A stretch of 64,000 bases of DNA from an uncultured Thermoanaerobaculum sp. (GTDB lineage: Bacteria; Acidobacteriota; Thermoanaerobaculia; Thermoanaerobaculales; Thermoanaerobaculaceae). Below, one piece after another: positions 1 through 64,000 of the stretch. The translations under genes were made by a program, and so were the position numbers. Within the stretch, counting starts at the first letter, position 1, and every line of letters starts with the position of its first letter. The stretch lies in NCBI GenBank assembly GCA_937934115.1, contig CALHAH010000014.1, positions 1 through 64,000 on the forward strand, written 5' to 3'. The notes under the pieces are model-generated. The model was not told where the DNA came from. It saw nothing but the letters and a program-made list of their open reading frames with translations, and did not search any database.

Positions 1-600
1 TACATGGTAAGCCCCAAGGACAAGACCTACAGCAAGTGGGATCTAGACGCCATGCTGCAAATGGCAGCTGGTGTCACCAAGATGATGAACCTGGCAGTGA
101 CGGAGGGCAAAGTTGAAAAGCTGGAGGAGAGACTGGGTGAGGCGGTGGCCGGTTTGCCAACCACGTACTACAAGTTTCGCACCACTTACCGGCAAACCAT
201 GAAGTTCATGATGATTAACCAGGACAACCGCGTTGAAGAGGTCCACGAGCTTTGGGCGGCACCGGATTTGGTTGAAAAGGCTTTAGGCGTGTACCTGCGG
301 AAAACCCCTCCCAAGACCGTTTCTGAGGACTTTAACCGCTTGATGGCTTTGGAGTTTGAAAAGGTGAAGGGGATACCGCTAAAAAGCCGCACTGTAACCA
401 CGGTGCAAGACAAGAAAGGCGCCAAGCAGACCACGACGGTGACCATGGAAGTCAGCAAGCTGCAAGTGATGCCGGTGCCCGACGGCACATTCGAAATTCC
501 GGCCGGCTACAAAGAGGTGCAGCTCTTGCCCGGTGGTGGGGACTCTGCCGAGGAGGACAACCTCATTCCCAAGCTTTTTGGCGGCAAAAAGAAACAGTGA
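1..600 (+). CDS. Partial gene, DUF4412-like hypothetical protein (5' end outside window)
   Basis: The reading frame is already open at base 1, so the first visible ATG at base 4 is probably internal and the N-terminus, including any signal peptide, lies upstream. About 199 residues are visible. They form a helical Met-rich start, a middle part rich in alternating beta-type residues, and a charged C-terminus ending in GGKKKQ. The general shape (repeated T/V strands, 'FEIPAGYKEV' near the end) resembles DUF4412-type periplasmic proteins, but the identification is weak and no catalytic motif is visible. It is followed after 83 bases by an M14 peptidase on the same strand, so co-expression is possible. 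Confidence 0.6.
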   Translation, partial: YMVSPKDKTYSKWDLDAMLQMAAGVTKMMNLAVTEGKVEKLEERLGEAVAGLPTTYYKFRTTYRQTMKFMMINQDNRVEEVHELWAAPDLVEKALGVYLRKTPPKTVSEDFNRLMALEFEKVKGIPLKSRTVTTVQDKKGAKQTTTVTMEVSKLQVMPVPDGTFEIPAGYKEVQLLPGGGDSAEEDNLIPKLFGGKKKQ

Positions 601-683
601 GCGGAAAGACGCCTCCAACTTTACGCGGCGGGCAAAACTTGTCCCGCCGCTTTCCGTAGAATTGGCCCATTGCGGAGGCGCGC

Positions 684-3296
684 ATGAAGGTTCGGATCTG
701 TGCAGCGTTTTTCGGGTTGTGGGCGCCGTTGGCGGTGGCCAGCAGCTTGCACGTGCTCCCGCCTGCCGATTTTGACCCCGCCGTTCCCACGCTGGATCAG
801 GTGCTGGGCTACACCTGGGGTGAGGAGATCAGCGACCCGTCGCAAATGGAGCGCTATGCCCAAGCCCTAGCGCAAGCGGCTCCTCAGCGCGTGAAGTTTG
901 TCCCTTACGCCACCTCTTTTGAGGGCCGCCAGCTGTTCCTTTTGGTGGTGGGTAAGGCCGCATGGCTGGCCCACTTGGAGGACGTGGCTGCCACCCTGCG
1001 GAGCTATGCCGATCCGCGACTAAAAGCTTCTAGGGCCTCCGCAGGGGACCTGCCGCTGGTGGTTTGGTTGGTGGGTTCTGTGCACGGTGACGAGGCATCG
1101 GGTGGTGAGGCGGCGCTGGCCTTGGCGTACTACTTGGCGGCCGCCCGTTCCCCAGACGTGGACCGGCTTTTAGAGCGGGTGCTGGTGGTTTTGGACCCCA
1201 TGCAAAATCCTGATGGCCGAGCGCGTTTCGTGGCATCTAACCGTCAAGCTCGCGGTTTCGTGCCAGACGAAAACCCCGCGTCCGCGGAGCACGTGCAGCC
1301 TTGGCCAGGGGGGAGGTTTTCCCATTACCTCTTCGATCTCAACCGGGATTGGTTTGTCTTGACCCACCCGGAAACCCAAGGGCGGGTGGCCCGCATGTTG
1401 TGGTTACCGCCGCAGCTGGTGGTAGACCTCCACGAGATGGGCGCAGAGCAAGGTTACTTTTTCCCGCCGCCGGCCAACCCTCACAACCCGTTCGTCTCGC
1501 CGGAACAAACTAAGCTATGGGAGCTATTGGGTCGTCACTTGGCAGCTTCCTTCGATGCAGCGGGCATTCGCTTTTGGACCCGGGAAACCTTCGACGCCTT
1601 TTACCCTGGCTACGGTGAGTCGTGGCCGTTCTTTGGTGGGGCCTGCGGTGCCACCTACGAGCAAGCCTCCCCCCGGGGCTTGGCGATTCGTCTGCGCAGT
1701 GGGGATGTTTTGCGGTACGGGGAGGCGGTGGCCCACCACCTGTTAGCCGCTTTTGTTACCGTGAACACCGCCGCCGAAAACAAGGCGGCTTTTTGGGAGA
1801 GTTTTCTTTCCTACCGGCAAAAAGCAGTGGAGGAGGGGAAGGGTCTAGCTTACGTGTGGGATGCTGGCAAGGATGGTGCTTTCCAGCTTGCGCGCCTTTT
1901 GGCCCGACAAGGGTTGGAGGTGTTCCGCCCTAGCACCGGTCCGTGGGCTGACTTTTACGTGCTGCCGCTTTCCCAGCCCTTGGCCCGCCTGGCCCGCGTG
2001 CTTCTGAGTAAGGATGTGCCTCTTCCCAAGGACTTCGCGGAGCAGCAAGTAAAACGCGAAGCCAAACGCCTCCCCGATGAAATTTACGACGTGACCGCTT
2101 GGTCCTTGCCCTTGCTTTGGAACCTTTCGGTGCGGGAGGAAAAAGTGCAGGTGGCCGAAGGGTGGCCTTTGTTGAGACCCGAGGAGCCCTTACCTGGCGG
2201 CGTGGAGGGGCAAGGAAAGGTGGCTTTTCTTTTACCGTGGGAAGGGCTTTCTTCGGCGCGTGCCGTGGTGTGGCTCTTGTCCCGCGGGATTAAGGCAGGG
2301 GTAGCGGAAAAGGAATTCACCATGCAAGGCAAGCATTACTCGGCGGGCACGGTGGTAGTGCGCCGCCAAGGCAATTCAGAAAAGCTTCGGGAAACTCTCG
2401 AGCTCGTGGCCCGCGAAACCGGCGTTCGCTTCTTTGGCACCGATAGGTCCATGGCCGATGCCGGTATTGACCTGGGTTCGAACCGGGTGCGACCGCTTTC
2501 TGCACCAAAGGTGGCGCTACTTTGGGATACCCCCACCAACCCCACGGCAGCCGGCCACCTGCGCTACGCCTTGGAGCAGCAGCTGGGCCTTCCCGTAACT
2601 CCGGTGCGGGGGAGCAGTTTGCTCGCCGCCGACTTGTCGCAGTTTTCGGTGATTGTTTTCCCCGACGGTTTTTCGACCTTAAGTTACGCGAGGGTCTTGC
2701 CCCCGGATGGTTTGGAACGCCTCAAGTATTGGGTGCAGGAGGGTGGGGTGCTCATTGCCGAAGGTGAGGCTGCGGCTTTTTTAACCGGTGAGAAGGTGGG
2801 GCTTTTGGCTTCCTCTTTGGAGAAGCGAGGGGGGACAGGCAAGGAAAAGGACAAAGGAACGGCCACGGGCGGCAGTGTGGGCCAGAGCTCGGGCGTGGAC
2901 TACGAAAAGCTGGTGCAACCCGATGAGGAGCAGCCACCGGCAGTGCCCGGGGCCATCCTGGTGGTGAAGCTGGACACCGATCACTTGCTGGCGGCCGGGT
3001 TTCCTGACGGGAAGGTCCACGCCTTGGTAAACTCCCGTCGCGTTTTCACCCCTCTTAAGCTGGATAAGGGCGTCAATGTGGGCGTGTACCAAGCGGAAGG
3101 GGAGTTGGTGGCCTCGGGGTTCGTTTTTGCTCAGTCACGAAAGCAGCTCCCCCACAAGGCGTACCTCATGGTGCAAAGGCACGGCAGGGGTATGGTAGTG
3201 GCTTTTGCCGAGCCTCCTGCTTTTCGCGGAATGACTCGGGCTACCACCCTTCTCCTCGCCAACGCCGTGCTTTTTGGTCCGGCGTTGCTACCGTAA
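684..3296 (+). CDS. Secreted M14-family zinc carboxypeptidase
   Basis: 870 residues with an N-terminal hydrophobic signal peptide (about residues 1-19), so the protein is probably exported. The zinc motif HGDE is at residues 134-137, followed by the M14 hallmark NPDGR and an asparagine/arginine-rich LNRDW segment. A later DLHEMG (His about 250) is the likely third zinc ligand. The enzyme should remove C-terminal residues from peptides or act on peptidoglycan-like amides. The C-terminal half (about residues 480-870) lacks peptidase motifs and looks like a class I glutamine-amidotransferase-type fold seen in large M14 proteins. GGAGG precedes the ATG. The terC-like gene starts 3 bases after the stop, so the two are co-transcribed. 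Confidence 0.88.
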   Translation: MKVRICAAFFGLWAPLAVASSLHVLPPADFDPAVPTLDQVLGYTWGEEISDPSQMERYAQALAQAAPQRVKFVPYATSFEGRQLFLLVVGKAAWLAHLEDVAATLRSYADPRLKASRASAGDLPLVVWLVGSVHGDEASGGEAALALAYYLAAARSPDVDRLLERVLVVLDPMQNPDGRARFVASNRQARGFVPDENPASAEHVQPWPGGRFSHYLFDLNRDWFVLTHPETQGRVARMLWLPPQLVVDLHEMGAEQGYFFPPPANPHNPFVSPEQTKLWELLGRHLAASFDAAGIRFWTRETFDAFYPGYGESWPFFGGACGATYEQASPRGLAIRLRSGDVLRYGEAVAHHLLAAFVTVNTAAENKAAFWESFLSYRQKAVEEGKGLAYVWDAGKDGAFQLARLLARQGLEVFRPSTGPWADFYVLPLSQPLARLARVLLSKDVPLPKDFAEQQVKREAKRLPDEIYDVTAWSLPLLWNLSVREEKVQVAEGWPLLRPEEPLPGGVEGQGKVAFLLPWEGLSSARAVVWLLSRGIKAGVAEKEFTMQGKHYSAGTVVVRRQGNSEKLRETLELVARETGVRFFGTDRSMADAGIDLGSNRVRPLSAPKVALLWDTPTNPTAAGHLRYALEQQLGLPVTPVRGSSLLAADLSQFSVIVFPDGFSTLSYARVLPPDGLERLKYWVQEGGVLIAEGEAAAFLTGEKVGLLASSLEKRGGTGKEKDKGTATGGSVGQSSGVDYEKLVQPDEEQPPAVPGAILVVKLDTDHLLAAGFPDGKVHALVNSRRVFTPLKLDKGVNVGVYQAEGELVASGFVFAQSRKQLPHKAYLMVQRHGRGMVVAFAEPPAFRGMTRATTLLLANAVLFGPALLP

Positions 3297-3299
3297 GCC

Positions 3300-4250
3300 A
3301 TGCACATCTGGTGGTGGTTGGTTTTCGGCGGCTTAGTCATAGGGGCTTTGGCCCTGGATCTTTTGGTTTTCCATCGCCATGCCCATCGCGAAAGCATGCG
3401 CGAGGCCGTTGGGTGGAGTGTTTTTTGGGTAGGCTTGGGCTTGGCCTTTACAGTTTTTGTGGCGCTGGTGGAAGGGCGAGATGCTGCCCTTGCCTACCTT
3501 ACGGCGTTCTTAATTGAAAAATCCCTGTCGGTGGACAACCTCTTCGTGTTCGTAGGGCTTTTTGCCTACTTTGCGGTGAAGCCGGAAAACCAGCACCGCG
3601 TGTTGTTTTGGGGAATTTTGGGGGCAATCGTTATTCGTGGGCTGTTTATCTTCGTGGGGATTAGCCTCATTACCCACTTCCACTGGGTGAACTACCTCTT
3701 GGGCGCTATTCTCTTGGCTACGGGCGCCAAGCTGGCCACCGGGGGAGAGGAGGTGCACCCGGAAAAGAATCTGGTGGTGCGCTGGGCCTCGCGAGTTTTA
3801 CCGTTCACCAAGGAGTTTCACGGCGAGGCCTTTGCCATCAAAAGCGATAAGGGTCTGCGGTTTACACCGCTCTTTCTGGCCCTCATTGCGGTGGAAGCAA
3901 CCGACGTGATGTTTGCCGTGGATTCCATACCGGCGGTGTTGGCCATCTCCTCAGACCCGTTTGTGGTGTACACCTCCAACATCTTTGCCATCCTTGGTTT
4001 GCGGGCGCTTTATTTCGTTTTGGTGGGGGCCCTGCGCTCCCTTACGTACCTGCGCCCGGCCTTGGCCCTCATATTGGTCTTGGTGGGGGTCAAGATGATG
4101 CTGGCGGACTTTTACCACGTGGAAACCTGGGTTTCGCTTTTGGTGGTGGGTGTGCTCTTGGGAGGTGCTACGGTGCTTTCGCTTTGGGCCAACCGCCGGG
4201 AGCAGAAAAGGACGCGACCTTTGCCCAGGGGGCAGGGAACGGGGGGTTGA
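3300..4250 (+). CDS. TerC/Alx family integral membrane protein
   Basis: 316 residues with about eight or nine hydrophobic segments. It carries the family signature around 'EKSLSVDNLFVF' (acidic residues in membrane helices that bind metal) and a second 'VEATDVMFAVDSIPAVLAI' motif. TerC/Alx proteins are inner-membrane exporters linked to manganese homeostasis and tellurite or alkaline-pH resistance. The ion moved here cannot be read from sequence. The start codon lies 3 bases after the stop of the M14 peptidase gene, implying translational coupling. The C-terminal tail is basic and probably cytoplasmic. Confidence 0.93.
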   Translation: MHIWWWLVFGGLVIGALALDLLVFHRHAHRESMREAVGWSVFWVGLGLAFTVFVALVEGRDAALAYLTAFLIEKSLSVDNLFVFVGLFAYFAVKPENQHRVLFWGILGAIVIRGLFIFVGISLITHFHWVNYLLGAILLATGAKLATGGEEVHPEKNLVVRWASRVLPFTKEFHGEAFAIKSDKGLRFTPLFLALIAVEATDVMFAVDSIPAVLAISSDPFVVYTSNIFAILGLRALYFVLVGALRSLTYLRPALALILVLVGVKMMLADFYHVETWVSLLVVGVLLGGATVLSLWANRREQKRTRPLPRGQGTGG

Positions 4251-4299
4251 GCAAGCTTGCGGCGGCCAGGGGTTACAATGGCAGTGGGGATGAACGGCC

Positions 4300-4596
4300 A
4301 TGGCGCACTTTACGGTTACGTGTCCGCACTGCAAAAGCTTGTTGGACATTGACGGTGAAGCCCAGGTGGTGCTGGCGGTAAAGCCGCCGGAGGAAAAGAA
4401 GGCGACCACTTCCTTGGAGGAGCGTCTGAAGCAGCTTGCGGAAGAAAAAAAGCGAGCGGCGGACAAGCTTGCGGAGGCCATGCGCGCAGAAAAAGCCGGG
4501 TCGCGAGTGCGGGAGGAAAAGTTCCGTAAGCTTTTGGAAGGCGTTGACCCCGACGCCGCTCCTGAAAAGGTCATAAAGGACGTGGATTTGGATTAG
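4300..4596 (+). CDS. Small zinc-ribbon / coiled-coil hypothetical protein
   Basis: 98 residues. An N-terminal CPHC (residues 9-12) could form half of a zinc ribbon, but no second Cys pair is present, so metal binding would need dimerisation. Residues 30-75 are a highly charged E/K/R-rich helix likely to form a coiled coil. The function is unknown. Similar short proteins with a truncated ribbon and a charged tail occur in delta-proteobacteria and Acidobacteria. A TACAAT box 20 bases upstream of the ATG could be its -10. Its 3' end overlaps the convergent Smr gene by 4 bases. Confidence 0.75.
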   Translation: MAHFTVTCPHCKSLLDIDGEAQVVLAVKPPEEKKATTSLEERLKQLAEEKKRAADKLAEAMRAEKAGSRVREEKFRKLLEGVDPDAAPEKVIKDVDLD

Positions 4597-4901
4597 TGGC
4601 TGGCCTCCCCGTTTTCCTGTTCCGGCAGAAGCTCCACCACCGTGGCGCCCCACCCGCCCCGTTCGGGCGGTGCCTCGTAAGCTCGCAGCACGTAGGGCAC
4701 GCGGGCAACAAGTGCAGCTACCCGCGCGCGGGCTATCCCCTGGCCACGCCCGTGGATGAGACGCACCTCTCGCAGCCCGCGCCTTCGTGCTTCTTCCAGG
4801 TAGGCTTCCACCGCGGCCTCCAGGTCCCTTGGGTGGAAGGTGTGGAGGTCCAGGCTGTCCTCGATGGGGAGCTCGTGAACGTCAGAGGCGGTTTCGTCCA
4901 C
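4593..4901 (-). CDS. Smr-domain protein (MutS2 C-terminal-like)
   Basis: About 102 residues, essentially a single Smr domain: 'LDLHTF', a helix 'EAVEAYLEEARRRG', then 'LIHGRGQGIAR', the DLH...HGxG signature. Smr domains are nicking endonucleases or nucleic-acid-binding modules; free-standing ones act in RNA or DNA transactions. The frame stays open far upstream, but that part overlaps the divergent glycosyltransferase, so I place the start at the GTG at 4901. No Shine-Dalgarno precedes it. A TATTGT hexamer sits six bases upstream, so a leaderless start is possible. The divergent gene begins 24 bases away. Confidence 0.82.
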   Translation of the reverse strand: MDETASDVHELPIEDSLDLHTFHPRDLEAAVEAYLEEARRRGLREVRLIHGRGQGIARARVAALVARVPYVLRAYEAPPERGGWGATVVELLPEQENGEASH

Positions 4902-4925
4902 AGGTAAACAATAGCAGGAGGTGGC

Positions 4926-5648
4926 ATGAGGCTGTCGGTGGTGGTGCCGGTGTACAACGAGGAAAAGACGGTGAAGGAAATCTTGGACCGGGTGGTGCGT
5001 GCCCCTCTTCCCGAGGGCATTAGCGAGCTGCAGCTGGTGGTGGTGGACGACGCTTCCACGGACAGCACCGCGGAGGTGCTGCGGGCCTACCAGTTGCCCA
5101 GCAACGTGAGTCGGCCCACCACCATGACCATGCGCCGCCACGAAAAAAACGCCGGTAAGGCCGCAGCTTTGGTCACGGGCTTTGGCCTGGCCACTGGCGA
5201 CGTGATCCTGGTGCAGGACGCGGACTTGGAATACGACCCGCAAGACTACCCGGTGCTGCTGGGGCCCATCCTCGCGGGTAAGGCGGATGTGGTTTACGGC
5301 AGCCGGTTCCTGTCTGGGCCCCATCGTGTGCTTTTCTTTTGGCACTACGTGGGCAACAAGCTGTTAACCACGATTTCCAACATGTTTACGGACCTCAACC
5401 TTTCCGATATGGAAACCTGCTACAAGGTGTTTACGCGGCAAGTCAAAGAGAAGTTACGAATTACGTCACAACGCTTTGGCTTTGAGCCGGAGTTCACGGC
5501 GCGTGTGGCGAGGATGGGGGTGCGCATTTACGAGGTGCCTATTTCATACCATGGGCGTACCTACGCCGAAGGTAAGAAAATCGGGTGGAAGGATGGCTTC
5601 GAGGCCATCTGGTGCATCCTCAAGTACAACCTTTGGCATCGGGAGTAA
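4926..5648 (+). CDS. Family 2 glycosyltransferase (dolichyl-phosphate-sugar synthase-like)
   Basis: 240 residues. The N-terminal 'SVVVPVYNEEKTV' and 'VVDDASTDST' are the nucleotide-sugar binding core of GT2 enzymes, 'VQDADLEYDP' supplies the metal-binding DxD, and 'GFEPEFTARVARMG' matches the acceptor-site region. There is no C-terminal membrane segment, so it is a soluble or peripheral enzyme that probably transfers a sugar to a polyprenyl phosphate. A perfect AGGAGGT Shine-Dalgarno lies 3-4 bases before the ATG, fixing the start. The 3' end overlaps the convergent cupin gene by 29 bases. Confidence 0.92.
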   Translation: MRLSVVVPVYNEEKTVKEILDRVVRAPLPEGISELQLVVVDDASTDSTAEVLRAYQLPSNVSRPTTMTMRRHEKNAGKAAALVTGFGLATGDVILVQDADLEYDPQDYPVLLGPILAGKADVVYGSRFLSGPHRVLFFWHYVGNKLLTTISNMFTDLNLSDMETCYKVFTRQVKEKLRITSQRFGFEPEFTARVARMGVRIYEVPISYHGRTYAEGKKIGWKDGFEAIWCILKYNLWHRE

Positions 5649-6111
5649 AAAGCGCTTGCCATTGGGTAAGCGTACGCTGGCTTTTCCTGTCGTCTTCCGC
5701 CGGGGCCCAGGGGGCAAAGTCCTTGTCGGTGAGGGGTTCGTAAGGCCCGGGCTTCACCTCGAAAAGCACCGTGTGCGGGCTGAGGGCTACCACCGTGTGG
5801 ACGACGCCCCCGGGGATTTCCACGGCCACCAACGCCTCCGGGGCCAAGAGGTGTTTCTCCACCACCTCGCCCGCTGCGTCGAAGACCAGGACTCCCGCCG
5901 CACCCGAAAGGAGCACGAAAAGCTCAAACTTCTCGGGAGCATGGCGATGGGGACGGACGTAGGTTTCCGGCTCCAAGCAGTTGAAAAAACGCTGGATGAC
6001 CTCACTCCGCTGCGGGTGCACGTTCAAGTTCTTGCGCTTTCGCGGGGAGGCTCTTGCGGCGGCTCTGGCCGCTTCCAGCTCCGTGTAAGGAAAGACCCGG
6101 CACGTGCTCAT
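5620..6111 (-). CDS. WbuC-family cupin metalloprotein
   Basis: 163 residues from the ATG at 6111. It contains a cupin barrel: 'PHRHAPEKFELFVLLSG' carries metal-ligand histidines and glutamate, and 'IPGGVVHTVV' carries a second histidine. Proteins of this kind (WbuC) occur with sugar or O-antigen genes, and the GT2 glycosyltransferase next door fits such a role. The substrate is unknown. The ATG overlaps the stop of the upstream CBS-domain gene in an ATGA arrangement, so the two form a translationally coupled operon. An upstream in-frame extension is possible but would overlap the CBS gene extensively. Confidence 0.8.
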   Translation of the reverse strand: MSTCRVFPYTELEAARAAARASPRKRKNLNVHPQRSEVIQRFFNCLEPETYVRPHRHAPEKFELFVLLSGAAGVLVFDAAGEVVEKHLLAPEALVAVEIPGGVVHTVVALSPHTVLFEVKPGPYEPLTDKDFAPWAPAEDDRKSQRTLTQWQALFTPDAKGCT

Positions 6112-6548
6112 GCCGGGTACGCACCGGTGATGTAGTTCTCCAGCATGCGGATTTGAAACTCCTGATCTTTGGAGATCCACCGCACCAAATCACCAATGGA
6201 AATCAAGCCCACCACTTTCCCCTTTTCCACCACCGGCAGGTGTCGGCAGCGGCGCTCGGTCATGATGGCCATGGCTTCCTTTACCCTGGTTTCGGGTTCC
6301 ACCACCCAAACGTCTCGGGACATGACTTCGCGCACCTTCACCTTTGCGGGGTCCTTTCCCGCCACCACCACCCGCCGCATGAGGTCCCGTTCGGAAAAAA
6401 TCCCCACTGGTTTCTCGCCGTCCACCACCAGCAGAGAACCCACGTTGTGAGCGTCCATGGCACGAGCGGCCTCCAGTGTGGTGGCTTCCGGAGCCACGGT
6501 ATAAACCTTGCTCCCTTTTTCCCGAAGAACAGCAGCAACGGTGTCCAT
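6108..6548 (-). CDS. Tandem CBS-domain protein
   Basis: 146 residues that form two CBS repeats (a Bateman module) and nothing else: 'TLEAARAMDAHNVGSLLVVD' with 'GIFSERDLMRRVV', then 'VKEAMAIMTERRCRHLPVV' with 'GLISIGDLVRW'. Stand-alone CBS pairs bind adenosyl ligands (AMP, ATP, SAM) and report energy state to partner proteins; the partner here is unknown. A GGAGGTGGGC Shine-Dalgarno precedes the ATG. The stop overlaps the start of the WbuC gene (ATGA). Confidence 0.92.
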   Translation of the reverse strand: MDTVAAVLREKGSKVYTVAPEATTLEAARAMDAHNVGSLLVVDGEKPVGIFSERDLMRRVVVAGKDPAKVKVREVMSRDVWVVEPETRVKEAMAIMTERRCRHLPVVEKGKVVGLISIGDLVRWISKDQEFQIRMLENYITGAYPA

Positions 6549-6616
6549 AGCCCACCTCCTCGGTTTGGCAAAAGTAGCTTACCACGGGCAACTGGGGGGG
6601 TGAGACCCTTTGGGTT

Positions 6617-9031
6617 TCAGCTGGGGTCTTCCTGGAAAAACCTTTGGATGGTCTTTGGTAGGTCGGGGATTTGCAGGGAAAGAGGGTCCTGCCCCGTCCA
6701 TTCCTCGGGGAGGAGGGAGGCGTAGGGCTGCTGCAGGAACCGGCGGCACACCAGCACGATAACGCCGCGATCTTCGGCGGAACGGATGAGCCGGCCGGCA
6801 GCTTGCACCACGCGGGTCATGCCCGGAACGAGGTACGCGTACAAGAACCCCTTCCGCGAGCGCTGGTCAAAGTAGCTCTTCAAGAGCTCTCTTTCCGCGC
6901 TGACCTGGGGCAACCCGGGGGATACCACAATAACCTCGGAAAGCATGTCCCCTGGGTAGTCCACGCCCTCGGCAAAGGCCCCGCCCAAGACCCCTAAGAG
7001 CAGCACAGCACGGTGGTTGCGCTGCAAAAGACGCAGCGTTTCCTCGCGCATGAGGTCCGAGTCTTGGCTTCCCTGGATGATTACCTCATGCGTTTCTACT
7101 ACCAGCCGAGAAGCCACTTCCTTAAGGAAGCGGTAGGAAGGGAACAGCACCAGGGCGTTTTTTCCCGGAACCAAAAGCTGAGGGATGAGCTCGGCGATGG
7201 GGCCGTAAGCACCATGGCGATGGCGGTACGAGGTGTCCACGCTCCTTACCACCGCTACCAAGCGGTTTTCCTTGGGGAACGGAGAAGGGAGGGCGAGGGT
7301 ATCGGTGCGGTCGGGGTCAAAACCCAAAAGGTCCCTGTAAAACTCGAACGGTTGCAAGGTGGCGGACATGGCCACGCAAGCATGGCACGCATCCAGGATG
7401 GGCCGAAGAAAAGGGGACGGATCCAAGCAGAGAAGGCGGAGGCTTTCGTCCCCGGGCGCGCCGGTAGTAATGTCTTTTTCTTGGCGCTCGGCCAAACTCA
7501 CCAGCTCCGGTCGTTCCACATCCACCAGTTCCAAGAAACGGGCCAGCACCAGCAAGAGCTCCACCACGGGATCCGAGGCAAGCCATAGTTCCTGTTGGCG
7601 CTTGAAGGCAAAGTAAGGAACCATGAGGGCATCAAGTGCCAGCCGTGCTTGGCGGAGCACGTCCACAGGCGGCTGGACGAGGGCCGCTGGCTCTTTTCCT
7701 TTGAGAGCATGGGCTACCGTCTTGGCCAAAGCCCCATCCAACTCTTTAAAAGTTGCGGTGAGCTCCCGGCAAACTTTCGTGGTGAACGGCTCGGTGATGT
7801 GGATCGCTTTGGCCAAAAGGGAGCGGGAAAGACGGGGGGAGAAGTACTCACGGGCGCGGTCCACCAGGTTGTGCGCTTCGTCCACCACCAGGATGACCTC
7901 GCCAAGCTGGCCGGTGTCAGGACGGCCAAAAAGCGCAATTCCTGGGTCAAAGACGTAGTTGTAATCGCAAACCACCGCTAAAGCGTCCGGCAGCGTTTCC
8001 AGCTGTGCCACAAAGGGGCAAACGCCCTCCGCTTGCGCGGCGGCATATACCGTGTTGGGGTCCACGTGGGACCACTGCAGGAGCCTGTCCACCAAACGGC
8101 TGGAAGCCAGCTTTGCGGGAACGTCCTGGATGTAGTCGCAAAATTCCTCGTGGCAAATAAGTTCGCGGTTGGCACACATCTTGGCCTTGGCGCGGATCTG
8201 TAAGGTGCGGAAGCTGCCGTCGTTCATGGCCGTGAGGGTTTCCACCGCCAGCTTCTGCTGCAGCGTCTTAGCGGTGCAAAAAACCAAGCGCTTCCCCGTC
8301 AGCAAGGCCTGACGCAGTGCCGGAAAGAGGGCGGCAGCGGTTTTCCCCACACCGGTGGGCGCCGAAAGCAACAGGTGCCGGCCCGCGGCCACCGCTTGCT
8401 CCACTGCTTCTAAGGCTTCCTTCTGTACCGGCCGGATTTCCGCAAACGGAAAGGCAAGCTTTGCCACGGTTTGTTGCCAGCGGCGCAGCAGGGCGGCGCG
8501 CTCTTCTGCCTGGTGGACGAAGAACGAAAGGCGGCCCCGGAGGTACGCTTCCACTTGACTGGGCGACCACCGCACCTCCTCCACCCGCTCATCCTCGCCC
8601 CCCAGGTCCACCAGGCGTAGGCGGGCCTGGGCGTGGCCTTGGGGGTAAAGGCAGTACGCGTAAAGTCGCACCTGCCACTGGAAACGCTGGCGGAGGAGCT
8701 CGGCCTCAGGCCGAAAGAGGTCAGTCCTAAAGTGCAACGTCTTGATTTCTTCCACCACTGGTGTGCCGTGGGGTGGCGCCAAGACCCCGTCACAGCGACC
8801 ACTGACCACAAAAGTCCAGCCTTCTAAGGGGATCTCCGCCTCTACCGGTACCTCGGCTTGGTAATGGGCTTCTTCCTGGACGAGACGGGCCTGCACCAAG
8901 CGATGCAACTCGGAGCCCACCGAAAGCCGCACCCACCCTTCGCCAGGCCACCCGGCAACCCTTACCTCCGGTAGGAGGTCGTGGATGGAGGCCCAGACTT
9001 TTTTACTTGGAAGATCTACCTTGACAGCCAC
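6617..9031 (-). CDS. PD-(D/E)XK nuclease fused to XPD/DinG-type Fe-S helicase
   Basis: 804 residues from a GTG. Residues about 30-130 carry a RecB/Cas4-type nuclease core: D81, then E95-I-K97, then Q120-xxx-Y124. The helicase follows: Walker A APTGVGKT (K230), four cysteines at 286, 293, 298 and 338 spaced as in the XPD Fe-S cluster, DEAH at 384-387, and C-terminal motifs including 'VVQAAGRLIRSAEDRG'. The family unwinds DNA 5'-3' in repair; the nuclease may trim the unwound strand. No Shine-Dalgarno is visible, but TACAAT lies six bases before the GTG. It lies 22 bases downstream of the cyclic-nucleotide-binding gene and on the same strand. Confidence 0.9.
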   Translation of the reverse strand: MAVKVDLPSKKVWASIHDLLPEVRVAGWPGEGWVRLSVGSELHRLVQARLVQEEAHYQAEVPVEAEIPLEGWTFVVSGRCDGVLAPPHGTPVVEEIKTLHFRTDLFRPEAELLRQRFQWQVRLYAYCLYPQGHAQARLRLVDLGGEDERVEEVRWSPSQVEAYLRGRLSFFVHQAEERAALLRRWQQTVAKLAFPFAEIRPVQKEALEAVEQAVAAGRHLLLSAPTGVGKTAAALFPALRQALLTGKRLVFCTAKTLQQKLAVETLTAMNDGSFRTLQIRAKAKMCANRELICHEEFCDYIQDVPAKLASSRLVDRLLQWSHVDPNTVYAAAQAEGVCPFVAQLETLPDALAVVCDYNYVFDPGIALFGRPDTGQLGEVILVVDEAHNLVDRAREYFSPRLSRSLLAKAIHITEPFTTKVCRELTATFKELDGALAKTVAHALKGKEPAALVQPPVDVLRQARLALDALMVPYFAFKRQQELWLASDPVVELLLVLARFLELVDVERPELVSLAERQEKDITTGAPGDESLRLLCLDPSPFLRPILDACHACVAMSATLQPFEFYRDLLGFDPDRTDTLALPSPFPKENRLVAVVRSVDTSYRHRHGAYGPIAELIPQLLVPGKNALVLFPSYRFLKEVASRLVVETHEVIIQGSQDSDLMREETLRLLQRNHRAVLLLGVLGGAFAEGVDYPGDMLSEVIVVSPGLPQVSAERELLKSYFDQRSRKGFLYAYLVPGMTRVVQAAGRLIRSAEDRGVIVLVCRRFLQQPYASLLPEEWTGQDPLSLQIPDLPKTIQRFFQEDPS

Positions 9032-9053
9032 GGCGGCATTGTACGGGTGTTTT

Positions 9054-10772
9054 TTATTCGTGCATGGCCATGAGGTGCCAGGCGAGCAGGCGATCGTTCA
9101 TGGCCCGCAAGCGGCGGCACAGGATATGACACATAAGCGTGAGGAACTGGCAGGCGGCGTCGGGATCCAAGTCCAAAACCTCTTCCAGCCGGATACGATC
9201 CACCACAAAAAGCGTGCACCCCTGCGTATGAGCGCGCGCGTCGGCACTGCGCGGTTCGTCGTCAATGAGCGCCATTTCCCCAAAGATGTCGCCGCGAGCC
9301 AATATGGCTAACGCCTCCTCCCCCAAGCCGGGGAGGTTCCGCGAAATGCGCACCTGACCATCCACAACGATGTAAAGCTCATCGCCCCGCTGCCCCTCCG
9401 CGAAGATAAGGGCTTCCGGTGGAAAGCGCACTTCCCGCGAATAGGTAGCCAGAAGGCGTAACTCCGAAGCGGATAGTCCCTGTTCCCGCAGGAGCGCCAC
9501 CTTGTCTGCGGAATCCACCCGCACCGGTTCTCCTGCGTGCCCAGCGGCTTGACGCACCGCTGTACGTCCAGGCGCTATGATACGGTTCATAGCGCTATTG
9601 GCCATGCGGATCTTCCCCGCCAGGGCGTGCCAAAACGACCACAATAGCGCTACGTGCAGCTCTCGGTTGGTGGCAATCAGCCTGCTCAGTTCCTCCGCTG
9701 CCCAGCGTAAGATCACCGCCGGTTCGGTAACAATCAGGGAGGAGGAGCGGGGGCGTCGGTCCAAAAACGCCACCTCTCCCACCAATTCACCAGCGGACAG
9801 CGTGGCCTGCACCTGCGCCCCTATGGGGGTTCGGCGTACCACTTGCACGGTGCCCGAGAGGATAAGAAAAACGTCGTAGTCTTCCTGCCCTTCATTGGCC
9901 AGGGTTTGGGCGGCCCGGAACTGTTCCCTCCGTGCCGCCTGCACCAGCTGCAAGAGCTGGGCATCGGTAAAGTGGCGGAAGGCCTTAAAGCGGCGCACGT
10001 CCAACGCCAAGCGCAGAAGATCCTCCTCCGGCACCACCCCACGGCTGGATTTTCGCCCCAGTCCCACCAGGGGGTACGCGGAGAAAAGCCGGGCCCGCGT
10101 CAAGGCCACGTGCTCGCAAGCCCGCTGCAGCGTTTGCGCTCTTTGGCGGTGGAGCTCGGCCAGCTCCTCCCTGGATAGCCGGCAGAGGTTCGCCAGGGTT
10201 TCCACGCGGCGCCGAGCTGCGGCTTCCTCCGCGTCGCTGATGCCTTGGGTCAAGAGCAAGGCGTCCACCGCGTGGCGCAACGCTTCCAAGTAGTCCTCCA
10301 GTTCCAAAGCGATACGTGCGCATTCCACTGCCAGCTTGCGATCTAAGGGATTGAGGCGCCTGGCCTGGACGAACTCCTCCAAAGCCGCTCGCAAATCCCG
10401 GCGGCGAAGGTGGAGATAGCCGGCGCCGGCGTAGGCCACGTAGTGAAAGGGTGCCCGTAGCTTAGCCAAATCAAACATCTCCTGTGCCCGCCCCAGCTCC
10501 CCTCGACCTTCCAAAATACGGGCCATACCCACGGCGTGGGAAGCTTCTAAGTTGCGGCGCTTGTACTCCCGTTCCGGGTCCTCTACCGATTTGGCCAGCT
10601 CTTTAAGCACCAGCATGCGCGTGCGCAGGGGTTCCGCCCTGGGTGTAAGGGTGGCCGCTATTTCCAAAACCTCAGCAGCGAAGCTGTACTGCCCCGCCGC
10701 TGCCAACCTTTCCGCCAGTGCTGAAAGCTTTTCAGCAAAGATAGGGTGCGGCTCGATGGGGTTCCTGCTCAT
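9054..10772 (-). CDS. TPR protein with two cyclic-nucleotide-binding domains
   Basis: About 572 residues from the ATG at 10772; an in-frame start at 10820 would add 16 residues but overlaps the divergent gene's upstream region. The N-terminal half is helical with TPR-like repeats (for example 'HYVAYAGAGYLHLRRRDL'). Two CAP_ED-type domains follow: one with 'YDVFLILSGTVQVV' and 'ELVGEVAFLDRRPRSSSL', one with 'DELYIVVDGQVRIS' and 'DIFGEMALIDDEPRSADA'. Both keep the G-E-x-A-x-x-(D/x)-x-x-P-R-S phosphate-binding cassette, so both may bind cAMP, cGMP or a relative. No helix-turn-helix is seen, so it is probably a signalling scaffold rather than a CRP-type regulator. Confidence 0.85.
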   Translation of the reverse strand: MSRNPIEPHPIFAEKLSALAERLAAAGQYSFAAEVLEIAATLTPRAEPLRTRMLVLKELAKSVEDPEREYKRRNLEASHAVGMARILEGRGELGRAQEMFDLAKLRAPFHYVAYAGAGYLHLRRRDLRAALEEFVQARRLNPLDRKLAVECARIALELEDYLEALRHAVDALLLTQGISDAEEAAARRRVETLANLCRLSREELAELHRQRAQTLQRACEHVALTRARLFSAYPLVGLGRKSSRGVVPEEDLLRLALDVRRFKAFRHFTDAQLLQLVQAARREQFRAAQTLANEGQEDYDVFLILSGTVQVVRRTPIGAQVQATLSAGELVGEVAFLDRRPRSSSLIVTEPAVILRWAAEELSRLIATNRELHVALLWSFWHALAGKIRMANSAMNRIIAPGRTAVRQAAGHAGEPVRVDSADKVALLREQGLSASELRLLATYSREVRFPPEALIFAEGQRGDELYIVVDGQVRISRNLPGLGEEALAILARGDIFGEMALIDDEPRSADARAHTQGCTLFVVDRIRLEEVLDLDPDAACQFLTLMCHILCRRLRAMNDRLLAWHLMAMHE

Positions 10773-10870
10773 AAGCTTGGCACCAAAGTGAGTGTATGAC
10801 TCTTTTGCTACCGCTGTCAAACCGCAGGCGGCCGGGGCAGGGGTGGCGCTGGCAACGCTTGAACACTAAC

Positions 10871-11602
10871 ATGGCGAACATGGCGGGAGAAAAAAGACTA
10901 AATCTTCCGGCAGGGGCCCTTACGGCATGTCGGAAATGCCCGCGCCTGGTGGCTTTCCGGGAAAGCTGTGCCCTGCACGTACCTCCCCGGTTCCGGGGGG
11001 AAGTGAAAAAGCATGGCTTTTGGGCCAAACCGGTGCCTGCCTTTGGTGATAGGAACGCTTTTTTGGCCATTGTGGGCTTGGCTCCGGCGGCTTACGGCGC
11101 CAACCGCACCGGTCGTATGTTCACCGGTGATCGCTCTGGGGACTTCCTTTACGCCGCCCTTTACCGTTTTGGTTTGGCCTCCCATGGGGCAAGCCGGCAC
11201 CGGGATGATGGACTTAAGCTTTTTGGAGTTTTTGTGACAGCAGCGCTGCGCTGCGCACCCCCGAAAAACCGTCCTCTCCCGCAAGAGCTGGCGTTCTGTC
11301 GGCCCTACTTGCGGGCAGACCTAGCTTTTTTAAGCAGACTGCGGGTAATTTTGGCCTTGGGTCGCATTGCCCACGAAGCGGTTTTGGCTGCTTGGCCCGA
11401 AGGGTTCCCCAAGCCCAAGCCCAAGTTTGCCCACGGCAGCCAGTACCTCTTACCAGGGGGTGTGGTGCTCGTGGATTCCTACCATGTTTCCCAGCAAAAC
11501 ACCTTCACCGGCAGGCTCACCGCCTCGGCTTTCGATACAATCTTGGCGCGCTGTTTGGAGTTGGCAGGGCAGGGAGGCAGCCATGGTACAGGCCGAAGGT
11601 AA
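10871..11602 (+). CDS. udgB: Family 5 uracil-DNA glycosylase (UdgB)
   Basis: About 243 residues from the ATG at 10871; another ATG lies nine bases later. It has the family 5 active-site motif 'GLAPAAYGANRTGRMFTGD' and the late 'DSYHVSQQNTFTG' motif. Cysteines in CRKCPRL, 'LRCAPP' and 'FCRPY' match the four Fe-S cluster ligands. The enzyme removes uracil and other deaminated bases in base-excision repair and is typical of thermophiles and high-GC bacteria. The frame opens earlier (10796), but that stretch overlaps the divergent neighbour. The 3' end overlaps queF by 20 bases, so both are co-transcribed. Confidence 0.9.
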   Translation: MANMAGEKRLNLPAGALTACRKCPRLVAFRESCALHVPPRFRGEVKKHGFWAKPVPAFGDRNAFLAIVGLAPAAYGANRTGRMFTGDRSGDFLYAALYRFGLASHGASRHRDDGLKLFGVFVTAALRCAPPKNRPLPQELAFCRPYLRADLAFLSRLRVILALGRIAHEAVLAAWPEGFPKPKPKFAHGSQYLLPGGVVLVDSYHVSQQNTFTGRLTASAFDTILARCLELAGQGGSHGTGRR

Positions 11603-11990
11603 GACCTTTCCGTTTCTGGGAGAAGAGGCCATCCGGCCGGACTTTTTGGAGACCTTTGCCTACGAGTACCCGCATCGTGAGGCCGAGATCACCATTGAAA
11701 CCCACGAGTGGAACTGCGTTTGCCCCTTTTCCGGGCTTCCGGATTTTGGCACCTTGGTAATCCGTTACGTTCCCCACAAGCGCTGTTTGGAGCTCAAGTC
11801 GTTGAAGTACTACCTCACGTCGTTTCGCAACGTTGGTATATATCAGGAACACGCCGCGAACCGCCTTCTTGAGGACCTGGTGCGTGCCGTGCAACCCCAG
11901 CGCATGGAAATCACCTTGGATTATCGCCTTCGCGGCGGCATCCACACCGTAGTCACGGTGCGCTACCCGGACGCGGGCGGCAGGGTGTGA
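11583..11990 (+). CDS. queF: NADPH-dependent 7-cyano-7-deazaguanine reductase (QueF)
   Basis: 135 residues, the size of the short (unimodular, T-fold) QueF type. The catalytic cysteine C47 and aspartate D54 sit seven residues apart in 'CVCPFSGLPDFGT', as in Bacillus QueF. The substrate/NADPH motif 'LELKSLKYYL' and a later 'HTVVTVRY' are present. It reduces the nitrile preQ0 to preQ1 for queuosine in tRNA. The start codon lies inside the end of udgB. The 3' end overlaps the convergent NTF2-like gene by 38 bases. No other queuosine gene is in the window. Confidence 0.93.
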   Translation: MVQAEGKTFPFLGEEAIRPDFLETFAYEYPHREAEITIETHEWNCVCPFSGLPDFGTLVIRYVPHKRCLELKSLKYYLTSFRNVGIYQEHAANRLLEDLVRAVQPQRMEITLDYRLRGGIHTVVTVRYPDAGGRV

Positions 11991-12405
11991 CACGGTGGCG
12001 GTGCACCAAGATCCATAGGCCATCGTCCCTCTTTTCAAAGACGTCAGTGGAAAAGCCTTCGCTTTTGCCAGCTTCGGGTCCTCCTTTTAACTGTCGCACG
12101 AAGCGGTACGTGACCACCGCGCTGGCACCGTAAATGCGGACATTCACGTCCTGAAAGAGAAGACGGGTGACCACGCTTCCAGCCGCCCGCAAGCTGCGCA
12201 GGGGCTCAAGGAAGGCAGCGCGCCCAGACACCCGGTGACACCCCTCCACCAAGGTCATGGAGTACGCCACCCAGGGCTGCAAGTGGTTTGCGTCCAGAAA
12301 CATTTCGCCTTTGCGCAGTTCCTCCAGTGTTTGGAGAACGTGCGCCTCCGGTGGAAGCTCGGGCGGTGTTGGGAAAGCGGCCAGCCACATCAAGAAAAAA
12401 ACCAT
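11953..12405 (-). CDS. Small exported NTF2/SnoaL-like protein
   Basis: 150 residues starting with a short hydrophobic segment ending in AFPTPPELPP, a plausible signal peptide. The rest ('FLDANHLQPWVAYSMTLVEGC', 'VNVRIYGASAVVTYRFV', 'FSTDVFEKRDDGLWILVHRH') has the alternating pattern and 'G-W-I-L-V-H-R-H' ending of DUF4440/SnoaL-like cone folds. These bind small molecules or act as immunity or stress proteins; the specific role is unknown. The frame stays open to 13545 but that part lies opposite a transporter. TACAAT six bases before this ATG and no Shine-Dalgarno suggest a leaderless message. Confidence 0.72.
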   Translation of the reverse strand: MVFFLMWLAAFPTPPELPPEAHVLQTLEELRKGEMFLDANHLQPWVAYSMTLVEGCHRVSGRAAFLEPLRSLRAAGSVVTRLLFQDVNVRIYGASAVVTYRFVRQLKGGPEAGKSEGFSTDVFEKRDDGLWILVHRHRVTPCRPRPGSAP

Positions 12406-12447
12406 GGTGGCATTGTAGCTTCCCACCAAAAGCCTTAGGCTTTGCTG

Positions 12448-13659
12448 GTGCGCGCGCTCACCGCGAAGCAGTGGGCTTGGTGCTTCTACGACTGGGCCAA
12501 CTCGGCCTTTGCTTTGGTGTGCATGACGGCCCTTCTGCCGCCCCTTTTGGTACAAGCGGTCAACCGTGAGCTTGGGCCTCCGGCTGGCACCGTGGTTTGG
12601 GGATGGTTTGCCACCGCTGGGTTGGCGGTAAGCCTCGCCGTGACGCCGCTTGTGGGGGCCTTCATGGATGCCCGTGCCAAAAGGCTGCAGACGCTTGCGG
12701 CTCTGGTGGTCATCGGTGCTCTTGCCTGCAGTTTTATAGGCTTGCTTTTGCAAGGGCACTGGTTTTGGGCTGGGGTGGCGTACGTTTTTGGGGCTACCGC
12801 TTTTGCCCTGGGTAACGTGGCTTATGACGCTTTGCTTTTGGGTGTTGCCCGTGGCGAAGAGCTGGACCGGGTTTCGGCTTGGGGATACAGCCTCGGGTAT
12901 GTGGGCGGGGCCTTGGCACTGGTCCTCGCTTTGCGGCTTTGGCAGGGTGGGCACACATTTGTGGCGTTTGCCGCGGTGGGTATGTGGTGGACGGTGTTCT
13001 CGGTGCCCCTTTTTCTCCTGGTGCCCGAGCCGTCCGTGGGGAAGCCTCACCCTTGGCAGGTTCTGAAAGAAAGCATCGTGCAGCTCAAGCGTAACCCCAA
13101 CGCCTTTCGTTTTCTCTTGGCCTTTTGGCTTTACAACGACGGTATCGGCACGGTCATCAAGATGGCCGGGGCGTACGGTGGGGAGTTGGGTATCCCCTTG
13201 GGGCACATAGTAGGGGCGTTGCTTTTGGCCCAGTTGGTGGGGGTACCTGCCACCCTGGCCTTTGGTTGGGCAGCCCCGAGGTTCGGCTGCAAGACCCTTA
13301 TCCTTGGGGCGCTGGCGGTATACGTGGGGGTTGCATTTTGGGCTGCGCGCCTTTCTCACGCCTGGGAGTTTTGGGGGTTGGCTTTGGCCGTGGGTTTGGT
13401 GCAGGGGGGAGCGCAAGCCCTTTCTCGCTCGCTTTTTGCGCGTTTTGTTCCCGCGGGGGCGGAAGCCGCGTTTTTTTCGTTTTTTGACGTTTCCGCAAGG
13501 CTCGCGGGAATTGCTGGTCCTGCCATTTTTTCCTTGGCAACCCACCTGGTTGGTAGCCCCCGGGCCGGTGTCCTGGCGACCATGGGATTTTTTGTGGCAG
13601 GCGGTTGGCTTCTCTCGGGGGTCCGCGAGCCGAAAGAGCGCAGCGGTCTTCTGCCGTGA
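12448..13659 (+). CDS. UMF1/Atg22-type major facilitator transporter
   Basis: About 403 residues. 'KQWAWCFYDWANSAFALV' at the N-terminus is the signature of the UMF1 (Atg22-like) MFS group. About twelve hydrophobic segments follow, with an amphipathic loop near the middle ('WQVLKESIVQLKRNPNAFRFLLAFWLYNDG'). The substrate is not predictable; fungal Atg22 exports amino acids from vacuoles. I chose the GTG at 12448 because AGG lies eight bases upstream; TTG at 12442 is the alternative. A divergent NTF2-like gene starts 42 bases away. Confidence 0.9.
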   Translation: MRALTAKQWAWCFYDWANSAFALVCMTALLPPLLVQAVNRELGPPAGTVVWGWFATAGLAVSLAVTPLVGAFMDARAKRLQTLAALVVIGALACSFIGLLLQGHWFWAGVAYVFGATAFALGNVAYDALLLGVARGEELDRVSAWGYSLGYVGGALALVLALRLWQGGHTFVAFAAVGMWWTVFSVPLFLLVPEPSVGKPHPWQVLKESIVQLKRNPNAFRFLLAFWLYNDGIGTVIKMAGAYGGELGIPLGHIVGALLLAQLVGVPATLAFGWAAPRFGCKTLILGALAVYVGVAFWAARLSHAWEFWGLALAVGLVQGGAQALSRSLFARFVPAGAEAAFFSFFDVSARLAGIAGPAIFSLATHLVGSPRAGVLATMGFFVAGGWLLSGVREPKERSGLLP

Positions 13660-13722
13660 AAATGGTGGCGGGGTGAGGTGGCTTGCGTAGTTACGTTTTT
13701 CGGGTGGCAGGGAAGGTGAGGG

Positions 13723-13728
13723 TATAAT
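13723..13728 (+). promoter_or_regulatory. Probable -10 box of the pyrophosphatase gene
   Basis: A perfect TATAAT in the 124-base gap before the pyrophosphatase gene. It lies about 55 bases upstream of the ATG at 13784, giving a leader of roughly 50 nt that includes the GGGGGAGGGGGAG Shine-Dalgarno region. No good -35 hexamer stands 16-18 bases upstream. This is inference from position and consensus. Confidence 0.5.
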
Positions 13729-13783
13729 CCCCCAGCATTTGTGCGCCGAGGCCGGAGGGCTCGGTGACGGGGGAGGGGGAGCT

Positions 13784-16027
13784 ATGGCAGGAAGTGCTCT
13801 TTTGATTTCTTTGGTAATTGGCTTTTCGCTCTTTGGGCTTTTGGTGGCCTACTACTTGGTGCGGTGGGTTATGGCCAAGGACACAGGCTCCGAGGCTATG
13901 CAGCGCATCTCCAACGCCATCAAGGAAGGTGCGGAAGCCTTCCTGCGGCGGCAAAACCGCACCATCTTGCTGTTAGCCGCGGTTTTTGCTGCGGTTTTGT
14001 TCATTGGCTACGGGTTTGTGCGCCAGTCGCGGGAGTTTGACCCGGTGGGAAGTTCCCTGCAGCTGGCGTTGTGGATTGCGCTGTCGTTTGTCTTTGGTGC
14101 GCTTTGCTCAGTGTTTGCCGGATACGTGGGCATGTGGGTTTCCATACGCTCCAACATCCGCACCGCCACTGCCGCCCTTTCGAGCCTCAACGATGCTTTG
14201 CGCATTGCCCTGCGGGGAGGTGCGGTTTCCGGTCTCTTGGTGGTGGCCATGTCGCTTTTGGGCGTGGCTGGGCTTTACGCCTTGGTGTCAACGGTGGGGG
14301 GCGTGGAGCCGACCAAGGTGCCACTTTTGATCGTGGGCTACGGTTTTGGTGCTTCCTTTGTGGCGCTTTTTGCGCAGCTGGGAGGGGGGATTTACACCAA
14401 AGCTGCCGATGTGGGGGCCGACTTGGTGGGCAAGGTTGAGGCTGGTATCCCTGAGGATGACCCGCGAAACCCTGCGGTGATCGCCGATCTCGTGGGTGAC
14501 AACGTGGGGGACTGCGCCGGCCGTGGCGCGGATCTCTTTGAGTCCACCGCTGCCGAAAACATCGGTGCCATGATCCTGGGTGCTTCTTTGGCGGCGGCTG
14601 CCCAAAAGCAAGGGGTGGAGTTTTCCATGGGGGTGATAGGGGTGATGATGTTCCCCCTGGTGGCCCGTGCCTTTGGAATCTTGGCGTCGGTCATTGGAAT
14701 TTTGGCTGTGAAGATGGACAAGGAAGAGCGCATGGACCCCATGGAGGCTTTAAACCGTGGGTATTACCTGGCGGTGGCATTGGCCATGGCGGGTTTTGCG
14801 GGTGCCACCTATTGGCTCCTTTCTAGCCCAGCAGCTCCTAACGCCTGGTGGCATTTCTTCCTGTGCGGTGTCATTGGGGTTTTGACCTCGGTGGCGTTTG
14901 TTTACATCACGCAGTACTACACCGAGTACCGCTACCGACCGGTGCAGTCCATTGCCGAAGCGTCCACCACGGGGCCCGCCACCAACATCATTGCTGGTGT
15001 AGGCGTGGGCTTCGAGTGCACGTGGATGCCGGCGGTGGTCATGGGCGCGGCGCTTTTGGCTTCCTACTGGTTGGGCGAAACCTCCGGTCTTCCCCACGCA
15101 GGGTTGTTCGGTACAGCGGTGGCCACCATGGGTATGCTGGCCACGGCGGCCTACATCTTGGCCATGGACACCTTTGGCCCCATTACCGACAACGCCGGCG
15201 GCATCGTGGAAATGTCCCAGCAACCGCAGGAAGTGCGGCACAAAACCGACCGTTTAGATGCGGTGGGTAACACCACCAAGGCCCTGACAAAAGGGTACGC
15301 CATTGGGTCCGCAGGTTTGGCGGCGTTTTTGCTTTTCCAGGCCTATATGGACGAAATCAAGAATTACGCCGGCCTCAGCGAGTCGGCGCCCTTTGTGGTG
15401 AACTTGGCAAAGCCCGTGGTGTTCGTAGGAGCGCTTTTGGGCGCCATGCTGGTGTTCCTCTTTTCGGCGCTGGCGATTCGCGCAGTGGGAAAGGCGGCTC
15501 AGTCCATCATTGAGGAGGTACGGCGTCAGTACGCTCCGCTTCCCCGGGAAAACGATATGATTGTTTTTCCGCCCAACTTTAAGCCCGATTACGGTGCGTG
15601 TGTGGACATCGTTACGAAGGCAGCTTTGAAGCGCATGGTGGCTCCCGGGCTTTTAGCGGTTTTGATGCCGGTGGCGGTGGGTGTGGTTTTCCGTATCTTC
15701 ATTCGACCGGATGACCCGCTCATTTCCGCGGAAGCGGTGGCGGGGCTCTTGATGGTGGGGACCATTGGCGGCATTTTGGTGGCCTTGTTCCTCAACAACG
15801 CCGGTGGTGCTTGGGACAACGCCAAGAAGTTCATCGAAACGGGAGCTCACGGCGGCAAGTATCTTGTCACCCCTGACGGCAAGCGCATGAAGAACCCCAC
15901 CCACGGTGCGGCGGTGGTGGGCGACACAGTGGGTGATCCCTTCAAGGACACCGCTGGCCCGTCTTTGCACGTGCTGATAAAGCTCCTTTCCACCATTACC
16001 CTGGTTTTGGCGCCGCTATTCATTTAG
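13784..16027 (+). CDS. hppA: Membrane-bound ion-translocating pyrophosphatase, K+-independent H+ type
   Basis: 747 residues with about sixteen hydrophobic segments. The pyrophosphate site is intact: 'DVGADLVGKVEAGIPEDDP' and 'GDNVGDCAGRGADLFES'. The K+-dependence loop reads GNTTKALTKG with Lys at residue 499 and Thr at 502. In this family Lys/Thr at those positions marks K+-independent H+ pumps, whereas Ala/Gly marks K+-dependent pumps. It couples pyrophosphate hydrolysis to proton export and saves energy under low-energy conditions. The ATG at 13784 follows a strong Shine-Dalgarno; an earlier in-frame GTG is less likely. Confidence 0.96.
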   Translation: MAGSALLISLVIGFSLFGLLVAYYLVRWVMAKDTGSEAMQRISNAIKEGAEAFLRRQNRTILLLAAVFAAVLFIGYGFVRQSREFDPVGSSLQLALWIALSFVFGALCSVFAGYVGMWVSIRSNIRTATAALSSLNDALRIALRGGAVSGLLVVAMSLLGVAGLYALVSTVGGVEPTKVPLLIVGYGFGASFVALFAQLGGGIYTKAADVGADLVGKVEAGIPEDDPRNPAVIADLVGDNVGDCAGRGADLFESTAAENIGAMILGASLAAAAQKQGVEFSMGVIGVMMFPLVARAFGILASVIGILAVKMDKEERMDPMEALNRGYYLAVALAMAGFAGATYWLLSSPAAPNAWWHFFLCGVIGVLTSVAFVYITQYYTEYRYRPVQSIAEASTTGPATNIIAGVGVGFECTWMPAVVMGAALLASYWLGETSGLPHAGLFGTAVATMGMLATAAYILAMDTFGPITDNAGGIVEMSQQPQEVRHKTDRLDAVGNTTKALTKGYAIGSAGLAAFLLFQAYMDEIKNYAGLSESAPFVVNLAKPVVFVGALLGAMLVFLFSALAIRAVGKAAQSIIEEVRRQYAPLPRENDMIVFPPNFKPDYGACVDIVTKAALKRMVAPGLLAVLMPVAVGVVFRIFIRPDDPLISAEAVAGLLMVGTIGGILVALFLNNAGGAWDNAKKFIETGAHGGKYLVTPDGKRMKNPTHGAAVVGDTVGDPFKDTAGPSLHVLIKLLSTITLVLAPLFI

Positions 16028-16053
16028 CGTCAAAGAACTGGGAGGAGCAGGAA

Positions 16054-16084
16054 GGGGCGACCGTCCGGTCGCCCCAGCGTTTTG
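16054..16084 (+). terminator. Terminator-like hairpin after the pyrophosphatase gene
   Basis: A nine-base-pair stem (GGGGCGACC with GGTCGCCCC) closed by the loop GTCC, starting 26 bases after the pyrophosphatase stop. The following AGCGTTTT is a weak T-tract. The stem is nearly symmetric but no T-run exists on the other strand, so it mainly serves the + strand gene; it may also separate the convergent thioesterase. Confidence 0.7.
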
Positions 16085-16103
16085 TGGCCCGCTTCTTGCA
16101 GGC

Positions 16104-16523
16104 TTATTGTTGTGATTCGCTGACGATTCGTAAGCTCTCGAGTCGCGCTCGCAGCTCTGGCCCCAAGGTTTGGGGCTGGCCGTGACGGTAATCGTAGTGC
16201 ACCTGCACGGTTTCGGCGTCGGCGGCCAGCTCGCCACTGGCCCATACGCGGTAGGCGATGGTGAAAGAGGAGCGGCCCACATGGCTTACCCACAGCTCCA
16301 CTTCGAGTACGTCCTGTAAGCGGATGGGACGGCGGTAATTGACCGCTACCCGCGCCACCACGAAGGGGAAGTCCACTTCCTTGGCAAAATCGCTGAACTG
16401 CGAAAGCCAAAAGCGGGTGCGTGCTACTTCCAAATACGTGACGGTGACCGCGTTGTTTACGTGTCCCATGGCGTCCAAGTCGCGGAAACGCACCTCGATG
16501 GGGTAACGAAACACTGGCTCCAT
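16104..16523 (-). CDS. Hotdog-fold acyl-CoA thioesterase (4HBT/YbgC-like)
   Basis: 139 residues from the ATG at 16523, preceded by GGAGGT; upstream in-frame ATGs lie inside the patatin gene. The motif 'VRFRDLDAMGHVNNAVTVTYLE' contains the Asp of the 4HBT active site and the family's GHVNN. It should hydrolyse acyl-CoA thioesters; chain preference is unknown. The gene lies 16 bases downstream of a patatin-like lipase gene on the same strand, so the pair may act in lipid turnover. Confidence 0.9.
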   Translation of the reverse strand: MEPVFRYPIEVRFRDLDAMGHVNNAVTVTYLEVARTRFWLSQFSDFAKEVDFPFVVARVAVNYRRPIRLQDVLEVELWVSHVGRSSFTIAYRVWASGELAADAETVQVHYDYRHGQPQTLGPELRARLESLRIVSESQQ

Positions 16524-16539
16524 AGGGGGAACCTCCACT

Positions 16540-17451
16540 TTAGGTCTTGCGCAAGGCCAAGGCTCGTAGCCGGTTGAGGCAAGCACGAGCGGCTTTTCGT
16601 CCCGCCGCGACGGCTTCGGAAAGCCGTCGAAACTCGGACCAGTGAATACCCCACACCTCAGGGCGAATCACCAGGTCTGCAGAAGCTAGCAAGGCTTCCC
16701 GCAGGCGAGCGTGGGTTATGACACTGGCGCGCAGGAGCACCCGGGGGACCGTAATGCGTCTGGGGTCTTCGCTGGGGTCGGGCAAATCCCCCACGTCCAC
16801 CGCCACCACGGGGCGGGGGGCGAGGGTGCGAGCTTCTTCCACCGGCACTTCGGCCACCACGCCGCCGTCCAAGACGTAATGCCCATCCAAGTTGTACGGG
16901 GGCACCACGCCGGGGACAGCGGAGGAAGCCGCCACGGCTTTTCTTAAGTCGCCGCGGGTGAGAGCAACGGCTTTCCCCGTGGCAAAGTCGGTGACCACCG
17001 CAGCAAAAGGCCGAGGTAAAGCCTCAATGGGGATGGGGGGAAGCAAGAAGGCTACTGCTCGTTCCAAATCCTCATGCTCCACCAACCCTCGGCGATGCAA
17101 CGCCAGGGCCACTTGGGCTCCTTGCTGCAGACGTTGCGCAAAGGAGAGTAGCAAGTTGTCGCGACTGGAAACCTCATCGGTGAGGCGCACGTCGGGCAAC
17201 TGCGAAGGAAAGTCGGAAGCTAAAAACGCCTCCCACCGCTCAAGGACCTTTTGGCTGTCCCCCAACGCCAACCACATGGCGCCCACGACGGCGCCGGCAC
17301 TGGTGCCGGCAATGGCTGCCACGGGTATTTGGGCTTCCTCCAGCACCTCCAAGACGCCTACGTGAGCCAAACCCCGGGCACCACCGCCCCCTAAGGCCAG
17401 CACCAAACCTTGGCGGGGCCCGCGACGGAAGAGGAACTCGATAAGACCCAT
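16540..17451 (-). CDS. Patatin-like phospholipase (RssA/NTE type)
   Basis: 303 residues. The oxyanion motif GGGGARGLAH (residues 21-30), nucleophile motif GTSAG (Ser51) and the dyad aspartate in DGG (Asp195) are all present, so it should be an active serine acyl-hydrolase. There is no signal peptide, so it is probably cytoplasmic or membrane-associated. The start at 17451 has AGGT upstream, and the frame extends further upstream without support. It sits upstream of the thioesterase in one operon and diverges from the flotillin gene. Confidence 0.92.
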   Translation of the reverse strand: MGLIEFLFRRGPRQGLVLALGGGGARGLAHVGVLEVLEEAQIPVAAIAGTSAGAVVGAMWLALGDSQKVLERWEAFLASDFPSQLPDVRLTDEVSSRDNLLLSFAQRLQQGAQVALALHRRGLVEHEDLERAVAFLLPPIPIEALPRPFAAVVTDFATGKAVALTRGDLRKAVAASSAVPGVVPPYNLDGHYVLDGGVVAEVPVEEARTLAPRPVVAVDVGDLPDPSEDPRRITVPRVLLRASVITHARLREALLASADLVIRPEVWGIHWSEFRRLSEAVAAGRKAARACLNRLRALALRKT

Positions 17452-17587
17452 GACCTGCAATAGTAACTCAGCGGTGGGGGAACGGTGGCAGGCAAGGGCT
17501 ACTCCGCGGCTTTTGGGACCTTGTACCGAAAAGGAACTTGTCGTATTGTGAGCAGGACCCGGCAACGGGCCGGGAGCGGAGGTTTTC

Positions 17588-18973
17588 ATGGCGTTCCTCC
17601 CATGGGCTTTGGCTATTTTCTTTGTTGTTTTGGTTTTTGCGCTGTGGGCGCGCAACTACCGCAAGGTGGGCCCAAACCAAGTGTTGGTGATCTCCGGGCG
17701 AACCTCTACCGTTACCGAGCCTGATGGGCGAAAGCGCAAGGTGGGCTACCGTCTGCAGGTGGGGGGCGGGACCTTTGTGGTGCCGCTTTTGGAATCGGTG
17801 CAAGTTTTGCCTTTGGATGTTATCTCCGTGTCCATTCGCTGCCCGGAGGTTCTCACCGCCCACGGAGTGATCATTGCCGCTGAGGCCTTTGGCCAAGTGA
17901 AGGTTTCCTCCGATGAGCGTCTGCTTCACCGGGCAGTGGAGAATTTTTTGTCCCGTGGGACGGTAGGTATTGCAGCGGTTGCCCAAGAGGTGCTGGAAGG
18001 GCACATGCGGGCGGCTTTGGGGACCATGGCGGTGGAGGAGATTTACTCCCAGCGCGATCGTTTTGCTGAGCGCGTGCGCACTCAGGCACAAGCCGATTTT
18101 GACCGCTTGGGCCTGGAACTGTTGGCTTTTTCGTTAAAAGACATCACCGACAGCCAGGGCTACTTGGAAGCCTTAGGAGCCCGCCGCATTGCCGAAGTCA
18201 AGCGCGATGCTGCCATTGCCCAGGCGGAAACCGAGCGCGACGCCACCATTCGTGCAGCCCAATACCGCAAGGAAGGGGATGTGGCGCGGCTGGCGGCTGA
18301 GGCGGAGCTGGCGGCAGCAACCCGCGATTTCGAAATACAACGCGCCGAGTTCCAAGCGGCGGTGAACGCCAAGCGGGCGCAAGCCGAGCTGGCTTACGAG
18401 CTGGAAAAAGCCAAGCTTTGGGAGCAGGTAAAACGCCAGGAATACCAAATTAAGCTCGTGGAAAAGGAGCTTGCCACCCAGCTGGAAGAGCACGAAATTA
18501 CCCTGCGCGAAAAGCACCTGGATGCCACCGTCAAACGTCCCGCGGAAGCCGAAGCCTACCGTGCCAAGCTGGAAGCGGAGGCGGAAGCGTACCGCAAGGA
18601 GCTGGAGGCCAAGGGGCGAGCTGCGGGTATGCGCTTGGAAGCTCAGGTACGGGCAGAAGCGATGCGGGAGCAAGGCAAGGCCGAGGCGGAAGCCATGCGG
18701 GAAAAGGCTGCGGCGTGGCGGGAGTACACCCAGGCAGCCCTAGCGGAAATGGTCATTCAAAAACTACCGGAGTTAGCCCGCGCCGTTTCCGAGCCCCTGT
18801 CCAAAGTGGACCGAATTGTTATGGTGGGCGACGCTTCCGGTGCCAGCAAGCTTACCGGGCAAGTGGCGGAAGTGTTAGCGCAACTGCCAGCGGTGGTGGC
18901 ATCCCTGACCGGGGTCAAGCTCGACGAGGTTTTGGCTGAAAAACTGGCACCAAAGGAAACGAAAGATTCGTAA
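17588..18973 (+). CDS. Flotillin/SPFH-domain membrane protein
   Basis: 461 residues: one N-terminal membrane anchor (about residues 5-22), an SPFH domain (about 25-190, 'VGPNQVLVISGR' onward), then a long Ala/Glu-rich coiled coil (about 190-400, including 'EAEAYRAKLEAEAEAYRKEL') and a hydrophobic C-terminal part. Flotillins assemble into large rings in membrane microdomains and organise membrane proteins and fluidity. GGAGG lies before the ATG. There is no NfeD partner next to it; the aminotransferase fusion gene starts 15 bases downstream and is probably co-transcribed. Confidence 0.92.
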   Translation: MAFLPWALAIFFVVLVFALWARNYRKVGPNQVLVISGRTSTVTEPDGRKRKVGYRLQVGGGTFVVPLLESVQVLPLDVISVSIRCPEVLTAHGVIIAAEAFGQVKVSSDERLLHRAVENFLSRGTVGIAAVAQEVLEGHMRAALGTMAVEEIYSQRDRFAERVRTQAQADFDRLGLELLAFSLKDITDSQGYLEALGARRIAEVKRDAAIAQAETERDATIRAAQYRKEGDVARLAAEAELAAATRDFEIQRAEFQAAVNAKRAQAELAYELEKAKLWEQVKRQEYQIKLVEKELATQLEEHEITLREKHLDATVKRPAEAEAYRAKLEAEAEAYRKELEAKGRAAGMRLEAQVRAEAMREQGKAEAEAMREKAAAWREYTQAALAEMVIQKLPELARAVSEPLSKVDRIVMVGDASGASKLTGQVAEVLAQLPAVVASLTGVKLDEVLAEKLAPKETKDS

Positions 18974-18988
18974 GGGAAAAGACGCACT

Positions 18989-21298
18989 ATGCCCTCGGAG
19001 CGCGCCAATCAAATTCAGCTGTCCCCCACCATGCGCATTGCGGCTCGGGCCTTAGCCATGAAGGCCCAAGGCATCGATGTTGTGGATTTTTCTGTGGGGG
19101 AACCAGACTTTCCCACCCCGGAAAAGATCAAGAAGGCGGCAAAGCAAGCCTTGGACGCCAACTTCACCAAGTACACCGCCAACGACGGAATCCCTGAGCT
19201 GCGGCAAGCCATTTGTCGCAAGCTGGAGCGGGAAAACGGGCTGCACTTTTCCGTCGACGAAGTGCTGGTTTCGCCGGGAGCAAAAGCGGCTTTGTTTTGC
19301 GTGGTGATGGCGCTGGTGGACGAGGGGGACGACGTCATCATCCCCACCCCCTGCTGGGTTTCCTACCCTGACCAAGTGCGCTTGGCCAAAGGCAACCCGG
19401 TGTTTGTGCGCACCCGCGAAGAGGATGGCTTTCACCTCAGAGCCAGGGATTTGGCGGAGGCCATCACCCCCAACACTAAGGTTTTGATCCTCAACTACCC
19501 GTGCAACCCCACGGGCGCCGTGTACAGTCGCGAGGAGTTGGAGGAAATTGGGGAGGTTTGTCGGCGGGAAGGCATCTGGGTCATTGCCGACGAGATTTAC
19601 GAGAAGCTTATTTACGATGGTCGGCGCTTTACTTCGATTGCGGAGGCAGTGCCGGCTTTGGCCAGGCAAACGGTGGTCATCAACGGGTTTTCCAAGGCCT
19701 TTTCCATGACCGGCTGGCGGCTTGGCTATGCGGCAGGTCCGCGCGAGGTCATTGCCGCTGCCTCCAAGATCCAATCGCATAACACCTCCAACGCTACCTC
19801 TTTTGTGCAAAAAGCAGCGGTAGTGGCCCTGGAGGAGTGCGAACTGGACGTGGAGCGCATGCGGGTGGAGTTTGAGCGGCGGCGCAACTTGGTGGTTCAT
19901 GGGCTTTCGCGTATTGCGGGGGTTTCTTGCCCGGTGCCGGAGGGTGCTTTTTACGCTATGCCCAACGTGAGCCGTTTTTTGGACAAGGAGTTTTCGGGCT
20001 CTCCGTTGCGCAACACCTATGGTCTCGCCTACTACTTGCTCAAGGAAGCGAGGCTGGCGGTGGTCCCCGGGGATGCTTTTCTGGCCCCTGAGCACATTCG
20101 GATTTCCTTTGCCACTTCCGAAGAAAGAATACGCGAGGGTTTGAAGCGCCTCACCGCAGCCCTCGCCAAGCTGGAAGAACCCAAGCGCGTAAAGCCACGG
20201 GTTTTGCACAACGTGCTCACGAAAGTGAACGACTATGTGCCCACTCGCCCCATCCGCGAGCTGTCGGAGCGCAATGCGCTGTTAGAAGAAGCGGAGCGTT
20301 CATTACCGGCCGACGGGCTGTTTCTGTGGAACGCTTTGGTGGGTGGTGCCGTGGTGCAGTTGCGCACCAACTCACCGCACGTGGCGGACTTCTTTCAGGA
20401 AAACTTTTGGCCGGCGCCCTTGGAAGGGGGGCCCGAGGCCCACGCTGTGGTGTACGTGGTGAAGGACGTGCCGGGGAGGGAGCCATCGGCAGCGGTGAGC
20501 TTGGCCACCGACACCGGTTTTGTTTGGAACACCGCCTTTTACGGCCAGACCCGGGAAATGGCGTTGCTTTTGGCGTCAGAGGTGGCTGCCCGCACCCAGG
20601 GTTCCCTTTGGGCGCATGCGGCGGCTGTGGCCTTGGGTGAAAGGGGCGTGCTGGTCTTTGGCGCTCCGGGGAGTGGGCGCACCGCGTTTTTGGCTCACCT
20701 CCTGCGGGAGCACGGTGGGCGACTGATAGGGGCGGACGGTGCTTTCGTGCGCTTTGGCCCCCGGGCCACGGTTGTGGATGGGGGTGAGCGGAAGCTGTAC
20801 ATGAAGGCCAAGTGGGCCAAGCATTTACCACAGTTTTCCAGGTTTTTTGACCGTGCCAAGCTGGAAAACATGGCCACAGATCGCGCCCTGTGCACCGTGG
20901 ACCACGGGGAGAAGGACTGCCCCTTGGATTTGGGTGCACCGGTTTGCTTGGAGGCCTCAGGAAAGGGCCGGGTCATGCTGGATCCGTTTTGGTTGGGGGG
21001 TACGCGTCAGGCAGAAGCCGCGGCGGTGATTTTTTTGGTGAGGGATCCCCTGCTTGCCGCACCACGGGAACTTTCCAAAGAAGACTCTCTGCGTTTGGTA
21101 GCCAGTGGGAGCCTACCCGGTCAGGTGGGTGCTTCCCGTCCTTTTTTGAACCCGCACCTGCCGCCGCTAAGCTCGGAACAGGAACAGCGCATGCGCGCGC
21201 AGTTCGCCCGCCTTTTCTCGCAGGTTTCCTGTTTTCTGCTCCCCGCCCATCTCTCCGTGCAAGCTTTGGGTAACCAGCTCATGCACCTTTTGCATTAA
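18989..21298 (+). CDS. Fusion: class I aminotransferase + HprK/PEPCK-like P-loop domain
   Basis: 769 residues in one uninterrupted frame. Residues 1 to about 392 are a complete aspartate/aromatic aminotransferase: 'NPCNPTG' substrate/PLP motif, PLP lysine K236 in 'GFSKAFSMTGWRLGY', and 'HIRISFATS' with the carboxylate-binding Arg. Residues about 400-769 resemble HprK-like kinases: 'WAHAAAVALGERGVLVFG' leads into a P-loop GAPGSGRT where the Walker A lysine is Arg564, followed by 'GGRLIGADGAFVRFG'. Such kinases bind nucleotide and phosphorylate small molecules or proteins. The second half may be a regulatory nucleotide sensor or a kinase with altered chemistry. No frameshift or internal start was seen. 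Confidence 0.88.
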   Translation: MPSERANQIQLSPTMRIAARALAMKAQGIDVVDFSVGEPDFPTPEKIKKAAKQALDANFTKYTANDGIPELRQAICRKLERENGLHFSVDEVLVSPGAKAALFCVVMALVDEGDDVIIPTPCWVSYPDQVRLAKGNPVFVRTREEDGFHLRARDLAEAITPNTKVLILNYPCNPTGAVYSREELEEIGEVCRREGIWVIADEIYEKLIYDGRRFTSIAEAVPALARQTVVINGFSKAFSMTGWRLGYAAGPREVIAAASKIQSHNTSNATSFVQKAAVVALEECELDVERMRVEFERRRNLVVHGLSRIAGVSCPVPEGAFYAMPNVSRFLDKEFSGSPLRNTYGLAYYLLKEARLAVVPGDAFLAPEHIRISFATSEERIREGLKRLTAALAKLEEPKRVKPRVLHNVLTKVNDYVPTRPIRELSERNALLEEAERSLPADGLFLWNALVGGAVVQLRTNSPHVADFFQENFWPAPLEGGPEAHAVVYVVKDVPGREPSAAVSLATDTGFVWNTAFYGQTREMALLLASEVAARTQGSLWAHAAAVALGERGVLVFGAPGSGRTAFLAHLLREHGGRLIGADGAFVRFGPRATVVDGGERKLYMKAKWAKHLPQFSRFFDRAKLENMATDRALCTVDHGEKDCPLDLGAPVCLEASGKGRVMLDPFWLGGTRQAEAAAVIFLVRDPLLAAPRELSKEDSLRLVASGSLPGQVGASRPFLNPHLPPLSSEQEQRMRAQFARLFSQVSCFLLPAHLSVQALGNQLMHLLH

Positions 21299-21456
21299 AA
21301 AAAGGGGACGGGCAGCTCCTGGGCGGCCTAAGGGAGTAACGGTAGGCCTTGGGGGGCACAAAGCCCCTATTTGCCCAGCGCCGAGGGCTCTTTGTTCAAA
21401 TTGCACTTTGTTTTTTCCTCCCAGGAGGTTGAGGCCGGCTTTAAGCTTCCGTGGGC
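21299..21456. other. Short intergenic stretch with a small hairpin
   Basis: 158 bases between the convergent fusion gene and arsC. The only structure seen is GGGGC-ACAAA-GCCCC near 21350-21370, preceded by a less stable GGCCTAAGGGAGTAACGGTAGGCC hairpin-like segment (GGCCT with AGGCC). Neither is followed by a T-run. It may terminate one of the convergent transcripts. No gene is supported. Confidence 0.35.
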
Positions 21457-21930
21457 CTAGGTACCATCCGCCAGTTGGCCTGAGCGTTCGTTGCCCAGGG
21501 CCTGTGGGGCAAGGCGACGCTCAATTTCGGGGATCAGGTGCTCACGAATGGCGTCGCGCACCGTCCGGTAAGCCGCTTCTTTTACGTGGAGGGGTCCAGA
21601 CACCAGGACAGGATCAGGGAAAGAAATGTGGAGCTGTTCTTTCCCACCGGGAAAGTACGGGCACTCCTCGCGGGCACTGTCGCATACGGTGATGACCAGG
21701 TCCCAGGGCTGATTCACAAATTGCTCCAGAGACTTGGAGGTGTGGGTGGAGATGTCCACCCCAACCTCGGCCATAGCCTTCACCGCCAAGGGATGGACGT
21801 ACCCTGCGGGATGGGTCCCAGCGGACGCCACCTCCACACGGTCACCCAGAAGGTGCCGGACCCAACCTTCCGCCATTTGCGAACGACAGGAGTTACCGGT
21901 GCATAAAATCAAAACCCGCAACTTTTCCAT
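21457..21930 (-). CDS. arsC: Thioredoxin-coupled arsenate reductase (low-MW phosphatase fold)
   Basis: 157 residues. The P-loop CTGNSCR starts at Cys10, and redox cysteines C83 and C90 lie in 'VCDSAREECPYFPG', matching C10/C82/C89 of the Staphylococcus thioredoxin-dependent enzyme rather than plain tyrosine phosphatases. It reduces arsenate to arsenite through a disulfide cascade. No arsenite pump or ArsR is nearby. It follows the YjbQ-like gene by 25 bases on the same strand, so the two are probably one transcript. The C-terminal tail is about 20 residues longer than the S. aureus enzyme. Confidence 0.93.
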   Translation of the reverse strand: MEKLRVLILCTGNSCRSQMAEGWVRHLLGDRVEVASAGTHPAGYVHPLAVKAMAEVGVDISTHTSKSLEQFVNQPWDLVITVCDSAREECPYFPGGKEQLHISFPDPVLVSGPLHVKEAAYRTVRDAIREHLIPEIERRLAPQALGNERSGQLADGT

Positions 21931-21955
21931 AGCGCCCCCGAAGCAAGTGTATCAG

Positions 21956-22372
21956 CTATTCGCCAATGATCTTGATGAGCACCCGTTTGGGTCTTTGCCC
22001 ATCGAACTCGCCGTAAAAGATTTGCTCCCAAGGCCCAAAGTGCAGCTTGCCGTTGGTAATGGCCACCACCACCTCCCGGCCCATAATTTGCCTTTTGGCA
22101 TGGGCGTCGCCATTGTCTTCACCGGTGCGGTTATGTTCCCAGCGCTGGACGTGGTGCGGCGCTAACTCCTCCAGCCAGCGAGCAAAGTCGCGATGGAGAC
22201 CTGGCTCATCATCGTTGATGAAAACGCTGGCGGTGATGTGCATGGCGTTGACCAGGCAAAGTCCTTCCTTGACACCCGATTCCCGCACCGCTTTCTCTAC
22301 GTCCGGGGTGATGTTTATGAAAGCCACGCGGGTGGGGGTGTTGAAGGTCAAGGTTTTGGTGTAGCTCCTCAT
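21956..22372 (-). CDS. YjbQ/UPF0047 family protein
   Basis: 138 residues from the ATG at 22372, which has GGAGG eleven bases upstream. Signature segments are '[24 protein letters not shown]' with conserved His/Glu, '[19 protein letters not shown]' and '[18 protein letters not shown]'. This family of small trimeric proteins has been linked to weak thiamine-phosphate-synthase activity, but the natural role is unsettled. It heads a two-gene transcript with arsC and diverges from the 22433 gene. Confidence 0.9.
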
Positions 22373-22432
22373 ACCGTGCGCGCCTCCCTGCAAACTGTAA
22401 CTTAACTTTCCGGTGCCACGTACAATGAGCCC

Positions 22433-23557
22433 GTGAGTGAAGAAACGCGTCGGGTTTTGTGGGTTGCAGCCGTGATTGTCTTTTTGGTGGCTGCCGTGCT
22501 GGGCTTTTGGCAACGCCACGAGACGCTCCGCCCGCAGCTTTTGGACGCCTCTGTTGTTTTTTGGGTGGAGGGGGAAGATTGGGCCAGCGAAGATGTGGGC
22601 CCACGTCAACCGCAGGATCGCGTTTGGGCTGGTGTGCTCCTCCGGTTTCAGCAAGGAAAAAGGCCAGCGCAGGTTCTTTCCCCATTTCCTCGGGTTCGGT
22701 GGCGGGGTGAGGAGGTTTACCCACAACCCCTTACCGCTTGGCCCTCGGGTTACGGGCTGTTGAAGGCTCAGTGGTTCACCCTGGAGCCGGCTTTTTTTGG
22801 ATGGGAGGGGGTGGATGCTGCGAGCGCTGACAAGCTGGCGTACGGTGAGTTTTCTGCTCCGGAAATGGGCTCCGCCCTCAAGGCGCTGGTCACCGCCGAG
22901 GCCCACAACGACGATTTCCTCACCCGTCCAGTGGCCGGCAATACCCTGAGCGGTGGCCTCACCCGCTTAAAGGTGAGGGTCAGCGCTTACGCCCGGGCAG
23001 AGGACCTTTTGCCTTGGGCCAGCGTGGCTTCGCCTGGAGCGCGCGAGATAGCTGAAGTTCCTGCCCTTTGGCGCGTGGCCCATGTGCCGAAAGGCGTGGA
23101 TCCCCGTGTTTGTCTGGCCTTTCGCCGCGGGGTTTTTACGTTTGCCCCGGGGGTTTGGCCTGAGGGTGGTACGGGTTGGCCGCTGCCGCTTTCGCCCAAG
23201 GAACTGGTGGCACGGCACCTGATCATGACCCCACAGGCGGTGGCGGCTTTGGCAGCGGTGGGTGATCCCTTGGCGGAGCCGTGGCTGCCCCCGCACCGGC
23301 TGGAGCTCAGGGACGGTCGTTGGCTTGGGGAGAGTGGACGCCCCTTGCTTTGGACCACCCAGGTGGCTGCCGGGGATGCTCTCAGTTGGTCGGGCCGTTG
23401 GGCGGTGCTGTGGGCTGACAATGGCAACGGTACTCTCGACCTTGGCGATACCGTGCTTTTGGCGTGGCAGCAACCACCGCGGCTTATGAACCTGAGCGAT
23501 GTTGCTGCCGCCACCCGCACCGTGGAGTTGCGGCGGGTGGTGGGGAGGCAACGGTGA
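22433..23557 (+). CDS. Membrane-anchored hypothetical protein
   Basis: 374 residues beginning with GTG. One transmembrane helix at about residues 8-25 is followed by a Trp- and Pro-rich domain of some 340 residues that should face the periplasm. I recognise no family. '[15 protein letters not shown]' near the end looks like a Ca-binding-type loop (DxNxxGxxDxxD). It is first in a tight operon with a degenerate patatin (GTGA overlap) and a Tricorn-like protease. TACAAT lies six bases before the GTG with no Shine-Dalgarno, suggesting a leaderless transcript. Confidence 0.75.
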
Positions 23558-24405
23558 GCGCAAGGGGTTTGGTGGTTTTGGCTGACGGGGCCCAGGCCGC
23601 TTTTTGCGCTGGGGTGGTGGCGCAGCTTGCGGCTGCGGGTGGAAACTGGGGGGAGGCAGCGGGCGCCGGCCTGGGCGCACACGTGGCCCTGTTAGCTTTG
23701 TTGGGGGAAGCAGAGGAAACAGCTCGCCGCTACTCTCGCCTGACGCAGGAAGGCGCGGCGTTGTTCCGACCGGCCCTTGCTTACGTCCGGGAGGCGGTCA
23801 ACACAGAGGGCTTCTTGCTTCTGCCTGACCCCTTTCGCCTTGCAGGGTGGCTTTTGCCATCGGTTCTTTCTGAGTATTTGGCGCCGGAACAAGCGCTGGC
23901 CGGGGGGGTGAACCTTTGGGTTTGTGTGGAGGAGCTTGCTTCAGGGACCAGGGGTTGGCGGCAACTAGCGAGTGGCCAACAACTTGCGGAAACCGCAGCT
24001 TTCCCTTGGGGTTGGCCGCCGGCTTCCGGCTTGTGGGGAGGTGTGGGAGCATGCGCAGAGCTGGACTTTCCGCCGTTGGCTTGCCCGCAGGTGGATGTGG
24101 TGTGCGGTTTTCCGGTACCGGCGGTGGAGCGGCCAGGTCTCAGCAATGCCCTATTCGCCACCGTGCAGAGACGCGAGGAAATGGCAGCAGCCCGTACCGT
24201 GGAGCGGTGGGCTGCGGCGCATTCCGGTTTGCAGGTTTTTGCTCCCACGCAAAAGCTTTACGCCGCATTCGTCAAACGCGAAGGGGCTTTGCTCGGGGTG
24301 GAATACCCCCTGCCGGTGGAACACAACGCCGAGCTTATGGGCACGTTGGTGGCTTTTGGTCGTTTTGTTGGAGGACATAAGGGAGGGTACGCATGCGTTT
24401 CCTGA
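23554..24405 (+). CDS. Degenerate patatin-like protein, nucleophile serine missing
   Basis: 283 residues from a GTG that overlaps the previous stop (GTGA). The N-terminus keeps the patatin layout: a beta strand 'LVVLADGAQAAFCAGVVAQL' in place of the GGGxRG loop, then 'GAGLGAHVALLALLG' in place of GTSAGALVGALLA. Gly39 stands where the catalytic serine should be and no DGG/DGA dyad aspartate is found, so catalysis is unlikely. It may be a structural or binding relative. The assignment rests on pattern only. The 3' end overlaps the Tricorn-like gene by 13 bases. Confidence 0.65.
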   Translation: MSARGLVVLADGAQAAFCAGVVAQLAAAGGNWGEAAGAGLGAHVALLALLGEAEETARRYSRLTQEGAALFRPALAYVREAVNTEGFLLLPDPFRLAGWLLPSVLSEYLAPEQALAGGVNLWVCVEELASGTRGWRQLASGQQLAETAAFPWGWPPASGLWGGVGACAELDFPPLACPQVDVVCGFPVPAVERPGLSNALFATVQRREEMAAARTVERWAAAHSGLQVFAPTQKLYAAFVKREGALLGVEYPLPVEHNAELMGTLVAFGRFVGGHKGGYACVS

Positions 24406-27400
24406 CAGGAATCTTGGCGCTCGCTTTGGCAGTGACGGCAAAAGGCGAAGAGGTGCGGCTGGCCCGTTTCCCGGCGCCCTCGCCGGATGGGCGGACCGTG
24501 GTCTTCAGCTGGCAAGGCGACCTGTGGGCGGTGCCGGCAGAAGGCGGCCAAGCGCAACGCCTCACCGCCGATCCTGCCTACGACTGGGGGGCGGTGTGGG
24601 ACACCAGCGGTCGGTTTCTGGCCTTTGCGTCCGATCGCCAGGGCCACGACGATGTGCTGGTGATGTCCTGGCCAGAGGGTCGTACCCGACGTTTAAGCTT
24701 TCACGAGGCAGCGGATGTGCCACAGGGGTTTTTCGCCTCGCAGGTGGTTTTTGTGTCCCGGCGGCACGAGGCGTGGAACCGGAAAAGTGCCGTTTACGTT
24801 GTGCCCCTGACCGGTGGCACCGAGAAGCTGCTCACCGAGATCCTGGCTTTGGAAGCGGTGCCCTCACCCGATGGGCGCTACCTGGCCCTGGTGCGAGGCG
24901 GAACCCCAGATAGCCGCCGGCACTACCGGGGTTCCGCCAATCGTGACTTGTGGCTTTTGCAACTGCAAAACGGGACCTTGGAACGACTCACTGACACACC
25001 GTGGGATGAAGACCATGTGTCCTGGGCTGGCAACGAGGCCCTGGTCTTTCGGTCCGACAACGGCGGTGAAGACCGCAACCTGTTCCGGCTGAGCTTGGCG
25101 GATCGCAAGGTCACGCAGCTTACGCATCACGTGGGTGGTGATGTGCGCTACCCCAAGGCGGCAACGGGAGACAGCATCGTAGCTTACGAGTTTGGCGATG
25201 GGCTGTACGTGGTTCCTGCCAGGGGAGGTGAGCCTCGGCGCCTGGCCATCCAGGTGGCCAGCGACGCGTTGGAAGACGACGTGGAGCGGGCGGTGCTGCG
25301 CGATCAAGCTACGGAGGTGGTTCCTTCCCCGGATGGGAGCCAAGTGGCTTTAGTGGTGCGTGGCGACGTTTACGTGACCGCCAGGCGAAGCAAGGAGCTT
25401 GCCGCCATTTCAGGCCCAGTGACGGTGCGGGTAACGCGCACTCCCGCGTGGGAAAGGGATGTCACCTGGACGCCCGATGGCAAAGCGCTGCTCTATGCTT
25501 CCGACCGTTTTGGCCAGTACGATCTCTTCCGCGCCGAGCCGGCAGAGGCGAGTTCTTTTGTCAACGCCACTGCTTTCCGCGAAAAGCGTCTTACCTTCAG
25601 CGAAGAAGATGAGCGAAAGCCACAGGTTTCCCCGGACGGCAAGCTCCTGGCCTACCTGGTGGGCAAAGGAAACCTCACGGTGGCGGAGGTTTCCGGTCGC
25701 AACCCCAGGACCCTCTTCACGCACTGGGGCGAGGTGGAGTTTGCCTTTTCCCCGGACGGCCAGTGGATCGCCTTTGCCCGCGACGATGAGAATTTCAATA
25801 GCGATGTGTTTATCGTTCCGGTTACGGGCGGCAACGTCGTGAACGTGAGCCAACACCCCGATGAAGATCGGCACCCGGTGTGGTCACCCGATGGCCGCCG
25901 GCTTTACTGGCTTTCCCGTCGGCACCAGCGCACCTTTGATGTTTGGGCGGTGTATTTGACCAAGGCTGACCACGAACGCACGCCGGAGCAGTGGGCCGCT
26001 CTCTTTGAAGAGGAGGACAAGCTCAAGAAAAGCGCCAATGGCAAGGAGGTGGACGGCAAAGCCACGAAACCGCCGGTGGTACGCATTGACTTTACCGGCA
26101 TCCACCAGCGAGCGCGCCCGGTGACCGCGCTCCCCGGTGACGAAGGAGAGTTTGTCATCACCAGCGATTCCCGCACCGTGGTCTTCGTAGCTGAAAGCGA
26201 AGGCCAAAAAGACCTTTACAAGGTGCGCTTTGATGGGAAGGAGGTGAAACGCCTCACCGATCAAGGGGCCAACCCTTCGCAGCTTACCTTTCTTAACGAG
26301 GGCAAGTTGGTGCTTTACCGGGGAGCCAAAGGAACAGTGGAAAGCGTGAACCTGGAAGGCAAGCCCGGGGATCCTGTGAAATTTGAGGCGCTCTTTACGG
26401 TTTCGCGGAAGGCGTTGCGCACCCAGGTTTTTCAAGAAGCTTGGCGGGAGCTGGAGCGCAACTTTTACGACCCCCACTTCCACGGGTACGACTGGCGCGC
26501 CATTGGCCAGCGATACGCAAAATTAGCCGAAGCAGCGTTTGCCGACCGCGACTTCGAGCAGGTGATGAACTGGATGTTGGGGGAGCTTAACGCGTCTCAC
26601 ATGGGGTTTAGGCGCAACGAGCGGGGAGACCTGGTGCCCACCGGTGTCCTTGGTGTGGAGGTAAAGCCCGCCGCCGACGGTCTCGGCGTGGTGGTCACGG
26701 AGGTGCTGGAGGATACGCCAGCAGCCCGGGAAGACGTGGGGCTCAAGGTTGGCGATCGAATCCTCGCGGTGAACGGCGAGCCCATAACCCCGGAGGTCAA
26801 CTTTTACCAACTGCTGCAAGCAATGGTGGGCCACCACGTGCGGCTTTCCATAAAAGGCCAAGCCGGGGAGCGGGAGGTGTCCCTCAAACCGGTAAGCCTG
26901 GATGCCGGGCGTCAAGCCCGCTACCGCACGTGGGTTAAAGAGCGGCGGGCCATCGTCGAAAGGCTTTCTGGCGGTAAGCTGGGCTACATTCACATCCAGG
27001 GCATGGACGCTCCCTCCCTGGAGGAGTTTCAGCGCGAGCTGTTTGCGGCGGCAGCGGGAAAGCAGGGACTTCTCATTGACGTTCGCAACAACGGCGGTGG
27101 TTGGACCACCGATTACGTGATGGCCATCCTCAACGTGAAACGGCATGCCTGGACGGTCCCCCGGGGGATGGACCCGTCCCTTCGCGGCTACCCTCAGGAC
27201 CGCTTGCCGTTGCCGGCATGGACGCGGCCGGCGGCAGCCCTCTGTGACGAAGCCAGTTACTCCAACGCCGAGATCTTCTCTTGGGCCTTCAAGACCCTAA
27301 AGCGCGGGCCTTTGGTGGGCATGACCACGTTTGGCGCGGTGATTTCCACTGGGGGGACGCGGCTTGTGGATGGCTCCTTCGTGCGATTGCCTTTTCGCGG

Positions 27401-27575
27401 TTGGTACGTGGCGGGCTCGGGCATCAACATGGAACGCCAAGGGTGCGAACCGGACGTTGTGGTGTTTCAGCCGCCGCAGCAGGATATGGACAAAGAAAAC
27501 GACGCCCAACTGGCAAAAGCCGTGGAGGTGCTTTTGGCGCAGCTCCCTGCTGATCCCAGGCAGTTGCCCTGGTAA
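24393..27575 (+). CDS. Secreted Tricorn-like S41 protease
   Basis: 1060 residues. It has a signal peptide (about 1-18), then WD40/PD40-type beta-propeller repeats to about residue 660 (many 'SPDGR/K' turns), a core domain, a PDZ domain (about 745-840) and an S41 catalytic domain. Tricorn-type active-site residues are visible: Ser735-His736 in 'LNASHMGF', nucleophile Ser957 in 'SYSNAEIFSW', and a Glu near 'MERQGCEPD'. Archaeal Tricorn is cytoplasmic and degrades proteasome products; this one has an export signal and probably trims peptides in the periplasm. GGAGG precedes the ATG. It is last in the operon begun at 22433. Confidence 0.94.
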   Translation: MRFLTGILALALAVTAKGEEVRLARFPAPSPDGRTVVFSWQGDLWAVPAEGGQAQRLTADPAYDWGAVWDTSGRFLAFASDRQGHDDVLVMSWPEGRTRRLSFHEAADVPQGFFASQVVFVSRRHEAWNRKSAVYVVPLTGGTEKLLTEILALEAVPSPDGRYLALVRGGTPDSRRHYRGSANRDLWLLQLQNGTLERLTDTPWDEDHVSWAGNEALVFRSDNGGEDRNLFRLSLADRKVTQLTHHVGGDVRYPKAATGDSIVAYEFGDGLYVVPARGGEPRRLAIQVASDALEDDVERAVLRDQATEVVPSPDGSQVALVVRGDVYVTARRSKELAAISGPVTVRVTRTPAWERDVTWTPDGKALLYASDRFGQYDLFRAEPAEASSFVNATAFREKRLTFSEEDERKPQVSPDGKLLAYLVGKGNLTVAEVSGRNPRTLFTHWGEVEFAFSPDGQWIAFARDDENFNSDVFIVPVTGGNVVNVSQHPDEDRHPVWSPDGRRLYWLSRRHQRTFDVWAVYLTKADHERTPEQWAALFEEEDKLKKSANGKEVDGKATKPPVVRIDFTGIHQRARPVTALPGDEGEFVITSDSRTVVFVAESEGQKDLYKVRFDGKEVKRLTDQGANPSQLTFLNEGKLVLYRGAKGTVESVNLEGKPGDPVKFEALFTVSRKALRTQVFQEAWRELERNFYDPHFHGYDWRAIGQRYAKLAEAAFADRDFEQVMNWMLGELNASHMGFRRNERGDLVPTGVLGVEVKPAADGLGVVVTEVLEDTPAAREDVGLKVGDRILAVNGEPITPEVNFYQLLQAMVGHHVRLSIKGQAGEREVSLKPVSLDAGRQARYRTWVKERRAIVERLSGGKLGYIHIQGMDAPSLEEFQRELFAAAAGKQGLLIDVRNNGGGWTTDYVMAILNVKRHAWTVPRGMDPSLRGYPQDRLPLPAWTRPAAALCDEASYSNAEIFSWAFKTLKRGPLVGMTTFGAVISTGGTRLVDGSFVRLPFRGWYVAGSGINMERQGCEPDVVVFQPPQQDMDKENDAQLAKAVEVLLAQLPADPRQLPW

Positions 27576-27653
27576 CCTGAAAAATGCGGGCTGCTGGCCC
27601 CTGTGGCGCCGTAACCGGAAAGAACCGAAGCTGACGCTTTTCGCCCGAGCCAG

Positions 27654-27680
27654 AAAAAAACCGGGACCTTTCGGTCCCGG
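27654..27680 (-). terminator. Intrinsic terminator of the TonB-receptor gene
   Basis: Read on the - strand: CCGGGACC-GAAA-GGTCCCGG followed directly by seven T residues. It is an eight-base-pair stem with a GNRA-type tetraloop. It lies 26 bases past the receptor stop and, because of the A-run on the other side, could also stop + strand transcripts weakly. Confidence 0.93.
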
Positions 27681-27705
27681 GGGCCAAAGGAAACGGGCGA
27701 GGAGG

Positions 27706-30108
27706 TCAGAGGCCCACGTTCAAGCCAAAGTAGTAATGCCTGGGGGCAGCGGGGATAAACTGCGGTTCGCCGTTGTCCACGTAGCCGAAGGCCGTGTAGT
27801 TCTTGTCCAAGAGGTTGTTGATACGCAGCTCGGCGGCCAGCTGCGAAAGACCCAAGGTGGCGGCGAGTCCACGCAGCGAGCGGCGGAAGGTGAGATCCAT
27901 CACCGCAAAACCAGGGTTCACCAACGGCACGTAGCCGGGCTGACGGCGGGCCTCAGGGTTTTTGCGGTTGTCCTGGGTGTTGTCCAGGTAAAAGCGGTCT
28001 GAGGCCCTCATGGTAAGCAACGTTTGCCAGCCAAGGATTTGCCCGCGGGCGGTGATGAGAAGCAACTTGTCGGGAAAGCCAGCGATGCGGTTGCCGTCGT
28101 AGGAAGTTAGTGAACCGTCGTAGCCGTACTCCCGATAGCGAATAAAGGCGTTTCGCGAAAGGGTAACGGCGGCGTCTACGCCAAAAGCCGGTGAGGGCGA
28201 CCAGCTACCCTCCAGCTCCACCCCTTTGTGCACTGAACGCGCGCCGTTGCCGTAAATGGGCACGCCGCTGTCGTCCAAAGCTCCAGCCCACACGATTTCG
28301 TTGGCAAAGCGCATATAAAAAGCGTTGACGCGTGCGGAAAGCCCCTCGCCCCGTAGGCGATAGCCGGCTTCCCAGTCCCACACGTCCTCAGGGTCCAGGT
28401 ACGCCCGGGTGCCGTAGAAGTCCTGGGGGTCGTAAAGTTGGCGGAAGTTGGGTTCCCGCATGCCCCGGGCTACGTTGAGGTACGCCTCTTGGCCTTCCTT
28501 GAGCCGCCACAAAAGCCCCGCTTGCGGCAGGAGAAAGTCAAAGTTGTCTTGGAAGGACTGCCCCTTCAGGCGGTCTTTGGAAAGCTCATAGCGGTGATGG
28601 GCAAAACCCAGACCAGCCACCAACAAGACGGCCTCGCTGAGCTTGTAAGAGGCCTTGAAACGCAAAGCCGAGCTTAGCTTATCAACCTGGTAGTCGTAGT
28701 AACGCCGGTTGGGGGGAACCCCGGGCGGGTAGTACCGCGCCCAGGTGACCTGCCCGTAATGGTGTCCTTTGTGCAGGCGCAGCTCGCCCGCAAGCTCCAG
28801 CGCCCAGTCACCCTTTTGCCAGGTGAGGGTGGGTACCCATCCGGCGTCCCACTCATCCACTGTGCGCCGGCGAACCAAATCGGTGCGCCGGATGACTGTG
28901 CCGTCGGGCAAGGTGATGTTAGGCAGGTTGTACTCCACCAGCTTGCGGTTCGCCTTAAACTGGTCGAAGTAACCGTCCCCTTGGAACAGGTAAAAGGTTT
29001 GCGTGAGCTCGGTGTTGGGTCGAAGCTTTAACTCCGAGATAAGCTGGAAGTGGGGTTGGTAGAAATTGTCAATTTCCCCAGGATAGGTGAGGGGGTTGTG
29101 GCGGCGGTCTTTTTTCGCATCGCCGGTGAGCCCGCCTTGCAGGACCGATTTTGGAATCCCGTAGTACGCAAGGTGCGTTTGCTCGGGACCTCCAAACAGC
29201 ACCAACCGCGTGCGGGAACGCTCGCTAAAGTGGCTTAGAGAGAAAAAGTAGTTCCACATGTCCACCCAGGATTGATCGCGGTAACCGTCAGTGGTGATCT
29301 TGGAGTAGCGCGCCGTCAGCGCCCACCGACCACCCACCAGGCCGGAGTCATAGCGCACGGTCAGCCGTTGCGTGTTGTACGATCCACCCCCCACGTGCAG
29401 AAGAAAGGAGGGCTCCAGGCTCGCTGGTGCGGTGGTGATGTCCACGGCGCCGCCCAAACCCGAAAGACCAAAAACTCCGCGCTGCACTTGCACGTCCCCG
29501 GCGGTAGCAAGAAAATCGGCGAGGTCAATGAAGAACAGCTCCCCTGATTCAGCGTCGTTCAGGGGTGCGCCGTTGAGGCTTACGCGGGTGCGGGCCTGGC
29601 CAAAACCGCGGATAGTGAAGTAGCTGTAGCCAATCCCGTGCCCGTTGTCGTTGTAGGCGAAAAACCCCGGCACCGTGGCTGCCAAGAGCATGGCTGGGTC
29701 TTGCCCGTAGTAGCTCTCCTCAATGCGCTCTCTGGGCAGGTTCGTAAACGTGGCGGGGTCCTTACCGGTTTGCGCTCGGCTCGGTCGCACCTCCACTTGT
29801 TCGGTAAACGGCACCACGGGAGCCAAGCGCAGCTCCAAGGGTGGAGCTGGTAGCGAAACTTGCTGCTGCAAGGGGTAGTACCCAGGGCAGGTCACCACCA
29901 AGGTGACCTGGGCCTGGGGCCCTAACTCCAGCACAAATTGGCCTTCACCGTTGGTGGTGGCGGAAACCCCCAGCTCGCGGACTTCCAGCTTGGCACCGGC
30001 CAGTGCTTTGCCGCTATCCCCGGCAAGCACGCGCCCTTTGAGCTCCGCCGCCGCCGTCGGGAGGGTTGATGTGAGTAACAAAAAAAGCGCCAAAACCACT
30101 TTCCTCAT
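27706..30108 (-). CDS. TonB-dependent outer-membrane receptor, riboswitch-controlled (predicted thiamine compound uptake)
   Basis: 800 residues: signal peptide (1-20), a carboxypeptidase-regulatory-like beta domain (about 22-95), a plug domain (about 105-215, with 'YFTIRGFGQARTRVSLNG' and 'VQVQRGVFG'), then a 22-strand-type barrel with many aromatic girdle residues, ending in FGLNVGL. Such receptors pull scarce ligands across the outer membrane using the TonB-ExbBD motor. A TPP riboswitch in the leader makes thiamine or a precursor the likely ligand. This is inferred from regulation and not from the protein. No thi gene or inner-membrane transporter is adjacent. A strong terminator follows. 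Confidence 0.93.
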   Translation of the reverse strand: MRKVVLALFLLLTSTLPTAAAELKGRVLAGDSGKALAGAKLEVRELGVSATTNGEGQFVLELGPQAQVTLVVTCPGYYPLQQQVSLPAPPLELRLAPVVPFTEQVEVRPSRAQTGKDPATFTNLPRERIEESYYGQDPAMLLAATVPGFFAYNDNGHGIGYSYFTIRGFGQARTRVSLNGAPLNDAESGELFFIDLADFLATAGDVQVQRGVFGLSGLGGAVDITTAPASLEPSFLLHVGGGSYNTQRLTVRYDSGLVGGRWALTARYSKITTDGYRDQSWVDMWNYFFSLSHFSERSRTRLVLFGGPEQTHLAYYGIPKSVLQGGLTGDAKKDRRHNPLTYPGEIDNFYQPHFQLISELKLRPNTELTQTFYLFQGDGYFDQFKANRKLVEYNLPNITLPDGTVIRRTDLVRRRTVDEWDAGWVPTLTWQKGDWALELAGELRLHKGHHYGQVTWARYYPPGVPPNRRYYDYQVDKLSSALRFKASYKLSEAVLLVAGLGFAHHRYELSKDRLKGQSFQDNFDFLLPQAGLLWRLKEGQEAYLNVARGMREPNFRQLYDPQDFYGTRAYLDPEDVWDWEAGYRLRGEGLSARVNAFYMRFANEIVWAGALDDSGVPIYGNGARSVHKGVELEGSWSPSPAFGVDAAVTLSRNAFIRYREYGYDGSLTSYDGNRIAGFPDKLLLITARGQILGWQTLLTMRASDRFYLDNTQDNRKNPEARRQPGYVPLVNPGFAVMDLTFRRSLRGLAATLGLSQLAAELRINNLLDKNYTAFGYVDNGEPQFIPAAPRHYYFGLNVGL

Positions 30109-30119
30109 GTTTTCCTCCT

Positions 30120-30137
30120 CCCCCGGGCAGGCGGGGG
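30120..30137 (-). promoter_or_regulatory. Hairpin abutting the Shine-Dalgarno of the receptor gene
   Basis: Between the riboswitch and the receptor ATG the RNA reads CCCCC, an eight-base loop, GGGGG, then AGGAGG. The stem's right arm runs straight into the Shine-Dalgarno, so folding could limit ribosome access. Together with the upstream TPP aptamer this fits translational control. Whether the aptamer and this stem are mutually exclusive cannot be settled by eye. Confidence 0.6.
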
Positions 30138-30167
30138 AAAGAGGTCGAGGTGGTGTGGCGCCTCGGC

Positions 30168-30330
<163 letters not shown>

Positions 30331-30726
30331 TGCCTCAAGAACTGCTACCTTTCAAAGAACCCAAAGCATACTAGGCGCCTGCCGCTAACCTGTCAAGGTG
30401 CCTGTATTCGTCCATAACGTTTGCCACGCCTTGGTGGCGTCGGAGAAAACCTGGATCGGGGTTTTGAGCTTCCCGGGGTGGTGGGCCAATTGCGTGCCTG
30501 CGCCGATGAGGAACGGCGTGAGTTCGCGGCTTCCAGGTACAAGTCGGTGAAGAGGAGATCGAGGTTGTATTTGCTGAACATGCCCGCAAGGGTGCGGCTT
30601 GCCCGCCCCGCGAAGGGGGTTTCCTTGGGGCAAGCTTAGGTGGGGGAAGGGGTGTTCAAGACCGAAGGTTTGGAGGGCTTTTGGAACGTGCCGGCCAACT
30701 CGTAACCGTTATGGACCTCGCTCCTG
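30331..30726. other. Gene-poor stretch without a supported gene
   Basis: Upstream of the riboswitch. Short overlapping open frames exist on both strands (for example about 62 codons on the - strand ending at 30393, beginning MFSKYNLDLLFTDLYLEA). None has a Shine-Dalgarno, family signature or consistent codon bias. The apparent coding segment on the - strand seems to continue in another frame, so it might be a decayed gene remnant, but I cannot identify it. The riboswitch transcript's promoter probably lies in its proximal part. Confidence 0.4.
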
Positions 30727-30776
30727 GGGGCCGCGGAGGAGAAATGTGGGGCCGCGGGGGAGAAATGTGGGGCCGC
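30727..30776. repeat. 21-base tandem repeat, about 2.4 copies
   Basis: Two consecutive 21-base units (30727-30747 and 30748-30768) differ by a single base, A versus G. Each begins GGGGCCGCGG and ends GAGAAATGT; a third partial unit GGGGCCGC follows. Each unit contains a GGAGAAATG-like or GGGAGAAATG string that resembles a ribosome site with ATG, but no open frame of any length follows. The repeat runs directly into a strong hairpin. Confidence 0.85.
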
Positions 30777-30790
30777 CGCTCCGCGGCGGC
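30772..30790. other. Strong GC hairpin next to the tandem repeat
   Basis: GCCGCCGC-TCC-GCGGCGGC is a perfect eight-base-pair stem with a three-base loop. No T-run follows on either strand, so it is not a normal intrinsic terminator. It lies 205 bases past the stop of the - strand membrane-protein gene. Confidence 0.7.
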
Positions 30791-30994
30791 TATTGACGCT
30801 TTCCTGCAAAACCCGCGCGGAGGGCAGGTCGCACGTTTTCTTTTTTGTTTGGTTCTTCAGCGCCCACCCCGCTCATCTTTCCGCACGCTACCCTGAGCCC
30901 GGTCTTAGGAGTTTTTGCAAGCGCGGTCCCCAACCTGCGTGTGGGCGCGGCGATGGGTAGAACCACGGAGGTTTGGCCATCGGGGAACGCTGTG

Positions 30995-31912
30995 CTACTT
31001 TCCATCAAGGGTTTGTTCCGGGTGGTGGGCGGCGGCGCCATGGCCAGCCGAGGCGGTGCGACTGGAGGGGCCAGGAAGGCTAAAAGCGTTGTAGGCCAAG
31101 GTGACGCCAAGGGAAAGCAGGGCTGCCGCTAAACCCAAAGCGCCGTTGACCACCGGCGGTGCCACCAGGGCCAGGCGCAGCAACACGGTTGTCGCGGCAA
31201 ACCCGGAGTTGCGGAAAACCACCCGGTACGTGGAGCTAAAGCGCAGAGATACGAGGACTAGCAGCACGTCGCTGAGGATGAGCACCGTAAACATGACCTC
31301 AAAAAAACCGTAGGTCTCGCCGGTGGCAAAAAACACCCAAATGTGATGCACCCCAATGATCAAAGTGAGCAGCAAAAGGCTTAGGGCAATGAGCTTTTTG
31401 CTGGCCACAAAGGCCGCTTGCTCCTCTTCCCGGTCAGTAATGGGCTGGTGCTTTTGGGCGCGGTAGAAAAACCCCAAAACCACAAATACCAAAACCGCGC
31501 CCAATACATCCGCCAGCATCGGTACCACCGAGGGTGCCGCTTGCATCCAACCCACGGGCTCAGAAAAGGCGGTGAACTCTTTAAATACGTTGCGCAGGAG
31601 GATGAGCGAAAAGATTTCCAGTTGCTTTCCCAGCGACGCGGTGACCGACGTCGCCAAGCTTAAAACTAACGCCACCAGCTCCACAAGCAGAAGCAAGGTA
31701 AAAGCCAAGCTCACGGCGTAGAAGTGGTTTTTAGGCATGGCATCAAGAGCCCACTGCGGAGCCAACCCCTGGCGGTTGAGCTCAATTGCAGTCAGGGCCA
31801 GCAGGAAAACGGCCACTAAAACAGAACCCAACCGTCGTTGCCAGCGTGCACTTTCCCAGGCCTGAGCAAAGCGGTCGAACGTCTTGACCAAAAAGGAAAT
31901 AACTAACCTCAC
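30995..31912 (-). CDS. Multipass membrane protein of unknown function
   Basis: 305 residues starting at GTG, with about seven hydrophobic segments (around residues 28-46, 67-90, 130-150, 172-195, 205-225, 240-258 and 260-280). A charged loop 'RAQKHQPITDREEEQAAFVASKK' lies between the third and fourth. No transporter or enzyme motif was recognised. It follows the DUF4388 gene by 85 bases on the same strand. The start has no clear Shine-Dalgarno. The stretch from its stop to 30790 (about 200 bases) holds no supported feature. Confidence 0.75.
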   Translation of the reverse strand: MRLVISFLVKTFDRFAQAWESARWQRRLGSVLVAVFLLALTAIELNRQGLAPQWALDAMPKNHFYAVSLAFTLLLLVELVALVLSLATSVTASLGKQLEIFSLILLRNVFKEFTAFSEPVGWMQAAPSVVPMLADVLGAVLVFVVLGFFYRAQKHQPITDREEEQAAFVASKKLIALSLLLLTLIIGVHHIWVFFATGETYGFFEVMFTVLILSDVLLVLVSLRFSSTYRVVFRNSGFAATTVLLRLALVAPPVVNGALGLAAALLSLGVTLAYNAFSLPGPSSRTASAGHGAAAHHPEQTLDGK

Positions 31913-31997
31913 GATGGGTTATCCGTGCCAATGTGGGGCCTGGCGGCGACAGCAAAAGCTCTCATAGGTGCCAAACTAATTTTTTCGGGCCCGTGTG

Positions 31998-33146
31998 TCA
32001 ACGGTTAGGAGCTTTGCTTTCAATTCGCACGAAACCTTTTTGCACCAACCCCTTGAGTACCGCAAGGCCAGCTTCCTGTCCCTGTGGGCAAAGCTTGAGG
32101 ATGGACCGCACGTCCCATGTGCCGTTGATGCGGGAAAGGAGAAAGCCTTCCAGCGGCTCCAACGGCTGCTCAGTAAGGGCGTCCAAGCTCACGGCTAGTT
32201 TGGGGATGCCGTCCAAGGGGATGGGCTCATCGGCCACACGGGTGGGCTTGGGGATGGGGAAAGCAACAGCCGGGGTGAGCGAGCGTTCCTTGAGAGCGGC
32301 AAGGGCTTTGCGGGCTTGCAGGTGCACGGGATTGATAAGCAGTACCGCTTGGTAGGCCTGCTCCGCTTCATCCAGCCGTCCCGCCAGCTCCGCACTCTTC
32401 GCTTTGGCCAGAAGCTTTTTCACCGTACCAACGGTGTCTCCAGGGCGCTCTAAGGTACCCGGATCCTTGATTTGCAGGACGTTTTTCTTAACCAGTGACG
32501 CGAGGAGTGAAAGCGCCTCGAAATCCGAGCAGTGAAGCTCGTAGGTCATGGCGGCGGCCGTTCGGCCTTCGGCAGCCAAGGATACGAGGCGGGCTTCAAA
32601 AATATCCGCTGGCGGTACCGGGCCTGGGGTAAAGGTAGCCCTGGGAGATGGGATTACCTGGCGAATACGCTCCCATTCATCGGCGCGCCGTGCGCCTTCC
32701 ATAAGCACGCCCATGACGTCCAGGCTAAGCTGCACCGGCAAATGTTCCGGGACCGGCTCTTCGTGAAAAACAAATTCCCCCTCTTCCCAAAGAAAAAGGT
32801 CGTAGATGGTTTCCTCCGCTTTTTGCCGCAGCACCTTTTCCAGGTCATCGGGGGCCAAGAGGCCCGATTCCGTGAGGATGGCGCCTAAAGGTCGGTGCTC
32901 CTCCTCCTGCTTAAGGAGGGCCTGAAAAAGGTGCTCCTCGTCCACTAAACCCATGCGCAAGAGGTACTGCCCCAAAAACTCCCGCGGGTCGTTGGATGAA
33001 GAGGAGCAAATGGCCCCCTTGCGAAAGTACACGCTCTTTTCCACATGCCCACGGCGCACGCGCAGCACTCCATTGCCACCCATACGGGCCACCAACTGGA
33101 TGACCTCGGGGAAGGGGATGGTTCGTAAATCGCCGGTCAGTGCCAT
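31998..33146 (-). CDS. DUF4388-type protein with TPR-like middle
   Basis: 382 residues. The N-terminus 'MALTGDLRTIPFPEVIQLVARMGGNGVLRVRRG' is the DUF4388 (PATAN-like) signature, followed by 'GQYLLRMGLVDEEHLFQALLKQ' as found in GspE-N-like segments. Residues about 235-290 look like a TPR ('SAELAGRLDEAEQAYQAVLLINPVHLQARKAL'). The C-terminus 'EGFLLSRINGTWDVRSILKLCPQ' recurs in the two related proteins at 40040 and 47901. In Myxococcus-type bacteria such proteins work with small GTPases in polarity or motility; the role here is unknown. There is no membrane segment. Confidence 0.85.
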   Translation of the reverse strand: MALTGDLRTIPFPEVIQLVARMGGNGVLRVRRGHVEKSVYFRKGAICSSSSNDPREFLGQYLLRMGLVDEEHLFQALLKQEEEHRPLGAILTESGLLAPDDLEKVLRQKAEETIYDLFLWEEGEFVFHEEPVPEHLPVQLSLDVMGVLMEGARRADEWERIRQVIPSPRATFTPGPVPPADIFEARLVSLAAEGRTAAAMTYELHCSDFEALSLLASLVKKNVLQIKDPGTLERPGDTVGTVKKLLAKAKSAELAGRLDEAEQAYQAVLLINPVHLQARKALAALKERSLTPAVAFPIPKPTRVADEPIPLDGIPKLAVSLDALTEQPLEPLEGFLLSRINGTWDVRSILKLCPQGQEAGLAVLKGLVQKGFVRIESKAPNR

Positions 33147-33210
33147 GGTTCGTTCATGGGGCCTTCAGGGAAGGGCGGCCATTTTTGCGCTCCCTACCGA
33201 GGGTACGCCA

Positions 33211-34842
33211 TCAGTAGCTGGTTTTCTGGGGAATACGAGCGGCCTGTTGGGAATTCCCCTGCACCCGCTGATAGAGACGTGCCGCTTCCTCCAAGGCCCC
33301 GAGAGCCTCCAGGACCTGTTCGTCGTCCCGCACCAAAACCTTGTAGCCCTCACTTAAGGAAACACCAACGTTTACCACTTCGGAGGTGAGGAGCACTGAA
33401 ATGTCCTTTTTGTCCCCGGGTTTGGTCATGGCCGCGGACCACTCCTCGGCGGTTACCCACCCTTTTTCCACGGCGGTGCGCCCGAAAGTTTCCAGCTCAC
33501 GATCGTTGGCTTGAAACGCGCGCGCCACAGCTGCTTTGTCCTGGTGAGGGGCGAGGTAGCTCACGGCGTACTGGAAGAAAGCCGATTGGGCCAAAAGCTT
33601 GCTCACGATGGCAGAGTAGTCACCCAAGCGGCGGAAACGGTCGGGGAAAATGCCGCCGCTTCCGTAAACTTTACGGCCGCTGTCCGTAAAGTACACCTCG
33701 CCGGGAGGGGGTGTGGGGGTTGGTGGTGGCTCTAAAGTACCGTTGCTTTTTAACTCCTCATGCCTGACGTACGCAAAATACGAGTCCCAATCCCGTTGGA
33801 TGCAGCGTCCCGATGGGGTGTAGTACTTGGCCGTGGTGAGGGCAACCCCACAGTTTTTGACGGGAAAAATCGTTTGCACCACGCCCTTCCCAAAGGTGGG
33901 CTCACCCACCACCAGACCGCGATCGTGGTCCTGAATCGCTCCCGCCACGATCTCAGCTGCCGAGGCGGTGGTTTGGTTAACCACCACCACCACAGGCCCT
34001 TCAAAGTGCTGGCCATCTCTCGGCGCGCGGTAGTCCTGGAAGGAGTCTGCCGTACGACCGCGGGTGGAAAAGACCCTCTGGCCGGGTTGCAGGAGCAAGC
34101 CCGCAACCTCCACCGCCGAGTCCACCAACCCTCCGGGGTTATCCCGTAAGTCGAGGATGAGGCGGGTGGCCCCCTGGTTGGTGAGGTTTTTGAGGGCAGT
34201 AGCTACCTCGTGGCCGGTGGTACGGGTGAACTCGCCAATGCGAATGTACGCCGTGCGCTCGTCCAAGAGAAAAGCGTACCGCACCGAATCAGTGGGCACG
34301 CGGGCCCGGGTGACCTGAAATTCCAAGGGCTCGGGCAAACCAGGGCGGATGATGGTGACCCGCACCGTGGTGCCTTCGGGCCCCCGTAGCCGCCGAGCCA
34401 CCTCGTCCAAATCCATGTCTTGTGTGGGCTGCCCGTCTACCGCCTCAATGATGTCGCCCGCGCGCAAGCCCAGGCGGTACGCGGGCGTACCTTCAATGGG
34501 CGTAAGCACCGTGACCTTACCGCCGCGAATGCCAATGAGCACGCCTATTCCGTAAAAGGAACCCTGTTGTCGCTCACGCATGGCGGCAAAGGCTTCGGGT
34601 CGCAAAAAGTTGGAGTGAGGGTCCAGGGTCTCCAACATGCCGTCCACGCTACCGTAAACCAGTTCGCTGGCCGGGACCTCCGTAGGGGCGATCTCCTGCG
34701 TTTTCTCGAGGATTTGGCTGTAGCGGGCCAGAAAACCGGTAGCAGCGCCGTCACGGGTGCTTTTTTCTCCCACCAAGGCACCGGTAAGTGCGCCACCGCC
34801 TACGGTTACGGCCACAAGCAAAGAAAACCCAAATCGCGCCAT
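33211..34842 (-). CDS. ctpA: C-terminal processing protease (CtpA, S41A)
   Basis: 543 residues from the ATG at 34842, preceded by GGAGGC; an upstream in-frame start is less likely. N-terminal signal/anchor (about 4-23), PDZ domain (about 95-170, 'GIGVLIGIRGGKVTVL'), then the S41 core with Ser294 in 'TTASAAEIVAG' and Lys319 in 'TFGKG', the Ser-Lys dyad. It should cleave C-terminal segments of periplasmic proteins or regulate peptidoglycan hydrolases. The extra about 150 C-terminal residues are helical and not typical of the shortest CtpA. It reads away from the tat operon. Confidence 0.94.
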   Translation of the reverse strand: MARFGFSLLVAVTVGGGALTGALVGEKSTRDGAATGFLARYSQILEKTQEIAPTEVPASELVYGSVDGMLETLDPHSNFLRPEAFAAMRERQQGSFYGIGVLIGIRGGKVTVLTPIEGTPAYRLGLRAGDIIEAVDGQPTQDMDLDEVARRLRGPEGTTVRVTIIRPGLPEPLEFQVTRARVPTDSVRYAFLLDERTAYIRIGEFTRTTGHEVATALKNLTNQGATRLILDLRDNPGGLVDSAVEVAGLLLQPGQRVFSTRGRTADSFQDYRAPRDGQHFEGPVVVVVNQTTASAAEIVAGAIQDHDRGLVVGEPTFGKGVVQTIFPVKNCGVALTTAKYYTPSGRCIQRDWDSYFAYVRHEELKSNGTLEPPPTPTPPPGEVYFTDSGRKVYGSGGIFPDRFRRLGDYSAIVSKLLAQSAFFQYAVSYLAPHQDKAAVARAFQANDRELETFGRTAVEKGWVTAEEWSAAMTKPGDKKDISVLLTSEVVNVGVSLSEGYKVLVRDDEQVLEALGALEEAARLYQRVQGNSQQAARIPQKTSY

Positions 34843-34921
34843 GCGTGCCTCCGTCCAAACTCTAACATACCCGAAAACCAAAGCCTGGGGCTACCAACCG
34901 GCACGGTTACGAGGGGTTGAC

Positions 34922-34927
34922 TATAAT
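34922..34927 (+). promoter_or_regulatory. Probable -10 box of the tat operon
   Basis: A perfect TATAAT 26 bases before the ATG at 34954, followed by an AGGGAGGGG Shine-Dalgarno. The -35 region is not convincing. Inference from consensus and position. Confidence 0.5.
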
Positions 34928-34953
34928 CGCAGGGTGCGGCACAGGGAGGGGTT

Positions 34954-35292
34954 ATGTTCGGCTCTATAGGGTTTCCCGAGCTGGTAATGATTTTCATCGT
35001 TGCCTTGCTTTTGTTTGGGCCCAAGCAGCTCCCCAACCTGGGCCGAACTTTAGGTCGTGCTTTGGCGGAGTTCAAAAGGGCTTCCAACGATCTCCAGCGG
35101 ACCCTCGAGGAAGAGGTGAGGGCTGAAGAACTCCGCGCAGTGGGCAAAGAGGTGAGGGAAGCTACTCAGTTACCCACAGTGCTTTCACCGGAAGAACAAG
35201 CGCAAGCTACGGCACAAAGCCAAGCACCTGTGGTGGCCAGCGCCGCTTCCAGCGCTGAGGACGAGGGTAAACGGCGAGAGGAAGCGCCATGA
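34954..35292 (+). CDS. tatA: Twin-arginine translocase subunit TatA/TatB-type
   Basis: 112 residues. A short N-terminal helix 'FGSIGFPELVMIFIVALLLFG' is followed by FGPKQLP, the hinge of TatA/TatB, then an amphipathic helix 'LGRTLGRALAEFKRASNDL' and an acidic, flexible tail. The Glu/Pro-rich N-terminal helix is closer to TatB, the FGPK hinge to TatA; it may serve both roles because only one such gene lies here. TatA forms the pore for folded, cofactor-bearing proteins. The stop overlaps the tatC start (ATGA). Confidence 0.92.
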   Translation: MFGSIGFPELVMIFIVALLLFGPKQLPNLGRTLGRALAEFKRASNDLQRTLEEEVRAEELRAVGKEVREATQLPTVLSPEEQAQATAQSQAPVVASAASSAEDEGKRREEAP

Positions 35293-36041
35293 GCTGGCCC
35301 GAGGCTCGGGAAGAAGAACTCCCGCGCATGACGCTCCTGGAGCACCTGGAAGAGCTGCGGAAGCGGCTTTTGGTCTCCATTGTGGCTTTGTTCGTGGGCT
35401 TTCTTCTGTGCTGGAACTGGGCCCGGCACATCTTTGCGTTTCTCGCCAAGCCCCTTACGCAGTTTTTGCCGGAGGGCGAAAAGCTCGCGTTCACAGGCCT
35501 CGTGGACCCCTTCATGCTGTACATCAAGGTTGCCGCTTTGGCCGGTGTTTTCTTGGCCTCGCCCGTGGTGCTTTACCAACTTTGGCTTTTTGTAGCGCCT
35601 GCTCTTTACCGCCACGAGAGAAAAGTGGCTTCGCTTTTTCTCTTGGTGACCACGGTTTTTTTTGTGCTAGGCGGTTATTTCGGCTATGCGGTAGCCTTCC
35701 CCATGGTGTGCAAGTTCCTTCTGGAGATAGGCCGGGATTTTCGGCAAGTGCTCACCATCAACGAGTACTTTTCCATGGCCTCGAAGGTGATCCTGGGCCT
35801 GGGGTTGGTTTTTGAATTGCCGGTACTGATTTTGTTTTTGGCGCGGCTGGGTGTCGTCACCCATCGCTTTCTGTTGCGTCATTTTCGCTACGCGGTGCTG
35901 GCCATCTTTATCGTGGCAGCCATCATCACTCCCACCCCCGATATTCCCACCCAAAGCGTGTTTGCCTTGCCGATGATTGCCCTTTACCTCCTGGGGGTGC
36001 TGGTGGCGTGGATTTTCGGCAAGCGTCCTCCCACCAGCTAG
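35289..36041 (+). CDS. tatC: Twin-arginine translocase subunit TatC
   Basis: 250 residues with six membrane helices. The cytoplasmic N-terminus 'MTLLEHLEELRKRLLVS' is the conserved signal-peptide-binding start, and 'ITPTPDIPTQSVFALPM' near the end is the family signature. TatC recognises RR signal peptides and recruits TatA. It overlaps tatA by four bases, so both are translated together. Its last four bases overlap the convergent aminopeptidase gene. Confidence 0.97.
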   Translation: MSWPEAREEELPRMTLLEHLEELRKRLLVSIVALFVGFLLCWNWARHIFAFLAKPLTQFLPEGEKLAFTGLVDPFMLYIKVAALAGVFLASPVVLYQLWLFVAPALYRHERKVASLFLLVTTVFFVLGGYFGYAVAFPMVCKFLLEIGRDFRQVLTINEYFSMASKVILGLGLVFELPVLILFLARLGVVTHRFLLRHFRYAVLAIFIVAAIITPTPDIPTQSVFALPMIALYLLGVLVAWIFGKRPPTS

Positions 36042-36991
36042 AACCTGGGTGTGCCGTTTTCCAGGAGCAGCTCTCCGTCCAGCCAAAGGCTGGGCCGCAG
36101 GAGAATGCCGTCCACGTGAAAGGGAACATCCACCGTTCCGCCCATGGAAACGTTGTTGCCAAAGGCAATGTGCACTGTACCCAAGACTTTTTCGTCCTCC
36201 AGGATGGCACCGGTGACCTTGGCTTTGGGGTTGGTGCCCACACCCAGCTCCGCCACGTTACGGGAAAGAGGCCCTACGGCTTCCAACTGCCGCGCAAACT
36301 CCCGGGCTTGCTCGCCCCCGTCCACCGCCACCACCTTTCCGTTTACCACTTGAACGCGCACCGGCTCGCGCAGGAGCCCAATTCCCGCCAAGGCCCCATC
36401 CACCACGATGACCCCTTGGGCCTTCCCTTCTTCCGGCATGAGGTAGGCTTCGCCTGAAGGGAGGTTGCCCCATTGCCCAGGTTCACGAATCAGCCCCGTA
36501 GAGGCAATGGCGCGGATGCCGGCAATGGGCAGGGTAACGTCCGTGCCAGCGGGGGTGACGACCCGTGCTTCCCGAGCTTGGGTGAGAAGCTCGGCCACGT
36601 ATTGGGTTTTCTCGGCAATGGCCTCGTAATCAGCGGTCATGGTGCGGATGAGCATATCCTCGGTGACACCCGGCATGGTGGCTACCCGCACTCCAGCAGC
36701 GGTGGCCTCCCTGCGCGCCTTGGTGTGGGTAATGGAACGGCTGGTGGCAGCCAAAACCACATCCACCTTTTGCATAAGGGTGGGCACGGGCTCGGGGGGT
36801 TCATCACCGTTGCGCTGTCGCTGGCCGTACTCTAAAAAAAGCACCTCTTTGGCCAGCTCGCGTCCGCCCCTGGCGAAAGCGTAGCCGATCTCCCGAAGGG
36901 GCGGGTCCGCGAGCACCAGCAAGGTTTCGGAGGGCTTGATCCCCAAACAAACCTCAAGAGCCACGTTAACTGCCTGCTCCAGTTCGCTCAT
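36038..36991 (-). CDS. M29-like aminopeptidase (thermophilic metallopeptidase family)
   Basis: 317 residues, shorter than the about 400 of typical M29 enzymes. Visible family elements are 'NLPSGEAYLMPEE' with the metal-ligand Glu, 'AELGVGTNP', 'EDEKVLGTVHIAFGNN' with the metal-ligand His, and 'HVDGILLRPSLWLDG'. These enzymes use two metal ions to cut N-terminal residues. TACACT lies six bases before the ATG with no Shine-Dalgarno, so the message may be leaderless. It diverges from uvrC across 43 bases. Confidence 0.85.
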   Translation of the reverse strand: MSELEQAVNVALEVCLGIKPSETLLVLADPPLREIGYAFARGGRELAKEVLFLEYGQRQRNGDEPPEPVPTLMQKVDVVLAATSRSITHTKARREATAAGVRVATMPGVTEDMLIRTMTADYEAIAEKTQYVAELLTQAREARVVTPAGTDVTLPIAGIRAIASTGLIREPGQWGNLPSGEAYLMPEEGKAQGVIVVDGALAGIGLLREPVRVQVVNGKVVAVDGGEQAREFARQLEAVGPLSRNVAELGVGTNPKAKVTGAILEDEKVLGTVHIAFGNNVSMGGTVDVPFHVDGILLRPSLWLDGELLLENGTPRF

Positions 36992-37034
36992 GGTGGTAGT
37001 GTACCAGTCCCCAGGAGTGTGGTGGAATGGGTGC

Positions 37035-38867
37035 GTGAGCGAACGGCACCCGTTGTGGGGGGTGGCAGCCCAGGCCCCGGAGCAACCTGGGGTATACCTC
37101 TTTTGCGATGGCCGCGGAAAGGTACTCTACGTGGGCAAAGCCAAAGACCTCCGTCGCCGGGTACTGTCCTACTTTGGCCGGGAACAAACGGTAAAAACCG
37201 CGCAAATGCTAGCTCGCGCCCGGGAGCTCAGGTTCGTGGTTACCCGCACCGAGGTGGAAGCGCTGATCCTGGAAAACCAGCTCATCAAAAAGCACCGACC
37301 TCGCTACAACATCCTCTTGCGGGACGACAAGACGTACCCCTACATTAAACTCACCACTTCCGAGTACTGGCCGCGGGCGCTTTTAGTGAGGAAAGTGCAC
37401 GCGGACGGGGACGAGTACTTTGGGCCTTTCCTTGGTCATGGCACCGCCGCCCGTCTCATGGACCTCATCCGCATGTACAGCCAAGTGCGAACCTGCCATT
37501 GGGATCTCAAACCCGAAGGTACGTTGCAGCGGCCGTGCCTTTACTACGCCATGGGTGCTTGCTTGGGGCCGTGCGTGGCTGGTTTGACCACGCCAGAAGC
37601 CTACCAAGAGGCGGTAAAAGAAGTGCGGATGCTGCTTTCCGGCAAAACCGGGGAGTTGGGGAGGATCCTCCAGCAGCGCATGTGGGAAGCTGCGGAGCGG
37701 GAAGAGTTTGAGCGTGCAGCGCGCTACCGCGATTTGGAAAGGGCTGCCAGGTCGCTGGCCGAGGGTCAGGTGGCGGAGCTTCCGGGCAGGGGTTCCTTTG
37801 ATGTTTTTGGTGTGGAAGGGGATGGGCACGATGTTACCGCCGTGGTGCTGGTGTACCGTCAAGGCAAGCTCTGTGACAAACGGGAATACCACTTTGAGGG
37901 TGTGGAAGCGGCGGCCAACGGGGGTTTCTTGTCCGAGTTTGTGCCGCAGTTTTACGAGGCGAACCCGGCGGTGCCGGAGCAGGTGATTTTGCCTTTTCCC
38001 GTGGATGAGCCCGAGGGCTTACAGGGGTTTTTGCAGGCCAAAGCCAAAAGGGGTGTGCACATTGTGGTCCCTCGCCGGGGAGAAAAACGAAAGCTTCTCG
38101 AACTGGCCAAGGAAAACGCCGCGGAGTCTTTCCGTTTGCGTTTTCGGCACCCCACTAGGGAAAGCGAACGGCTGGGGGCGGAGTTGCAAAGCCTCCTTTG
38201 TCTGCCAAATCCGGTGTCGCGAATCGAGTGTTTTGATGTGTCCCACACCGGTGGCGAGGCTGCCGTGGTGTCGGTGGTGGTGTGGGAAAAGGGCAAACTG
38301 GCTAAGCGGGACTACCGCAGCTTCAACGTGAAAATCGCCACCTGCGGGGACGATCCGGGGGCCATTGCCGAGGCTGTCGGGCGCCGGTACCGGCGGCAAA
38401 TTGCGGAAAGGAACGTGTTGCCGGATTTGGTGCTCATTGACGGTGGTCCCAGCCAACTGCAGGCGGCGCGCCAAGCCTTGGCTTTGGTGGCTGGCGAAAT
38501 ACCGGTTGTAGCTCTAGCCAAGCGTTTCGAGGACATCTACAAAGATGTGGCAGGACCGCCGCTGCGCCTTCCCAACAATCATCCCGTGCGTCTTTTGCTG
38601 CAGAAAATCCGCGATGAGGCCCACCGTTTTGCTGTGACCAAGCATCGGCGGCGCCGCCGGGCGCGTCGCCTTGCCACCCAGCTTTTGGCGGTACCGGGTG
38701 TGGGCCCAGCTCGGGCCAAGAAGTTGCTTTTGGCCTTCGGTTCGCTGGACGGCGTTCGGCAAGCCTCGGAGCGGGAACTGGCACAAGTGCTGGGTCCTAA
38801 CTTGGCAAAAACGATCAAGGCCGCTCTTTCCCGGGACGACAGCGTAAAGGCGGCGGATTCCAGCTGA
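37035..38867 (+). CDS. uvrC: Excinuclease ABC subunit C (UvrC)
   Basis: About 610 residues. N-terminal GIY-YIG nuclease ('QPGVYLFCDGRGKVLYVGKA'), the cysteine cluster 'CLYYAMGACLGPC', a UVR motif (about 'AAEREEFERAARYRDLERA'), a UvrC homology/RNase-H-like domain ('IECFDVSHTGGEA', 'LVLIDGGPSQL') and C-terminal HhH pair ('LLAVPGVGPARAKKLLLAFGS'). It makes both incisions in nucleotide excision repair. The open frame extends to 36936 inside the divergent gene; the GTG at 37035 gives the usual N-terminus. No clear Shine-Dalgarno. Confidence 0.95.
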   Translation: MSERHPLWGVAAQAPEQPGVYLFCDGRGKVLYVGKAKDLRRRVLSYFGREQTVKTAQMLARARELRFVVTRTEVEALILENQLIKKHRPRYNILLRDDKTYPYIKLTTSEYWPRALLVRKVHADGDEYFGPFLGHGTAARLMDLIRMYSQVRTCHWDLKPEGTLQRPCLYYAMGACLGPCVAGLTTPEAYQEAVKEVRMLLSGKTGELGRILQQRMWEAAEREEFERAARYRDLERAARSLAEGQVAELPGRGSFDVFGVEGDGHDVTAVVLVYRQGKLCDKREYHFEGVEAAANGGFLSEFVPQFYEANPAVPEQVILPFPVDEPEGLQGFLQAKAKRGVHIVVPRRGEKRKLLELAKENAAESFRLRFRHPTRESERLGAELQSLLCLPNPVSRIECFDVSHTGGEAAVVSVVVWEKGKLAKRDYRSFNVKIATCGDDPGAIAEAVGRRYRRQIAERNVLPDLVLIDGGPSQLQAARQALALVAGEIPVVALAKRFEDIYKDVAGPPLRLPNNHPVRLLLQKIRDEAHRFAVTKHRRRRRARRLATQLLAVPGVGPARAKKLLLAFGSLDGVRQASERELAQVLGPNLAKTIKAALSRDDSVKAADSS

Positions 38868-38959
38868 GGCCTCGCCTTTACCCGGCGCCTCGTGGGGAAA
38901 AGGCCCGATGGACAAACACCCTTTGACTTACGGGCGCAAGACAAGGTAGCCTTGCGCTG

Positions 38960-40006
38960 ATGGTGCGCAATTCGGCGTCTTTGCGCCTGTGTTCCTGGGT
39001 TGGGAAGTTGGGACGTGGCTCGGCGGTGCTGCGCTTCGGTGAGCAGCGGGTGGTCCTGCACATTGACGCTGGCGTCATCACCTCGGTGGAAGGCAACGAC
39101 GGGGAGATTTTGACGGCGGCTTTTGGGTTGCCGCCGGAAGGCGATTGGTTCGCCGAGGCCCGGGCTGCCGTGGGCCAGAAACTGGTCACCCCGGAAGAAG
39201 CAGCAGCGGTGCTAAAGCGAGCTTTGACCAGTCAGCTCAAGGCCTTCTTTTCGCATCCCGAAGCGTCGCTGGAGCTTTTCCCCGGCGAACCGCGACCAGC
39301 CAGTGGCTTTTTGATTTCCTACCCGCACGTGGTTTACGAGCTGGTACTCAAGGAAGGTGGGGAAACGCTGGTGCCGGTGTTCTTACCGGATCCCGCGGCA
39401 GTTTTGCGGCGGCTTCCGGGTTTTGCCCGCTGGGTAGGGGAGTTGCGTCTACCGGAAGAGGCGCTAGCGATTTTGGCTAAGGTCAACGATGCGCGCAGTG
39501 CCGCGGCCATTGCCGAGCCCTCTCCTTACGGCAAGGATGTGGTGTGCCGCTTATTGGCGGCCACTGTGGGTGCAGGCCTGGTGGAAGCGGAGGAGCCCGC
39601 TGGGCAGGAAACGGAGCTGGAAGTTACCAAACCCGAGCCCCCGCCGCGGCGAAAACGGCCATGGTGGTGGCTTTTCCCGGCGGTTTTGGCCGTGGCACTG
39701 GCGTTGTTTTTCGCACGGTTTCTGGTCCGTTCAGGACCGAACCCAAGCCCAGGGCCTTGGAGCATTGCCGTGGGTGGGGCTTGCCAGCCAGCGGAGTTGG
39801 AGCAGCTTTACCGGTTGCAGGCCAAGGACAAGGAAAAGCTGCGGGTAGTTCCCTTTGGTGACGGCGCACAACCGTGCTACCGTTTGGTTTGGGGGTCTTT
39901 TGCCAGCCGTGAGCAAGCAGAAGCCGCTTCTGCTTCCGTGCCTGAGGGTTTCCTCCAGAGGGGTTTCCAGCCGCACGCTGTGCTTGTGGATGACAACTCC
40001 CGTTGA
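38960..40006 (+). CDS. DUF4388-like protein with membrane helix and C-terminal SPOR-type domain
   Basis: 348 residues. The N-terminal 'GRGSAVLRFGEQRVVLHIDAGVITSVEG' resembles the beta-rich DUF4388 start, less clearly than its neighbours. A single membrane helix, Trp-rich, lies at about residues 233-254. The C-terminal 'CYRLVWGSFASREQAEAA' followed by 'FQPHAVLV' fits a SPOR domain, which binds denuded peptidoglycan at division sites. So the N-terminal half is cytoplasmic and the SPOR part periplasmic. TTGACT and TAGCCT lie upstream with TAGCCT seven bases before the ATG. The next DUF4388 gene starts 33 bases downstream. Confidence 0.75.
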   Translation: MVRNSASLRLCSWVGKLGRGSAVLRFGEQRVVLHIDAGVITSVEGNDGEILTAAFGLPPEGDWFAEARAAVGQKLVTPEEAAAVLKRALTSQLKAFFSHPEASLELFPGEPRPASGFLISYPHVVYELVLKEGGETLVPVFLPDPAAVLRRLPGFARWVGELRLPEEALAILAKVNDARSAAAIAEPSPYGKDVVCRLLAATVGAGLVEAEEPAGQETELEVTKPEPPPRRKRPWWWLFPAVLAVALALFFARFLVRSGPNPSPGPWSIAVGGACQPAELEQLYRLQAKDKEKLRVVPFGDGAQPCYRLVWGSFASREQAEAASASVPEGFLQRGFQPHAVLVDDNSR

Positions 40007-40039
40007 TTGCGGGGGGGTGCTGGTTTAAACTTGAAGCAA

Positions 40040-41512
40040 ATGGAGCGGCTGACTGTTTCCACGGGCGAACTAGGTGCCGGCGAGGCGGCGGGGCTTTTGC
40101 GCCGTCTTTACCAGGGGCTGGCCAGCGGGCGGCTGGAGTTGAAAAACCAGCAGGGAGCTCGCTGCTTCTGGCTGGAAGCAGGGCAAGTGCGGGCCGTGGA
40201 ATCTCAAGTGGAGGAAGAAAAGCTGGGCCAGTGGCTGGTGGACCGTGGCATTCTCGAACGCGAGCAATTGGCTCTCACCCTGCTCCGCCAGGAAAACGGC
40301 GTGCCTTTGGGGGACTTACTGGTTGGCCAAGGGATTTTGGAGGCCGAGCAACTTCACGAGGAACTGGTGGAACGGGCGGCTGTAATTTTGAGCAAGCTCC
40401 TACCAGCTCCGGCGGTCTACGAGTTCCAGGCGGGGAAAAGCGGTGATCCGAAAATCTGCGTTATGGACGTGAGCATGGGCGACCTCTTGCTGCGGGCCAT
40501 GCGGCGCCTTTCGGATCTGGGGGTGTTGCGGAATCTTTTGACCCCCAAGGCCTTTGTGTGCGCACCAAGCGACGTGCTGCTGCGTGAACAAAAAGTCCAC
40601 CTCTCCGCCAATGAAGCTTTCTTGCTTTCGCGGGTGAATGGGAGTGTCACAGTGGAGCAGCTTCGGCATCTGGTGCCTTTCCCCGAACAGGAGTTTGTGA
40701 GGGCATTAGCAGGTTTGCTTGTTGCCGGTATCCTGGAGCTTTCCGAGGCACCACCCCAAGCACCCGTGCGCTTGACGTTAGGCGAGGAGCGGGAAATTCT
40801 GAGCGAGGAAGCTGCCGCTTTCGAGCCCCACCAAGCGGCGGAGCACCAGCGGGTATTGAAATTGGCGGGAGAGATCGAGCGGCAGCACTATTACCGGCGC
40901 TTGGGTCTGTCGCCAGGGGCCACCCAGGACCAAATCCACGAACGCTATCGCGAGTTGAGCCGCATGTTTCACCCGGACAGGGCATTGGAGCCACACCTAC
41001 GGACGCTTCGTTCGGAACTGGCACGGATTTTTAACGCCATAAAAGACGCCTACGAGACCCTTAGCAACCCCGAAAGGCGTGCCCGTTACGACCATTTTCT
41101 TAAACAAGCGGAGGCCAGGCAGGAGGACTTTCAAGAGGAAGAGAGGCGGCGGAAGGCACAGCTGGAGCTGGCACGAGCGGCCAAGCGACAAGGGGAGCTT
41201 CTCTTAAAAGCTGGAGACTACGGCGGAGCGTTGCCGCTTCTGGAACAAGCGGTTCGCTTTGCCCCTGAGGCTGAAACCTTGCTGCTGTTGGCACGCGTGG
41301 AGCTGCAAAACCCCATGTGGGGACAGAGAGCGCTCTCTCACCTGCGCATGGCTGTGGCCTTGGACCCTCAGCTCACCCCGGCTTGGCTGGAGCTAGCGCG
41401 TTTTTGGCGCAAGAGGAGGCTTGGGGAGAGGGCGCTGGCGTGTGTGGAAAAAGTCCTCGAGTACGACCCCAAGAACGCTGAGGCGCTTGAGCTTCGGCGG
41501 CAACTCCAGTAA
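40040..41512 (+). CDS. DUF4388-J-domain-TPR protein
   Basis: 490 residues from the ATG at 40040. N-terminal DUF4388-type part ('LASGRLELKNQQGARCFWLEAGQVRAVES'), then 'GQWLVDRGILEREQLALTLL' segments. The middle is a J domain: 'YYRRLGLSPGATQDQIHERYRELS' with the catalytic HPD at residues 311-313, then 'IKDAYETLSNPERRARYD'. TPR-like repeats follow to the end. J domains stimulate DnaK ATPase, so this is a potential DnaK co-chaperone with a targeting module; DnaK is encoded 4.4 kb away and no classical dnaJ is in the window. It lies between the SPOR gene and the NYN gene, all one direction with short gaps. Confidence 0.9.
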   Translation: MERLTVSTGELGAGEAAGLLRRLYQGLASGRLELKNQQGARCFWLEAGQVRAVESQVEEEKLGQWLVDRGILEREQLALTLLRQENGVPLGDLLVGQGILEAEQLHEELVERAAVILSKLLPAPAVYEFQAGKSGDPKICVMDVSMGDLLLRAMRRLSDLGVLRNLLTPKAFVCAPSDVLLREQKVHLSANEAFLLSRVNGSVTVEQLRHLVPFPEQEFVRALAGLLVAGILELSEAPPQAPVRLTLGEEREILSEEAAAFEPHQAAEHQRVLKLAGEIERQHYYRRLGLSPGATQDQIHERYRELSRMFHPDRALEPHLRTLRSELARIFNAIKDAYETLSNPERRARYDHFLKQAEARQEDFQEEERRRKAQLELARAAKRQGELLLKAGDYGGALPLLEQAVRFAPEAETLLLLARVELQNPMWGQRALSHLRMAVALDPQLTPAWLELARFWRKRRLGERALACVEKVLEYDPKNAEALELRRQLQ

Positions 41513-41515
41513 GCC

Positions 41516-41971
41516 ATGCCGTGGGTGGTGGACGGGAACAACCTGGCCGGAGGCAGCTCCCGCGAAAAAGCCCGGCAGGCGGTCTTGGCCTTAGCCCACC
41601 GTGAAAAGGTAAAGGTGGTACTTTTCTTTGACGGTGCACCTCCCCCGGGCAGCCCTCCAGTGGAGAGGCTGGGGAGCGTGGAGGTACGGTACGTGCCGCA
41701 CGCGGATACGGCAATCCTCGCCTTGTTACGAAAGGACGGGCGGGGGTGGCGGCTGGTAAGTTCGGACCAGGCGCTGGCGGCGCAAGCGCGCCACGTGGGG
41801 GCGGAGGTGATGCCGGTGCGAACGTTTTGGCGCAAACTGGAGGCCCTGGAGGCCTCCTCGCGGGCCGCCTGCAAGCCAGTTCCTGCGGCAGAGGACGACT
41901 ATAGGGCTGGGGTTACGCCTCTGCCTGCCAAGCCGCTTCCTGTGCGCCGCAAGCGGCCCAGAAAGCTGTGA
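41516..41971 (+). CDS. NYN-domain RNase-like protein (YacP-type)
   Basis: 151 residues. 'VVDGNNLAGG' at the N-terminus, 'VLFFDGAPPP' and 'LVSSDQALAAQARHVGAEVM' provide the acidic metal-binding residues of NYN/PIN nucleases. The basic C-terminus 'PVRRKRPRKL' may bind RNA. The homologue YacP/Rae1 in Bacillus cuts mRNA on the ribosome. The start lies three bases after the stop of the J-domain gene, so it is co-translated. Confidence 0.85.
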   Translation: MPWVVDGNNLAGGSSREKARQAVLALAHREKVKVVLFFDGAPPPGSPPVERLGSVEVRYVPHADTAILALLRKDGRGWRLVSSDQALAAQARHVGAEVMPVRTFWRKLEALEASSRAACKPVPAAEDDYRAGVTPLPAKPLPVRRKRPRKL

Positions 41972-41977
41972 CCAACG

Positions 41978-43243
41978 CTACCTGGGGGCTTCGTTACCAG
42001 GGATGGCAAAGCTGGGCATGACACCAGCCAGCACGCGGACCGTATCCCGAGCTATGACGCGCTCCTCGTTAGTGGGGATGACGGCCACAGCCACCCGGCT
42101 TTCCTTTTGTGAGATAAGGCTAGGTGTTTGCGGTTGTACCGCAATGTTTGCCGAAGGGTCCAGCTTGATACCTAAAAACTCCAAGCCTTGCAGAGCCTGA
42201 GCGCGGATGGCAGGGGCGTTTTCGCCAATACCGCCGGTAAACGTAACCGCATCTAAGCCTCCGAGGGCAGCGGCGTAGGCACCGATGTACTTGCGGATGC
42301 GGTAGCAAAAGATCTCCACCGCCAGCTGTGCCCGACGGTTTCCGCCTTCAGCTGCAGCGAGGACTTCCCGCATATCGGAGGAAACCCCAGAAATCCCGTA
42401 AAGCCCCGAGTGCTTGTTGAGCATGGCATTGAGCTGCGAAAGGGAAAGCTCCTCCATGGCCTGAATCCAAGGCAGGATGGCGGGATCGAGGTCACCACAA
42501 CGGGTTCCCATGAGCAAACCCTCGAGAGGTGTGAAACCCATGCTTGTGTCGATGGAGCGGCCGCGGTCAATGGCTGCCATGGAGCAGCCGTTGCCCAGGT
42601 GGCAGGTGACGATCTTGAGGTTTTCCAAAGGCTTCCCCAAGAGAGCCGCGGTGCGGATGGCTACGTAGCGGTGGGAAGTGCCGTGAAATCCGTAGCGGCG
42701 AATGCCGTGGCGAGTGTAAAGCTCGTAGGGAAGACCGTAAATGAAGGCCCGTGGGGGCATGGACTGATGGTAGGCAGTGTCGAAGACCGCCACGTGGGGA
42801 ACTTTGGGTAAAAGCGCGCGAGCTGCCCGCAGCCCCCGGAGGTTGTGGGGGTTGTGCAGCGGAGCCAAAACCACGCACTCCTCGATCATGGCTTCCACTT
42901 CATCAGTGACCAGCACCGAGGACGCAAACGTCTCACCCCCGTGTACGACGCGGTGGCCTACAGCTTCGATTTGCGAGATATCGTTGAACACCCCGTGCTC
43001 GGGGTGCACCAGGATTTTCAGCACCTTTTCCACGGCCGCACGGTGTTCCAAGATCTCGCAAATTTCTTGGTAGGGCTTGCGCTCGCCAACTTGTAGCAAA
43101 AGCCGCGAGTCGGGCAGTCCTATTTTTTCCACCGAGCCCCGGGCCAAGGTTTGGTCGGCGTTTTGCTCAATGGCCTCCAGGGAGGTTTCAATGACCTGAA
43201 ACTTCACAGATGATGACCCGCAATTGAGGACCAGTACCTTCAT
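41978..43243 (-). CDS. ackA: Acetate kinase
   Basis: 421 residues from the ATG at 43243 (GAGGTG upstream). The N-terminal 'VLVLNCGSSSVKF' (ATP-binding and catalytic Asn), 'GHRVVHGGE', 'FDTAYHQSMP' with the catalytic Asp, 'HGTSHRYVA', 'CHLGNGCS' and 'FTGGIGENAP' are all intact. It converts acetyl phosphate and ADP to acetate and ATP, a sign of fermentative or acetogenic energy metabolism. No phosphotransacetylase is adjacent. The neighbouring - strand gene upstream is a 3-hydroxyacyl-CoA dehydrogenase, 52 bases away. Confidence 0.97.
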   Translation of the reverse strand: MKVLVLNCGSSSVKFQVIETSLEAIEQNADQTLARGSVEKIGLPDSRLLLQVGERKPYQEICEILEHRAAVEKVLKILVHPEHGVFNDISQIEAVGHRVVHGGETFASSVLVTDEVEAMIEECVVLAPLHNPHNLRGLRAARALLPKVPHVAVFDTAYHQSMPPRAFIYGLPYELYTRHGIRRYGFHGTSHRYVAIRTAALLGKPLENLKIVTCHLGNGCSMAAIDRGRSIDTSMGFTPLEGLLMGTRCGDLDPAILPWIQAMEELSLSQLNAMLNKHSGLYGISGVSSDMREVLAAAEGGNRRAQLAVEIFCYRIRKYIGAYAAALGGLDAVTFTGGIGENAPAIRAQALQGLEFLGIKLDPSANIAVQPQTPSLISQKESRVAVAVIPTNEERVIARDTVRVLAGVMPSFAIPGNEAPR

Positions 43244-43295
43244 GGGTTCACCTCGTTGAACTGAAGGTTTCGCCAGCACGCGAACGCTCGGCCGA

Positions 43296-44207
43296 TCACG
43301 TCAGCTGCGGGACGTCATCGGGCAAGCGGTCGGTACGGTTCCGGTTTTCGTCGTAAGAAAAGAAACCCTTACCCGCCCGCGCCCCAGTGTGCCCTGCGCG
43401 CACCAGCTTGCGCAGGAGTGGGCAGGGCCTAAACTTGGGATCGCCGGTTTCGTCGAACAGGTGCTGGAGCCAGTTGAGGATTTTGTGCAGACCCACGCGG
43501 TCCGCCCACTCCAACGGCCCCATGCGAAAGTCATAACCCAGTTTCATCGCCAGGTCCACTTCCGCGGCCGAGGCCACCCCTTCCATGACCACGTACATCG
43601 CTTCATTGACCAACGCCAACACCACGCGCGTAGTGACAAACCCTGGGGACTCGAAAACCTCAATGGGCACCTTCCCTAGCACCCGCGCGAAGTGCTTGGC
43701 CACCTCAAAGGCTTCGTTGGACGTGACTTGGCCGCGCACCACCTCCACCACCCGCGTGGTGGGCACCGGGTACAGGAAATGCATGCCCAGCACGCGTTCC
43801 GGAAACTTCAGGCCCGAGGCCAGCTCGGTGATGGACAGCGTGGAGGTGTTGACCACGATGGGGACTTGTGGGGCAAGCAGTTGATCGAGCTCGGCGAGGA
43901 GCTTTTTCTTGTCCTGAAAATCCTCGTGGATGGTCTCGATGGCCAGCTGGCAGGCGTCAATGCCGTCGTAGCTTGCGGTAAAAGTGATGCGGCTGAGGAT
44001 GGCACGCTTTTCGGCACCGGTCAGAGTCCAACGCTCCACTTGATGCTGGAGGGCTTCGTCTAGCATTTGCTGCACTTGCTGGGCCCGTTCTTCGTGTATC
44101 TCCTTAAGCAGGACCCCAAGGCCCGCTTGCGAAACTTTGGTGGCGATGGATCGTCCCATGATCCCGCCACCGATAACCGCCACTTGGTGAAGTTCTATTG
44201 TCGCCAT
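43296..44207 (-). CDS. 3-hydroxybutyryl-CoA dehydrogenase
   Basis: 303 residues. NAD-binding GGGIMGRSIA near the N-terminus, 'VNTSTLSITELA' and the catalytic His in 'GMHFLYPVP', then the helical 3HCDH C-terminal domain ('YDFRMGPLEWADRVGLHKIL'). It interconverts acetoacetyl-CoA and 3-hydroxybutyryl-CoA in fatty-acid or butyrate pathways. It lies just upstream of ackA on the same strand and may feed acyl-CoA toward acetate. TACATT lies eight bases before its ATG inside an inverted repeat. Confidence 0.95.
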   Translation of the reverse strand: MATIELHQVAVIGGGIMGRSIATKVSQAGLGVLLKEIHEERAQQVQQMLDEALQHQVERWTLTGAEKRAILSRITFTASYDGIDACQLAIETIHEDFQDKKKLLAELDQLLAPQVPIVVNTSTLSITELASGLKFPERVLGMHFLYPVPTTRVVEVVRGQVTSNEAFEVAKHFARVLGKVPIEVFESPGFVTTRVVLALVNEAMYVVMEGVASAAEVDLAMKLGYDFRMGPLEWADRVGLHKILNWLQHLFDETGDPKFRPCPLLRKLVRAGHTGARAGKGFFSYDENRNRTDRLPDDVPQLT

Positions 44208-44229
44208 ACTTGTGAAATGTAGAACAAGT
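44208..44229 (-). promoter_or_regulatory. Inverted repeat overlapping the probable -10 of the dehydrogenase gene
   Basis: Perfect six-base arms ACTTGT and ACAAGT separated by ten bases. On the - strand a TACATT hexamer lies in the spacer and TTGCTT stands 17 bases further upstream, giving a plausible promoter with the start codon at or close to +1. The arms would suit a dimeric repressor; none is identified. Confidence 0.4.
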
Positions 44230-44254
44230 TCGGAGAAAAAGCAAGGGGCGGACC

Positions 44255-45109
44255 TCAGTTGAGGTACGAGGCCAGGGCTCGAGCTTTGCTGGAACGACGC
44301 AGTTTGGCTAAGGCGAGGTTTTCGATTTGCCGCACCCGTTCCCGGGAGATACCCAGCATCTCGCCAATTTCCCTGAGGGTACGGGGCTCGTCGTCCTCCA
44401 ACCCAAACCGCAAGGAGAGAATTTGCCGTTCCTTATCACTGAGCTCCTCCAGTGCTTCTTTTAAGGTTTCTTGAAAGGATTGCCGCAGAAGCTCCTCGTC
44501 GACGTCGGGTATCACGTACTGCTCTAAAAGGTCTCCAAATTCGGCTTCCTCCTCTTCGCCCACGGGCTCATTGAGGGATAGGAAGTTTTGGTTGGAAGCC
44601 AGGAGGGTACGGACTTCCTCCACCGGCAAGCTCATTTCTTCCGCCAGCTCCTCCTCAGTGGGGGCTCGCTCCAGTTCGCGACCTAAGGCCTGGCGGGAGC
44701 GTTCCAAACGGTACAGCACGTTGGCCTGTTTTTGGGGGAGGCGGAAACTTACCCCATGCTCGGAAAGGGCGTGGAGGATGGCTTGCCGGATCCACCACAC
44801 GGCATAGGTGATGAACTTGACGTTTTTTTTAGGGTCAAACTTCTTGGCAGCTTGGATCAGCCCAATGTTGCCCTCGTTAATGAGGTCCAAAAGGCTAATG
44901 CGCGAGTGGCGGAAGCGCTTGGCGTAGGCCACCACGAAACGCAAATTTGCTTCCACCAGTTGGCGTAAGGCTTCAGCGTCGCCCTTCTGGATACGCTCGG
45001 CAAGCTCCCGCTCCTCCTCCGGGGTCAGCTGCCGGAAGCGGCCAATTTCCTGCAAGTAGCGCCGCAACAGCGCCGCCTCAGGGTCGTAGCGGTGCTCGTC
45101 GTGGGTCAT
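44255..45109 (-). CDS. RNA polymerase sigma70-family factor (group 2/RpoD-like)
   Basis: 284 residues with regions 1.2 ('ALLRRYLQEIGRFRQLTPEEE'), 2 ('LINEGNIGLIQAAKKFDP' and 'FITYAVWWIRQAI'), 3 and 4 ('TLREIGEMLGISRERVRQIE'). The -10 and -35 recognition helices are RpoD-like, so it should read standard promoters. It is much shorter than housekeeping RpoD. Its ATG overlaps the hspR stop (ATGA), so it is the last gene of the dnaK-hsp20-hspR operon, pointing to a stress-induced sigma factor. A small compact primary sigma cannot be excluded. Confidence 0.95.
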   Translation of the reverse strand: MTHDEHRYDPEAALLRRYLQEIGRFRQLTPEEERELAERIQKGDAEALRQLVEANLRFVVAYAKRFRHSRISLLDLINEGNIGLIQAAKKFDPKKNVKFITYAVWWIRQAILHALSEHGVSFRLPQKQANVLYRLERSRQALGRELERAPTEEELAEEMSLPVEEVRTLLASNQNFLSLNEPVGEEEEAEFGDLLEQYVIPDVDEELLRQSFQETLKEALEELSDKERQILSLRFGLEDDEPRTLREIGEMLGISRERVRQIENLALAKLRRSSKARALASYLN

Positions 45110-45486
45110 TCGTCCTCGCTGCGAACCAGGCCGTGGTAAGGGCGGGGCACGAGGGCGTGTTCCCGCGCCACACCACCTTTTTTGGCCAGCTCCCGCTCCA
45201 GCGCTTCCGCTAAACGGGCCACCTCCGCCTGCAGGGCGTCAATTTGGTCCTTCATCCTCAGGATAACCTCGACTCCCGCCAAGTTTACTCCCATGTCGCG
45301 GGTGAGGGTGAGGATGAACTCGAGACGTTCGCACGTGGCCTCGTCGTAAAGACGGGTATTGCCCTCGCTGCGGGCTGGGCGGATCAAGCCCTCCCTTTCG
45401 TAAAGGCGGAGGGTCTGCGGGTGAATGTTGTAGCGCTTGGCCACCCACGAGATCATGTGGTAGCGACGGGGCGCCTTGGCGTTCAT
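45106..45486 (-). CDS. hspR: MerR-type heat-shock repressor HspR
   Basis: 126 residues. The N-terminal MerR helix-turn-helix and wing ('MISWVAKRYNIHPQTLRLYEREGLIRPARSEGNTRLYDE') match HspR, followed by a coiled coil ('ALQAEVARLAEALEREL'). HspR binds HAIR operators and uses DnaK as co-repressor; heat titrates DnaK away. Encoding HspR with dnaK gives negative autoregulation. The start overlaps the hsp20 stop, and the stop overlaps the sigma gene start, both ATGA. A HAIR-like site lies at the operon promoter. Confidence 0.94.
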   Translation of the reverse strand: MNAKAPRRYHMISWVAKRYNIHPQTLRLYEREGLIRPARSEGNTRLYDEATCERLEFILTLTRDMGVNLAGVEVILRMKDQIDALQAEVARLAEALERELAKKGGVAREHALVPRPYHGLVRSEDE

Positions 45487-45923
45487 GCGCCCTCCCGAGC
45501 CACCGGGATGTTCCTTGCGGAGCCCCGGGCTTTGGGAAGACGAACCACCAAAAGCCCCCGGGAGAGGGTGGCTTCGAAGGGCGGCGTCACTGGCGAAGGA
45601 AGGGGAATAAGGCGGCGAAAACGCCCGCGAGGGCGTTCCATGCGCAAAAGCGTTTCTTCACCTTTGCTCGTTTCAGAACCTAAGGCGCCAGCAATCAGGA
45701 GCTTTTCGTTTTCCAGCGCCACTTGCAGGTCTTGGACGGCGATACCCGGCAACTCGGCTTCCACGAATACCGCCTCCTCAGACTCGTACACATCCACGGG
45801 CGGATACGCCGAGGTGGACGAGGCGAGGCTCGAGGGAGCTAGAAGGGCGGATTCCAGCAACGCTTGCATCCTTTGGGATAAGCTCTCCAGCTCGCGGAAC
45901 ACCTGCCAGTCCAGCTCCCTCAT
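45483..45923 (-). CDS. Small heat-shock protein (Hsp20/alpha-crystallin)
   Basis: 146 residues: a helical N-terminal arm, an alpha-crystallin domain ('PPVDVYESEEAVFVEAELPGI' to 'GLLVVRLPK') and the C-terminal I-x-V-type anchor in 'ARNIPVARE'. It holds unfolding proteins for DnaK. It starts 15 bases after the dnaK stop and overlaps hspR by four bases. Confidence 0.94.
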   Translation of the reverse strand: MRELDWQVFRELESLSQRMQALLESALLAPSSLASSTSAYPPVDVYESEEAVFVEAELPGIAVQDLQVALENEKLLIAGALGSETSKGEETLLRMERPRGRFRRLIPLPSPVTPPFEATLSRGLLVVRLPKARGSARNIPVAREGA

Positions 45924-45938
45924 GACCTCCCCCCCATT

Positions 45939-47840
45939 TTAGTTGGGACCTTTCGTGTCCACGTCCACATACTCGGCGTCCACCACTTCACCCTCGGTGG
46001 GTGGTGGGGTGGTGGTTTGCGTGGTTTGCGACGCGGCGGCTCCCGCGTGACGGTAAATTTCCTCGGCCAAGCGGTGAGAGGCGCGGGTGAGTCTTTCGTG
46101 GGCCTTTTCCATGGTTTCTTTGCGACCCTCTTCCAAAGCGCGCTTGGCTTCTTTGAGGGCCTCTTCGGTTTCGGTCACCTGGGATTCGGGAAGCTTTTCC
46201 CGATTTTCGGAGAGCAGCTTTTCGGTGGAGTACACCAGGCTATCCAAGCGGTTGCGGAGCTCGGCTTCTTCCCGCCGCCGGCGGTCCTCCTCGGCGTGTT
46301 GCTCCGCCTCCCGCACCATCCTTTGGATTTCCTCCTCGGAGAGGCCAGAGGACGCGGTGATTTGGATCGTCTGCTCTTTGCCCGTCCCCAGGTCCTTGGC
46401 CGATACGTGGAGAATACCGTTGGCGTCAATATCGAAGGTGACCTCGATTTGTGGGATACCCCGCGGTGCCGGAGGAATACCTACCAGGTGGAACCGACCC
46501 AAGGTGCGGTTATCCCGGGCCATGGGCCGCTCCCCCTGAAGCACGTGAATTTCCACCTGGGTTTGGTTGTCCTCGGCGGTGGAGTAAATCTTGGACTTGC
46601 GGGTGGGGATGGTGGTGTTGCGGGGGATGACCACGTCCACCACGCCGCCCAAGGTCTCCACGCCCAAGGAAAGCGGGGTGACGTCCAAAAGCAGCAGGTC
46701 GCGCACTTCACCCTGGAGCACACCCGCTTGTACCGCTGCTCCCACCGCCACCACTTCATCGGGGTTCACGCCCTTGTGCGGTTCCTTGCCGAAGAACTCG
46801 GCCACCAGCTGCTGGACCCTGGGGATGCGGGTAGAGCCCCCTACCAGCACCACCTCGTCCACGTCCTTGGGCTCAAGGCCGGCGTCTTTAAGAGCCTGGC
46901 GGCACGGCCCAATGGTGCGCATGATGATGTCTTCCACCAACTGCTCGAACTTAGAGCGGGTGAGGCGAATGTTTAGGTGCTTGGGACCGGAGGCGTCGGC
47001 GGTGATGAACGGTAGGTTAATTTCGGTTTCCTGTACCGAGGAAAGCTCGCACTTGGCTTTTTCGGCGGCTTCTTTGAGGCGCTGTAGCGCCATGCGGTCT
47101 TTGGAAAGATCGATCCCCTGGTCCTTCTTAAACTCCTCGATAAGCCACTCGATCAAGCGTTGGTCAATATCATCGCCCCCTAGGTGGGTGTCGCCGTTGG
47201 TGGACTTCACCTCCACCACCCCTTCACCCACCTCCAAGATGGAGATGTCGAAGGTGCCCCCACCGAAGTCGTAAACCGCAATGATCTCGTTTTTCTTCTT
47301 GTCCAAGCCGTAGGCCAAGGCCGCAGCCGTAGGCTCGTTAACCAGGCGCACCACCTCCAAGCCTGCGATTTGCCCCGCATCCTTGGTGGCTTGGCGCTGG
47401 GCGTCGTTAAAGTACGCGGGGACTGTAATGACAGCCTTTTCCACCTTTTCACCGAGGTAATCCTCGGCGGCAGCCTTGAGCTTTTGCAAAATCATGGCCG
47501 AAATTTCGGGAGGCGAGAAGATTTTGCCGTCCACCTCCACGCGGGCAGTGTCGTTTTCCCCGCGTACCACCTTGTAGGGCACCATTTTGATTTCGCCGAG
47601 CACCTCGTCGTAGCGACGGCCCATGAAGCGCTTGATGGAGTAAATGGTGCGCTCAGGGTTGGTAATGGCTTGGCGCTTGGCCACCTGGCCTACCAGGCGT
47701 TCGCCGTTTTTGGCAAACGCCACCACCGAAGGTGTGGTGCGACTGCCCTCTTGGTTTGGGATAACCACGGGCTTGCCGCCCTCCATAACTGCCACCACCG
47801 AGTTTGTGGTTCCCAAATCAATTCCAATGATCTTCGACAT
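45939..47840 (-). CDS. dnaK: Chaperone DnaK (Hsp70)
   Basis: 633 residues, full length. ATPase domain with '[19 protein letters not shown]', '[21 protein letters not shown]' and '[14 protein letters not shown]'. Substrate domain ('[16 protein letters not shown]') and C-terminal lid follow; the tail ends in an acidic EYVDVDTKG. It refolds proteins with J-protein and GrpE partners, neither of which sits in this operon. A GAGGAG Shine-Dalgarno precedes the ATG. It is the first gene of the operon dnaK-hsp20-hspR-sigma. Confidence 0.98.
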
Positions 47841-47875
47841 TGACTAAACCCTCCTCAGGTCATACGACCACTTGT

Positions 47876-47905
47876 AATTTAAGACCTGAGCAAGGCATTG
47901 TCAAG
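47876..47905 (-). promoter_or_regulatory. dnaK promoter with HAIR-like HspR operator
   Basis: On the - strand: -35 TTGACA (47899-47904), a 17-base spacer and -10 TAAATT (47876-47881), about 30 nt of leader to the dnaK ATG. The 21 bases 47885-47905 read CTTGACA-N7-GCTCAGG, keeping 5 of 7 positions in each half of the known HAIR consensus CTTGAGT-N7-ACTCAAG and covering the -35. A second dyad, CTCAGGTC at 47854-47861 and GACCTGAG at 47883-47890, flanks the -10. The stop codon of the upstream DUF4388 gene lies within the operator. Confidence 0.8.
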
Positions 47906-49187
47906 GACTTGCCAGTTCCACGCCCCGGATCCCCGATGCCGCTTCGGGCCCGGAGGGCAAGCTCTGCACGATCACCAAGTTGGGACTGGGGCGGCGTTGC
48001 GGCCCGTCCCCAGCCAACATGAGGGACCGCTCGCGCAGCACGTAACGGTAAGGTTGGCGCCAGGGATCGTGGAGCTGGTCGGCGGTGAGGTAGTTCTGCT
48101 GTGTGAGCTCGGAAAGGGAGCTTGGGTATGAGCCGGTAAGTTGGGAGACCCCGTGAAGCACTTCCGCAAGTCCCCAAAGACGAACGAAGGAAGCGGCTTC
48201 CTGAAGGCGGGACCAAGGGGTGGAGGTGGGACCCAAAAGGCAGTTGGCGGGGTTCTTGGCGGCCAAGAAAAGGGAGGCAAAAAGCAAAGGGGCTAACACC
48301 GCCAGAAGCCAGGGGATGCCTACCCGCTCCACCGTTACCGGGTGCTCTTTCTCGGTGAGGGTGGCTTGTGCCTGGACACGTTCGGCTCGCGAAGCCTTTC
48401 GCACCAAGCCGCGGTTGAGGAGGGTGTACAGGGCTTTGCACGTGTCAAACTCTCCGTACATGGAAAGCCGCACAACATCGTCCACGGTATTTACGCCGTT
48501 GAGCAAATGCAACACGTGGTGCTCCACTGGTGTTACACGAATGCTGGCAGGTGTTTGGCTTTCCTCCTGCGGGAAGGGGGCTTGCTCGAACTCGAACTCA
48601 ATGAGCTCCTCCAGGTCCTCCTCGGGGGCTACTTCCACCTTTTCCGCGGCCGTTGTGGGAAGGTAAACAGCAGTGCGGTCGGAGATCTTCTTTTCGATGA
48701 TGGGCCACTCGTCCAGCATCCTCGCCCCTTCCATGAGGATGCTTTCAATGGGCATGGGGCTGACCAGCTCCTGGTCGTAATCCACCGAGGTTTCTTGGGC
48801 AAAGTGGTAATCCCCATCTTGCCAGCGGAAAGTGCGATAGATGATTTGCAGGATCTGCTGCTGCAAGGCTTGTGACAGCTCCTGCTTCGTTAACAGGCCG
48901 TGGGTCAGCAAGATGTGACCCAAGCGCTCCAAGGTCTCACGTTGTACGGCCAGCGCCCGCTCGAGAGCTTCCCGTGAAATGGCCTTGCTTTTGAGCAGAA
49001 CCTGCCCTAGACGGTCCTCGAGGCGCTTGTTAAGAGAGTCGGCACCCACGATCTTGCCGTCGAGGAAAGAAATGGTCACCACGTCTTCTGGAGAACGGAG
49101 GGTAAGGACCCCGGTCTTCCTTTGCAAGCCAATGAGCTGGAAGATGTCGGCAAGAGAAAAATCGCGGAGCGTTCCTTCCAAGGCCAT
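47901..49187 (-). CDS. DUF4388 protein with membrane helix and pseudopilin-like C-terminus
   Basis: 428 residues from the ATG at 49187 (GGAGAGGT upstream). N-terminal DUF4388 signature 'MALEGTLRDFSLADIFQLIGLQRKTGVLTL', GspE-N-like segment, and 'LHLLNGVNTVDDVVRLS'. A single membrane helix at about residues 306-326 is followed by a domain with 'YPSSLSELTQQNYL', 'DPWRQPYRYVL' and 'LAGDGPQ', resembling the C-terminal part of GspG-type pseudopilins. So a cytoplasmic signalling part is joined to a periplasmic pseudopilin-like part. It lies five bases after the TPR gene. Confidence 0.82.
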   Translation of the reverse strand: MALEGTLRDFSLADIFQLIGLQRKTGVLTLRSPEDVVTISFLDGKIVGADSLNKRLEDRLGQVLLKSKAISREALERALAVQRETLERLGHILLTHGLLTKQELSQALQQQILQIIYRTFRWQDGDYHFAQETSVDYDQELVSPMPIESILMEGARMLDEWPIIEKKISDRTAVYLPTTAAEKVEVAPEEDLEELIEFEFEQAPFPQEESQTPASIRVTPVEHHVLHLLNGVNTVDDVVRLSMYGEFDTCKALYTLLNRGLVRKASRAERVQAQATLTEKEHPVTVERVGIPWLLAVLAPLLFASLFLAAKNPANCLLGPTSTPWSRLQEAASFVRLWGLAEVLHGVSQLTGSYPSSLSELTQQNYLTADQLHDPWRQPYRYVLRERSLMLAGDGPQRRPSPNLVIVQSLPSGPEAASGIRGVELASP

Positions 49188-49192
49188 GGTGT

Positions 49193-51025
49193 CTACCTCT
49201 CCGGATGTTTGTGCAGCTGGACGAAGGTCAAAAGCGCGAGCCAAAGCATGGCCAGGGGAACCCTAATGGGAACCAGATCGGCTTGGAGCAGGAGGGGCTG
49301 CACAAAGTGAGGAAGCCAAACCACGGTGGTGGCCGCCAGCAGGGCAGCGGGAAGCATCACCGCGGTACCAACCACTGGTCGCCCATAAAAGGCCTGGCCA
49401 AACCCCGGTAAAACCAAATCCAACAGCCTGCGGAGGGCGCCGTGGAGAGCTTGGCGACGTTCAAGCTGCCTGTGCTTGGCAATTTGCAGCTCTGGCGCCA
49501 CCATATCCCTTTTCAAAAAGATATTCACGCACTGGGTGCAGTAGGTTTGGCTTTCCCGAGACAGCTTGCAGCGGGTGCAAAACGTGCGGCCGCACTTGGC
49601 GCAGGCACGGGCAAAGCCGGTGGTCCGGGAGCGCACGAGGAAGTGCAAAAGGGCCAGCACGAGGGCGGCAGCGGGGGCCAGCGTTAAGGGGGAAAAAAGC
49701 GTTCGCTCCCGGCTCAAGGGCGGTGGGGCAAAGCCACGGTTAAGCAGCAAAACCGAGTCCTTGCGAGCGAGAATCCCCTTGGCTTCTTCTAAAGACACAC
49801 TTTGCACGATCACCTGGTTGTCGCGGCCGCGGGTGAGCTGGCGCAGACGGGCTTCCGAAGCCTTGCGGGCGGCGGCAATGGCTTCGTCGCTATCGCGGAA
49901 GTTGTAAAGGTGAGCGAAGGCTAAAGACAAGTTGAAATTCACCACCACCGGGTCGAAGCCTCGGTTGCGCGCCGCAGTGAAGAGTTGGACTGCGGCCCCG
50001 TAGTTGCCTTGAAGGTAATGAACGGTGCCGGCAGCGGCCAAAAGCGCCGGTTGCTGCGGGCTGTGGCGAAGCCCTTCTTGGTAGGAAAGGAGGCTGGCTT
50101 CATAAAGGCCAAACTGCCTCTCCAGATCGCCCTTGAGGCGATAAAAGTCCGGATCATCCGCAAAAAGGTCATAAGCCTCGGCAAGCTCCACGAGGGCCAA
50201 GGGGTCGTAACGGTGTTCCTGCAAGGCCCAAGCGGCCCGGGTAATAGGGTCGGGTGGGTGGGTGAGGCTTCTGGTGGAAAGCTCCACAGCCGTGGGAGCA
50301 ACGGCAAAAAAAACCAAAAGGGTGCCGCCTAGGAGCTTGGCACCTGCCTCCAGGTACGCCCAGACGAGAGCAAAAAGCCAAAAAACGGCCCACACCGGAT
50401 CTAAGGCCAGAAACAGCGGGAGGCTGACAACAAAAAACGAAAATACCCAGGCGTTGGCTCCCAGCTTCCAGGCTGCGCCCAGCTCCATGAGGTCGTGCCA
50501 CAACCGGGGAAAGGTGCGCAAAAGAGAGGCCAACCACCAGATGCCTCCGACGAAACCCAGCACCAAAACACCCAACAGCACCAGGGCACCGCGGCGGAAA
50601 CTCACAAACCTACCGTCGGCAAGGTACGCGGCAAAGGCTTTGACCGTCGTCCAAACACCGGCTATGGAAAAGCGCCTCAGCTGCAGGGAAGCCAGGGCGA
50701 AAAGCGCTTCGGGGGAGGTTGGGTCGAGGCGCAAGGCTTCCCGTAAGACAACCTCCCGCCACTGCGGGGGCAGGGTGCGAGCGCGGAGCACGAAAGCCTG
50801 AGCGTAGGGACTCAAGCGCTTAAGCTCAAGGCGCGCGGCCACCTGCAACAGCTCGTCGACGCGATCACGAAGGGCGGATGCGTTGAGAGGATCCAACGTG
50901 CCCGTGAGGCGAAACCAAGCTTGCTCGATTTCTGCCGGTACCAAGCTCCCAGGGGCCGCCACGCTCGCCTGACAGGCGAGGAAAAAAAGCCCGATGCAAG
51001 AAAGCTTAACGGTTAGCTTGGACAT
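49193..51025 (-). CDS. TPR membrane protein with zinc-finger-like cysteine cluster
   Basis: 610 residues from the ATG at 51025. N-terminal signal/anchor (about 1-24), tetratricopeptide-like stretches ('LRLDPTSPEALFALASLQLRR', 'PQQPALLAAAGTVHYLQGNYGAAVQLF'), several membrane helices in the middle, then 'CAKCGRTFCTRCKLSRESQTYCTQC' with seven cysteines that could bind two zinc ions, then two more hydrophobic segments. A cysteine cluster after a helix places it in the cytoplasm. No family is recognised with confidence. It overlaps the upstream DUF1844 gene by 20 bases. Confidence 0.78.
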   Translation of the reverse strand: MSKLTVKLSCIGLFFLACQASVAAPGSLVPAEIEQAWFRLTGTLDPLNASALRDRVDELLQVAARLELKRLSPYAQAFVLRARTLPPQWREVVLREALRLDPTSPEALFALASLQLRRFSIAGVWTTVKAFAAYLADGRFVSFRRGALVLLGVLVLGFVGGIWWLASLLRTFPRLWHDLMELGAAWKLGANAWVFSFFVVSLPLFLALDPVWAVFWLFALVWAYLEAGAKLLGGTLLVFFAVAPTAVELSTRSLTHPPDPITRAAWALQEHRYDPLALVELAEAYDLFADDPDFYRLKGDLERQFGLYEASLLSYQEGLRHSPQQPALLAAAGTVHYLQGNYGAAVQLFTAARNRGFDPVVVNFNLSLAFAHLYNFRDSDEAIAAARKASEARLRQLTRGRDNQVIVQSVSLEEAKGILARKDSVLLLNRGFAPPPLSRERTLFSPLTLAPAAALVLALLHFLVRSRTTGFARACAKCGRTFCTRCKLSRESQTYCTQCVNIFLKRDMVAPELQIAKHRQLERRQALHGALRRLLDLVLPGFGQAFYGRPVVGTAVMLPAALLAATTVVWLPHFVQPLLLQADLVPIRVPLAMLWLALLTFVQLHKHPER

Positions 51026-51443
51026 AGAGGGCCCGGAGCTGGAAGAGCACGTCATCCAGGTACCTGGCTTCCTCGGGAGTGAGCTGGGCCGCGGTTTTTT
51101 CTTGAACCACTCCCAGGAGGTCAATGAAGTACCTGGCAGTTTCAGGGTCACGGCCGCGACCGGGGATTTGTCCCGACAAAAGCGCCAGGGCTTGCTGCGC
51201 GAAAAAATCTACCAGGTCAAAAAACGAAAGGCGGTTGGGCAAATGCACCCCTCCTCGCCCTTTTTGTGGTTCCTCCCTCGCGGGCTGTTCCATCTGTGGT
51301 GGGCCCTGCCGAAGGGGTTGCGCCGGAGGTTCTGGGTTTGTGGGAGGGGGTGTGGGCAAATCTTCCCGAAGCTCGCCGTCGGGGGTAAACCATCGCCGAT
51401 CAATGACTTTGACCTGTTTTCTCGCCTTTTCTTCTTCGCTCAC
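51006..51443 (-). CDS. DUF1844-family protein
   Basis: 145 residues from a GTG at 51443 with an ideal AGGAGGG Shine-Dalgarno; the earlier in-frame TTG would place that site inside the gene. The N-terminal half is charged and Pro-rich. The C-terminal part 'FFDLVDFFAQQALALLSGQIPG', 'DPETARYFIDLLGVVQEKT' and 'LTPEEARYLDDVLFQLRALYV' is the complete DUF1844 signature. The function is unknown. It is common in Acidobacteria and delta-proteobacteria. It heads the three-gene - strand transcript. Confidence 0.9.
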   Translation of the reverse strand: MSEEEKARKQVKVIDRRWFTPDGELREDLPTPPPTNPEPPAQPLRQGPPQMEQPAREEPQKGRGGVHLPNRLSFFDLVDFFAQQALALLSGQIPGRGRDPETARYFIDLLGVVQEKTAAQLTPEEARYLDDVLFQLRALYVQANR

Positions 51444-51580
51444 TGCGCCCTCCTGCAAGCCATCTCATCTTAGCGCTAAATATGCAGCAAGCCAACGTTA
51501 CGGCGCGAGGTTGGCCCTTTGTCGGTTAGTGCGAGCCGGCGGCCAACTTTGGCGCCTGCTTCATGCTAGCCTGCGCAGCG

Positions 51581-52705
51581 ATGCAGGTGCTGGTGGTAGG
51601 ACCATCGTGGCCATTTCGCGGGGGCATCGCCCGTACCACCACGAGCTTAGCGGAGGCGCTGGCGAAACAAGATGCCTTGGCTGGCTTTTGTGTTCCGTAC
51701 AGGCAGTACCCGCGGTGGCTTTACCCCGGGGAAGAGGACCGAGATGAGGCTGCTTGCCCGCGGCTGCCGCAAGCCAAGGCGTGCTTTTCTTTGTTCAACC
51801 CTTTTTCTTGGCGTTTCCTGCGGCGGGCTTTTGAGGAGCTGACGGCCGAGGCGGTAGTGGTGCCTCACTGGACCGCGGCCTGGGCACCCTTGGAACTCTT
51901 CTTGGTCCGGCAGGCGGTGCCGGTTTTTGCGGTGGTGCACAACCCCTTTGACCACTCAGGTACGTCTTTGAGTCGGTGGGTTAGTCGGAAGGCGCTGTGC
52001 GGTGTTCGGGGGTTTTTAACCCACGCCAAGAGTGTGGCGTGGCAGCTTTCCCGGTGGTTTCCACAAAAGCCCCTGCGTGTGCACCCCTTACCTCCACCAC
52101 CTGTGACTCCCGTGGCTAAGCACCACGCGCGGGAACAGCTGGGGATTGCCCAGGATGCGGTGGTTTTTCTGTTTTTTGGCCTGGTTCGACCGTACAAGGG
52201 GTTGGATGTGCTTTTGGACGCGGCGCGCCTTCTCCCCTCGGACCGTAAATGGCTTTTGGTGGTGGCAGGTGAGGTTTGGGGTGAGACCGCTGAGCTGGCA
52301 GCGCGCGTGGGCGATCCTTTCTGGCGTTCGCGCCTTATGTGGCACCCCCAGTGGGTGCCGGAAGAGGAAAGTCGAATTTGGTTTTCGGCGGCAGACGTCA
52401 TGGTTTTGCCTTACAGGAAAGCTACTGGTTCGGCTGTGGCTGCCCAAGCGTTGGCCTACGGCTTGCCGTTGGTGGCCACCCGTACGGGTGGGTTAGAAGA
52501 GGTAGTGGAAGAGGGTGTGAACGGACTGTTGGCGGAACCTGCGGATGTGGTGAGTCTGGCACAGGCTTTGGAACAGCTTTTGGACCCAGGGAAGCGGGAA
52601 CAGCTGGCGGTGGGTGCGAGGCGTGTGGGCAGTCGCTGGAGCTGGAGTTCTTACGCTTCGTGTTTGCTTGACCTGGTGCGGGAGGGACTTAGTGTTTCCA
52701 GTTAA
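51581..52705 (+). CDS. Family 4 glycosyltransferase
   Basis: 374 residues from the ATG at 51581 (an ATG 18 bases earlier is possible). N-terminal 'VLVVGPSWPFRGGIARTT' has the acceptor-site Gly pair. The C-terminal half has 'FFGLVRPYKGLDVLLDAARLL' and the GT4 signature 'VLPYRKATGSAVAAQALAYGLPLVATRTGGLEEVVEEG' with the conserved donor-binding Glu region. It transfers sugar from an NDP-sugar, probably in surface polysaccharide synthesis. It overlaps the convergent repressor gene by four bases. Confidence 0.94.
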   Translation: MQVLVVGPSWPFRGGIARTTTSLAEALAKQDALAGFCVPYRQYPRWLYPGEEDRDEAACPRLPQAKACFSLFNPFSWRFLRRAFEELTAEAVVVPHWTAAWAPLELFLVRQAVPVFAVVHNPFDHSGTSLSRWVSRKALCGVRGFLTHAKSVAWQLSRWFPQKPLRVHPLPPPPVTPVAKHHAREQLGIAQDAVVFLFFGLVRPYKGLDVLLDAARLLPSDRKWLLVVAGEVWGETAELAARVGDPFWRSRLMWHPQWVPEEESRIWFSAADVMVLPYRKATGSAVAAQALAYGLPLVATRTGGLEEVVEEGVNGLLAEPADVVSLAQALEQLLDPGKREQLAVGARRVGSRWSWSSYASCLLDLVREGLSVSS

Positions 52706-53376
52706 AGGCTCGGTCTTGCAGGCACCCACCACACCACCCGCCCCAAAACCACCTCCGACAGAGGCTGGCCCGGGCGGAGACGAAGGGCGCGGGGCAAATG
52801 CGCGGGGTTATCGGAAAGCAGAATCAAGACCCGCGAGGAAGGGTCTAACACCAGGCGTTTGATGGTACAGCCCAAGCTGTCGCCTGCTTCTTCACGCACC
52901 GCGTAAATGTGTCTGGGGATGATGTGCTCCACGGGGGTGAGGTCAAGGAGCACCGTGGCGCCTGGGGGGATGGTGTCGGCCATGGAGTCCTGATCTTTTC
53001 CCAGCCGCACCAAAACCGCGTGGGAGGGCTCCACTCCCAGTGCGTGCAGAAGGCTGGTGGGGAGCGGTTCGTAGCCCTCCACATGGTCGCTGACGAACGC
53101 TGGTGGGCCGGCGGCAATGCGGTCGGCCACCAAGGGAACCGGTACGGTTTCTCCAGAGTGCGGGGTTGAGGGTTCTTCTCCCAAGAGATTGCCGGCGGTG
53201 GTGCCCAGGGCGGATGCCAGGCGACGAAGCACGGAAACCGTGGGGACTGACTCACCCCTCTCGATTTGCGCCAAGAAATTCCGCGAAACACCGGCGCGGC
53301 GGGCCAGAGCTTCTTGCGACAACCCTGCCAGCTTCCGCAAACGTCGGAGGCGCCAGGAGAGCTCTTCAGTGGTCAT
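52702..53376 (-). CDS. LexA-like XRE-S24 repressor with self-cleavage residues
   Basis: 224 residues from the ATG at 53376 (GGAGGT upstream). Residues about 7-63 are an XRE helix-turn-helix ('LAGLSQEALARRAGVSRNFLAQIERGE'), not the winged helix of true LexA. The C-terminal half is an S24 peptidase: cleavage site Ala89-Gly90 in 'RIAAGPPAF', nucleophile Ser131 in 'DQDSMADT' and base Lys173 in 'CTIKRL'. These are the residues needed for RecA-stimulated autocleavage, as in lambda CI. It diverges from the imuA-imuB-dnaE2 operon and sits next to its palindromic operator, so it very likely represses those genes and itself. Confidence 0.92.
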   Translation of the reverse strand: MTTEELSWRLRRLRKLAGLSQEALARRAGVSRNFLAQIERGESVPTVSVLRRLASALGTTAGNLLGEEPSTPHSGETVPVPLVADRIAAGPPAFVSDHVEGYEPLPTSLLHALGVEPSHAVLVRLGKDQDSMADTIPPGATVLLDLTPVEHIIPRHIYAVREEAGDSLGCTIKRLVLDPSSRVLILLSDNPAHLPRALRLRPGQPLSEVVLGRVVWWVPARPSL

Positions 53377-53394
53377 ATGACCTCCACAGTGGTC

Positions 53395-53461
53395 AATATG
53401 GGTGATTGGTTTTGTTGTGTCAACTATAGTGGTTGACATCTATAGAAGTCAGAATTACATT
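53395..53461. promoter_or_regulatory. Back-to-back promoters sharing one palindromic operator
   Basis: A perfect palindrome at 53418-53438 has arms TGTCAAC and GTTGACA with a seven-base spacer. Its right arm holds the rightward -35 TTGACA (53433-53438), with -10 TACATT 17 bases on (53456-53461) for imuA. Its left arm holds the leftward -35 TTGACA (complement of 53418-53423), with -10 CATATT 17 bases on (53395-53400) for the repressor gene. Extra GTGGTCA half-sites lie at 53369 and 53389 and an inverted one at about 53466. GGTCATATGACC, a 12-base palindrome, covers the repressor start codon. One bound dimer at the centre would block both promoters. Confidence 0.85.
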
Positions 53462-53497
53462 AGAAGTGACCACGATGGTATTCCATCGGGGGTGGTT

Positions 53498-54202
53498 ATG
53501 AGCGCTCATCCCGTCCTCCTGCCGCTTGGGGATGATCCCTCTTGGCGCCAGCGTACCCAGCGCTGGCGTTTCCAGGAGGAACACCGTCCCCGCCTTACCA
53601 CCGGCGAAGAAGCTGTGGATGCTTTGCTGGGTGGGGGGTGGCCGGTGGGCAAAGTGGCGGAGTTGGTGGGGGCGGCAAGCTCGGGGAAAACCAGTGTGGC
53701 GGTAGCTACGGTGGCAGCTGCCACTGCTCGTGGGGAGTTGGCCCTGTGGGTGGATACCTCCGGACAGTTCGATGCCGCTTCCGTGGCGGCCGCGGGGGTG
53801 TGTCTGGAGCAGCTCCTGGTGGTACAGGCAAAAGAGCCAGGGCAAGCGGTGCGGGCGGTGGAGCTGGTACTGGAGGCTTCCGGGTTCACGGTGGTGGTGG
53901 TGGACGTGGGAGGGGAACAACTGCAAGAAGGTAGGGGCTTTCGCCGAGAAGAGCGGGCCCGCTTGCCCCTCCGTTTGGCGCGGGCGGTGGAGCGAGCTGG
54001 GGTGGTGGGGGTTGTGCTCACCTCTAGGCCGTGGGTGGGGACCTGGGCAGGGGTGCAGCTGGTGTTTTCCCCGGGTAAGCCCCGCTTTGTCAAGGAGGAA
54101 GGGGCTGGTTGGTGGTTTGCCGGTTTTACGGTGCACGCGCAGGTAGAGCGTGGAAGGGGAGGGCAGGTGGGACGCAGGGTGGCGTGGGTGGCGGGAGGCT
54201 AA
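53498..54202 (+). CDS. imuA: ImuA-like RecA-fold mutagenesis protein
   Basis: 234 residues from the ATG at 53498 (GGGGGTGG upstream). RecA-like core: 'GKVAELVGAASSGKTSVAVATV' with Walker A GAASSGKT, then 'ELALWVDTSGQFDAASVAAAGV' as in RecA/SulA-type ImuA, and a Walker B-like 'FTVVVVDVGG'. It lacks the DNA-binding C-terminal part of RecA. ImuA proteins join ImuB and DnaE2 in translesion synthesis. The imuB ATG follows its stop directly. Confidence 0.85.
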   Translation: MSAHPVLLPLGDDPSWRQRTQRWRFQEEHRPRLTTGEEAVDALLGGGWPVGKVAELVGAASSGKTSVAVATVAAATARGELALWVDTSGQFDAASVAAAGVCLEQLLVVQAKEPGQAVRAVELVLEASGFTVVVVDVGGEQLQEGRGFRREERARLPLRLARAVERAGVVGVVLTSRPWVGTWAGVQLVFSPGKPRFVKEEGAGWWFAGFTVHAQVERGRGGQVGRRVAWVAGG

Positions 54203-55669
54203 ATGCGGATAGCAAGTCTTTGGGTACCCGATTTTCCGCTGGCGGCGCTTCTCCGCAGCTTTCCCGAGCTGCGGGAGCATCCTTTGGCGGTGATGGTCGG
54301 CCCCTCTTCCCGCGATGTGGTGGCAGCCAGTCCGGAAGCGCAAGCCTTGGGGGTTATTCCTGGGATGACCGCTGCCCAAGCCCGACAGGTGGACGGGAAG
54401 GTGGAGGTGAAGGTGGTGCCCCAAGAGGTGCTGGCAGCCGCCAGCGCTGCCCTGGTGGAGGTGGCGGGGGGCTTTTCCCCTCAGGTGCGGCAGGTGCAAC
54501 CGGGTTTGGTGTGGCTGAAGGTGGACGGTCTTGAAGGCCACTTTGGAGGGGAACGGGCGTTGGCTTTGGAGCTTTGGCGGCGGTGTTTTCGGGTAGGGCT
54601 TGTGGCGCGCGTGGGGATTGGCAACAGCGGCCAGCTGGCCACGGTGGCCGCTCGCAGCGGTGACGTGGTGGTTGTGCCAGGAGGTGGCGAGGCTGGGTTT
54701 TTGGCACCGTTGTCGGTGGAGCTGGCGGCGCCTTCGCCTGGGTGTTGGCGCACGTTGCAGCTTTGGGGGGTACGGAGCTTTGGGACTTTGGCCAAGCTGC
54801 CCAGAGAAGAGGTGGTGGCAAGGCTCGGAGAGGAAGGCTTAGAGCTTCACCGGTTGGCTTGCGGTGAAGGGGGGGACTTCGTCCCTGACCTCCCCCAGGA
54901 AGAGTTCCGGGAGGGGGTGTGGCTGGAGGAAGCAGTGCCTTCCTTGGAGGGATGCTTGTTTGTGCTCCATGGGGTTTTATCCCGCCTTGCCGAGCGGCTG
55001 CGGTTGCGGGGGGAGGGGTTTGCCCAGGTGAGGGTGGAGCTGGCGCTGGAGGGTGGTGGGAAACGGGAGTATCGTCTGCCCCTTGTGGCACCCACCCACG
55101 AGGTTCCGGCTTTGTTGGCTTTGGCCCGCCTGATGCTGCAAGCTGCACCGCCAGGGGAAGCGGTGGAGGGGGTAGTGGTGGAGGCGAAGGGGGGTGTGGT
55201 GCGCTCGGTGCAGGGCTCGCTTTTCGGGCCACCACAGCCCCATCCGGGCTCTCTGGCTGCGGCTTTGGTGCGGCTTTCGGCCATCGTAGGACCGGAACGT
55301 GTAGGGCAACCGCAACTTACAAACTCCCACCGTCCCAGTGCCTGGAAGCTGGTTCCCTTTGCCCTCACTTGGGAAAGGGGCAAAGAAGGCCGGTTACCAA
55401 AGGAAAAACCGCCGGCACTGCGCCTTTGGCAACCACCAAAGCCAGCGCAGGTGACGGTCGTGGGAGGCAAACCGTTGGCGGTGCGGGTCAACGGGAATGG
55501 TGGCGTGGTGGTGGCGTGGGCAGGACCTTACCGATGGCAAGGGGAGTGGTGGGGGGAAAACGCGTTTGACCGGGACGATTACGACGTAGCTACCGCTGAT
55601 GGGGTGGTTTGGCGCGTGTTTTACCACCGCAGGGAAAAGCGTTGGTACGTGGACGGGGTTTATGACTAA
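54203..55669 (+). CDS. imuB: ImuB, catalytically degenerate Y-family polymerase
   Basis: 488 residues. The Y-family layout is seen from 'MRIASLWVPDFPLAALL' through 'ARVGIGNSGQLATVAA' and the HhH part 'LWGVRSFGTLAKLP'. The palm acidic motifs are lost: the DxDxFxxxxE start is replaced by 'WVPDFPLA', and the usual S-x-D-E is 'LKVDGLEG'. So it should not polymerise and should serve as the bridge between DnaE2 and the beta clamp, as known for ImuB. The long basic/Trp-rich C-terminus matches the family. The stop overlaps the dnaE2 start by eight bases. Confidence 0.93.
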   Translation: MRIASLWVPDFPLAALLRSFPELREHPLAVMVGPSSRDVVAASPEAQALGVIPGMTAAQARQVDGKVEVKVVPQEVLAAASAALVEVAGGFSPQVRQVQPGLVWLKVDGLEGHFGGERALALELWRRCFRVGLVARVGIGNSGQLATVAARSGDVVVVPGGGEAGFLAPLSVELAAPSPGCWRTLQLWGVRSFGTLAKLPREEVVARLGEEGLELHRLACGEGGDFVPDLPQEEFREGVWLEEAVPSLEGCLFVLHGVLSRLAERLRLRGEGFAQVRVELALEGGGKREYRLPLVAPTHEVPALLALARLMLQAAPPGEAVEGVVVEAKGGVVRSVQGSLFGPPQPHPGSLAAALVRLSAIVGPERVGQPQLTNSHRPSAWKLVPFALTWERGKEGRLPKEKPPALRLWQPPKPAQVTVVGGKPLAVRVNGNGGVVVAWAGPYRWQGEWWGENAFDRDDYDVATADGVVWRVFYHRREKRWYVDGVYD

Positions 55670-58600
55670 GGTGTTGCCTTACTGCGAGCTCCATGCTCAC
55701 TCGGCTTTTTCCTTTTTGGAAGGGGCCTCTGAGCCCGAAACCGTGGCCGAGCACGCGCACCAACTGGGCTTGCCGGCGGTGGCCTTGGTGGACCGGGGCG
55801 GGGTGTACGGTTTGCCTCGTTTTACCAAGGCTTGCCAGGAGGTGGGCGTGGAAGCTCTTGCCGGTGCTGAGGTGCTGCTGGAGGACGGTTCCCGCTTGCC
55901 CCTTTTGGTGAGGGATCCCAGAGGTTGGTCTAACCTTTGCCGTTTACTCACCACTGCTGCCCTGGGCCGCCCCAAAGGACAAGCCGTGGCCAGCTGGGAA
56001 CAGGTAAAACAGCACGCATCAGGTCTTTTTGCCCTTACCGGTTGGGAGGAAGGACCCCTGGTGCGAGTTTGGCGCCGGGGTGGGGAGGATGCAGCCACTG
56101 CCTTGCTTACCCAGATGGTGGCGTGTTTTGGCAGGGAAAACGTGGCAGTGGAGGTGTGTCGGCATCTCGTGCGCGGCGAAGAAAAAATCGTTGCTGCCAT
56201 GGTGCGGCTGGCCCGCCGCTTTGGGCTGCCCGTCGTAGCTACCACCAATGCTTTGCTGGCTCGCGAGGAGGACGGGGTGGTGGCGGACTGCTTTACGTGC
56301 CTGCGGGAAAAAACCACCTTGGATCAGGCGGGAAAACTTTTAGCCCCCAACCGGGCCAGGGTTTTACGCAGCGCCCAAGCCATGAACGCGCTCTTTTCCG
56401 AGCTTCCGGAAGCGGTGGCCAATACCATGAAGGTGGCCGAGCGTTGCACCTTTCGCCTTTCACAGTTACCCTATCGTTTTCCTCAAGCGCAGGTGAACTT
56501 AGGCAAGAGCGAAGCGGAAGAGCTGCGGGCACGGGTGTGGGAGGGGGCAAGAACCCGCTACCGGCAACTCACGGACCGGATTCAGGCCCAGTTGGAGCGC
56601 GAGCTGACGCTCATCGAAAAGCTCTCCTTGAGCGGTTACTTCTTGGTGGTCCACGACATCGTGCGGTTTTGCCAAAAAGAGGGGATCATGGTTCAAGGTC
56701 GGGGCTCGGCGGCTAACTCCGCCGTTTGTTACGCGCTTTCCATCACCAACGTGGATCCCATCGCCTACGACTTGCTCTTTGAGCGCTTCCTTTCGGAAGA
56801 AAGGGGCGAATGGCCAGACATTGACCTGGATTTGCCCTCGGGTGAAGAACGGGAAAGGGTCATCCACCATGTGTACCGCACCTATGGGGAGCGGGGGGCG
56901 GGGATGACGGCCGTGGTGGTTTGCTACCGGGCGCGGGCAGCGGTACGGGAAGCGGGAAAGGTCTTGGGCTTTGACCCCGAGCGCTTGGAAAAGCTCTCAG
57001 CCATGCTTTCGGGGTGGGGCTTCGCGCGGGATCCCCGGGAAGAGCTGCCGCAGCACATGCGGGCGGTGGGGTTGGATCCTGAGGAACGGCGGGGCCAGCA
57101 CTTTGTGGATTTGGTGACACGCCTTTCTGGACTACCCCGCCATTTGGGACAGCACACCGGCGGCATGGTGCTGGCCGCTGGGCGGCTAGACGACGTGGTA
57201 CCGCTGGAACCGGCCACCATGCCGGGGCGGGTGGTGATCCAGTGGGACAAGGACGACTGTGCGGATTTGGGGATCATCAAAGTGGACCTTTTGGGTTTGG
57301 GCATGATGCAGGTCCTGGAGATGGCGGTTCCCCTCATTCGCCAGCACGAGGGGGTGGATGTGGACTATGCGCACTTGCCGGCCGATGACCCGGCGGTTTA
57401 TGACATGCTGTGCCGCGCCGATACGGTAGGGGTGTTCCAAGTGGAAAGCCGGGCGCAAATGGCCACCCTTCCCCGCATGCAGCCCCGGCGCTTTTACGAC
57501 TTGGTGGTGGAGGTGGCCATCATTCGCCCAGGCCCCATTGTGGGCAAAATGGTGCACCCGTACCTCAACCGCCGTTTGGGCCGGGAACCGGTTACTTACC
57601 CCCACCCTGACCTGAAGCCTATCCTGGAGCGTACCTTGGGTGTGCCGCTTTTTCAGGAGCAGCTCATGAGGGTGGCAATGGTGGCGGCGGGTTTTAGCGG
57701 GGGACAAGCGGAGGAGCTGCGCCGGGCTATGGGGGCCAAGCGCTCCTGGGAACGCATGAAAAAGCTGGAGCAGCAACTACGGGAAGGGATGGCAGCTCGC
57801 GGCATTACCGGCAAGGCCGCTGACGATATCGTGCAAGGCATTACCTCTTTTGCCCTTTACGGTTTTCCCGAATCCCACGCGGCCTCCTTTGCCCTTATTG
57901 CTTACGCTTCGGCGTACCTCAAAGCCCACCATCCGGCAGTGTTTTACTGCGCTTTGCTGTCAGCGTGGCCTATGGGCTTTTATCACCCCGCCACCATCGT
58001 GCAAGACGCGCGGCGGCACGGGGTGGGCGTGCTGCCGGTGGATGTCAACCGTTCCCAATGGCTGTGCAGCTTGGAGCGAGATCCCCGCGGAAAGCTCGCG
58101 GTGCGTTTGGGCTTCAAGTTCGTGAAAGGGCTGCGTCGGGAGGTGGCGGAAAACCTGGCACGGGAAGCCAAAAGACAACCGTTTGTCAGCCTTGAGGACC
58201 TCTTGCGGCGGGGCGGGCTCAACCGCCGGGAGGTGGAGGTTTTGGCGAGCATCGGGGCTTGTGGGAGCCTGGGGGAGACCAGGCGGCAAGCCCTCTGGCA
58301 GGTGGGTGCCTTTGATGGCCGCAGTCGCCCACTGCAGCGGGCCATGGGGTGGGAAAAGAGCAAAAGCCCCCTACCGGAGATGTCTTTGCACGAAAGGTAC
58401 GTGGCCGATTTTGCAGGTACGGGCCTGACGGTGGGGCGTCACCCCTTGCACATGTTCCGCTCCCATTTGCAAGAACGAGGTGTTTTGTCGGCCACGGAGG
58501 TAGCCGGCTGTCGCCATGGGCAGCGGGTGAGGGTTGGAGGCGTGGTCATCGTGCGGCAGCGCCCCAGCACCGCCAAGGGAATGTGCTTTGCCACCCTGGA

Positions 58601-58796
58601 GGACGAAAGCGGTTTCGTGAACGTGGTCTTTACCCCCGATCTTTTTGTCCGGGAGCGGGTTACCATTACCACTTCGGCGCTTCTGGAGGTGGAGGGGATC
58701 GTACAGAGCCGGGACGGGGTGCTCACGGTACGGGCTTTGGCCGTAAATCCTTTGGCACTGCCCGCTCCAGTGTGCGAATCCAGGGATTTCCACTGA
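55662..58796 (+). CDS. dnaE2: Error-prone DNA polymerase DnaE2
   Basis: 1044 residues from the ATG at 55662, inside the end of imuB. N-terminal PHP domain ('YCELHAHSAFSFLEGAS'). The polymerase palm carries PDIDLD with Asp386 and Asp388 and a later 'IIKVDLLGLGMM'; fingers ('QGRGSAANSAVCYALSIT') and the C-terminal OB fold ('RVRVGGVVIVRQRPSTAKGMCFATLEDE') follow. There is no tau-binding tail, as usual for DnaE2. It is the polymerase of the ImuA-ImuB-DnaE2 mutasome that copies damaged DNA with low fidelity. Confidence 0.96.
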   Translation: MTKVLPYCELHAHSAFSFLEGASEPETVAEHAHQLGLPAVALVDRGGVYGLPRFTKACQEVGVEALAGAEVLLEDGSRLPLLVRDPRGWSNLCRLLTTAALGRPKGQAVASWEQVKQHASGLFALTGWEEGPLVRVWRRGGEDAATALLTQMVACFGRENVAVEVCRHLVRGEEKIVAAMVRLARRFGLPVVATTNALLAREEDGVVADCFTCLREKTTLDQAGKLLAPNRARVLRSAQAMNALFSELPEAVANTMKVAERCTFRLSQLPYRFPQAQVNLGKSEAEELRARVWEGARTRYRQLTDRIQAQLERELTLIEKLSLSGYFLVVHDIVRFCQKEGIMVQGRGSAANSAVCYALSITNVDPIAYDLLFERFLSEERGEWPDIDLDLPSGEERERVIHHVYRTYGERGAGMTAVVVCYRARAAVREAGKVLGFDPERLEKLSAMLSGWGFARDPREELPQHMRAVGLDPEERRGQHFVDLVTRLSGLPRHLGQHTGGMVLAAGRLDDVVPLEPATMPGRVVIQWDKDDCADLGIIKVDLLGLGMMQVLEMAVPLIRQHEGVDVDYAHLPADDPAVYDMLCRADTVGVFQVESRAQMATLPRMQPRRFYDLVVEVAIIRPGPIVGKMVHPYLNRRLGREPVTYPHPDLKPILERTLGVPLFQEQLMRVAMVAAGFSGGQAEELRRAMGAKRSWERMKKLEQQLREGMAARGITGKAADDIVQGITSFALYGFPESHAASFALIAYASAYLKAHHPAVFYCALLSAWPMGFYHPATIVQDARRHGVGVLPVDVNRSQWLCSLERDPRGKLAVRLGFKFVKGLRREVAENLAREAKRQPFVSLEDLLRRGGLNRREVEVLASIGACGSLGETRRQALWQVGAFDGRSRPLQRAMGWEKSKSPLPEMSLHERYVADFAGTGLTVGRHPLHMFRSHLQERGVLSATEVAGCRHGQRVRVGGVVIVRQRPSTAKGMCFATLEDESGFVNVVFTPDLFVRERVTITTSALLEVEGIVQSRDGVLTVRALAVNPLALPAPVCESRDFH

Positions 58797-58827
58797 GGTC
58801 TTTGTCCACGGAGCCGAGGGAAAGCTT

Positions 58828-59226
58828 TTAAGCCACCTTTTGCTTAAGCAGCTCCACCTCCTGCTCCAAGCGGGCCAGGCGTTGGCTCAAAGCGTCGTGT
58901 TGCTCGCGCCGAACAATGGCCTCAGATATGCTGTCAAAACGCCCGAAAAGCCAATCCAAACGCTGAACAAACCCATCCATGCGGGCGGTAAGCTCAGTGC
59001 GAACCTCCTCCACACGGGTGCTGAGCTCTTCGCGCAAGTGATCGATGCGCTTGTTGGTTTCGTCAATGCGCCGGCTCTGGTCAACCAGGTGGGCGTTCAT
59101 GTCGTCGAGCCGCTTTTGGGTAAGCTCGATGGCCATTTGCACCGTGGCTACCTGCTGACTCAAGCTATCCAGCTGCGGAAGGATGAGCTGTTGCAATGCT
59201 GCCCGTACGGCGTCACCAATTTCCAT
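58828..59226 (-). CDS. Coiled-coil hypothetical protein
   Basis: 132 residues, almost all one long heptad-patterned helix ('LDDMNAHLVDQSRRIDETNKRIDHLREELSTRVEEVRTEL'). No membrane segment or catalytic motif. It resembles short multimeric coiled-coil proteins that occur as scattered paralogues. It ends 31 bases beyond the convergent dnaE2 stop, and the insertion sequence begins 43 bases upstream of its start. Confidence 0.78.
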   Translation of the reverse strand: MEIGDAVRAALQQLILPQLDSLSQQVATVQMAIELTQKRLDDMNAHLVDQSRRIDETNKRIDHLREELSTRVEEVRTELTARMDGFVQRLDWLFGRFDSISEAIVRREQHDALSQRLARLEQEVELLKQKVA

Positions 59227-59269
59227 GGCTTTATCTTAAGGCGGAAAATCTGCGATGTCCACACAGCGC

Positions 59270-60783
59270 GTTGCCTCATCAAAAATCTGCCCGAAAAGGG
59301 GTGGTTGCCTCACTTAAGAATCTGCCCGAAAGGGGGAGAGGGACGAGACTGCTTCTCGAGGGGGGAAGCGGAAATGGAGCTGACCATGGCTGAAAGGAGA
59401 GTGTTGGTGAAGGCGTTTGCCGGGCGGTATCAGCAAGCCACAAAGAAGGAGCGGGGTGTGATTTTGAACGAGTTTGTGCTCGCCAGTGGGTACAACCGTC
59501 GGTACGCCGCGTGGCTTTTACGCTCCCACGGCAAGAAAGTACCTTTGGGCCGGGGCTGGATTGTGGTTGGGGATGCGAGCAAGAAGGTGCAACGGCGGCG
59601 TCCCCGCGTCTTTGGTCCGGAGGTGGTGAAGGTACTCCTCCGGCTGTGGGTGATGCTGGACTATCCGGCAAGCCGGCGGTTGGTGGCGGCACTGCCCAAC
59701 GTCGTAGAGGCGTTGGAGCGGCATGGGGAGCTGGCGCTGGAGGCTGAGCTGAAAGCAAAGCTTCTGACCATCTCCCCGGCCACGGTGGATCGGCTGCTTC
59801 GGGAAGAGAAAAAGCGCTATCTCCTTCAAAGCCGAGCCAAGACCAAACCCGCAAGGCTTTGGCGCCAAAAGATTCCGGTGCAAACCTCGGCGGAGGCTGA
59901 GCGCAGGCAACCGGGGCACCTCCAAGTGGACTTAGTGGGGCATGATGGGGGGCAAGCTCGGGGCGATTTTTTGTGGACCCTGACCCTCACTGACCCCGCT
60001 ACGGGCTGGACAGAGCTGGCCACGGCTCGCAATAAATCCCGTTTTCATGTCCTGGCCGCCTTTGCAGCCGCCTGCGCTCGCTTGCCCTTTCCGGTGGTGG
60101 CTGTCCATACCGACAACGGCGCCGAGTTCATGAACGGGCACTTTGTCCACTACTGTGGAAGCCGTGGCATTACCTTCAGCCGTAGCCGAGAGTTTAAGAA
60201 AAACGACAACTGCTTTGTGGAGCAAAAAAACGGCTCGGTGGCCCGTCGCTTTAAGGGATATGCCCGCTTCGACACCGACCGAGCCTGGAAGGTCATGCAG
60301 GAATTGGATGCCACCGTGAGCTTGTTCGTGAACTTTTTTCTCCCCTCGCAAAAGCTTGTGGCCAAACATCGCCAGGGCGCCAAGGTACGCAAGCACTACG
60401 ACGCGCCACAAACACCGCTCGCGAGACTGTTGGCTTGCCCGCAGATAGACGAAGACACCAAGCGCACCCTTCGCCAGAAGGCCTTCTTTCTCAACCCTGC
60501 ACGCTTGGCGCGCAGGATTGCCCGCCTTCGCCGCGAACTCACCGCGCTGGCCACACCCCTACCATCCCAGCCTGCCCCCAAAAGGGCTGTGGACGGTGCC
60601 GGGCTGCGGCAAGCTGGCCACGCATCCCCCAACCCCACCTTGCCGCAGCCCTTGGACAAAGCCACAGGCTTTGCCCACACCGCCCACAGCCCCGACGAAA
60701 CACAAAGGAGCCTATCATGATTTCGGGCAGATTTCTCATGAGGCTACCAACCTCACTTCGGGCAGATTTTTACGTGAGGCAAC
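59270..60783. mobile_element. Insertion sequence with doubled terminal inverted repeats
   Basis: About 1.5 kb. Left outer repeat 59270-59295 starts GTTGCCTCA and ends ATCTGCCCGAA; right outer repeat 60757-60783 is its near-perfect inverse. A second internal copy lies at each end (left 59304-59330, right about 60722-60747). One transposase gene fills the middle. No convincing target duplication was found next to the ends, so the exact boundaries are not certain. The repeats differ by one or two bases within the spacer. Family not assigned. Confidence 0.85.
59374..60720 (+). CDS. Transposase with rve-type integrase core (D-D-35-E)
   Basis: 448 residues from the ATG at 59374, following GAGGGGGGAAG; the frame is open far upstream but that region lies outside or at the element edge. 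The N-terminal helix-turn-helix region 'YNRRYAAWLLRSHGKK' precedes the catalytic core: Asp186 ('LQVDLVGHDG'), Asp247 ('HTDNGAEFMN') and Glu283 ('CFVEQKNGSVARR'), with 35 residues between the last two. Basic and Pro/Ala-rich C-terminus. The frame is intact, so the element may be active. Confidence 0.9.
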   Translation: MELTMAERRVLVKAFAGRYQQATKKERGVILNEFVLASGYNRRYAAWLLRSHGKKVPLGRGWIVVGDASKKVQRRRPRVFGPEVVKVLLRLWVMLDYPASRRLVAALPNVVEALERHGELALEAELKAKLLTISPATVDRLLREEKKRYLLQSRAKTKPARLWRQKIPVQTSAEAERRQPGHLQVDLVGHDGGQARGDFLWTLTLTDPATGWTELATARNKSRFHVLAAFAAACARLPFPVVAVHTDNGAEFMNGHFVHYCGSRGITFSRSREFKKNDNCFVEQKNGSVARRFKGYARFDTDRAWKVMQELDATVSLFVNFFLPSQKLVAKHRQGAKVRKHYDAPQTPLARLLACPQIDEDTKRTLRQKAFFLNPARLARRIARLRRELTALATPLPSQPAPKRAVDGAGLRQAGHASPNPTLPQPLDKATGFAHTAHSPDETQRSLS

Positions 60784-60813
60784 ATGCACAGAGCCGTGAC
60801 GGGGTAGAACGGG

Positions 60814-61170
60814 TTAAGGCTGAAGCTCCCCACGTTCCTCGAGAGCCTTCAACGTGAGGGCAGCGTGCCGCAGGTGAGGGATGACAATGGAGCCACCTAC
60901 CACCAACGCCACGTTCATGGCATCCACCAGCTCGTCCTTGCGCCACCCCGCTTTCGCGCATTGGATCAAGTGGTAGTCCACGCAATCGTTGCAACGCAGG
61001 ACCAAAGAGCTCACCAGGCCCAAAAGCTCTTTTACCTTGGCCGGCAAGGCACCGTCGCGGTAGGTGTTGGTGTCGAGGTTGTAGAAGCGCTTGATACCTA
61101 AATGATCCAGGTCCAAAACCGCTTTGTTGCCCTCTTCACGTCGAGTTTGAAAGTCCTTAACGCGATCCAT
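60814..61170 (-). CDS. AhpD-like / carboxymuconolactone decarboxylase family protein
   Basis: 118 residues from the ATG at 61170 (AGGGGAGC upstream). 'LVLRCNDCVDYHLIQCAKAG' contains the CxxC-x3-H redox motif of AhpD-type proteins, and 'ELVDAMNVALVVGGSIVIPHLRHA' is the second family helix. Such proteins reduce peroxide via a thiol relay or work as small disulfide reductases. The ORF extends upstream into the divergent dacB region, which I reject. The right end of the insertion sequence lies about 30 bases from its stop. Confidence 0.88.
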   Translation of the reverse strand: MDRVKDFQTRREEGNKAVLDLDHLGIKRFYNLDTNTYRDGALPAKVKELLGLVSSLVLRCNDCVDYHLIQCAKAGWRKDELVDAMNVALVVGGSIVIPHLRHAALTLKALEERGELQP

Positions 61171-61219
61171 AGCTCCCCTCCTCAAAAGCCGCAACGCAGC
61201 AAGGGTAGAATACGGCCCC

Positions 61220-62533
61220 ATGAGACGTCGGGTTTTGGTTTTTCTTTTACTTATCCTTTCTTGGGCATCGCTGGCGGAAGCGTCCTCCGGGCGACGAAAA
61301 GCTCCCCCTCGGCCACCGTTGCAGCTGGTGTGGCATGTGGAGAACCACGAAGGGGTCGTGATCACCAGCCAGAAGGGCGAAGAACCCATCAACCCGGCCT
61401 CTGTGGTGAAGGTGGCCACGAGTCTGTGGGCTTTGGAAAAGCTCGGGCCTGAGCTTTCGCTGGAAACCCGCTTTTTTGCCCGCGGTGGGGTGGACTGGCA
61501 GGAGGGGAGGGTGCGTGGCGATCTGGTGGTTCAGGGCGCAGGGGACCCGGACTTCCAAGTGGAAAATGCGCTTTTGGTGGCTCGCGCGCTCAACGAAATG
61601 GGCATTAAGGAAATCCACGGCGCGGTGGTGGTGAACGACCGGTTCTGGATGGGCTGGGAAAACGGCTCGGCGGGTGCGGAGCCTGATCCCATCAAGCGTG
61701 GGATTTTGATGGCTACCCGCTTGCGCCAGGCCCTGGATCACCATAGGTGGAATGGGGTCATCGCCCGGGTTTGGCGGGAGCTAGCCCAGCGCCGAGGATG
61801 GGACGCCCACACCGCCCCCAGCGTTCGCGTTTTAGGCGGCGTTGGGGCCGACGGCCGCTCCAACTTGGGAGATTTGCTCCTGGTGCACCGCTCGAAGCCT
61901 TTGACCTTTGTACTACACCGGTTCAATGCATTTTCCAACAACGATATCGAAAGGCTAGGGGTGCTGTTGGGGCCTCCTTCCGAATTGGCCGGCATGCTTA
62001 AGGCGCGGCTGGAGCTAAACGGGCAGGAGCCCAGTCTCGAAACGCTTTCCGGTCTTGGGGAAAACCGCCTTTCGCCGCGGGCGGTGGTGCACCTTATGCG
62101 GGAGCTGGTGAAAAGCTGCTCGGCCCGGAACCTGGACCCCGGACATATCTTGCCGGTGGCGGGGTGTCACCCGGGGACGCTGGAGAAGTTTTTCGAGGTG
62201 CTTTCGGCACCCCCCTATGCCGGATCAATGGTGGGCAAGACCGGCACGCTCACCAACACCGATGGGGGAATAGCCGTGTTGGCGGGGATCGTCAGAAGCG
62301 CCCAAGGGGATTTTTACTTCTGCTTGGCGGTTCCCGGAGCTCGAGGGCGCTTACGGGAAGCGCGTAGGTTGCAAGAGGCCTGGCTTGTGCGTTTTATTGA
62401 CGAGCATGAGGGGCCGAGGCCGGAGCCCTGTGGCGTACCGTTGGTGGAGGCTGAGGAGGGTTCGGTCATCATCAAGGTGGCCAAAGCCCCTGGGGGAGAC
62501 CGGATTTTAGGAGGGAACGGTGATCGGCTTTAA
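61220..62533 (+). CDS. dacB: D-alanyl-D-alanine carboxypeptidase/endopeptidase PBP4 (S13)
   Basis: 437 residues with a signal peptide (about 1-21). All three S13 motifs are in place: S-V-V-K (Ser61, Lys64), S-N-N (239-241) and K-T-G (340-342). It cuts peptidoglycan cross-links and terminal D-Ala in the periplasm. The domain inserted between the first and second motif is shorter than in E. coli PBP4 (about 477 residues). No Shine-Dalgarno; TAGAAT is eight bases upstream of the ATG. It overlaps the next gene by 14 bases. Confidence 0.93.
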   Translation: MRRRVLVFLLLILSWASLAEASSGRRKAPPRPPLQLVWHVENHEGVVITSQKGEEPINPASVVKVATSLWALEKLGPELSLETRFFARGGVDWQEGRVRGDLVVQGAGDPDFQVENALLVARALNEMGIKEIHGAVVVNDRFWMGWENGSAGAEPDPIKRGILMATRLRQALDHHRWNGVIARVWRELAQRRGWDAHTAPSVRVLGGVGADGRSNLGDLLLVHRSKPLTFVLHRFNAFSNNDIERLGVLLGPPSELAGMLKARLELNGQEPSLETLSGLGENRLSPRAVVHLMRELVKSCSARNLDPGHILPVAGCHPGTLEKFFEVLSAPPYAGSMVGKTGTLTNTDGGIAVLAGIVRSAQGDFYFCLAVPGARGRLREARRLQEAWLVRFIDEHEGPRPEPCGVPLVEAEEGSVIIKVAKAPGGDRILGGNGDRL

Positions 62534-64000
62534 AGTGTGGGGAGTGGTCATGGTGCTCGCAGCAACGCATGTACGTGCACAGGAGTCCCTGATTGCGCAG
62601 GAAACCAAACAGAGCGTTATTCAGGTGTTGGTGTCCCGGTTTGGCGCAGGGGAAGAGGCGCGCATCCGTCGGGGGGTGGAGCAGGTGGCTGCCCGCTGGT
62701 GGGTGGAAGACGGGGACAGGGATGCCTTTGTGGCTTTTTGCCGGGATAACTTCCTGCCTAGGGAGGAACTGGGGCCTGCCTTGGGGCGTTTGGAGGCGGC
62801 ATTGGAGCAAGTGGAAGGGCACCTCCACGAAATTCGTCGGGAGCTCACCACCCCCTTGGATTTGGATACGGGCCCGGTGATGCGGGTGGATGAGCTGCTG
62901 GCGCAATTGGACTTGGCAAGCCACCTTACGGAGGGCTTGTTCCGCACCAAGGTAGCCCACTGGGCGCTTTTGAACTTTCCGGTGCATTCGCTGGCCGAGC
63001 GTCTTGAGGAAGGCGCCAGTTGGGACCGGGAAACCTGGGCACGATCGCGGCTCATGGACCGCTTTGCCCTTCGTGTGCCGGCGCCGGTGACGCAAAGGGT
63101 AACGCAAGCGCTGTTGGCAGCTGACCAGTACATCGCTTCCTACAACATCCCCATGGACTTACTCCGCGACGGCTCGGGAGCGCCGCTTTTCCCCAAGGGC
63201 TTGCGGCTTATTAGCCACTGGGGCCTTCGGGATGAGCTGAAATCCTGGTACGGACAGCCAGGGGCTCTGCAAAGGCAGCGGCTGATCCAGCAACTCATGC
63301 TGCGCATCGTGCGGCAGGAAGTACCTCAGGGCTTCATTAACTCGGACCGCCTTCTCTACAACCCGTTCACCGGGGAAGTGCAAGCAGCCAACGGTTTTTC
63401 GCCTAACCCCGAAGAGCGGGCGTTGGAGCCCAATACCCGCTATGGGCTCTGGCTTGAAAATTTCCGCGCGTTGCGAGGGGTTGACCCTTATAGCCCCACC
63501 GCCCCTACGGCCATAGCCCGAGCCTTTGAGCTGGAGCGCCAAATCCCTGAGGAGGAGGTGGAAAGGGTGCTCCTTGAAGTGCTGGCGGCACCGGAAGTGC
63601 GAAAGCTTGGCAAGGTTATAGCGGAACGCTTGCGACGCCCTCTGGAGCCCTTTGACCTGTGGTACGCGGGCTTCAGTTCCCGTGCTGGGGTTGCAGAAGA
63701 AGAGCTGAACCGACGGGTTCGGCAGTTGTACCCCACGGTGGCCAGCTTCCAGAAGGATTTGCCCCACATCTTGCAAAAGCTGGGATTTGCTCCGGAAACC
63801 GCGGCTTTTCTCGCCGAACGCATCGTGGTGGACCCTGCCCGTGGTGCTGGTCACGCGTTAGGTGCTGTGCGTCGCCAAGACAAGGCGCATTTGCGTACCC
63901 GCGTGGGGCGCGATGGTATGGATTACAAGGGCTTCAACATTGCCATCCACGAGCTTGGGCACAACGTGGAGCAGGTGTTTTCCCTCCACCGCATGGACCG
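62520..64000 (+). CDS. Partial secreted zinc metallopeptidase (gluzincin-like), 3' end missing
   Basis: Starts at GTG 62520 with AGGAGG five bases upstream, within the end of dacB. About 493 residues are visible and the frame is still open at the window edge. N-terminal signal peptide (about 1-21, cleavage near VRAQE), then a largely helical region. The zinc motif HELGH is at residues 477-481 ('NIAIHELGHNVEQVFSLHRMD'). The helical architecture with a late HExxH recalls oligopeptidase M3-like enzymes, but M3 normally reads HEFGH and the remaining ligands lie beyond the window. Shared operon with dacB suggests a cell-envelope role. Confidence 0.8.
   Translation, partial: MIGFKVWGVVMVLAATHVRAQESLIAQETKQSVIQVLVSRFGAGEEARIRRGVEQVAARWWVEDGDRDAFVAFCRDNFLPREELGPALGRLEAALEQVEGHLHEIRRELTTPLDLDTGPVMRVDELLAQLDLASHLTEGLFRTKVAHWALLNFPVHSLAERLEEGASWDRETWARSRLMDRFALRVPAPVTQRVTQALLAADQYIASYNIPMDLLRDGSGAPLFPKGLRLISHWGLRDELKSWYGQPGALQRQRLIQQLMLRIVRQEVPQGFINSDRLLYNPFTGEVQAANGFSPNPEERALEPNTRYGLWLENFRALRGVDPYSPTAPTAIARAFELERQIPEEEVERVLLEVLAAPEVRKLGKVIAERLRRPLEPFDLWYAGFSSRAGVAEEELNRRVRQLYPTVASFQKDLPHILQKLGFAPETAAFLAERIVVDPARGAGHALGAVRRQDKAHLRTRVGRDGMDYKGFNIAIHELGHNVEQVFSLHRMD

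Follow-up and report, generated by a model that had tools for sequence, protein, structure and literature searches.

Why should an aspartate aminotransferase (AspAT) carry in the same polypeptide a domain of a second enzyme, PEP carboxykinase (PEPCK), whose nucleotide site has degenerated while much of the rest of the domain has been kept? The question is raised by a gene of an uncultured Thermoanaerobaculum sp. in the window, as we call the whole 64,000-nucleotide stretch of DNA that was analysed (Table 1). Our preferred answer, to which we give a probability of about 0.5, is that the fusion belongs to a flotillin-associated module handling aspartate, oxaloacetate and PEP, in which an active AspAT would be joined to a dead PEPCK domain that docks to, or regulates, a live PEPCK.

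Table 1. Positions in the window of the fusion gene, its domains and sites, and the gene upstream of it
Feature	Position	Strand	Basis
Flotillin-type SPFH protein, 461 aa	17588..18973	+	Pfam, NCBIfam, conserved position
Fusion of aspartate aminotransferase and PEPCK-like domain, 769 aa	18989..21298	+	Open frame, relatives with the same fusion
Aminotransferase domain, subgroup I-gamma aspartate aminotransferase type	18989..20170	+	phmmer, active-site residues
K236, PLP-binding lysine	19694..19696	+	78/78 informative sequences
Stretch modelled as PEPCK-like domain (residues 390-769)	20156..21295	+	AlphaFold2, structure and profile match
Degenerate P-loop GAPGSGRT, residues 558-565, Arg564 for Lys	20660..20683	+	Sequence, alignment
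C635-x3-H639-x4-C644-x8-C653, putative metal site	20891..20947	+	Motif spacing in alignment

A single-frame fusion and its distribution

The frame is open over all 769 codons from an ATG start. Among 39 related genomes, no internal stop interrupts the full fusion in the window's own genome or in 12 others, at 63-89% identity, and in one further genome it is split across contig ends. A contig scan with an alignment of the C-terminal domain and two peptide patterns gave 144 public relatives, and DNA was retrieved for the best 80 of them. In 78 of these 80, the C-terminal domain shares its frame with a clear aminotransferase; in the remaining two (L115 and L128), the frame leaves the contig edge after an aminotransferase fragment. 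No C-terminal domain standing alone was seen among these best 80 of the 144 relatives found with the two peptide patterns. An assembly or frameshift artefact is ruled out by the uninterrupted fusion in many genomes; the continuous frame of the original prediction thus holds, and the two genes joined by a sequencing error, which it had named as a possible flaw, did not appear.

The record titles of the relatives name Acidobacteria/Aminicenantes, Zixiibacteriota, Calditrichota, Planctomycetota, Latescibacterota, Ignavibacteriales, Bacteroidetes, KSB1 and others, and as most are MAGs, individual taxon labels may be wrong. The fragment L128 is labelled as a Thermoplasmatota archaeon and scores like Saccharicenans sequences; it is probably a binning error. 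The closest named relative is Thermoanaerobaculum sp. SKYB76, at 74% in the C-terminal domain. The individual parts all fall into known families, but the way they are combined, and the module, appear to be undescribed: a search of the open-licence PMC literature found no description of either, and the original prediction likewise knew of no described enzyme built this way.

Two enzyme folds in one chain

The first half is, as originally predicted, a complete class I aminotransferase with PLP lysine 236: Aminotran_1_2 (PF00155) matches residues 30-388 at 5.6e-79. The best phmmer match is aspartate aminotransferase B of S. meliloti (AatB, 6f35; 4.3e-109), and the T. thermophilus AspAT 1bjw is matched at 1e-89. 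With these subgroup I-gamma enzymes, the fusion shares homology over their full length as well as the catalytic and substrate-specificity positions; the known AspATs among the matches listed are, however, single-domain proteins, mostly of 370-475 residues, and none has a PEPCK domain. Equivalents of the residues checked for the subgroup, namely the PLP Lys, Asp222, Tyr225, Asn194, Arg266 and Arg386, are all present, and across 76-80 informative relatives the equivalents of K109, W140, Y70, N194, D222, Y225, K258, R266 and R386 are invariant. The roles of these residues in the AspAT active site are well established; the equivalent of the distal-carboxylate Lys109 is K99, kept in 78 of 78 sequences. 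From the conserved residues, we infer aspartate as a substrate. The enzyme may also use prephenate or some other amino acceptor; activity on prephenate is possible in this subgroup, of which 5wmh is a bifunctional example.

None of the Pfam and NCBIfam models, those for PEPCK included, matched the second half above its cut-off, and the identity of this half emerged from predicted structure and profile comparison. An earlier AlphaFold2 model, built from 14 close sequences, had a pLDDT of 67; with 62 diverse sequences, the pLDDT was 93.9 and the pTM 0.91. The Foldseek matches listed for the better model were all PEPCKs, from 6.4e-16, and VIA-align superposed the domain on the Anaerobiospirillum ATP-PEPCK (1yvy_B) with a Z of 28.9 and an rmsd of 2.8 Å over 336 of 380 residues, and on the Thermus ATP-PEPCK over 339 residues. 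ATP-PEPCKs scored Z 25-29 and GTP-PEPCK more weakly, Z 22-23, and a profile-profile comparison with 32 ATP-PEPCKs gave P 94.3 and E 1e-7. The structural cover corresponds to residues 50-464 of E. coli PckA, and the chain ends near 464; a loss of the N-lobe of PEPCK is rejected, as the match begins at residue 50. Compared with ATP-dependent PckA (PF01293), with which it has this fold in common, the fusion domain sits behind an aminotransferase, is shorter, has an extra Cys/His cluster and shows degenerate catalytic lysines and P-loop.

HprK, the HprK-related kinases and PEPCK belong to the same P-loop fold superfamily. The domain had been predicted to resemble HPr kinases: structure prediction placed it in the HprK/PEPCK superfamily and not in a different fold, and within the superfamily the models identify it as a PEPCK homologue with a PEPCK rather than an HprK fold (Foldseek ~1e-16 and Z 22-29 for PEPCK; ~2e-4 for HprK, and that just with the weaker first model). 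An HprK-like protein kinase or sensor is what weak profile matches would suggest, since HprK_rel_A is hit in 14 of 14 members (best 1.6e-7) and TIGR00679 hpr-ser in 13 of 14 (best 8e-5), but these hits lie far under the curated cut-offs (21 bits versus 200 for HprK_rel_A), and those with a stated extent are confined to the P-loop region, where a weak sub-cut-off match to PEPCK falls too; the PEPCK structures, in contrast, cover the whole domain. With PEPCK far ahead in structure and profile, HprK identity is ruled out, and we regard a kinase or sensor of that type as almost certainly the wrong reading; phosphorylation of a protein, raised in the original prediction, gained no support from the analysis.

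A decayed nucleotide site in a conserved domain

The arginine predicted in place of the Walker A lysine is there, and it is invariant in 14 same-family sequences. Across 81 sequences, the position holds Arg in 40, Lys in 35 and another residue in six (R, K, G, M and S are all seen), and by this alignment the arginine is a clade feature inside a loosely constrained P-loop. The ATP-PEPCK consensus G-x-S-G-T-G-K-T is not matched, and its flanks are usually lost, as in GPKGLKRG, TPPGTGGS and GPKGMGRG; in L036-L040, members of family f49, the loop reads GQPGTKKT. The equivalent of His232 is Arg in 52 and His in 22 of the 81, the window's own sequence having His. The lysine pair of the Mn site aligns without gaps to non-lysines in a profile alignment that places lysines approximately, and R522 (80 of 81) could replace one of the two if a one-residue gap is allowed; the loss of these lysines is the least certain of the changes to the PEPCK site.

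Other positions have hardly changed. The Walker-B position is Asp or Glu in 84 of 84 sequences, and W447, H464, E471, Y518, E600-R601-K602, E626-N627, D665, W668 and N721 are near-invariant in the domain. Because the PEPCK catalytic positions are degenerate and these residues are near-invariant, the nucleotide site appears to have decayed and some other surface or pocket to have been retained. PEPCK catalysis by the second domain has probably been lost, which sharpens the predicted altered or lost catalysis. A bifunctional enzyme, whose second domain would use a changed nucleotide site to interconvert oxaloacetate and PEP still, or to transfer a phosphoryl group in some other reaction, with both steps carried out by a single chain, could draw on the complete PEPCK fold, the acidic Walker-B position and the Arg or Lys found in 75 of 81 P-loops; it has to contend, however, with a consensus gone in most members, a His232 equivalent that is mostly Arg, Mn-site lysines aligned to non-lysines, a chain that stops near E. 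coli residue 464 and, in all but two fusion-bearing genomes of our phylum sample, the presence of another PEPCK. We consider it improbable.

The Cys/His cluster has the spacing CX3HX4CX8C in 15 of 84 sequences and CX4CX5CX8C in at least 42, and a Zixibacteria-type branch is without two of the ligands. The cluster may be a zinc or iron-sulphur site.

Flotillin and a second PEPCK

The gene directly upstream, which the original prediction passed over together with the genome's intact PEPCK-like protein, ends 15 bases ahead of the fusion start. It has the SPFH/Band 7 domain and the flotillin C-terminal region (Band_7, PF01145, 1.4e-28; Flot, PF15975, 2.2e-7) in common with FloT of functional membrane microdomains, but scores 336.9 bits (2.4e-100) on the NCBIfam FloT equivalog, under its 700-bit trusted cut-off. 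A flotillin-type gene of ~460 residues adjoins the fusion in 18 of 18 genomes compared, and among the best 80 of the 144 relatives, a same-strand flotillin lies 5' of the fusion in 66 of the 68 with at least 1.7 kb of upstream sequence; the gap is at most 120 bases in 59 of the 66 and 590-1,947 in three, with a median of a few tens. In the open-licence PMC papers searched, no genomic link between flotillin and enzymes of central carbon metabolism turned up. Neutral linkage, in which the neighbours would be chance companions in inheritance and the fused domain a relic, gains something from family trees that are unreconciled, as some co-inheritance is then expected; the adjacency recurs, however, over several labelled phyla at domain identities of 31-55%, and the supposed relic has many near-invariant residues, so that we see very little chance of it.

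The second recurrent companion is a PEPCK-like protein of ~620 residues: 47 of the 80 fusion loci include it within the sequence fetched, and the genome of the window carries it on a different contig (C26:15491-17251). It matches Pfam PEPCK_ATP above cut-off (2e-24) and the ATP-PEPCK profile over 460 columns (E 3.9e-15), and the residues of the KKG, H, GLTATGKS, QDD and NGR motifs are kept in 15 of 15 sequences; judged by these motifs it is catalytically intact, and PEPCK activity is predicted. In 297 genomes of the phylum, the fusion occurs in 33, the ~620-residue protein in 24 and both in 20 (Fisher 8e-19, phylogeny ignored). A canonical ATP- or GTP-PEPCK is found in four of the 24 genomes with the protein versus 205 of the 273 without (Fisher 1.8e-8, phylogeny ignored). 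In many uncultured Acidobacteriota, and in further lineages lacking the canonical enzyme, the protein is probably the PEPCK. PF02896, a PEP-utilising enzyme family, has two matches in the window's genome, and the ~620-residue protein therefore need not be the sole PEP source. A link to PPi-type PEPCK was dropped, that enzyme not being related to ATP/GTP-PEPCK (PMC8100219).

The partner is missing from 13 of the 33 fusion-bearing genomes, 11 of which have a GTP-PEPCK; docking to the ~620-residue protein is therefore not the sole function of the fusion. No added tail was seen on GTP-PEPCK when we looked for one in fusion-bearing families. Family f49 (G109, G213, G289, G304 and others) keeps the fusion and has GTP-PEPCK instead of the ~620-residue enzyme. 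In family f1, G007 (98% complete) and G009 (81%) are without the fusion and have GTP-PEPCK instead.

Within family f40, the fusion, the flotillin and a C-terminal tail on the PEPCK are absent together. G117 has the fusion, the flotillin and the ~620-residue PEPCK with its tail; in G107 and G127, of the same genus, and in G083, the PEPCK has 578-581 residues and the tail is absent, and these three genomes gave no fusion by a deeper profile and no flotillin match. A frameshifted tail was not seen in three frames beyond the stop of the short PEPCKs. The pattern comes from one family of draft genomes, with completeness of 88-95%, and may go back to one event only. In G172, PEPCK and flotillin share a contig, but with 67% completeness the absence of the fusion there is uninformative. 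In other lineages, the tail closes with short basic-aromatic motifs that differ between lineages, such as RPRRPGxWRWR, NPRLxRDRGWRYG and SPYITPW (e.g., L051:1227-3056, L131:11194-13038).

A candidate aspartate-oxaloacetate-PEP module

The two chemistries are sequential, with aspartate aminotransferase yielding oxaloacetate and PEPCK turning it into PEP. That flotillin, fusion and PEPCK form a functional unit is well supported. In the module that we favour, the AspAT half would be active, interconverting aspartate and 2-oxoglutarate with oxaloacetate and glutamate; the flotillin encoded just upstream would anchor or cluster the fusion at the membrane; and the dead PEPCK domain would be the subunit that docks to and regulates an intact PEPCK, namely the ~620-residue protein in most lineages and possibly GTP-PEPCK in some Aminicenantes-type families. 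Docking is suggested because a dead PEPCK is fused to the first enzyme and the tail of the live PEPCK goes with the fusion. The module would keep labile oxaloacetate local and couple amino-acid use to gluconeogenesis, or it may run in reverse. Thermoanaerobaculum aquaticum ferments proteinaceous compounds (PMC4056298), which we count in its favour. A fuller version, with a flotillin-scaffolded assembly in which the pseudo-PEPCK recruits the live PEPCK via its tail and oxaloacetate passes between the sites at the membrane, is tentative, and we give it rather less than an even chance.

The main rival is regulation. The dead PEPCK domain may be an allosteric sensor of PEP, oxaloacetate, CO2 or a nucleotide that tunes the AspAT with no docking, the flotillin merely localising the enzyme. 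It is the main rival because a dead domain used as an allosteric device has a precedent: in many malic enzymes, allosteric control depends on a phosphate acetyltransferase domain that is inactive and fused to the enzyme (PMC8100219). As in our fusion, the dead enzyme domain is C-terminal and the setting is the PEP-pyruvate-oxaloacetate node; unlike here, allostery has been shown, the folds are unrelated, and neither a flotillin neighbour nor a tail on a partner enzyme has been reported. Near-invariant E600-R601-K602, E626-N627, D665, W668, H464 and E471 alongside a drifting P-loop are what one would expect if a ligand pocket had been retained, and a sensor also accounts for the 13 genomes without the ~620-residue partner. 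Alone, however, it leaves the adjacency of that PEPCK and the joint absence with its tail unexplained, and as the whole answer we find it somewhat unlikely; regulation and docking may act together.

If the module is real, a bacterial flotillin gains a defined metabolic client, and the fusion offers a way to test whether a pseudoenzyme domain can organise the active enzyme to which it is related. It would also be a genetically recognisable candidate for the channelling of oxaloacetate, a debated topic (e.g., PMC11461322).

The surroundings of the locus hold several other genes. A membrane H+-pyrophosphatase (PF03030, 1.4e-254) lies 5' of it at 13739-16027 (+), and beside it are a thioesterase at 16104-16586 (-), a patatin-like phospholipase at 16540-17655 (-) and a low-molecular-weight phosphatase at 21457-21930 (-). 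Farther on, at 24393-27575 (+), a protein of 1060 residues looks by eye like a tricorn-type protease, with beta-propeller, PDZ and tail-specific protease parts.
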